Positions 1 through 24,900 of a stretch of DNA of 24,900 nt are shown piece after piece; positions within the stretch are counted from its first letter, which is position 1; each line of letters starts with the position of its first letter. The notes under the pieces were generated by a model that saw only the letters and a program-made list of their open reading frames with translations, was not told the DNA's origin and made no database searches. The DNA is taken from positions 1-24,900 of IMG/VR virus record IMGVR_UViG_3300049727_000022; one strand, written 5' to 3'. The DNA is from a virus. The position numbers and the translations under genes were made by a program.

Positions 1-956
1 GCGTTGCTCAGGGTGGTGTTGCCGGTGACACCCAGCGTGCCGCCGACAGTCTCGTTGCTGCTGACGCCCAACGTGCCGGTGACCGAGGTGTTCTGAAGGC
101 TGGTCGCCCCGGTGACCGTCAGGCCGTTATCCGCGGTGAGCAGGCCGTTGACGGTCGCGTCGCCGTTGAGGGTCGAGCCGCCAGACACAGCCAGGCCAGC
201 ATTGGCCGAAAGCAGGCCGCCCACGGACTCTGTCGAGGTGACAGCGAGCGTCCCGCCGAGGTTCGTGTTGCCGGTAACGCCCAGCGTGCCGCCAACAGTC
301 GCGTTGCCGGAGACGCTCTCGTTGCTGGTGATCGCCGTGCCAGTGTTGCCGACGACGAGCGAGTTGCCGCCGAGAGCGCTGTTCGCGGTGAAGCCGCCAT
401 TGACGGTGGCGCCATTATTGATGGTCGCGCCGCCGTTGGCCGTCAGTGCGCCGGTCATGGTGGTCGTGCCGCCAACCGTCTCGTTGCCGGTGACGCCCAG
501 CGTGCCGCCGACCGTGGTCGCGCCGGTGACGCCCACGCTGCTCAACGTGGTCGCGCCGGTGACACCCAGCGTGCCGCCGACCGTGGTCGCGCCGGTGACA
601 CCCACGCTGCTCAACGTGGTGTTGCCGGTGACACCCAGCGTGCCGCCGACGCTCAGGTTGGTGCCGACGCCCAACGTGCCGCCGACCGTGGCGTTGCTCA
701 GGGTGGTCGCCCCGGTAACGCCCAGCGTGCCGCCGAGCGTGGTCGCGCCGGTGACACTGAGAGTGGAGAACGTCGGCGTGGACGAGGAACCGATGCCAAG
801 GTTTGTCTGCGCTGCGGCCTGTGCCGCTGGACCTTTCGCCGCAATCTCGCACAGATCATTCTGCACCAACAATGGTCCTGCTGATGGGGCTGGGCAGGCT
901 GCGAACGCGGCTGAAGCCCACATAGATACAAAAAACGGAAGAACCCAGCGCATCAT
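1..956 (-). CDS. Repeat-rich tail fibre protein with signal-peptide-like N-terminus (partial, runs off the left edge)
   Basis: The frame is open from ATG 956 to the window edge (at least 318 codons). It begins MMRWVLPFFVSMWASAAFA followed by ACPAP: a basic start, a hydrophobic core and A-x-A, which looks like a Sec signal peptide. Residues about 30-60 hold QNDLCEIAAKGPAAQ and QTNLGIG, a pattern common near the N-terminus of phage tail fibres. From about residue 65 the protein is built of 16-23 residue beta-type repeats around VGGTLGVTGNTTLS, rich in Gly, Thr, Val, Asn and Ser, with no stop codon. The ATG overlaps the stop of the previous gene as ATGA, and a second in-frame ATG follows at once, so the start is 956 or 953. 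A repeat-built virion fibre is the likely role by context. The signal peptide is unexpected for a protein assembled in the cytoplasm. The C-terminal, presumably receptor-binding, end is not in view. Confidence 0.8.
   Translation of the reverse strand, partial: MMRWVLPFFVSMWASAAFAACPAPSAGPLLVQNDLCEIAAKGPAAQAAAQTNLGIGSSSTPTFSTLSVTGATTLGGTLGVTGATTLSNATVGGTLGVGTNLSVGGTLGVTGNTTLSSVGVTGATTVGGTLGVTGATTLSSVGVTGATTVGGTLGVTGNETVGGTTTMTGALTANGGATINNGATVNGGFTANSALGGNSLVVGNTGTAITSNESVSGNATVGGTLGVTGNTNLGGTLAVTSTESVGGLLSANAGLAVSGGSTLNGDATVNGLLTADNGLTVTGATSLQNTSVTGTLGVSSNETVGGTLGVTGNTTLSN
511..648 (-). repeat. 69-bp near-perfect tandem duplication inside the fibre gene
   Basis: Positions 511-579 and 580-648 match at 65 of 69 bases by direct comparison. 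The unit encodes 23 residues made of VGVTGATT, VGGTLGVTG and ATTLSS-type blocks. More diverged copies of the shorter VGGTLGVTG block recur on both sides, at about 1-60, 240-300 and 640-730. The unit is a multiple of three, so gain or loss of a copy by recombination or slippage would change fibre length without shifting the frame. Confidence 0.85.
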
Positions 957-1666
957 GCGGCCCACCATTGTGGCGAAGGCGATGAAGTCGAGAAGTTGAT
1001 CCGTTGCCCAGGCCCGACCACGAACGGCGCATTGACGCCCAGCGCGTTGATCTGCGCACCAACCGGCGGGTAGATCGTAGCGCCGTTCACCGTGTCGTCA
1101 TCCTGCGCTACGATGGTACCACTGACAATCGACCCCGGCAAAATGCCCGCCGTTCCGACCGGCGCACTGAAAATGATGTTAGTAGCCGCCGCCAGCGGGA
1201 AAGCGGTGGCCTGGTTCGTGCCGGCGAGTACGATGCCCGTCGCCACGGCCGCAATTGCAGGTCCGAACACTGTTGCCCCCGATGACCATGTGATGGGCGT
1301 TCCGAAGCCAGGTGTCGATGCCGGCGGCAGCGGATAGCAAGGTGGCAAGGCAGCCGCCGCGCTGACCATCTGCTGAATGACCCACTGCCATACGCGTCCC
1401 GACACACCAGCAATAGTGATCTGATTTCGGTAAACGCGGCCTGGCACGCCTCCTGTAAACTGCGCGGTCACGGTATAGCCGTCCACGCTGAGGTCAATCA
1501 CCGTCCGCTCTCCGGTGCCACTTGGCTCAATGGCAAGCGAGGCGGTTGCGACGGTATCGCCCTGAGCCTGGACCGCATAGAGGAAGTCGGTGTAGTCGAG
1601 ATCGGCGCCGGGAAGCGCGGGAGGCCACCACTTGTCGCCAGGAGGACCGACAGATGTGCGGGACAT
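953..1666 (-). CDS. Tail fibre region structural protein, function unknown
   Basis: A 237-residue protein. The N-terminal third (DKWWPP, LDYTDFLYAVQAQGDTVATAS, then VDGYTVTAQFTGGVPGRVYRNQI and GVSGRVWQW) follows the layout of small tail-tip or fibre-associated phage proteins in which a beta domain ends in GGVPGxxY. Residues about 110-237 are Ala/Gly/Pro/Thr rich and low in charge (IVLAGTNQA, PLAAATNI, GSIVSGTIVAQDD), as in a beta-structured virion protein. The gene starts 4 bases after the 75-aa gene and overlaps the repeat fibre by ATGA, so it belongs to the fibre operon. Membership of the tail-tip group is inference from position and composition; no catalytic motif is visible. Confidence 0.7.
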   Translation of the reverse strand: MSRTSVGPPGDKWWPPALPGADLDYTDFLYAVQAQGDTVATASLAIEPSGTGERTVIDLSVDGYTVTAQFTGGVPGRVYRNQITIAGVSGRVWQWVIQQMVSAAAALPPCYPLPPASTPGFGTPITWSSGATVFGPAIAAVATGIVLAGTNQATAFPLAAATNIIFSAPVGTAGILPGSIVSGTIVAQDDDTVNGATIYPPVGAQINALGVNAPFVVGPGQRINFSTSSPSPQWWAA

Positions 1667-1670
1667 CCTC

Positions 1671-1898
1671 CTACTCCTGCACCATGAGCAGTCGGAGAGG
1701 ATTTTCCGCGACTGCTACCAACTCGCCCCCGCTCACCGCCCAAATATTGCTCAGACGAGCAATCCACTGTGAAGCGGTTACCTCCAATAGATTTCCTTCT
1801 GGGGGTGGGCTTGGGTAGAACAACGAACTAGTATCTATCCATCCCAAGATGGGCTTTGGATCTGGCTTTGAGCTATCGAACCAGGCATATTGGGTCAT
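1671..1898 (-). CDS. Small fibre-cluster protein, function unknown
   Basis: A 75-residue protein beginning MTQYAWFDSSKPDPKPILGW. I chose ATG 1898 over the in-frame ATG at 1916 because it lies one base after the stop of the upstream fibre gene and has a GGGGA stretch about 6 bases upstream. The 1916 start would overlap that gene. The sequence holds several Trp (GWID, SQWIARLSNIWAV) and a PSPPPEG turn. Small Trp-containing proteins of this size beside fibre genes are sometimes fibre assembly factors or fibre-tip proteins. That role is only suggested by neighbourhood here. Confidence 0.65.
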   Translation of the reverse strand: MTQYAWFDSSKPDPKPILGWIDTSSLFYPSPPPEGNLLEVTASQWIARLSNIWAVSGGELVAVAENPLRLLMVQE

Positions 1899-1899
1899 G

Positions 1900-2592
1900 C
1901 TAGTTCCCCACTGCAATTACTGATACGCCGCCGCCGTTGTTGCTTGAAAATACCGCGGCATACCCCAGGGTGCTGAATGTTTGCACATACCCGGCGTAGC
2001 TATTCAGGCTAAGCGAACTGCCTACCGCTTGGATAATCTGGTTGGGGAAAGCGACCGCGTAATAGGCGGGAGTAACTGTTTGCGCTGTCGGACAAATCAC
2101 GCTCGTAACTTGAATGATCCACGGCTGAGAAGGAGCAGTCGAGTTAGGGATTTTAATATACCCTGCTACCCCAGCAATACCTGTAACAAATTGCCCAAGC
2201 TGAACAGCCTCTGTACTCGTAAGTGCCTGGGCGACATTGAACACCTGCGAGGACGAGCCCGCCAGCAGCGCAAAGCGGCTCTCAATGTCCTCGACGATGC
2301 CGGCGGTGATCTGGTTGTTAACGAGATCACCTGCGTTCCAGGACAACGCAGTCGTGCCCTCCTGGGCGCGAGTGATCGTAACCACGTCGCCGCTGCGGGC
2401 TGTGCAGTAGACAATCTCGATCGTCGCCGGATTGCTTGCGCTGATCAGCGTCAACGGAAAATACTGACCCGCTCCGGGGTTAGGGAATAGCGCCCCTGCG
2501 CCCGAATACAGCGTCGCCGATGTGCCGCCAGAGGCGAGCGGGAGCGCCAGCACCGTGCCGGCATTATTCGACAGAAGAACGGGAATGGTCAT
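1900..2592 (-). CDS. Tail fibre protein (probable adsorption fibre)
   Basis: A 230-residue protein. Residues 1-100 (LLSNNAGTVLALPLASGG, YFPLTLISASNPATIEIVYCTARSGD, then TITRAQEGTTALSWNAGDLV) match the common fibre N-terminal pattern in which a short beta domain leads to a RGxEGTxAxxWxxGD block. A short segment around AGIVEDIESRFALLAGSS and AQALTSTEAVQLGQF follows, typical of fibre shafts. The C-terminal 80 residues are beta-rich and polar (PAYYAVAFPNQIIQAVGSS, SNNGGGVSVIAVGN) and probably form the tip. It follows the baseplate protein by 6 bases. The C-terminal half of the gene (1900-2250) looks more A+T rich than its neighbours, which may mean the tip was acquired separately. Confidence 0.75.
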   Translation of the reverse strand: MTIPVLLSNNAGTVLALPLASGGTSATLYSGAGALFPNPGAGQYFPLTLISASNPATIEIVYCTARSGDVVTITRAQEGTTALSWNAGDLVNNQITAGIVEDIESRFALLAGSSSQVFNVAQALTSTEAVQLGQFVTGIAGVAGYIKIPNSTAPSQPWIIQVTSVICPTAQTVTPAYYAVAFPNQIIQAVGSSLSLNSYAGYVQTFSTLGYAAVFSSNNGGGVSVIAVGN

Positions 2593-2598
2593 GCGCGC

Positions 2599-3543
2599 CT
2601 ACCCGGCTGATACGTGAACGATATTGAAGTCATTCCAGAGCTGCCCGGCAATCATTGGGTCTGTCAGCGGCAGGTTTCCTCCGCCGCTCAACAATAGCTG
2701 CGCGGCTGTCACCAGCCCGAAGTAAACCGGGGCGGCGAATGGATTCGGCGTAAGGCCAGGGACAACCGTAACGACATTGCTGTTGCTCCAGACCGAGCCA
2801 TCCGCAAGCCCTGTCGCGCTCGTCGGATAGCCCTGCCCGGAGGCCACATTCAGGATGCCCGCGACGTTGGTCAGGTGCGTCGGTGTAATGTTGTTGATAA
2901 CCGTCACCGAATACGAATACTGGAAAGGCAGCGAAACCGCGCCCGAGGCGGCGGCAGCTTGGAATATCTGAGCCGAGAGCGGCACGATCCCGGCCGCGTT
3001 AGTCAGCGTGATCGTGATCACAATCTCGCCGTTCCCGCTGCACGCAACGCTGATCGGATAGGTGTTGTCGATGTTCGGCGAGACGCCGTTTATGCCGATC
3101 AGGAAGCGCATGATGCGGCGCTTCAGCCAAGTGATCGAGTAGACCTGACCGTCACCTTTGAAGAAGAACCAAGTGATGATGCGCTTGAAGATGTCGTCGG
3201 TCGTCACAAACAGGTCGATCTCCCCCGAGACGGTGTAGGAGTTGACCAGGATCGTGTTGACCTTCCAGGTGTTGATCAACCCGGTGCCGACGATGCTACC
3301 ATAAGGCAGCGCAGGCCGGCTGATGCCATACAGCCCCTGCGCCACCCAGTCCAGCAGCGCGCCAGAGAGTCCGGTATAGATCGGCAGGTTAATGTTAACG
3401 AACCAGCTCAGGTAATTCTGGGCAAGCACGTTGAAGGACGAGTTGAACGCCTGGATGTTGTCATCGTCCTCGAATTGTTTATAGACGAAGGCCCTAATCT
3501 GTTGCGTTAAACAGGTCGGGCCGGTGGGCGGAAATGCGCTCAT
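2599..3543 (-). CDS. Baseplate or tail protein in the position of gpI (TDDIFKRII family)
   Basis: A 314-residue protein between the J wedge and the fibres, the usual place of the gpI-type baseplate protein that links wedge to fibre. Recognisable blocks are LLDWVAQGLYGISRPALPYG (about 63-82), FVTTDDIFKRIITWFFFKGDGQ (about 112-133) and SITWLKRRIMRFLIGING (about 136-153), then a beta-rich C-terminal half ending DPMIAGQLWNDFNIVHVSAG. The TDDIFKRI, KGDG and WLKRRI blocks recur in phage tail proteins that I know only as uncharacterised. The gpI-like role comes from gene order, not from direct similarity. Its ATG is 3 bases after the J stop codon. Confidence 0.7.
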   Translation of the reverse strand: MSAFPPTGPTCLTQQIRAFVYKQFEDDDNIQAFNSSFNVLAQNYLSWFVNINLPIYTGLSGALLDWVAQGLYGISRPALPYGSIVGTGLINTWKVNTILVNSYTVSGEIDLFVTTDDIFKRIITWFFFKGDGQVYSITWLKRRIMRFLIGINGVSPNIDNTYPISVACSGNGEIVITITLTNAAGIVPLSAQIFQAAAASGAVSLPFQYSYSVTVINNITPTHLTNVAGILNVASGQGYPTSATGLADGSVWSNSNVVTVVPGLTPNPFAAPVYFGLVTAAQLLLSGGGNLPLTDPMIAGQLWNDFNIVHVSAG

Positions 3544-3546
3544 GAC

Positions 3547-4974
3547 CTAGCCCTGCGTGACCGTGATCGAGGCGGCGGAGCAGGAGAAGTAGCTTTCCGG
3601 ATCGCCGAAAATGGTCTCGGTCCCAACGTCGGGTGCCGTCGCAATGCCGTTGATCGACACCGAGAATATCAGAATCGTCAGTAGGTTCTGCGGCACCAGA
3701 CCAGCGACAGCGGCGACGAACGTGGAGTTCAGTTCCAGCACGTTGATGGGTGCGCCAACCGGAAGGGCGTTGATGTACGCCGCAAGTGCTGGTTGAGCAA
3801 GCTGCGCAACGCCGGCAGGCGAGACGAAGTTGGAGGAGGATGTCTGCCACGTCACTGACATCACTACCGTCTGCGCGGGCGGCAATACAATCGGGATTGT
3901 GTAGGAGTCAGGATACTGGCTGATCGTCACGCTGGTGTTGCGGAAGTTGGGCGTCACCACACCACCACTCACATATGCGCCAAAGGCGCTGGTGTTGGCA
4001 TTGACCTCGAAGGTCTTCTCGGTCAAGACCGTGATCGTGTAGGTGCCGTTGTAGGCAGATGGCGATGCACCAGCGATGACGACAGCCTGGCCGGTGGCGT
4101 AGCCGTGGTTCAGCGTCGTCGTCACTACACCGTTGGCGGCGGCGGTAAAGGTGGAGACGCCCAGCGTCGAGCCCACCAGAGTGGATACGTCCGGGATAGC
4201 CTGGAAGATCGCCGCACCGATTGCATAGGGATCACCAGTGCCGCCGACGATGATCTCCCACTTACCGGCAGCAGGTGTGCGGATCGAGATGGACTGCGCC
4301 TGGACGCCCGGCACTGACTGAAGCAGCGTCCGCAGGTAAAACGACATGCCGGTCGAGGCAACAAGACCTGCCTGAAGCACCTGCGCGCGGAACTGCCCTT
4401 CGGTCTGCGCTGCACCACCGGGGGTGCCTGCCAGCGGATTGGTGACGGTGAGCGTGTATGCGCTTGGCACCGATGTAACAAGCTGCGTCACGGTGTTTGC
4501 GGGAACCGCCCATGAACCAGGCTGCGTCGCCACGAAATAGATTGGCGCGCTGCTGTTGCCAGTCAGAGTCACGCCGCCTTCCGGCGTTACGTATTGGCTG
4601 GTGCCGTCCGACACTGTAAACCCCGGCGCGATGACAATGCCAGGCGCTGAGCCAGTGAAAACACAGTAGACCGCAGTGTTGTTGGCTGGCGCGATGGTAG
4701 AACCTTGGCCGAGGTAGATTTGTGCAAGCTGGATGAGAAGCCACGCATTCGCGCCGTAGGGCGTCAGGCTGTCGATGGTCTCAGTGACCGCCTGATCACA
4801 CAGCACGACCGCGGCAGTATCCGTCGATACGGCGTCTTCTATCAGCCCAGCCGGCAGGACGGTAAGCCCCGGCGAGAGCGCGGTGGCGCCCGCGATGATC
4901 TCAGCGTTGAGCGTAGCCGGCGGTGTGTTGGTGCGACCGGCTGCGGTCAGGATGATCGGGATGCTGCCACTCAT
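3547..4974 (-). CDS. Baseplate J-like wedge protein with an inserted small beta domain
   Basis: A 475-residue protein and a good match to the baseplate J family, which forms the wedge around the tail hub. Support includes the early helix block (AVVLCDQAVTETIDSLTPYGAN, then WLLIQLAQIYLGQG), FTVSDGTSQYVTPEGGV, the PAGSWAVPANTVTQL-like segment, GGAAQTEGQFRAQVLQ and MSFYLRTLLQSVPGVQAQSI. Residues about 272-342 (NGVVTTTLNHGYATGQAVV, AGASPSAYNGTYTI) form an extra domain that also occurs three times in the sheath gene. The J fold resumes with TIPIVLPPAQTVVMSVTW and LAAYINALPVGAPINV. The ATG overlaps the gp25-like stop by ATGA, giving the expected wedge gene pair. The insertion splits the C-terminal part and may decorate the baseplate surface. 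Confidence 0.9.
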   Translation of the reverse strand: MSGSIPIILTAAGRTNTPPATLNAEIIAGATALSPGLTVLPAGLIEDAVSTDTAAVVLCDQAVTETIDSLTPYGANAWLLIQLAQIYLGQGSTIAPANNTAVYCVFTGSAPGIVIAPGFTVSDGTSQYVTPEGGVTLTGNSSAPIYFVATQPGSWAVPANTVTQLVTSVPSAYTLTVTNPLAGTPGGAAQTEGQFRAQVLQAGLVASTGMSFYLRTLLQSVPGVQAQSISIRTPAAGKWEIIVGGTGDPYAIGAAIFQAIPDVSTLVGSTLGVSTFTAAANGVVTTTLNHGYATGQAVVIAGASPSAYNGTYTITVLTEKTFEVNANTSAFGAYVSGGVVTPNFRNTSVTISQYPDSYTIPIVLPPAQTVVMSVTWQTSSSNFVSPAGVAQLAQPALAAYINALPVGAPINVLELNSTFVAAVAGLVPQNLLTILIFSVSINGIATAPDVGTETIFGDPESYFSCSAASITVTQG

Positions 4975-5366
4975 ACTGGTATCGGCCCTGTCAGCGCGTA
5001 TCCGCTCTGTGTCGTGACGTTGATAGCATACGTCGGGGCAGGCTGGTTTGCAATCTGCGCTTGTTTGGCAACCAGCAGCGCGGCGAAGAAGGGCGCGAAC
5101 TGCTGCTGGGTGCGGTTGATATAATAGTCCGGCTGAATTTGCTGGATGACCGACTGCTCGGCGGGGATGCCGTAGTTAGCAAAGAACGGCGACTCGCCCA
5201 GGTTGAGCTTGAGCACCTGAATAAGCGTCGTCAAGTAGACACCATCTGAAAAACCATTCGCATCGGTCGAGACCTCGACCCAGGTCCCGCCCTTGCCGTT
5301 CGAGTCTTGGTTAATTCTTCCCCACGTGCGAATGGTCTGTCTCCCTAGCAAACTCACCATATACAT
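4971..5366 (-). CDS. gp25-like baseplate wedge protein
   Basis: A 131-residue protein. The blocks VYLTTLIQVLKLNLGESPFFANYGIPAEQSV and PDYYINRTQQQFAPFFAAL match the small wedge protein that precedes J in myovirus baseplates (the T4 gp25 / P2 W slot). The LGESPFFANYGIP motif is the clearest signature. ATG 5366 is the longest start and ATG 5360 is equally possible; neither has a clear Shine-Dalgarno sequence. Both lie inside the 3' end of the HNH-AP2 gene, in another frame, so the two reading frames overlap by about 50 bp. J follows with a 4-base overlap. Confidence 0.8.
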   Translation of the reverse strand: MYMVSLLGRQTIRTWGRINQDSNGKGGTWVEVSTDANGFSDGVYLTTLIQVLKLNLGESPFFANYGIPAEQSVIQQIQPDYYINRTQQQFAPFFAALLVAKQAQIANQPAPTYAINVTTQSGYALTGPIPV

Positions 5367-5826
5367 GGGAGTGCGCCAATCTTACCGAATGCGCTTCTTC
5401 TTTAGTTGTGAAGAACCCAAGCCAGATGCGCTTTCCACCTACGTGGACATACGCCCGCCATCTGCCAGTTCTCTTATCCTGCGTAATCCCCTTTAGCCCG
5501 CTTTCGCTACCACGACGAACATCCCGGTTACAGGTATTTTGTGAATTCGACGCCTCGCGAAGATTAATCAAGCGGTTATCATCTTTTATACCGTTGATAT
5601 GATCAAGTTGTTCTCTGGGCCATACACCGTAGACATACAACCAAATAAGTCGATGGACAGCAGGCTATTTCCCAGCAATACCAGTCCTCAAGTAACCCTT
5701 GGCATCAAACCACCCAACGCGCTCGCCAGCAAAAAACCGACCGTGCGGCGCTATTCGTCGCGTAAGAACTCCAGTTTCGGAGTTATACGAAAACCGCTCG
5801 CGCAGAAGAATTTGTGTAATTTCCAT
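5311..5826 (-). pseudogene. HNH-AP2 homing endonuclease interrupted by one in-frame amber codon
   Basis: Translating leftward from ATG 5826 gives 53 codons (MEITQILLRERFSYNSETGV, then GWFDAKGYLRTGIAGK) and a TAG at 5667-5665. In the same frame it continues PAVHRLIWLYVYGVWP, then DHINGIKDDNRLINLREA (H-N-N core: H76, N84, then NLR) and a C-terminal AP2-like DNA-binding domain (GLKGITQDKRTGRWRAYVHV, GGKRIWLGFF, EEAHSVRLAHSHVYGEFAR). The stop is at 5313-5311. Read through the TAG it is 171 residues, a normal length and domain order for phage HNH-AP2 endonucleases, with nothing else missing. It could be a recent nonsense allele, or a gene read by amber suppression. Restart at TTG 5640 would keep the HNH and AP2 parts but lose the N-terminal domain. 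It sits between spike and gp25 genes, and its end overlaps the gp25-like start. Confidence 0.8.
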
Positions 5827-5832
5827 AGTGGC

Positions 5833-5861
5833 ACTATAGCAAGTTCTCGCAGCGTTGGGAA
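5833..5861 (-). promoter_or_regulatory. Candidate sigma70-type extended -10 promoter for the HNH-AP2 gene
   Basis: On the minus strand TTCCCA (5861-5856), a 17-base spacer and TATAGT (5838-5833) are preceded by TGC, making an extended -10 (TGnTATAGT). The predicted transcription start, about 7 bases downstream, falls at or next to ATG 5826, so a transcript from here would be leaderless or nearly so. No Shine-Dalgarno sequence precedes that ATG. The -10 differs from consensus at one position and the -35 at two. This is a match by eye only. Confidence 0.45.
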
Positions 5862-5870
5862 CCTAGATTC

Positions 5871-6497
5871 TCATGGGTTCACCGGCCCGGTCGTCGGTTG
5901 CTCGGAGTCACCATGACTATCGCTCCCCTGCTGATGCACGTGCGTGCCGAAGACGATACCATCCATAACGATCCCCGCAGAGGATATGACCAACTCATGG
6001 CCCCCCGCGCTGAGCGTGATCTCACCGGGAACCAACTTGACGAACGTTGTCTGGCCCTGGTCCATCAGCGTGACGCCGCCGGGGCCGTACTGGGTCAAGA
6101 TGTTCCCATCTACTACGAACCACCCGCTGTTGCCGATTGGCTGGAACACCAACGCGGTCAAATTACCGGGTGTCGTCAGTGTGGCGATCCCACCGCCGAT
6201 CCCGCTCATTCCGCCGAGATAAGCGTCGGCCGCAATGGCGAAACCCTTACATCCTGGTTGGATCGGCTGGCGAATGTATTCCGACCCCGCCACTGGGATC
6301 GTGACATTCGGGATCGTTGGCTGGGTCCAGCCGGCAGGCTGCTGGACTTGAAACGCAACCTGGACGATCGAGCCTTTGATCGACACGACCTGGCAAGGGA
6401 GCGAGCGCCCGGTCTTGGCGATCTGGTCCAGCGCCTTTGACCGCGCAAAGCGGTTAAGGCTCAGACCAAGCGGCGTTTTCTGAACGTTGTCGGCCAA
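5871..6497 (-). CDS. Baseplate spike (tail-tip membrane-piercing) protein
   Basis: A 208-residue protein. Residues about 30-110 (LPCQVVSIKGSIVQVAFQVQ, later GCKGFAIAADAYLGGM) fit the OB-fold domain at the base of phage spikes. Residues about 115-190 are beta-helix-like (PGGVTLMDQGQTTFVKLVPG, then SAGGHELVISSAGIVMDGI). The C-terminus FGTHVHQQGSDSHGDSEQPT followed by TGPVNP carries the His-x-His plus TGxP ending known from P2 gpV-type spikes, where the histidines bind a metal ion at the sharp apex. It follows the hub gene by 6 bases, the usual hub-spike order. The spike is needed to breach the outer membrane, which fits a Gram-negative host. Confidence 0.85.
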   Translation of the reverse strand: MADNVQKTPLGLSLNRFARSKALDQIAKTGRSLPCQVVSIKGSIVQVAFQVQQPAGWTQPTIPNVTIPVAGSEYIRQPIQPGCKGFAIAADAYLGGMSGIGGGIATLTTPGNLTALVFQPIGNSGWFVVDGNILTQYGPGGVTLMDQGQTTFVKLVPGEITLSAGGHELVISSAGIVMDGIVFGTHVHQQGSDSHGDSEQPTTGPVNP

Positions 6498-6503
6498 CTC
6501 TAC

Positions 6504-7517
6504 TTACCCTATTTCCGCTCTGAGCTGGAACACCGTCGTCCAAGAGTCGGCTGTGGGCTGGCGGAAGTTGCCATAGTGATGAACCTCGTTCACCCCAAAG
6601 ACGCCGCTGAACGTCGTCTTGTCTTTCGCCAGACCGTAGTTAAACTGCGCCGCCGCCAACGAAGTTGTCACAAGAGACGGCGGAAGGGATACCGTATCGT
6701 TAACGCTGATGTCTGCACGGAGAACCGTCTTGACTGATATGATGCCGCCCGCAACCCAAGTAGGTTGACCGATAAGATCCTGAAAGCCGATCGTCTTGGT
6801 TGAGCTTGCCGGAGCAGCGGTCCCATCAGAAACCCTAACCGTTTGCCCATCGGTCGAAATTGTCACGCCTGGGTAGTCACCACCAATGATTGCGGACGAG
6901 AGGTCATTGACGAAATCAGAGAATTGCTGGGCCGATTGATACCAGCCACTCACTGGGTAGTTAAGCACCAGCTTCGGGCTGATGTTGATTGGCGGCGGCG
7001 GCCCCGGCATCGCGGTCGATAGCGTTTGTGCAATAGCGACTGACAACGGCAATCCAGCCTGCCAGGAAAAGGGGAAGTTAGACGGCTTGGAGGGGCTGCC
7101 CGCCGCCACGCCGCCAGCAACCAATGCCATCTCTACGGTCTGATCCGTACCGATCCAGTTTCCCCAGGCTGCAAGCACCTGGCCCTTGACGAGTAATCCG
7201 GCTTGCTGAGGATTGGCAAGCGGCAGCCCCTTCGACATCCCGCCATATACAGAAACATTAAGCATAGTCAAGTCTGCCGCGTTGCCGATATCCTGAAGCC
7301 CAAGCCCCCAAATCCGGAGCCAAGAGTTGTTGTCCGGGGCGTTATACACAAAAGCAGTCAAGTCAAACTCGATATTGAGGGCCGCCGGGTTAGCAAGCCC
7401 TGAGATCGGGTTCTGCGGCCCAGAGGGCAGCAACGAAGTCAGTGCCAACCCGCCGAGCGACTTGAACAGGAACGGCGAGCCATCGGGCTTGGTAATGACA
7501 ACGCTGTAATACCTCAC
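6504..7517 (-). CDS. Baseplate hub protein (gpD-like)
   Basis: A 337-residue protein starting at GTG 7517, which overlaps the preceding stop as GTGA and reads VRYYSVVITKPDGSPF. An ATG further upstream (7706) lies inside the previous gene and is not likely. The protein is beta-rich and hub-like: NIEFDLTAFVYNAPDNNSWLRIWG near residue 50, then VKGQVLAAWGNWIG, a central domain about 190-265 (VSGWYQSAQQFSDFVNDLSS) and a C-terminal VKTVLRADISVNDTVSLPPS with FSGVFGVNEVHHYGNFR. The last part resembles the terminal hub domain of late-control-D type proteins, where a TFNGVYxVxxVxHxG pattern is usual. The hub links the tube to the spike, whose gene follows. Confidence 0.75.
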   Translation of the reverse strand: MRYYSVVITKPDGSPFLFKSLGGLALTSLLPSGPQNPISGLANPAALNIEFDLTAFVYNAPDNNSWLRIWGLGLQDIGNAADLTMLNVSVYGGMSKGLPLANPQQAGLLVKGQVLAAWGNWIGTDQTVEMALVAGGVAAGSPSKPSNFPFSWQAGLPLSVAIAQTLSTAMPGPPPPINISPKLVLNYPVSGWYQSAQQFSDFVNDLSSAIIGGDYPGVTISTDGQTVRVSDGTAAPASSTKTIGFQDLIGQPTWVAGGIISVKTVLRADISVNDTVSLPPSLVTTSLAAAQFNYGLAKDKTTFSGVFGVNEVHHYGNFRQPTADSWTTVFQLRAEIG

Positions 7518-7801
7518 GGCGTCACCACGAACGTCTGCGTGCCCTCGGTGAATATCAGCGTCGATCCCGAGAAGTATCCGGCCACAAGCGAGATCGGGTA
7601 GCCAGCCGGAGAGGCAACCATCGGCGTATTGACGATGAGGTTTCCGCTCTGATCCGCAACTTGCAGATACCAACGCTGGCCGAACGTGTTCCACAGCACG
7701 GTGCAATTATAGGTCGCCGTGCCCAGCGCGCTATCGGTCAGCGTAGCCTGAAACTGGAAAGGTTCTGTCGCTGTCGGGGAAAAAGGCGTAACCGTGCTCA
7801 T
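7514..7801 (-). CDS. Small baseplate plug-like protein (DUF6983-like)
   Basis: A 95-residue protein from ATG 7801, chosen because it overlaps the upstream stop as ATGA. The sequence FQFQATLTDSALGTATYNC, VLWNTFGQRWYLQVADQSGN and SLVAGYFSGSTLIF matches a family of about 100-residue phage proteins placed just ahead of the hub. In that family a compact beta barrel carries a WN...GRWYLxIxDxxG signature. I associate it with DUF6983, a baseplate plug type, from memory only. The product probably closes the tube end above the hub. It is translationally coupled to both neighbours by 4-base overlaps. Confidence 0.65.
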   Translation of the reverse strand: MSTVTPFSPTATEPFQFQATLTDSALGTATYNCTVLWNTFGQRWYLQVADQSGNLIVNTPMVASPAGYPISLVAGYFSGSTLIFTEGTQTFVVTP

Positions 7802-8562
7802 GCCGAAGCAACCGTGTTGGCTGGCGACCCAGGCGCAAGGTATGGCAACGAAGAGGGGGCTGTGTTGGTGCCCGCCGTCGAGCCGCCGGATGGAATCGAG
7901 CTGCCGGTCAAGCTCGGAGGTTGGCCGACAGAGGCGGACGCGCCCGAGTAACTCGGCTGCCCGGTGATCTGCGTCCCATTGCTCAATTTCGACATCAGCG
8001 TATTCTGCGCGGCCTGCGCGGCTTGCAGCGTAAGCAATGGCTTGCGGAAGTCGATCTGGTAGGCATTCTGCGCCTGCTTGCTCTCTGACGACGACACATC
8101 GACCATCCGAATGCGCACCAAGTCTGTGTAGAAAAACTTGGGCGTAACGTAGGTGTAGGTGCCGCCGAGCGAGTCGTGCTGATTCATCGCAGAGGCGAGC
8201 GCGGTCATGATCGCAGTCGATGTGGCATACCCACCCGCATCGCGCACCGGGCACATCATCAGACAGGAGACAACCAGCGGATTGGCGATGATCGCATTGC
8301 CTGCCACGGCCTGATTGGCGAAGGGGTATTCGCCGATCACATTCTCGCCGAGCGTGGCGCCGGGAAGCGGGATGAAGTTGGCGAAGTAGTCATCCAGGCT
8401 GGCCGGACCCCCACTCGACAGCAACCCAGACGGGAAACTGCTCGACTCGGTGATCTGCGTGATCGGCATCACGCCGCCGGGGATATTCTGGGCAATACCG
8501 CCACAGAATACGATTGGCGCCAGTTGGTAGCTGAGAATCCACTGAGCGGTTCCGGGGCTCAT
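7798..8562 (-). CDS. Tail or baseplate protein following the tape measure, function uncertain
   Basis: A 254-residue protein, ATG one base after the tape-measure stop. Residues about 10-35 (LSYQLAPIVFCGGIAQNIPG, GVMPITQITE) and 125-185 (HDSLGGTYTYVTPKFFYTDL, RIRMVDVSS, QNAYQIDFRKPLLT) are conserved-looking blocks of a phage family that I recognise by position but whose structure I cannot name. The last 55 residues are Ser/Gly/Pro/Thr rich (SSIPSGGSTAGTNTAPSS) and probably disordered. Its place between tape measure and plug/hub suggests a distal tail or baseplate-initiation role, like DNA-circulation or Dit-type proteins. That assignment is inference. Confidence 0.65.
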   Translation of the reverse strand: MSPGTAQWILSYQLAPIVFCGGIAQNIPGGVMPITQITESSSFPSGLLSSGGPASLDDYFANFIPLPGATLGENVIGEYPFANQAVAGNAIIANPLVVSCLMMCPVRDAGGYATSTAIMTALASAMNQHDSLGGTYTYVTPKFFYTDLVRIRMVDVSSSESKQAQNAYQIDFRKPLLTLQAAQAAQNTLMSKLSNGTQITGQPSYSGASASVGQPPSLTGSSIPSGGSTAGTNTAPSSLPYLAPGSPANTVASA

Positions 8563-8563
8563 G

Positions 8564-10261
8564 TTACGTCGCCAACTGAGCGGCGGTCACGGTCGCGTTG
8601 CCGCCGGTATTGTTGCGAATGTCAACCTGGGTGCGGCTATTGCGGAACTTCTGCTGATAGGCGCCCGTATCGCCGCCCGCGCCTAAGATCTTCTTTAGAT
8701 AGCCGTGCGTTTCGCTTGGCATGCGTGGGTCATCAAGCCAGCTACGTCCGTATTTACGCGCATATGCCATTGCCTCATTGACGTGACGAGGCCCCCAATT
8801 GTATGCGGCAAGCACCTTTTGTAAATCAGACCCATATACCTTCATGTAATGGCTGAGTTCGTTTTGCGCGACTTCCCAAGACTGCTTGCGGTCCATCGGG
8901 TTGGTCTGTCCACCTGTCGCGAAATCATGCCAGGCATCCGGCGTGATCTGCATCCACCCTGCCGCGCCAGCCCGAGACGTCGAGAGGTCGTGCCCGTGCG
9001 ACGATTCTGCGCCCTCGACGGCATACAGCAGGTCGCCCCAGGAGCGGAATGTGCCGCTCTCCCCTGGACGAAAGCTCATCGGGGTAAATCCCTGCGACAA
9101 ACCAGGCACTATCGGGTAGGCGTGAAATGGCTTGGGAATCATCCACGACCAATCATCGTTGGCGTGCGAGCCTGTATAGTTCCCATAATATGGAAACGCC
9201 TTAGTGCCTCCCGTGGAACTATTCGGAAGTACAGGCTCTCCGTGACCAGGCAACACAGACCATACCCACTTAGCAAATTCACCAATCGCCCGAGCGGCTT
9301 CGCCAACGTGGGTCACAAATTCGCTGATGTCCTGCTTAAATTGTGGCGTTCCAACATAGCTCGCGAAGTGTCCCAGCGCGTCCGAGAGCGAGTCTATCCA
9401 GTGAGCGACTTCCGGGTTCTTGGCAAAGGCGTCGAACACGCCAACAAACGCCTCAGACAACTTCTTGATCTGGGGCGCGAGCGGCGTCAAGGCGCGAATC
9501 AAGCTGGTCTCAATCGCCATCCCGGCAAAGTGAAGCTGGACTTGTAGGCCCTGCCACGCCTTCTGCTGCTCCTTCGTCAGTTCCAGCTCGCGGCGCCGCG
9601 CCTGATATTCCCGCTGATACCCGGCAATCTCGGCGGCCGGGGTGTGCTTGTAGCGCTCGAAGTCTTCGAGCGTGATGAACTGATCGAGATGACGCGCCTT
9701 CAAAACCTGCGCCATCATGCTTTCCGGCGTCTGGTCGGCAATCTTCTTGAGCGCGTTTACCAACGAATCAGCGACCTGGCCGGTGTCCTTGCCGCGTATG
9801 TCGCTCTCGCTCAGCCCAGCGCCGTACAGGCCGGGGCGCAGCGTAACGTCGTGCATGGCAGCATTGACCGCGCCCAGGAACTGACCAGGATCGGACAATC
9901 TGCCGAAGGTGGCTGCGAATCCGCGTTGCTCCCCTGGTGTGATGTTCTGGCCGAGCGCATTGCGCCGCTGGTTGCCGGCGGCAATCGCGAGCCGGTCGAT
10001 GCCCCACAAGCTGCCGACCCCAAGCAGTCCCGAGATGATGCCACCAATCTCAGCCCAGCGCAGCAGCGAGCGTGTGGCGCTGGCGATGTTTCCCGCCATC
10101 GTCTTGGTGTGATGGGAAACACTGGCCCACATCCGGACCGCATTAGCCGACACGCCCACAAAGCTGGTGCTGACCTCTTTCGTGCCTGCGCGGACGGCCT
10201 TGACCTGCTCCTCGAATGCCGTGAAGGATTCGCGGAACTTGTCGAACGCCGCCGTGTCCAT
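8564..10261 (-). CDS. Tail tape measure protein with C-terminal lytic transglycosylase domain
   Basis: A 565-residue protein. Residues 1-70 form an amphipathic helix region, 71-97 a hydrophobic segment (EIGGIISGLLGVGSLWGIDR), 200-340 long helices with a charged stretch (YQREYQARRRELELTKEQQK). Residues about 405-500 form a soluble lytic transglycosylase-like domain: AVEGAESSHG with probable catalytic E419, then AAGWMQITPDAW and VLAAYNWGPRHV. The domain would cut peptidoglycan during DNA entry, while the helical part sets tail length; 565 residues implies a short tail. Position right after the tail chaperone pair and before the baseplate genes supports the call. No Shine-Dalgarno sequence is evident before ATG 10261. 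The ATG is in the same frame as the T extension and lies 12 codons after its stop, so translation may depend on coupling. Confidence 0.88.
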   Translation of the reverse strand: MDTAAFDKFRESFTAFEEQVKAVRAGTKEVSTSFVGVSANAVRMWASVSHHTKTMAGNIASATRSLLRWAEIGGIISGLLGVGSLWGIDRLAIAAGNQRRNALGQNITPGEQRGFAATFGRLSDPGQFLGAVNAAMHDVTLRPGLYGAGLSESDIRGKDTGQVADSLVNALKKIADQTPESMMAQVLKARHLDQFITLEDFERYKHTPAAEIAGYQREYQARRRELELTKEQQKAWQGLQVQLHFAGMAIETSLIRALTPLAPQIKKLSEAFVGVFDAFAKNPEVAHWIDSLSDALGHFASYVGTPQFKQDISEFVTHVGEAARAIGEFAKWVWSVLPGHGEPVLPNSSTGGTKAFPYYGNYTGSHANDDWSWMIPKPFHAYPIVPGLSQGFTPMSFRPGESGTFRSWGDLLYAVEGAESSHGHDLSTSRAGAAGWMQITPDAWHDFATGGQTNPMDRKQSWEVAQNELSHYMKVYGSDLQKVLAAYNWGPRHVNEAMAYARKYGRSWLDDPRMPSETHGYLKKILGAGGDTGAYQQKFRNSRTQVDIRNNTGGNATVTAAQLAT

Positions 10262-10297
10262 GTCAATGGAAACTATTGGCCGAATAGCGATGACACA

Positions 10298-10456
10298 TCA
10301 CCTCGGTGTTAGTGCTCTTGCCAGCCCGGCGACTATATGACGACAGCGGAACTCGGCAGCGCTGGTCCAGTCCCACTCGCAGTCCTCGGCAAGCTCTCGG
10401 AAGCCTGGGCCTGCGAGCCAGTCGAATATTGAGGCAATCAGGTGGGCGCCGTTCCC
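10298..10456 (-). CDS. Probable frameshifted extension (T part) of the tail assembly chaperone
   Basis: In the -1 frame relative to the chaperone gene, an open frame covers its last codons and then continues to a stop at 10298. It encodes LIASIFDWLAGPGFRELAED, then WDWTSAAEFRCRHIVAGL. This looks like real protein and has no start codon of its own at the proper place. This is the lambda G/GT layout: a short protein, a -1 frameshift near its end, an extension, then the tape measure. The best slip point I see is GGGAAC at 10456-10451 (CAG GGA ACG in the chaperone frame), where the P-site Gly codon re-pairs well but the A-site codon does not. A shift there gives a product of about 243 residues. 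Confidence 0.55.
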   Translation of the reverse strand, partial: GNGAHLIASIFDWLAGPGFRELAEDCEWDWTSAAEFRCRHIVAGLARALTPR

Positions 10457-11028
10457 TGCACCAGGATGGTCGCCGCCGGCTGTGCAGCCGTCTCGCCAGA
10501 AGGAGCGGTCGCGGTCGATGTCGGCAATGAAGCGATCCACTCCGTAGGCTGCAACGGCGATCTTACCGCACCCCAGAGTTCGGTAGCGGTCTTCAGGAGT
10601 CCGTCGCGGGTCTGCTTCGGACTCACATGCCAGACGGCAATAAAAAACAGCGAGGCGTTCGCCGCCTCTATCGCGTCCTCCGGGTCCAGGAGTTTACTGT
10701 CCAGGGCTTGCTGTAGCGGCAGCGTTTGCCATCCGGTCTTGGTGGCCAGGATCACGCTCGACATCCGCCCAATCTCGTTGAGCAGCGGAGCCGAGATCGT
10801 CGAGCCGTCACTATCGGGCGCAAGCGCGGCGGCGGCGTCCTTGAGAAACAGATGACCCATTCGCGCCGCGACCGGTCCCTCACTCAGCATCGTGTTGTAG
10901 GTCCGGATGAGCAGCCGGTAATTCATCTCAAAGGCGGCGGCGGAAATCGGGCGGGCATGGACGTAGGCGTAAACCGCGTCGCCGTGATAGAGAGGCACGA
11001 CGAAGTTCATATCCGGATTCAGTTGCAT
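10438..11028 (-). CDS. Tail assembly chaperone (G-like)
   Basis: A 196-residue, helix-rich protein between tube and tape measure, the fixed position of the G-type chaperone that coats the tape measure during tail assembly. Visible blocks are YHGDAVYAYVHARPISAAAF, LIRTYNTMLSEG, GHLFLKDAAAALAPD, SAPLLNEIGRMSSVILAT and a Trp-containing helix near the C-terminus, followed by a Thr/Ala/Pro-rich tail (about 168-196) of the kind that overlaps the T frame. ATG 11028 has a weak GAGCGAGG ahead of it. The 130-base spacer upstream is strongly structured. Sequence similarity alone would not identify it; the call rests on order plus the overlapping -1 frame. Confidence 0.7.
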   Translation of the reverse strand: MQLNPDMNFVVPLYHGDAVYAYVHARPISAAAFEMNYRLLIRTYNTMLSEGPVAARMGHLFLKDAAAALAPDSDGSTISAPLLNEIGRMSSVILATKTGWQTLPLQQALDSKLLDPEDAIEAANASLFFIAVWHVSPKQTRDGLLKTATELWGAVRSPLQPTEWIASLPTSTATAPSGETAAQPAATILVQGTAPT

Positions 11029-11071
11029 GGCCTCGCTCTTGGGGTTTGGGGAATAGGCGTTTCTAGCCCGA

Positions 11072-11166
11072 ATTTTTAGCGTTGTAGGGGGGTCTATGGG
11101 TTTTTCGCTATCCCCCTATAGGGGAGGATTCGACGGCCCTAGAACCTCCCACAAACCGCTAAAAAT
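11072..11166. repeat. Inverted repeat structure between tube and chaperone genes
   Basis: A perfect 10-bp inverted repeat (ATTTTTAGCG at 11072-11081, CGCTAAAAAT at 11157-11166) begins at the tube stop codon. It continues inward as an imperfect stem to about 11093 and 11145. Between the arms lies a perfect 12-bp palindrome, CCCCTATAGGGG (11113-11124). Neither strand shows a run of T after the outer stem, so this is not a standard intrinsic terminator. An RNA structure limiting expression of the chaperone relative to the abundant tube protein, or a processing site, is possible. It is the longest structured non-coding stretch in the tail block. Confidence 0.6.
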
Positions 11167-11596
11167 AGAGGGCAGAGTTGACCTGGTAGGTACCGCCGAT
11201 CTCGACCGGGAAGTCAGCGTCGGCGCCGCTAAAGTCCAGGTTGCCGGTGCCCTCGATGGCGGAGTTCGAGAAGAAGTAGGGCTGAAGCGTCGCCGCATCC
11301 GGACGAACCACGCAATCACCGAGCAGGGTCAACAGTTCCTGCTGGTTCTTGTAGAGGTTCGCCAGGTACTGCGACTTGATCAGGTGCATCGTCATCGTCA
11401 CGGCGAGGTAAGGCTCGGGCGAGGTGACGCGACCAGTCATGGTGTCGAGAAAAACGGTCGACTTGCCGGTGAAGGTGACGCTGATCCCGCGCTTGCCGAG
11501 GAACGAGGATGTCACCGACAGAACGCCGAAGAGCGGGAAGATCACGCTGGCCCGAAGGCGATTTATAGTTCCCTGCGGGGTGGGGATGATTGCCAT
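11159..11596 (-). CDS. Tail tube protein
   Basis: A 145-residue protein starting MAIIPTPQGTINRLRASVIF. The composition suits a tube monomer: beta-rich, with TSSFLGKRGISVTFTGKSTV, a DTMTGRVTSPEPYLAVTMTM segment, then HLIKSQYLANLYKNQQELLT and a closing strand EIGGTYQVNSALYF. Proteins of this size and pattern follow the sheath gene in related myoviruses and form the inner tail tube. Here an HNH endonuclease gene separates it from the sheath. AAAGG lies about 8 bases ahead of the ATG, and only 13 bases separate it from the endonuclease stop. Confidence 0.8.
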   Translation of the reverse strand: MAIIPTPQGTINRLRASVIFPLFGVLSVTSSFLGKRGISVTFTGKSTVFLDTMTGRVTSPEPYLAVTMTMHLIKSQYLANLYKNQQELLTLLGDCVVRPDAATLQPYFFSNSAIEGTGNLDFSGADADFPVEIGGTYQVNSALYF

Positions 11597-11609
11597 GTCT
11601 GGTGCCTTT

Positions 11610-12383
11610 CTAGAGTTGCATCACTTCTGCCAAAAAGGCAGCGGGGTGTTTATTCCGTTTTCGGGAATTGCATGACCGGCAAGTGATCTGGATATTCCCA
11701 TCTTCATGCGCGCCATCTAAGGATAATGGAATATAATGGTCCAACGAAAAACCACCATTCATTAAATCACAAAGGCAATAAGGGCACTTAGCTCCTTGCT
11801 CCGCCATCAAAAGAGGGATCAATCCCTTAGACAGTCTTCCGAGTTTCGTGTGCGCTCGCCTCTTGGCGCAGTATCCCAATAAGGTTTCTTTGTTGTCGGC
11901 TTCCCACGCCTTGCGCGACGATCGGTGGCGGCATCGGTTTATCGCCGTCCATTCTCTCATATACGCAGCGGCCTTAGATTTTGTTGCCTCCGGGTTCTTC
12001 CGCCGAGATCGTTTCAAACGCTCGTATGGTGGGTCTTTAGCATCAGATCTAGCTCGCGCCGCTTTTACCTTGTCTGGGTTGGCCGCGCGCCATCGATCTT
12101 GATATACCTTGGTTTCTGGCTTGGCGTTAAATCGCGCGCGTCGCTCTCGAATGATATCAGGGTGCGCCCTTGCCCACAACGTGCTGTAGCCGCCCCGCGA
12201 TGCCTGCCAAGCCGCGCTCCGCAATCGGCTGCATTCTCGACACGATCCAGACTTTGTTGCCCTAGCTTCGATATGTCCGTTCTTGCATCTCTTCGCCGTA
12301 AAATAGTATCTCGATCCAGCGGCCTTTGCGGCTTTACGAGAGATTGGCAGGTCGGTAATATCGAGGGAAGCCATCTTGAGCAT
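11610..12383 (-). CDS. HNH homing endonuclease inserted between sheath and tube genes
   Basis: A 257-residue protein. The N-terminal zinc-finger-like part has C33-x2-GH37 and C48-x2-C51. Residues about 75-170 are strongly basic helices with a loosely repeated unit (RWRAANPDKVKAARAR, RSRRKNPEATKSKAAAYMRE) likely to contact DNA. The C-terminus is a classic HNH nuclease: C200-x2-C203, D215-H216 in FSLDHYIPLS, N230, then C235-x2-C238 and N239. Free-standing HNH genes between structural genes are usual selfish homing elements. The gene looks visibly richer in A+T than sheath or tube, in line with separate origin. The start is ATG 12383, or ATG 12374 three codons later; GCAGGA sits close upstream. 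Confidence 0.88.
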   Translation of the reverse strand: MLKMASLDITDLPISRKAAKAAGSRYYFTAKRCKNGHIEARATKSGSCRECSRLRSAAWQASRGGYSTLWARAHPDIIRERRARFNAKPETKVYQDRWRAANPDKVKAARARSDAKDPPYERLKRSRRKNPEATKSKAAAYMREWTAINRCRHRSSRKAWEADNKETLLGYCAKRRAHTKLGRLSKGLIPLLMAEQGAKCPYCLCDLMNGGFSLDHYIPLSLDGAHEDGNIQITCRSCNSRKRNKHPAAFLAEVMQL

Positions 12384-12438
12384 TCATCCTGCTTAGGTGG
12401 TCAGGGGTCGGTCGGCGTGGCAACGCCTTCCGGCCCCA

Positions 12439-12467
12439 CTTATATCAGTGACCCCCGATTAAAGCAA
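12439..12467 (-). promoter_or_regulatory. Candidate sigma70-type extended -10 promoter for the HNH endonuclease gene
   Basis: On the minus strand TTGCTT (12467-12462), a 17-base spacer and TATAAG (12444-12439) are preceded by TGA, so the -10 is extended (TGnTATAAG). The predicted start near 12432 leaves a leader of about 50 bases with a small GGCGT/ACGCC hairpin before ATG 12383. It lies in the 98-base gap after the sheath gene, the longest minus-strand gap beside an endonuclease. This is a visual match only. Confidence 0.5.
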
Positions 12468-12481
12468 GCCACGTCATTATG

Positions 12482-14398
12482 CTACCCAACAAATTGGGTA
12501 GCCTGCAAGTTGATCGTGATGTTGTCGAACCCTCGCAGCGGGGTGAAGCTGACCGCATAACCGGCGTACTGCCCGGTTTTGTAGTCACTCGGACTCGCTG
12601 CGAAGTAGGTCGCGGCAGGCACCGCATTGACGACTGCCTGTCCATCGTAGACGCCGTTGCCGCTGTTGATTGCGAACGCTGGGCCGCTAAGTTCGGTCTG
12701 CGCGAGCGTGCCGTAGATGATGCCGAAGGTGATGCCGGAAGTGATCGTCGAAGCCACGACGCCCTGACCGCTATTGATCCCGTCCTGGTCCAGGTAGAGC
12801 GGGTTCTGCGGGTTGTTGGAGCCGTTGATCACGAAGTTCGACAGGTCCAGGTTGGCGTTGATGTTGAGCCAATCGATGCCCCACCACCAGTTCACAGCAT
12901 TGCCGTCGAGGAAATTGCCTCCGTAGGCGATGGTGTTGCTCAGGCCGCCCTCGGCGCCGGTCCCGACGACCTCGATATTCGCATTGAGCAAGGTCGTCAG
13001 CAGTGAGTTGTTGCCCTGCACCGGGAATGGTGTCACGCCGTAGATGAACGAGTAGTTGTAGGGCGTCACGCGATTGCTCGAGGACGGCGCGTAGTTGAGC
13101 GTCACCCACCAGCCGGCGGCGCGGCTGAACTCGGTCGATGCGACGCCCGCCGACGCATACTGGCTCATCACCAGCGTGCCCAGCAGGGTCTCGGCGCCGA
13201 TGGCAGCTGGTACTGAGAAGACCAGCGAGTTGGTCGCGGTCGTCGTGCCCGCTAGCCACCAACTGTTGTATGCGGCCGGCAGACAGCCCGCGATCTGGAA
13301 CCATTGCCCCGGCGACACGCCGTGATTGCTGGTGGTAGTCGCGGTGACGGTGCCGCCGGTGCTCGCAACCAAGGTGCCGAGAACCGACTCGGCTCCGGGA
13401 TTGGTGGCGAGCGCGTAGATCAGCGTCTCGGCCGTCGTGCCCGCAAGAGCCACGAAAGTGCCGTTATATCCAGCAGGCGTGCATCCAGAAATAGAGAACG
13501 TGTTGCCTGGCAAGACACCGTGGTTGCTGGTGGTCGTCGCGGTAACGGTGCCGCCGTTTTTCGCCGCCCAGGAAATTGCGGTCAGGACGTTCGCACCCCA
13601 GGCCGCCGCATAGGAGATCGCGGTCAGGACGTTCGCTGGCCAGACCGCATACGCGGGAGCCTCGATCAACGCCTTCACGCACTTCATCTGCGCTGTATAG
13701 GCGGTCCAGGTCGCCAGCGTGGTCGTGGTCCAGAAGTAGGTCAGCGCGGTGGTGTTCTCAAAACTGGCCAGCAGGTTGAGATACGCCGGATCGGCATCCC
13801 AATACTTCGGCACCAGGTAGCTGTAGAAGCCCCAGAAGTTGTTACCCTGGTTGACACCCGGCGGGTTGGCCGCGATCCAATTGTTGAGGAAGGCGCAGCC
13901 GTCAGCGGTATTGCCGGGGCCGAGTTCCAGCACATAGCACGCCGTATTGGAACCCTGCGCGAAGAAGGTCGTGTTCATCTTCGCCAACTCGACCGCGCTG
14001 CGGGTCGTGTAGGTGATCGTGGTGCTGATGTCGGGCGAAGTCGTGCCGGACGGCACCGCGTAGGTGAAGGCGCTGGTCGTGGTGACGTGGCACAAGAAAG
14101 TGCCGTTGTAAGCGGTGTAGGTCGCCCCGGCGATGACCAGCCATAGCGTGTCGCCAATCGGGAACCCATGCGCGGCGGTAGTCGTGCAGGTCGCCAGCCC
14201 GCCGGTCTGTGCCAGCGAGGTGACGGCCTTGGGCACAGCCAGGTACGGCGTCAGGCTGGCCAACTGCGTCAGTAGCGTGTTGGTGCCAGGGGAGGTGTTG
14301 GTGCCTCCCTGGCTCAGCATCGCACCCGTGGCCTGGAGAGTGTCAGGGCTGGGTGCCTGCGTCTCGGTAACATTTACGCTCACAATGGCGGGCATCAT
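12482..14398 (-). CDS. Tail sheath protein (DUF3383-like) with repeated inserted beta domains
   Basis: A 638-residue protein. The C-terminal third carries the blocks I associate with the DUF3383 sheath-like family: TPYNYSFIYGVTPFPVQGNN, LLNANIEVVGTGAEGG, GNFLDGNAVNWWWGIDWLN, NFVINGSNNPQNPLYLDQDG and FTPLRGFDNITINLQATQF. Sheath subunits surround the tube and contract to drive the spike. Residues about 66-131, 282-344 and 348-411 are three copies of a small domain (pattern HG..pG....I.G..p..YNGtf) not expected in a minimal sheath, which explains the large size. Residues 255-279 hold a 14-residue tandem repeat. AAGGAGAT 5 bases before ATG 14398 fixes the start. Confidence 0.85.
   Translation of the reverse strand: MMPAIVSVNVTETQAPSPDTLQATGAMLSQGGTNTSPGTNTLLTQLASLTPYLAVPKAVTSLAQTGGLATCTTTAAHGFPIGDTLWLVIAGATYTAYNGTFLCHVTTTSAFTYAVPSGTTSPDISTTITYTTRSAVELAKMNTTFFAQGSNTACYVLELGPGNTADGCAFLNNWIAANPPGVNQGNNFWGFYSYLVPKYWDADPAYLNLLASFENTTALTYFWTTTTLATWTAYTAQMKCVKALIEAPAYAVWPANVLTAISYAAAWGANVLTAISWAAKNGGTVTATTTSNHGVLPGNTFSISGCTPAGYNGTFVALAGTTAETLIYALATNPGAESVLGTLVASTGGTVTATTTSNHGVSPGQWFQIAGCLPAAYNSWWLAGTTTATNSLVFSVPAAIGAETLLGTLVMSQYASAGVASTEFSRAAGWWVTLNYAPSSSNRVTPYNYSFIYGVTPFPVQGNNSLLTTLLNANIEVVGTGAEGGLSNTIAYGGNFLDGNAVNWWWGIDWLNINANLDLSNFVINGSNNPQNPLYLDQDGINSGQGVVASTITSGITFGIIYGTLAQTELSGPAFAINSGNGVYDGQAVVNAVPAATYFAASPSDYKTGQYAGYAVSFTPLRGFDNITINLQATQFVG
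13166..13555 (-). repeat. Two adjacent copies of the inserted beta domain in the sheath gene
   Basis: Codons for residues 282-344 and 348-411 are diverged tandem copies. Both begin GGTVTATTTSNHGV, identical over 14 residues, and the DNA of that part (13555-13514 and 13357-13316) differs by only a few bases. The copies then diverge but keep ISGC/IAGC, the aYN motif and a closing GTLV. A third, more distant copy is at residues 66-131 of the same protein. Confidence 0.8.
13562..13636 (-). repeat. 42-bp tandem repeat in the sheath gene
   Basis: Residues 255-265 (ANVLTAISYAA) and 269-279 (ANVLTAISWAA) repeat with a 14-residue, 42-base period. The DNA units share a block ending in GTCAGGACGTTCGC on the plus strand, with flanking changes. 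It sits immediately before the second inserted domain, as though the insertion point itself was duplicated. Confidence 0.75.
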
Positions 14399-14428
14399 TG
14401 ATCTCCTTTTCTACCCAGCCCCATCAGG

Positions 14429-14746
14429 TCAGCGATAGACGACCGTACCGTCAATCGTCCCGGTGGAAACAATCGTAAGGCCGGTGTTGAATGTCACAGC
14501 GACGCCTTCGCCACCATACGAAACAACCTGCGGGGTGGTGACCGCAGCACCCAGAGTGATGACGCCGATGTCGGTCGTACCACTGCTGTTAACCGCGTCG
14601 ATCAGCGTGACGGTAGCGCCGGACGAGGCGGAGTTGATCACGAACGCCTTGATGGCTCCCGGCGCAGCCTTGCAGGTCAAGGTGCCGGCATTGCTGACGT
14701 GGCCATACTTCATGCCGACGGGGGCATTCAGGGGATTCTGGGGCAT
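14429..14746 (-). CDS. Small virion structural protein, function unknown
   Basis: A 105-residue protein of almost only beta-forming and small residues (SNAGTLTCKAAPGAIKAFVI, NSASSGATVTLIDAVNSSGT, LTIVSTGTIDGTVVYR), with little charge. The pattern resembles small capsid-decoration or tail-surface beta-sandwich proteins. It lies between the neck-region protein and the sheath gene, with gaps of 10 and 30 bases. The role is not recognisable beyond virion component. Confidence 0.65.
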   Translation of the reverse strand: MPQNPLNAPVGMKYGHVSNAGTLTCKAAPGAIKAFVINSASSGATVTLIDAVNSSGTTDIGVITLGAAVTTPQVVSYGGEGVAVTFNTGLTIVSTGTIDGTVVYR

Positions 14747-14756
14747 CGGAATTACC

Positions 14757-15722
14757 TCACGGGGTTGAGAAGGGGGGAGTAGGCGGCAGGATCGTCGCAG
14801 TCGCTTTCTCGATCAGCACCCGCGCGACATCGGGCATGCTTTGTTGGAGGTAGCTGACCTTGAAGTTGATCGTCTTCTTCATGGCCAGAATGCCAAGTTC
14901 CGCCTGCGTCCGCTTCTGGTCCCGCATGATGGCAGGCTCCATCATACCGATTGCGTTGGTGTCGCGGCTGAACTGGTTGACCAGATCAAACCAGGCAAGT
15001 GCCTGATCGTTGGTTGTGCCGTAGAGCGTGATGCGAACCTGATCCGAGGCAAGCTGGCCGTGATAACCGTTGATGCCTGGATTACCGATGACGGGGAACG
15101 CACCAATCGGCTGCGTGGCATCGGGCTCGATATGCACTGACCCATAGATCGGGGGAAGATTGTCGGGCACCGCAAAGGAGGGAAACAACTGGATGCCGGG
15201 ATTGGGCGAGACCAACCAGATCGGGTCATAGCTTTGCAGCGTCAGCCAGGCCGGCAAACTATTGGAGACCACCAGCGTCGTCGGGTCGAGCTGGTTGCCG
15301 ACATCGACGAGCTGGCTGAGCAGGGCGGGGTACACGGCGTTGCCCGAGTAGTGATAGAGCCCGGCGGCATGGTAGAACGGAGCCTGCTGGGAGAAAGCGA
15401 ACTTGACGCCGTTCGACTCGCCAATCCAGATCGTGTTCGGGCCAATCTCGTTGAACTCTTGCACCAGCTCGCCGGTGGTGAAAACCACCCGGTTGACCGC
15501 AATCGTCTCGTCCTCGCGCTGTTGCTTGTCGGCGGATACGTGCAACGAGCCCTGGATAACAGCGGTCTTGGTGCGGAGCCAGAAGATGTAGCCGTCGAGC
15601 GGCAGCACGTAGCGAATGTATTGCGCGAACGGAATCGCCTGATACTGCGACAACACCGACAAACCCTGAAGCAGCGGGTCCCGGTCCGAGGCGTTGTTGA
15701 CGAGTTCGGCGACGGAGGTCAT
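14757..15722 (-). CDS. Neck or tail structural protein, function unknown
   Basis: A 321-residue protein coupled by ATGA to the gene before it. Blocks include QYIRYVLPLDGYIFWLRTKT, DETIAVNRVVFTTGELVQEF, PNTIWIGESNGVKFAFSQQ, VGNQLDPTTLVVSNSLPAWL and SDQVRITLYGTTNDQALAWF. It is a mixed alpha/beta protein with no enzyme motif. Proteins with this layout are found between capsid-connector and sheath genes in related myoviruses. A tail-terminator or neck role would fit the position but cannot be shown from the sequence. Confidence 0.6.
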   Translation of the reverse strand: MTSVAELVNNASDRDPLLQGLSVLSQYQAIPFAQYIRYVLPLDGYIFWLRTKTAVIQGSLHVSADKQQREDETIAVNRVVFTTGELVQEFNEIGPNTIWIGESNGVKFAFSQQAPFYHAAGLYHYSGNAVYPALLSQLVDVGNQLDPTTLVVSNSLPAWLTLQSYDPIWLVSPNPGIQLFPSFAVPDNLPPIYGSVHIEPDATQPIGAFPVIGNPGINGYHGQLASDQVRITLYGTTNDQALAWFDLVNQFSRDTNAIGMMEPAIMRDQKRTQAELGILAMKKTINFKVSYLQQSMPDVARVLIEKATATILPPTPPFSTP

Positions 15723-16228
15723 GACTCAATCCAGGCAAGCATCGAGGCAGCATATGTACCTGTATCCTTAAAACTGGGTCGTTCCGGATTGGCCTTGGCG
15801 TACGGATGCAGAAAACGGTGGTTGATACCCAGGCGCGCGGCCATCGTCGGCACGCCCAGCTCCATTCCATCCATCCCGCGCCGGTCGATGAACTCGTTGA
15901 ACATCTGGTGCATCTTACTCGTCGCCGCTGTGAAATCCGGCGTGTCGATGTTGCGGCCAGATGCCCGATCAGCGAACGCGTCCATCATGTCTTCCGTAAG
16001 CGCATCGCAGACCTCGGAGCCGCACGTATCCCAAAAGTGCTGCATCACGTGGTATTTGGCTTCGAGAATCTCCGCCACGTCGCCGGTGGTCGTGCCACCC
16101 GCAGCCGGTGCGCTGAGCTTGCGCGGCTTTCCCCCAGGTCGGGGCGTGTGCACCGCTACGCGCCTCGGGGCATCCTTTTCGTATGGGATATCGAAGACCC
16201 CTAGATGCAGGATCACGACAAGCCCCAC
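15719..16228 (-). CDS. Neck or tail-completion protein of a conserved phage family
   Basis: A 169-residue protein. Conserved-looking blocks are LGVFDIPYE near the N-terminus, GTTTGDVAEILEAKYHVMQH (about 44-63), then GVPTMAARLGINHRFLHPYA and NPERPSFKDTGTYAASMLAW at the C-terminus. I recognise the GDVAEILEAKYxVM plus HPYAKxNPxRPSFxDTGxYxxS pattern from phage neck-region proteins without an assigned biochemical role. By position it probably belongs to the head-to-tail connector or tail completion set. Its start overlaps the end of the upstream gene by 16 bases. Confidence 0.65.
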   Translation of the reverse strand: MGLVVILHLGVFDIPYEKDAPRRVAVHTPRPGGKPRKLSAPAAGGTTTGDVAEILEAKYHVMQHFWDTCGSEVCDALTEDMMDAFADRASGRNIDTPDFTAATSKMHQMFNEFIDRRGMDGMELGVPTMAARLGINHRFLHPYAKANPERPSFKDTGTYAASMLAWIES

Positions 16229-16668
16229 AGACCACCAAAATCCTGCTGAAAACTGAGGTAAGCGCGCCCATACAGCGTCCGCATGAAGCCCAGGTCGCCG
16301 ATCGTCAGCTCCTTCAGCGCATCCGGCGTGGCCAGCGACATCGAGGTTGACTGATCGCTGGTCGAAGCGACAACACCGGCGGCGAACTTATTGAGGCCCA
16401 GATCGGCCCGCGTCTTGTTGAAGTAGTCGCGCCCTTCCTGATCCTGCGCAGTCTCCAGCAGTAGGTGGCCGGCGCAGTTATAAACCGCGAGCGTGTAGTC
16501 GGCGCCAGATGCACACGGAATCTGGATGACCAGCGCCAGCGCCTTGTCGAGCGTCCACTGGAGGAAAGGCGAGTTGCTGGGCAAATACAAAACACTGATG
16601 CCCATCGCGTCTTGCACGAAGAGTGTGTAGTCGGGCAGGTTCGGTGTGTTTGGATTTGCCCAGGCCAT
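16213..16668 (-). CDS. Connector-region protein, function unknown
   Basis: A 151-residue protein (MAWANPNTPNLPDYTLFVQD, LQWTLDKALALVIQIP, LAVYNCAGHLLLETAQD, IGDLGFMRTLYGRAYLSFQQ). Mixed helices and strands without a known motif. It starts 6 bases after the previous stop, with CCCGAG ahead of the ATG. In gene order it occupies the slot of a head-completion or adaptor protein between the capsid and tail-completion genes. That is position-based inference. Confidence 0.6.
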   Translation of the reverse strand: MAWANPNTPNLPDYTLFVQDAMGISVLYLPSNSPFLQWTLDKALALVIQIPCASGADYTLAVYNCAGHLLLETAQDQEGRDYFNKTRADLGLNKFAAGVVASTSDQSTSMSLATPDALKELTIGDLGFMRTLYGRAYLSFQQDFGGLWGLS

Positions 16669-16674
16669 CTCGGG

Positions 16675-17193
16675 TTACTTCCCAGGCATCTTGATGTTGC
16701 TGCGTGCCGCATCGGGGTCAACAGTCAGCGAGAAGTGAACCTCGTCGCCGGTGGCGCGCTCGTGCGGCTGAAGCTGCTGCTCGACCTCGACCTGGGTGAT
16801 ACGCGCCGGGCGCCGACGCGGGCCGGAAGTCGCGGCATTGGCCGCACGGTCGAAGCCGGCAGCCGCCTTGACCGCCTCATCCACCGACCGCTGCGAAGCG
16901 GTGTCGTTCACGATGACGTTGGCGTCGAGAATTTCGTCCTTCTGGATCGGCTTTCCGAGACGATACAGCATCCCGGAGAACTTGTTGACCAGTCCGTTGA
17001 AGTCGGTCGCTTCGCGCGCACCGTGGCGCTGAAGCTGCGCGATAACCTTGTCGGTCTGTTCCGGCGTCCACTGCTCGCCGATGGACACCTGCTGCCCACT
17101 GCGAATATCGACCATTGCCAGCAGGTTGTTGTCGGGGGTGCGATAGTGGAACTGCCAGTGCTGCCGGGTCGGGTTCGCGATGTAGATCGTCAT
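16675..17193 (-). CDS. Connector-region protein, function unknown
   Basis: A 172-residue protein. It begins MTIYIANPTRQHWQFHYRTP and a small beta domain (NNLLAMVDIRSGQQVSIG) is followed by helices (WTPEQTDKVIAQLQRHGARE, LVNKFSGMLYRLGKPIQKDE). A charged, likely flexible segment (GPRRRPARITQVEVEQQLQ) leads to a terminal strand EVHFSLTVDPDAARS. TAGGAG 6 bases before the ATG supports the start. It is the first gene after the capsid gene and the hairpin at 17223-17250. No function can be assigned. Confidence 0.6.
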   Translation of the reverse strand: MTIYIANPTRQHWQFHYRTPDNNLLAMVDIRSGQQVSIGEQWTPEQTDKVIAQLQRHGAREATDFNGLVNKFSGMLYRLGKPIQKDEILDANVIVNDTASQRSVDEAVKAAAGFDRAANAATSGPRRRPARITQVEVEQQLQPHERATGDEVHFSLTVDPDAARSNIKMPGK

Positions 17194-17222
17194 GTCAGGC
17201 TCCTAGTCGTGAGAGGGAAAGC

Positions 17223-17250
17223 GGGGCTGCCTCTATGAGGAAGCAGCCCC
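17223..17250 (-). terminator. Hairpin after the major capsid gene, possible partial terminator
   Basis: GGGGCTGC (17223-17230) and GCAGCCCC (17243-17250) form a perfect 8-bp GC-rich stem with a 12-base loop. On the minus strand the stem is followed by GCTTTCCCTCT, a weak pyrimidine tract. It lies in the 120-base gap between capsid gene and next gene, where a partial terminator or RNA-end stabiliser would raise capsid mRNA over downstream genes. Confidence 0.5.
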
Positions 17251-17313
17251 AGTTTGCCGCAGCAGGTCCCTGAGGGGGAAACAGGGTCGGAGACTACCCG
17301 CTGCGGGTCGCAA

Positions 17314-18342
17314 TCAGTACGGCATGCTGATGATCGAGAGCGCCTGCGGGCGGATGCACCAACCGCTGGTGATCCGGAGTTCCTGCAACTCGGTGATCGC
17401 GCCGTCCGGGGTGGGCGTCGGAATCTTCATCGGTGCCGCCATGTCGGCGTACATCAGGTTGGTCGCCTTGATGTTCGGCTGAACCCCAGCGAACTCGTTG
17501 GTGTTGATGCCGGGGATGTCGGGCTGCTCGATCTCGGGCATGGTGAGCAGCACGGCATCGTTGGCGAGGCCAGGAGCCTGCCCGATCAGCGTATCGTCGA
17601 AGTACCACTCGAAGGTGTCGCCGCCCGCCGCCGCAGTCGCCTTGATGACGTCGCCGGTAGTCGAGGTGCCGGCGCCGGGGCGCTGGTAGCTGGTGACCTG
17701 CACGATATTGGCGTAGGCGAACTGCAAGAAGATGCGCTGCGGCGAAATGACCACGATGTTGTTCTTGATGTTGCCCCCGCTCTGCCACATCCGCGCCTTG
17801 AGGGCGACGATCTGGTTGAGGAAGAACAACGCCATCTGGCCGTTGTCGTAGGTCGAGGCGGTGGTGTTGCCGAAGCTGTCGGGCGGCAGCGCCACCGGCG
17901 TCGCGCCGGAGGTATTGAGCAGCCCTTCACCGTTGGTCGGGTTGAAGCCATACAGCAGCGAACTGCGCATCTGCTGGAAGATGCCTTGGCGCATCGCCAA
18001 ATCCTGCGCAGCCGGGAGCGCCACGTTCCACTCGCTCGCGCGGGCGATATCGTGGTGATCCCAGATGGCGCGCACGCGGATCAAGTAGGTCGGCGTGCTG
18101 AAGTAGTTGGCTTCGAGGCTCGCCGAGGGCAGCAGGTTGGATGGCGACTGCCCGGCAGCAACTTCGGTGCGCAGGTCGAGGCGGTTGACGTACACCGCCA
18201 TATCCTCGCTCCCGATCTTAACGCGCGGCTTGCCGCCGGCCAACGCAGCAAAGGCGCCGGACGCCTGGGCGTAGGTGAGGATGAGTTCAGGCTCGGTGAA
18301 GCTCGGCGTCACCTTCGCCTGGGTCGGGAAGATATTTCCCAT
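17314..18342 (-). CDS. Major capsid protein (DUF2184-like)
   Basis: A 342-residue protein. Blocks fit the DUF2184 major capsid family: EDMAVYVNRLDLRTEVAAGQ, YLIRVRAIWDHHDIARASEW, LPAAQDLAMRQGIFQQMRSS, LLYGFNPTNGEGLLNTSGAT, IVVISPQRIFLQFAYANIVQ and a C-terminal block ELQELRITSGWCIRPQALSI. The HK97 fold is expected. No N-terminal delta domain is obvious, consistent with a separate scaffold, supplied here by the gene two places upstream. GAAGGG 8 bases ahead supports ATG 18342. A hairpin follows the gene. Confidence 0.88.
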   Translation of the reverse strand: MGNIFPTQAKVTPSFTEPELILTYAQASGAFAALAGGKPRVKIGSEDMAVYVNRLDLRTEVAAGQSPSNLLPSASLEANYFSTPTYLIRVRAIWDHHDIARASEWNVALPAAQDLAMRQGIFQQMRSSLLYGFNPTNGEGLLNTSGATPVALPPDSFGNTTASTYDNGQMALFFLNQIVALKARMWQSGGNIKNNIVVISPQRIFLQFAYANIVQVTSYQRPGAGTSTTGDVIKATAAAGGDTFEWYFDDTLIGQAPGLANDAVLLTMPEIEQPDIPGINTNEFAGVQPNIKATNLMYADMAAPMKIPTPTPDGAITELQELRITSGWCIRPQALSIISMPY

Positions 18343-18357
18343 GGTGGTTTCCCTTCT

Positions 18358-18978
18358 TCAGATGAGGATGATCGCGGCGTCACCGGCTGCCCACGTGGCA
18401 TTCGGCGAGGACCAGGATACGATCTTGCTGTTGGTGTTGACCGACAGCAAGCGGACCGATGTCGGCAGCGCGAAGTTGCCGCCGGTGGTCACGAGCGTGA
18501 TCCGGTAGTTGGTCACGTCCCAGTAGAGCGCCTGGGAAGTGATCGAGCCATCGGAGCTGTTCAGCGCGGTGACAATCGCCGGGTCGCAAGCGACCGCCAA
18601 CCGGACGTTGGTGCCCAAGCGGAAGAAGGACACGTAGTTGCCCGATGCCGCCAGCGGCACGGTGTTGCCGGTGTTGATGACCATCGACGAGGCTTGGTTG
18701 AAGACGCTGAACCCGGTGATGGTGGCCTGCGTGGTCGAGCGATTGACCACCGGGCCGAGGCCGTCGGCCTGCGCGTTGGCGACGTTGATCATCTCGTTGA
18801 TGGGCACGCCGCCCCACATCGGGATCGAGTCGGCGGTGCCGAGGAGGCCGCCCATCAGCCACAGGCGCGATGCCGGGTCGTCGGAGACCAGGCCCTGCAT
18901 GAGCCCCTGGGTCTGGAGCAAGAAGGAGTCCTGCGGCTGGCTGGTGCCGTAGGGGTTGAAGGCGAGGGTGCTTGCCAT
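18358..18978 (-). CDS. Head structural protein, possible capsid decoration protein
   Basis: A 206-residue protein. The N-terminus (FNPYGTSQPQDSFLLQTQGL, MQGLVSDDPASRLWLMGGLL, PMWGGVPINEMINV) is an extended arm with a WGGxPIxE motif seen in phage head proteins encoded just ahead of DUF2184-type capsids. The rest is beta-rich (TITGFSVFNQASSMVINTGN, LYWDVTNYRITLVTTGGNFA). It lies between the scaffold/protease gene and the capsid gene, with one base between it and the upstream stop. A decoration or capsid-stabilising role is inferred from position and composition. Confidence 0.7.
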   Translation of the reverse strand: MASTLAFNPYGTSQPQDSFLLQTQGLMQGLVSDDPASRLWLMGGLLGTADSIPMWGGVPINEMINVANAQADGLGPVVNRSTTQATITGFSVFNQASSMVINTGNTVPLAASGNYVSFFRLGTNVRLAVACDPAIVTALNSSDGSITSQALYWDVTNYRITLVTTGGNFALPTSVRLLSVNTNSKIVSWSSPNATWAAGDAAIILI

Positions 18979-18979
18979 C

Positions 18980-19972
18980 TCAGTTGCTCCCGTTCGGGTT
19001 GCGGTTGATGCGCCCGACGGTCGCGCCGGTCATGAACGGCGCCATGAAGGCTCCGATGTCGCCGCCGAACCGCGTGATCTGACGGCCCGCCTGGTCGCGC
19101 GTAACGATAGGGATGAGCTGTCCAGGGCTGCCGACGGTCGGCGACTTAGCAGCCTGCACCGCGTCCGCGTAGACGATATCCTCGATGGGGCCGAGCATGG
19201 CCTCGTCGAGGCTGTCGAGGCGGCTGTCCTTGAAGCGCGCGGAGTGCTTCTGGAAGCGGCCGAGCTGGCGCTTGCGGTAGTCGATGGGCCGCTCGCCGGG
19301 GATCGGCGGAGAGGCGCGGTCGCCAAACATCGCGGCCACGCTGTCCGCACGGCTCTGCGCCAGCGCCAGGGCGTTGCGCTCGTCGACCGGCACCTCGGTC
19401 GTCAGGTGCTTGATCTTGGCTTCGAGGGCGATGATGCGATCGTTGGTGGCGCTGTCGTGTCGCGCTGCGTCCATGCGCTCTTTCTCCTTGAGTTCCTCCG
19501 CGTCCTTGCGGGCTTTGTCCTGAGCCTCGTGGTCAGGCTCCTCGGCCTCCTCCTTCGCCCACTTCTCGAAGGACTCGCCGCCGTCCTTGCGCTCGGTGTC
19601 CTCGGCATCGTGGCGAGCACGCTTCGCGTCTTCGCGAGCTTTCTCTTCCTCGGCGCCGTCCTTGCGCATGGCATCGGTCATCGCCATCTCGTCGGCGTCG
19701 TGACGAGCCTTCCAGGCATCGTGCTTCTCGCCGTCCTTGCGAGCGCCGAACCGATCCTTGCGAGCCGTGTCGAAACGCCGCTCGTTCTCCTTCTCCGCTT
19801 CCTCGCGCTCCTTCTTCGTGGCCTCATCCGCGTCCTTGCGGGCTTTGTCGGCGGCCTCGAAGCTGTCCAGCCGCGCATCCATGCGGCCGAGCGCGTCGGC
19901 GATCTTGTCGAGCTTGTCTGCGTTGTCTTTCCGGGCCTTATCGGCCGCGGCGATCCTTTCCTCTTCGGTCAT
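18980..19972 (-). CDS. Possible separate scaffold protein from an internal in-frame start
   Basis: Methionine 320 of the fusion protein (ATG 19972-19970) is preceded by AGGAAGGA ending 9 bases upstream, a strong ribosome binding site inside the coding sequence. It lies exactly at the junction of the protease-like domain and the coiled coil. Initiation here would give a free 330-residue scaffold, as lambda Nu3 is made within gene C. Seen directly: the site and its position. Inferred: its use. Confidence 0.55.
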   Translation of the reverse strand: MTEEERIAAADKARKDNADKLDKIADALGRMDARLDSFEAADKARKDADEATKKEREEAEKENERRFDTARKDRFGARKDGEKHDAWKARHDADEMAMTDAMRKDGAEEEKAREDAKRARHDAEDTERKDGGESFEKWAKEEAEEPDHEAQDKARKDAEELKEKERMDAARHDSATNDRIIALEAKIKHLTTEVPVDERNALALAQSRADSVAAMFGDRASPPIPGERPIDYRKRQLGRFQKHSARFKDSRLDSLDEAMLGPIEDIVYADAVQAAKSPTVGSPGQLIPIVTRDQAGRQITRFGGDIGAFMAPFMTGATVGRINRNPNGSN

Positions 19973-20929
19973 GCCGATAGGTCCTTCCTGAAGTGATTGA
20001 TTGACAACTCCGGACGGTTCCCCGCCCTTATCCCACACACCAGCACCACACAAGGCAATGTGGTCGAGGAGGGCTGGGTCGCCCTCGACCAGTAGAACTG
20101 TGCCATCACTTAACCTGACTTTCTCGTTATTGGAGGCACTGCTGAAGACGACCGCTGGCGATGTACTGGCCTGCTCGGAGTGCAGCCAATCGAGGCAAGA
20201 GTCATCCCAAATCTTGACGATCGCCCAAACCTCGTCGCCCTTGATGTAAGGCAGGAAGGTCGTGCCGACGATGCGATTGTGAAACTCTTCGCTGTCGAGC
20301 GCGGGCTTCTTCTCGGGGTGGTCGTAGATGACCGGCAGGCCGTTGGCGCGCGCCAGGAACTCCGGATCGAGATAGATGGATGGATCACGCCAGCAATACT
20401 CGGCCTCGCGCAGCACCTTGCCCTTGTCGTCCTTGACCGCGTTGCGGTAGGCAACACCGGTGCCGGTCAGCCGGATGTCGAAGAGCCAGAACTTGCCGTA
20501 ACGCTGCGGGCTGACCAGATCGCCCGCCGCCATCATCCGCGCGATGCCAAGCTCGTTGGCGGAAAGGCGTTTCAGGGCAACGCGCACGCCGGGGTGCATC
20601 GGTTCCGGGGGGTCGCTCGGCTTGGCCCAAACGAAGCCGCTGTGCTCGGCGTTCAGCTTCGGGTCGAAAGGCTTGGGCAACTTCTGGAGGAAGGTGGTGT
20701 AGTCGACGCCATCAGCAATGCGCCGCATCAAGACCGCGCGATCATCTTCTGGGCACTGGCCCAGCTCTTCGACGCATTCGCGCTGGGCGGCAGCCTCGGG
20801 GGTTTCGCCATCCTCGATCTTGCCGCCCGGCAACGCCCATTCGCCGGCGTGATCGCCCTCAGCCGAACGCTTGACGAACAGGGCTTCGCCGGCTTCGGTC
20901 AGGAACAAGATGCCGGCCGCGTGGATCAC
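18980..20929 (-). CDS. Nudix hydrolase - DUF2213-like prohead protease - scaffold fusion protein
   Basis: A 649-residue protein with three parts. Residues 1-125 are a Nudix hydrolase domain with a perfect Nudix box from G36 to G57 (GGKIEDGE, then REcvEELG). Residues about 137-315 look like the DUF2213 prohead-protease-type domain (LPVIYDHPEKKPALDSEEFH, FLPYIKGDEVWAIVKIWDD, DHIALCGAGVWDKGG), with H204 and a serine in the STSPAVVFSS stretch as possible catalytic residues. Residues about 320-515 are a highly charged coiled coil with many ARKD and RHDA units, and 520-649 a C-terminal segment; together they suit a scaffold. The start is GTG 20929, fixed by AGAAGGAG 8 bases upstream. Protease and scaffold in one gene before the capsid is a known arrangement; the fused Nudix domain is unusual. 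Confidence 0.8.
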   Translation of the reverse strand: MIHAAGILFLTEAGEALFVKRSAEGDHAGEWALPGGKIEDGETPEAAAQRECVEELGQCPEDDRAVLMRRIADGVDYTTFLQKLPKPFDPKLNAEHSGFVWAKPSDPPEPMHPGVRVALKRLSANELGIARMMAAGDLVSPQRYGKFWLFDIRLTGTGVAYRNAVKDDKGKVLREAEYCWRDPSIYLDPEFLARANGLPVIYDHPEKKPALDSEEFHNRIVGTTFLPYIKGDEVWAIVKIWDDSCLDWLHSEQASTSPAVVFSSASNNEKVRLSDGTVLLVEGDPALLDHIALCGAGVWDKGGEPSGVVNQSLQEGPIGMTEEERIAAADKARKDNADKLDKIADALGRMDARLDSFEAADKARKDADEATKKEREEAEKENERRFDTARKDRFGARKDGEKHDAWKARHDADEMAMTDAMRKDGAEEEKAREDAKRARHDAEDTERKDGGESFEKWAKEEAEEPDHEAQDKARKDAEELKEKERMDAARHDSATNDRIIALEAKIKHLTTEVPVDERNALALAQSRADSVAAMFGDRASPPIPGERPIDYRKRQLGRFQKHSARFKDSRLDSLDEAMLGPIEDIVYADAVQAAKSPTVGSPGQLIPIVTRDQAGRQITRFGGDIGAFMAPFMTGATVGRINRNPNGSN

Positions 20930-21052
20930 TCAGCGTACTCCTTCTGGGCAGTTCCCACCCTTTCCCTCGTAACTTGTGGGAGATTGGGTTTGCGCACCGC
21001 CGCCGGCAACTGAACTAGCAATCGGGACCTGCGACCTAGCGAGGGTGGGCAT
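20930..21052 (-). CDS. Possible 40-residue protein ahead of the Nudix-protease gene
   Basis: ATG 21052 opens a 40-codon frame, MPTLARSQVPIASSVAGGG then AQTQSPTSYEGKGGNCPEGV, whose TGA ends one base before the GTG of the Nudix fusion. The composition (Gly/Ser/Pro with a Cys) looks like a small virion or accessory peptide and not random, and there is an AGGCGG 6 bases upstream. It fills an otherwise non-coding gap of 171 bases. No family is recognised. Confidence 0.4.
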   Translation of the reverse strand: MPTLARSQVPIASSVAGGGAQTQSPTSYEGKGGNCPEGVR

Positions 21053-21107
21053 TGACGCCGCCTGCCCGTAGCGCGGCGTTGAGGAGTCTCCCGCCCGATC
21101 TCACCAT
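21036..21107 (-). CDS. Possible 23-residue leader ORF
   Basis: An ATG (21107) overlapping the end of the 121-residue gene in the phage's usual coupling style opens a 23-codon frame (MVRSGGRLLNAALRAGGVNA) ending at 21036, inside the 40-residue ORF start region. It may only carry ribosomes across the gap to the next start. Little supports it beyond position. Confidence 0.2.
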   Translation of the reverse strand: MVRSGGRLLNAALRAGGVNAHPR

Positions 21108-21466
21108 TTCTTCGCTTGTTCGAGAGCCTCTTCCCTAGTGGAAGCATAAACATTCGTCTTGACTCCTGGGGAGTACTCAATCTCCCACAGGGCTTCCTTG
21201 TAAGCTGTGGCCGCCATCACTTTATGCACTTTGACCTTAAACTCGTCCGAATCCTTCCTCGACGCGCACAAAGCGTCGACGCGCTTCTCCATCGAGTCGC
21301 ATTTCGCCAGGATGCCGTCGAGCCGGTCGGTCATGGTGCAATCCTTCTCACCCGCCTCGCTGTATGCGATGGCCTCAGCTTGCTTCGGCGGCTTGCCGGC
21401 TTTTTCTTCGGTAGCGATGTTACGACCAAAGGCGGCGCTGCCGACCGGACCCTTCTCAAGCGGCAT
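21101..21466 (-). CDS. Small composite head-region protein, function unknown
   Basis: A 121-residue protein from ATG 21466, preferred over 21508 because MPLEKGPVGSAAFGRNIATE, then GKPPKQAEAIAYSEAG, is a pattern shared by many small phage proteins beginning MPLxKG. Residues about 44-75 (MTDRLDGILAKCDSMEKRVD, ALCASRKDSDEF) are a short coiled coil resembling the start of the scaffold part of the Nudix fusion gene. Residues 76-121 form a small separate domain (ALWEIEYSPGVKTNVYASTR, EEALEQAKKW). It overlaps the previous gene by 11 bases. The role is unknown. Confidence 0.6.
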   Translation of the reverse strand: MPLEKGPVGSAAFGRNIATEEKAGKPPKQAEAIAYSEAGEKDCTMTDRLDGILAKCDSMEKRVDALCASRKDSDEFKVKVHKVMAATAYKEALWEIEYSPGVKTNVYASTREEALEQAKKW

Positions 21467-21731
21467 CGTCCAACTCCTCGGCCTGCGCCATGATCCGCTC
21501 TGCCTCATCGACCGCTACCTTCTCGCCACGCATCCGCCGGGAATTGAGCTGGCGCGCGGCGGCCATCCGATGGGTCATGCGGAGGAGCCCAGATAGGCCC
21601 TGCATCGCGTCTAGGGCCGTTTGTAGGGCGGTCTCGCGCGCGCAGCGGGCTTCCGTGGCCTGCGCGTCCTTGACCGCCTTACACGCCTCTGCGCGGCTTG
21701 CAATCTGGTGGGCGTAGTCGTCGAAGGTCAT
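21456..21731 (-). CDS. Small helical head-region protein, function unknown
   Basis: A 91-residue protein from ATG 21731, which overlaps the MuF-like gene stop as ATGA; an in-frame ATG at 21776 lies deep in that gene and is unlikely. It is almost all helix: FDDYAHQIASRAEACKAVKD, ALQTALDAMQGLSGLLRMTH, EKVAVDEAERIMAQAEEL. Its place between a head morphogenesis gene and the protease/scaffold gene suggests an assembly accessory protein. No motif is recognised. Confidence 0.6.
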   Translation of the reverse strand: MTFDDYAHQIASRAEACKAVKDAQATEARCARETALQTALDAMQGLSGLLRMTHRMAAARQLNSRRMRGEKVAVDEAERIMAQAEELDDAA

Positions 21732-22576
21732 GCCACGACCCTCAACTCTGCGACCTGCCTGCCACGCTCGACCCATTCCTTGCCGCGTATCGTCAGCAAT
21801 TCAGGGGGCAGTCGACGGGGCGAGGTGATCCAAACATAGTAGCACCGGCAATAGACTTCTTCGCCCGGCTTGGTGATTTCATCGGTGTAGGAGGCACTTC
21901 CCCGCTTCACCAATCCCTGTGTGATCGCCCAGGAGTCGCGCACCAGATAGAGCTTGCCCGAGCGCGCAAGATGACCTGGCCGCGCATCGTAGCTTTTGTC
22001 ATGCTCGCCGTGGTCGTGCCAGATGCCAGCGATGGCGCCGTTATCCATCGCGACGATCTCGGCGATGTTCGAAATCAACTTGGCGCTTTGATCGATGTTT
22101 ACGCGCCTCGCTTCGTACTTGACCTGGGCAACGCTCCTGCCGATCTCCGCCCGCACCGCCCGCTTGTCGATGACGCCGGAACCGCCAGGCGGGATCGAGG
22201 TTGACCAGCCAACAAGCCTGGCAAGCGTGGTCTCGACGGCCTTCTTGCGGTTCAGCTTGATCCGGTCGGCGGCGGCGAGGATACGGCGATCTAGTTCGGC
22301 GCGCAAACTAGGCTTGATCATGGCAATGGTGCCACGACCGATCCCAGGCACGTAGTCGGCAATCTTGCCGGCGTCGGTCAGGTTCTTGAAGATCGCTTCC
22401 AGGCGCAGCCTGACATCATCGTCGATCCGCTCGATCGGCCCGAGCTCGCGCTCGGCGGCGTTACGCAGCTTGACAACCCACTCGTTGACCCGCTCGGGGC
22501 TGACGTAGCCGGTGCTCGACAGCTCGGCAATGGCTTCGGCAAGCAGACGGCCGAAGGTGTAAGGCTGGGGGGGCAT
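21728..22576 (-). CDS. Phage head morphogenesis protein (Mu gpF / SPP1 gp7-like)
   Basis: A 282-residue protein. The N-terminal two thirds are helical (SPERVNEWVVKLRNAAEREL, KKAVETTLARLVGW). The C-terminal third carries the MuF signature: IAGIWHDHGEHDKSYDARPG (about 183-201), GKLYLVRDSWAITQGLV and KPGEEVYCRCYYVW (about 236-249), the last being the PGxxxxCRC block of the family. Such proteins attach to the portal and enter the capsid as minor head proteins. TAATG overlap with the 108-residue gene and position two genes after the portal agree. Confidence 0.82.
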   Translation of the reverse strand: MPPQPYTFGRLLAEAIAELSSTGYVSPERVNEWVVKLRNAAERELGPIERIDDDVRLRLEAIFKNLTDAGKIADYVPGIGRGTIAMIKPSLRAELDRRILAAADRIKLNRKKAVETTLARLVGWSTSIPPGGSGVIDKRAVRAEIGRSVAQVKYEARRVNIDQSAKLISNIAEIVAMDNGAIAGIWHDHGEHDKSYDARPGHLARSGKLYLVRDSWAITQGLVKRGSASYTDEITKPGEEVYCRCYYVWITSPRRLPPELLTIRGKEWVERGRQVAELRVVA

Positions 22577-22902
22577 TATTTACGAAACTTTTCCGCCCTG
22601 CCCGCATCTTTTCCGTTAACGAGGATGCGGTAAATACGATCCGAGCCATCTCCATCGATACTGAAGCGCGGAGGCCCATCCTTGTAATCGCTCGACTGCT
22701 CCTGATCAGCGGTCACCTCGAACGAGTGCCCACCAGCCGCGACATCCCTGATAATCTGGAAAAACCTAACCAAAGCTGGCAAGAAATCCGTATCACTGCA
22801 CTCAATTGTAACCGAAACGACCGCTGGACCTGCAACAGCGTCAAGCCGAGCCTCCGCTCTAGCCAGTCCTGCAAGGATAGCGTCTAGTTGCGCGCTATTC
22901 AT
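22576..22902 (-). CDS. Hypothetical protein between portal and MuF-like genes
   Basis: A 108-residue protein. It starts with an amphipathic helix (LDAILAGLARAEARLDAVAG) followed by a small alpha/beta domain (VVSVTIECSDTDFLPALVRF, QIIRDVAAGGHSFEVTADQE, RIYRILVNGKDAGRAEKF). Coupled by ATGA to the portal and by TAATG to the MuF-like gene, so made together with both. This stretch looks less G+C rich than its neighbours. No family is recognised. Confidence 0.6.
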   Translation of the reverse strand: MNSAQLDAILAGLARAEARLDAVAGPAVVSVTIECSDTDFLPALVRFFQIIRDVAAGGHSFEVTADQEQSSDYKDGPPRFSIDGDGSDRIYRILVNGKDAGRAEKFRK

Positions 22903-24407
22903 GTCGTGCTCCCAAAGGGCTTCGGCTCTTCCTCTTGCGCAGGCTTCTCAGCCATCGGCTGCGGCGGCACGTAGTTGGCCAGCGTGGCCTCGTCGATGAT
23001 CAGCGGCGCGGAGAACAGCTCGCGGCGGCTGTTGATCTCGTCGGCCGCCCAGCAAATGATTGAGGCTTTGTTAACTGGATCGACTCCCGCATTAACTAGG
23101 CTCTCAAGCAGGGCAACTACCGACTCAAAGCGTATTTTTTCACTTTGCATTTTAGCGGAATCGGGTTCGGCCAACAGGTTCGGCCACTTCGCGTCGAAAC
23201 TATTGACCCAGTTGTAGAACGCGGTCTCGTAGGGCACCTTGCGGTACTCCTCGAAATCGCGCTGGATGGTCTTGTAGAAGTCGGGCGACCATGCGCGGCG
23301 CTGCACGATCCGGTCGAAGAAGCTGTAAGCCGGCGCCATCTCGATCCGCACGCGGTCGATGTAGCGCGCGATCTGCTTGGCGTCCTCCGAACCCTCCGCC
23401 ATGCCGCCCACCATCTCCTCCTGGTTGAGCAGCTTGGCGGGCATCCCGGCGGCCATCGCCGTATTCAGCAGCGAGTTGTCGCGGGCGAACTTGGCCGGGC
23501 CTTCGAGGTTCTGAAAATTGAGGGAGAAGATGTCGTCATCGACGCCGATGGTCAGCACGTTGCCAGTCATGCCGGCCTTGAGCTGCTGACGCTTGAACCC
23601 AAAGAAATTGGCGATGCGGTTGTTGATGATCGAGCCGGGCGCCTTCTGCTTGGCGATCAGCAGTCCGACCTTCTGCGCCACATACTGGTCGGTGATCATC
23701 GTCTGGATGAAAGTCTTCATCGGGAACAACGCGCGCTGGTAAACGCTGCGGCCAACGAAGCCGAACGCTGAGTTAGTGAACTCGATGTAGATCGGCGCCT
23801 CGTTCATCACGACGATCGAGCGACTGGGATGATAGACTTGGTTCCCCACGCGCAGGGCCTGTGGCTTCTGGAAGTCGGGGGAATTGGGGTCCTGGTTGAG
23901 CACCAAACTGCCAGCCGTGTTCAGGGGATCGAGCACGTTGTAGTAGGGATCGGTCTCCCACACCTTCGCAAGGTCGAGCGGTGCTTCCGCTGCTTTCGGG
24001 TTCTTCCGGTCGCCGACGATCAGCGAGGCGATGCCGTAGGCGCGAGCCGTGCGGTAAAGGTTGAGAATGATTGCGTCGGCGCCAACCGGACCACCGGTCA
24101 CATTGGCGATGCCGCCGGTCTCCTTCCACTCCTTCTTGAACGCAGGCACGAGGCGGCTTTCGGGGCCGCTGGATACGGTGATCTCGCGCTCTTGGCTCTG
24201 CGCCAGGGCGACGGGGTTCTCCGCCATCTTGGCGCCGAGTGGATGGTATGCCAGGACGGTCTTGCATAACTGATACGAGGCGGGCGAGCCGGGGATGATC
24301 TGCTCGGCCGACAGCAAGTCGATGAGCTGACTACCAACCGACACGGTCAAGCCGGCCTGGGTAAAGCCGGCGCCCCCCTCCGTCGTATCTGCGCCAAAAC
24401 CGCTCAT
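22899..24407 (-). CDS. Portal protein (DUF1073-like)
   Basis: A 502-residue protein and the first gene of the leftward operon. Portal-like blocks are SAEQIIPGSPASYQLCKTVL, AYGIASLIVGDRKNP, DPNSPDFQKPQALRVGNQVY and HPSRSIVVMNEAPIYIE, then RSVYQRALFPMKTFIQTM, a helical stem (RIEMAPAYSFFDRIVQRRAW) and CWAADEINSRRELFSAPLII near the C-terminus. The last resembles the end of DUF1073 portals. The portal is the twelve-fold ring through which DNA is packaged. No terminase gene accompanies it here. AGGG lies about 9 bases before the ATG. Confidence 0.85.
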   Translation of the reverse strand: MSGFGADTTEGGAGFTQAGLTVSVGSQLIDLLSAEQIIPGSPASYQLCKTVLAYHPLGAKMAENPVALAQSQEREITVSSGPESRLVPAFKKEWKETGGIANVTGGPVGADAIILNLYRTARAYGIASLIVGDRKNPKAAEAPLDLAKVWETDPYYNVLDPLNTAGSLVLNQDPNSPDFQKPQALRVGNQVYHPSRSIVVMNEAPIYIEFTNSAFGFVGRSVYQRALFPMKTFIQTMITDQYVAQKVGLLIAKQKAPGSIINNRIANFFGFKRQQLKAGMTGNVLTIGVDDDIFSLNFQNLEGPAKFARDNSLLNTAMAAGMPAKLLNQEEMVGGMAEGSEDAKQIARYIDRVRIEMAPAYSFFDRIVQRRAWSPDFYKTIQRDFEEYRKVPYETAFYNWVNSFDAKWPNLLAEPDSAKMQSEKIRFESVVALLESLVNAGVDPVNKASIICWAADEINSRRELFSAPLIIDEATLANYVPPQPMAEKPAQEEEPKPFGSTT

Positions 24408-24519
24408 CGCGACATCCCTGATATAGCAGCGGCGGACGGCCCGTTAATGGTTGAAAAGGCCATTGCAATCGCCTCACTTGTGGCCTATGTATCCCGCGTA
24501 ACCCTGCGGGCAGGATAAA
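24408..24519. promoter_or_regulatory. Divergent intergenic region between portal and RHH gene
   Basis: 112 bases separate the leftward portal gene from the rightward RHH-like gene, so promoters for both directions are expected here. Leftward, TGCTATATC is a possible extended -10 but has no good -35. Rightward, TTGCAA (24463-24468) with a 17-base gap to TATGTA is a weak match. A CCCGC/GCGGG inverted repeat lies near 24490-24510, just ahead of the RHH ribosome binding site (AGGA), and could be an operator. None of these is certain. Confidence 0.4.
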
Positions 24520-24810
24520 ATGACCGAACCGGCAACCGAAACCTTCAAGGCGCGCGTTTCACCCGAATGGCTCGCCATCCTAGACGCCTGGCGGCGGTTG
24601 CAGCCCGACCTTCCATCCCGAGCCGAGGCTGTGCGCCGGCTGGTGGCGACGGGGCTGGAGGTATCCGACCTTTTGCACCGTGTTGCGTTTCGGCGAGATG
24701 GAACCACACTCACGATCGCGGACATTGCGAGTGCCTACCCGCCGCACGTCGAAACCGATGGCCGGACCACGATCGTCAACCTTCCCGTCAGTAAAGTCCC
24801 GGCATCATGA
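24520..24810 (+). CDS. Ribbon-helix-helix-like DNA-binding protein
   Basis: A 96-residue protein. Residues 9-48 read FKARVSPEWLAILDAWRRLQ and then PSRAEAVRRLVATGLE, the strand-helix-helix layout of Arc/CopG-type repressors, including SRAEAVRRLVATGLE as the second helix. The C-terminal half has no clear family. AGGA 6 bases upstream of the ATG supports the start. It reads away from the structural operon and stands at its promoter region, so it may regulate that region, itself, or the early genes to the right. Regulation is inference. Confidence 0.7.
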   Translation: MTEPATETFKARVSPEWLAILDAWRRLQPDLPSRAEAVRRLVATGLEVSDLLHRVAFRRDGTTLTIADIASAYPPHVETDGRTTIVNLPVSKVPAS

Positions 24811-24826
24811 AAAGAGGAACGGTGTG

Positions 24827-24900
24827 ATGAAAGATCAAATTAGCGGACACTACTTTCTTACGCGCGTTTCTTTGGAGCGCGCAGAGCCGGATGTGTGGCC
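24827..24900 (+). CDS. Start of a rightward gene (partial, runs off the right edge)
   Basis: ATG 24827 preceded by GAGGAA 7 bases upstream opens a frame to the edge (MKDQISGHYFLTRVSLERAE, then PDVW), 24 residues seen. A GTG just before, in frame, is an alternative start. It follows the RHH gene by 16 bases on the same strand, so probably the same transcript. Too short to identify. Confidence 0.5.
   Translation, partial: MKDQISGHYFLTRVSLERAEPDVW

Follow-up and report, generated by a model that had tools for sequence, protein, structure and literature searches.

A Nudix Domain Joined to a Predicted Head-Maturation Protease and Scaffold in a Tailed Phage, and a Putative Cleavage Code

In this study we analyzed a stretch of phage DNA (the window, a 24.9-kb IMG/VR record) and characterized in it a gene whose product is best read as a tailed-phage head-assembly protein with three domains: a Nudix domain, a protease and a scaffold, joined in one polypeptide. 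Fusion of a Nudix domain to a head protease is already known and common, and has been in print since 2022; what is added here is a candidate cleavage code, the predicted pieces after cutting, and N-terminal peptides as possible address labels.

Results

The gene lies at 18980..20929 on the minus strand. An earlier note on this DNA had read the same three parts in it, rightly, and had placed it exactly, without giving the strand. It encodes 649 aa from a GTG at 20929, which is preceded by a strong ribosome site (AAGGAG) and abutted by an in-frame TGA stop, so that the N-terminus is fixed and nothing is missing there. The translated ORF matches phrog_6216 at 1.3e-146 over aa 3-436; this PHROGs v4 profile, listed with unknown function, spans the Nudix, protease and scaffold parts, and compared with it the coil of the window protein has diverged and is of greater length. 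The minus strand carries, in order, a portal protein (22899..24407; PF06381 2.8e-9, phrog_146 9.7e-38), a 108-aa ORF, a Mu gpF-like head morphogenesis protein (21728..22576; phrog_324 5.8e-19), two small ORFs and the Nudix-protease-scaffold gene, followed, on the capsid side of the scaffold, by a head-region protein of 206 aa (18358..18978; phrog_6268), then by the major capsid protein (17314..18342; a weak PF09950 match, and phrog_264, major head protein, at 9e-10) and more structural genes. Further along the same strand, two ORFs among tail genes (5311-5640 and 11610-12383) have, by eye only, the look of HNH-type endonucleases, and an ORF at 3-968 is rich in GGTLGVTGATTLS-like repeats and probably encodes a fibre protein truncated at the contig end.

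The Nudix domain occupies aa 1-122 (20564..20929, minus), of which aa 4-119 match Pfam NUDIX (PF00293) at 2e-17, well over the cut-off. For its predicted structure (pLDDT 94), a fold comparison gave 622 PDB chains with E ≤ 0.001; the chains listed are Nudix enzymes, with those of the MutT, RppH and Ap4A types leading. The Nudix box (G36-G57; 20759..20824, minus) reads GKIEDGETPEAAAQRECVEELG and is complete at the catalytic positions (G36, E42, R50, E51, E54, E55, and G57), which are invariant in 52 relatives. Described in the earlier note as perfect, the box is so in its catalytic residues and not in its 'U' positions, where C52 and Q58 stand instead of I/L/V. The metal-binding glutamates, on which that note had made its reading depend, are intact in the window and nearly invariant among relatives. 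Across 102 distinct domains, about 90% carry the exact box and 98 keep the catalytic residues, clear loss being limited to L119 and L129 (degenerate), L124 (EE to EK), and L067 (RE to SE). Both degenerate copies belong to Saccharibacter prophages, which have kept the domain, and to judge from the box these copies are probably inactive. Between close pairs, dN/dS is higher in the Nudix domain (0.11-0.18) than in the protease (about 0.07), and the Nudix domain is clearly under purifying selection. From its retained residues, the window Nudix domain is predicted to be catalytically competent. Its sequence appears to resemble MutT, Ap4A, and RppH enzymes more closely than ADP-ribose pyrophosphatases; the best NCBIfam models are PRK08999 and MutT, with every NCBIfam Nudix model far under its cut-off (NudE, 25.5 bits vs. 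a cut-off of 169).

The head-maturation protease domain (aa 123-312; 19994..20563, minus) is marked by invariant columns and fold matches. The earlier note had proposed a protease of the DUF2213 type; the match to these head maturation proteases (PF09979; aa 176-295, E 0.0038) is weak and stays under the Pfam gathering cut-off (17.7 vs. 22 bits), whereas a head protease is upheld by the predicted fold and by the invariant residues. Three relatives (L207, L134, and L132) do clear the Pfam cut-off, and H204, S255, T256, S257, P258, E282, D289, and H290 are invariant across 61 aligned relatives. Since comparison of the protease profile with PDB sequences gave nothing convincing, a fold search was needed. 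With Foldseek against all PDB chains, the predicted structure (pLDDT 92.5) matched mainly herpesvirus maturation proteases (assemblins) and T4 gp21, at probabilities of up to 0.99, E-values of about 1e-3 to 1e-2, and low TM-scores (0.3-0.4). The protease fold that the earlier note expected in this region is thus present in the model. It is the predicted fold, together with the invariant residues, that leads us to read a head protease here despite the sub-threshold DUF2213 match, and the model supports a serine protease of the herpesvirus assemblin/T4 gp21 kind, with S255/S257 and H204 as candidate catalytic residues.

The rest of the protein (aa 313-649; 18983..19993, minus) comprises a charged coil and a conserved C-terminal scaffold region, delimited by composition, alignment, and occurrence as a separate ORF. 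Residues 313-515 contain 23% K+R and 30% D+E, with G and P scarce, a composition as expected of a coiled scaffold and in line with the charged coiled part foreseen in the earlier note. Nine distinct relatives encode the scaffold in an ORF of its own behind a Nudix-protease ORF, which supports its reading as a functionally separate unit; taken alone, the L023 scaffold matches positions 322-537 of the phrog_6216 profile.

Relatives are numerous, with at least 595 and at least 591 confirmed in two scans of IMG/VR and the Nudix-protease-scaffold gene carried by 28 GTDB genomes. An artefact of a single contig is therefore rejected as the source of the fusion, which recurs in hundreds of relatives, complete phages and prophages among them. 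When the search was repeated with the protease only, to counter the sampling bias of a Nudix-containing query, the Nudix domain was fused in 63 of 70 distinct relatives, separate in two and absent from five; in at least one of these five (L145) a remnant of the Nudix C-terminus persists behind inserted ORFs. In L085 and L099 the Nudix is a separate adjoining ORF. Mapped onto a 110-row protease tree, absence of the Nudix domain takes about five changes, gain and loss being indistinguishable on the tree. Two complete phages, pPE4 and Rac-SA53, encode the protein without the Nudix domain and have no Nudix elsewhere in the genome, which indicates that the domain is accessory and makes it unlikely that assembly requires it. 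The Nudix-less relative L004 (KU052037.1), of which the head gene alone entered the analysis, belongs to a prophage whose annotation places enterotoxin genes close to those for the terminase, and in a Kluyvera prophage (L133, 3992-5606) the gene is broken over three frames and is apparently a decayed copy.

While reading the relatives, we noticed a recurrent tetrapeptide, [KR]xD[SA], which was then tested on these same sequences against an expectation from shuffles that ignore relatedness and repeat expansion. In 180 distinct proteins, 1422 such sites were counted in the C-terminal regions vs. 210 expected (6.8-fold), and 27 vs. 6.5 in N-terminal extensions; the Nudix domain (12 vs. 15) and the protease (34 vs. 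28) were at background. The Glu version, [KR]xE[SA], was depleted in the same proteins (101 vs. 186), and the C-terminal region is devoid of [KR]xD[SA] in 14 of them. The window gene has 12 sites vs. 1.5 expected, the first predicted one being RMDA at aa 349-352 (19874..19885, minus) and the other 11 starting at aa 353, 364, 402, 409, 432, 439, 474, 485, 490, 527, and 570. Similar excesses were found in the related proteins of Pantoea phage PdC23 (8 vs. 1.2; first putative site RSDS, at about aa 289), YenM (7 vs. 0.9), and Shewanella phage QDWS (8 vs. 0.98; putative sites RADA39 and RMDA362 among them), and the remaining ORFs of these genomes and of the window were near expectation, except for a small upstream gene of the window.

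Head proteases of T4, phiKZ, and SPN3US cut after P3-x-E, and that of SPN3US trims its own C-terminus (PMC5694885); [KR]-x-D|[SA] therefore has the expected format. From its distribution, the motif looks like a cleavage code of the Nudix-linked protease in the format of T4's [LI]xE. Likeness to T4 gp21 and herpesvirus assemblin (S21) would then extend from the predicted fold and the protease-scaffold linkage to a P3-x-acid cleavage format, but the window protease differs from them in its putative P1 Asp (Glu in T4), its basic P3, and its extra N-terminal Nudix domain. Two classical DUF2213 members, L025 (5884-7806) and L005/Bcep1 (7676-9067), are enriched in their C-terminal parts for [ML]D[SA] (5 vs. 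0.6 and 3 vs. 0.2 expected, respectively) and not for [KR]xD[SA], and possibly have a different site preference. Between the Nudix domain and the protease, the motif is at background (3 of 162 junctions vs. 3.6 expected), from which we predict that the Nudix domain stays attached to the protease. Release by cutting at this junction was rejected as the default, and the earlier suggestion that protease cleavage frees the Nudix domain is left unsupported.

Forty relatives start with one of two short peptides, type A (MPxVSxxQHRxMEAAAHG...VGxEFVxAD) or type B (phrog_2423; MPLExGSS...AIAyxEAGKSKAD). In 23 of the 40, the first residue of the Nudix domain or protease has a [KR]xD[SA] site among the 30 residues that precede it or the 5 that follow (2.9 expected), and the Glu version is found at none of these 40 junctions (4.1 expected). 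The small upstream gene of the window (21104..21466, minus; phrog_2423 2.5e-11) encodes a separate protein that starts with a type-B peptide (MPLEKG...AIAYSEAGEKD) and holds three putative sites, KCDS, RVDA, and RKDS (0.16 expected). Type-B peptides open separate small proteins in 11 other loci as well, as a type-A peptide does in L058, and most of the small proteins that open with either peptide also carry [KR]xD[SA] sites.

These counts also bear on whether [KR]xD[SA] might be a repeat of the coiled scaffold with a role in structure or nucleic-acid binding, the specificity of the protease lying elsewhere. Many of the sites do sit in low-complexity coil, where repeats expand. Against this, Asp is strictly preferred over Glu, rare P2 residues are enriched too ([KR]MDS, 50 vs. 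1.4 expected), sites occur outside the coil at the peptide-domain junctions just described, and the excess is missing from a TolA-like coil encoded by YenM (2 vs. 0.96). We regard a scaffold repeat as doubtful.

Enzymes other than Nudix are joined to the protease-scaffold protein in some relatives. An arrangement of ADP-ribosyltransferase (ART), Nudix, protease and scaffold occurs in four lineages (L052/L219; L207/L213/L214; L215-L217; L218); two of these fusions were tested and matched PF03496 at 5e-19 and 3e-21. In L052 (3161-5719) and L207 (1906-3987), [KR]xD[SA] sites lie between the ART and Nudix domains. In L204 (2-1174, 1174-2754) a topoisomerase IB domain comes after the Nudix part and ahead of the protease. 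The Nudix domain itself precedes a classical DUF2213 protease in L025 and is carried on the portal in Bcep1.

Discussion

Contrary to the earlier note, which held an N-terminal Nudix domain delivered with the procapsid to be out of the ordinary, the fusion is seen in hundreds of phages, in PHROG 6216, and in two papers (PMC9503650; PMC8770471). According to Iyer et al. (2022; PMC9503650), Nudix domains of phages occur in fusion with MuF, portal, and capsid-processing serine peptidase proteins and are possibly packaged and injected; a Tn-seq paper of the same year lists DUF2213 with NUDIX (PMC8770471). In architecture and in the packaging proposal, the fusions of Iyer et al. are the same as the one in the window, but these authors place theirs in a T4 NudE-like clade that acts on ADP-ribose, whereas the nearest matches of the window domain are MutT/Ap4A/RppH-like. 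Neither a cleavage code nor the N-terminal peptides were found in those parts of the text of PMC9503650 that were covered. Likewise, the cleavage code, the link between peptides and sites, and ART-Nudix-protease fusions were not found in the searchable text of the literature.

To the computed domains, fold, catalytic residues, selection, and site pattern we would add a sequence of events in which cleavage, retention in the virion, and injection are what we infer. The C-terminal coiled scaffold would direct capsid assembly and thereby carry the whole protein inside the procapsid, where the middle serine protease would cut the scaffold to pieces, [KR]-x-D|[SA] being the most likely site. With no site between Nudix and protease, the Nudix domain would probably stay joined to the protease in a fragment of about 351 residues (about 39 kDa), an accessory cargo that fusion has carried into the head. 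Most likely it would serve to hydrolyze nucleoside-diphosphate-X compounds in the next host once ejected, or else in the cell that produces the phage. Taken as a whole, this account of a head-assembly fusion with a shredded scaffold and a head-borne Nudix cargo seems to us fairly probable, and packaging and injection of the Nudix domain are plausible. The recurrent association of Nudix domains with head proteins, on the portal in Bcep1 and behind ADP-ribosyltransferases in four lineages, supports the cargo explanation. Scaffold fragments usually exit the capsid, and the Nudix-protease piece might leave as well. A literature search for virion proteomics of any relative yielded nothing usable.

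The Nudix domain might instead work only in the producing cell, in late nucleotide housekeeping, with the fusion merely setting its expression and the enzyme neither packaged nor injected. That its nearest relatives in sequence and fold are housekeeping-type MutT/Ap4A/RppH enzymes fits this idea, as does the separate adjoining Nudix ORF of L085 and L099, which shows the fusion to be inessential. However, the fusion is kept in about 90% of relatives, and expression alone leaves the repeated association with portal and ADP-ribosyltransferases unexplained; we consider this role unlikely. Less likely again is a role in head assembly itself, with the Nudix domain as a structural part of the protease, or as its regulator through nucleotide sensing, and with chemistry secondary. 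Although the domain directly abuts the protease with neither a flexible linker nor a cleavage-like site and is retained in the Saccharibacter copies that have lost the box, its catalytic residues are nearly always kept and whole phages do without it.

The head-borne cargo reading can be taken a step further. It is possible, though rather less likely than not, that the N-terminus of the protease-scaffold protein is a cargo dock, at which type-A and type-B peptides would load Nudix, ADP-ribosyltransferase, and small proteins into the procapsid and would themselves be removed by the protease at [KR]xD|[SA], the enzymes so loaded acting in the next host. In this the peptides are proposed to act like the capsid-targeting sequences of T4. 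Such proteins would recall the polyvalent proteins (Iyer et al., 2017; PMC5512222), in which several enzymatic domains share one head-borne polypeptide, as in the ART-Nudix fusions of relatives; here, by contrast, the carrier is the protease-scaffold, and the window protein has one effector-like domain only. The cleavage code, the predicted pieces, and the putative address labels together form a checkable prediction for a family of proteases that hundreds of phages share. If it is true, the enzymes that many phages deliver with their heads could be inventoried on the basis of sequence only, and removal of a single gene could test cargo function.

Two further features were observed in the loci of relatives. 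The ART region of L207 also matches the C-terminal end of phrog_595, another head-protease family. In L204 and L145, the Nudix part is separated from the protease by long ORFs whose linkers resemble 'DHPRDxDGKF'.
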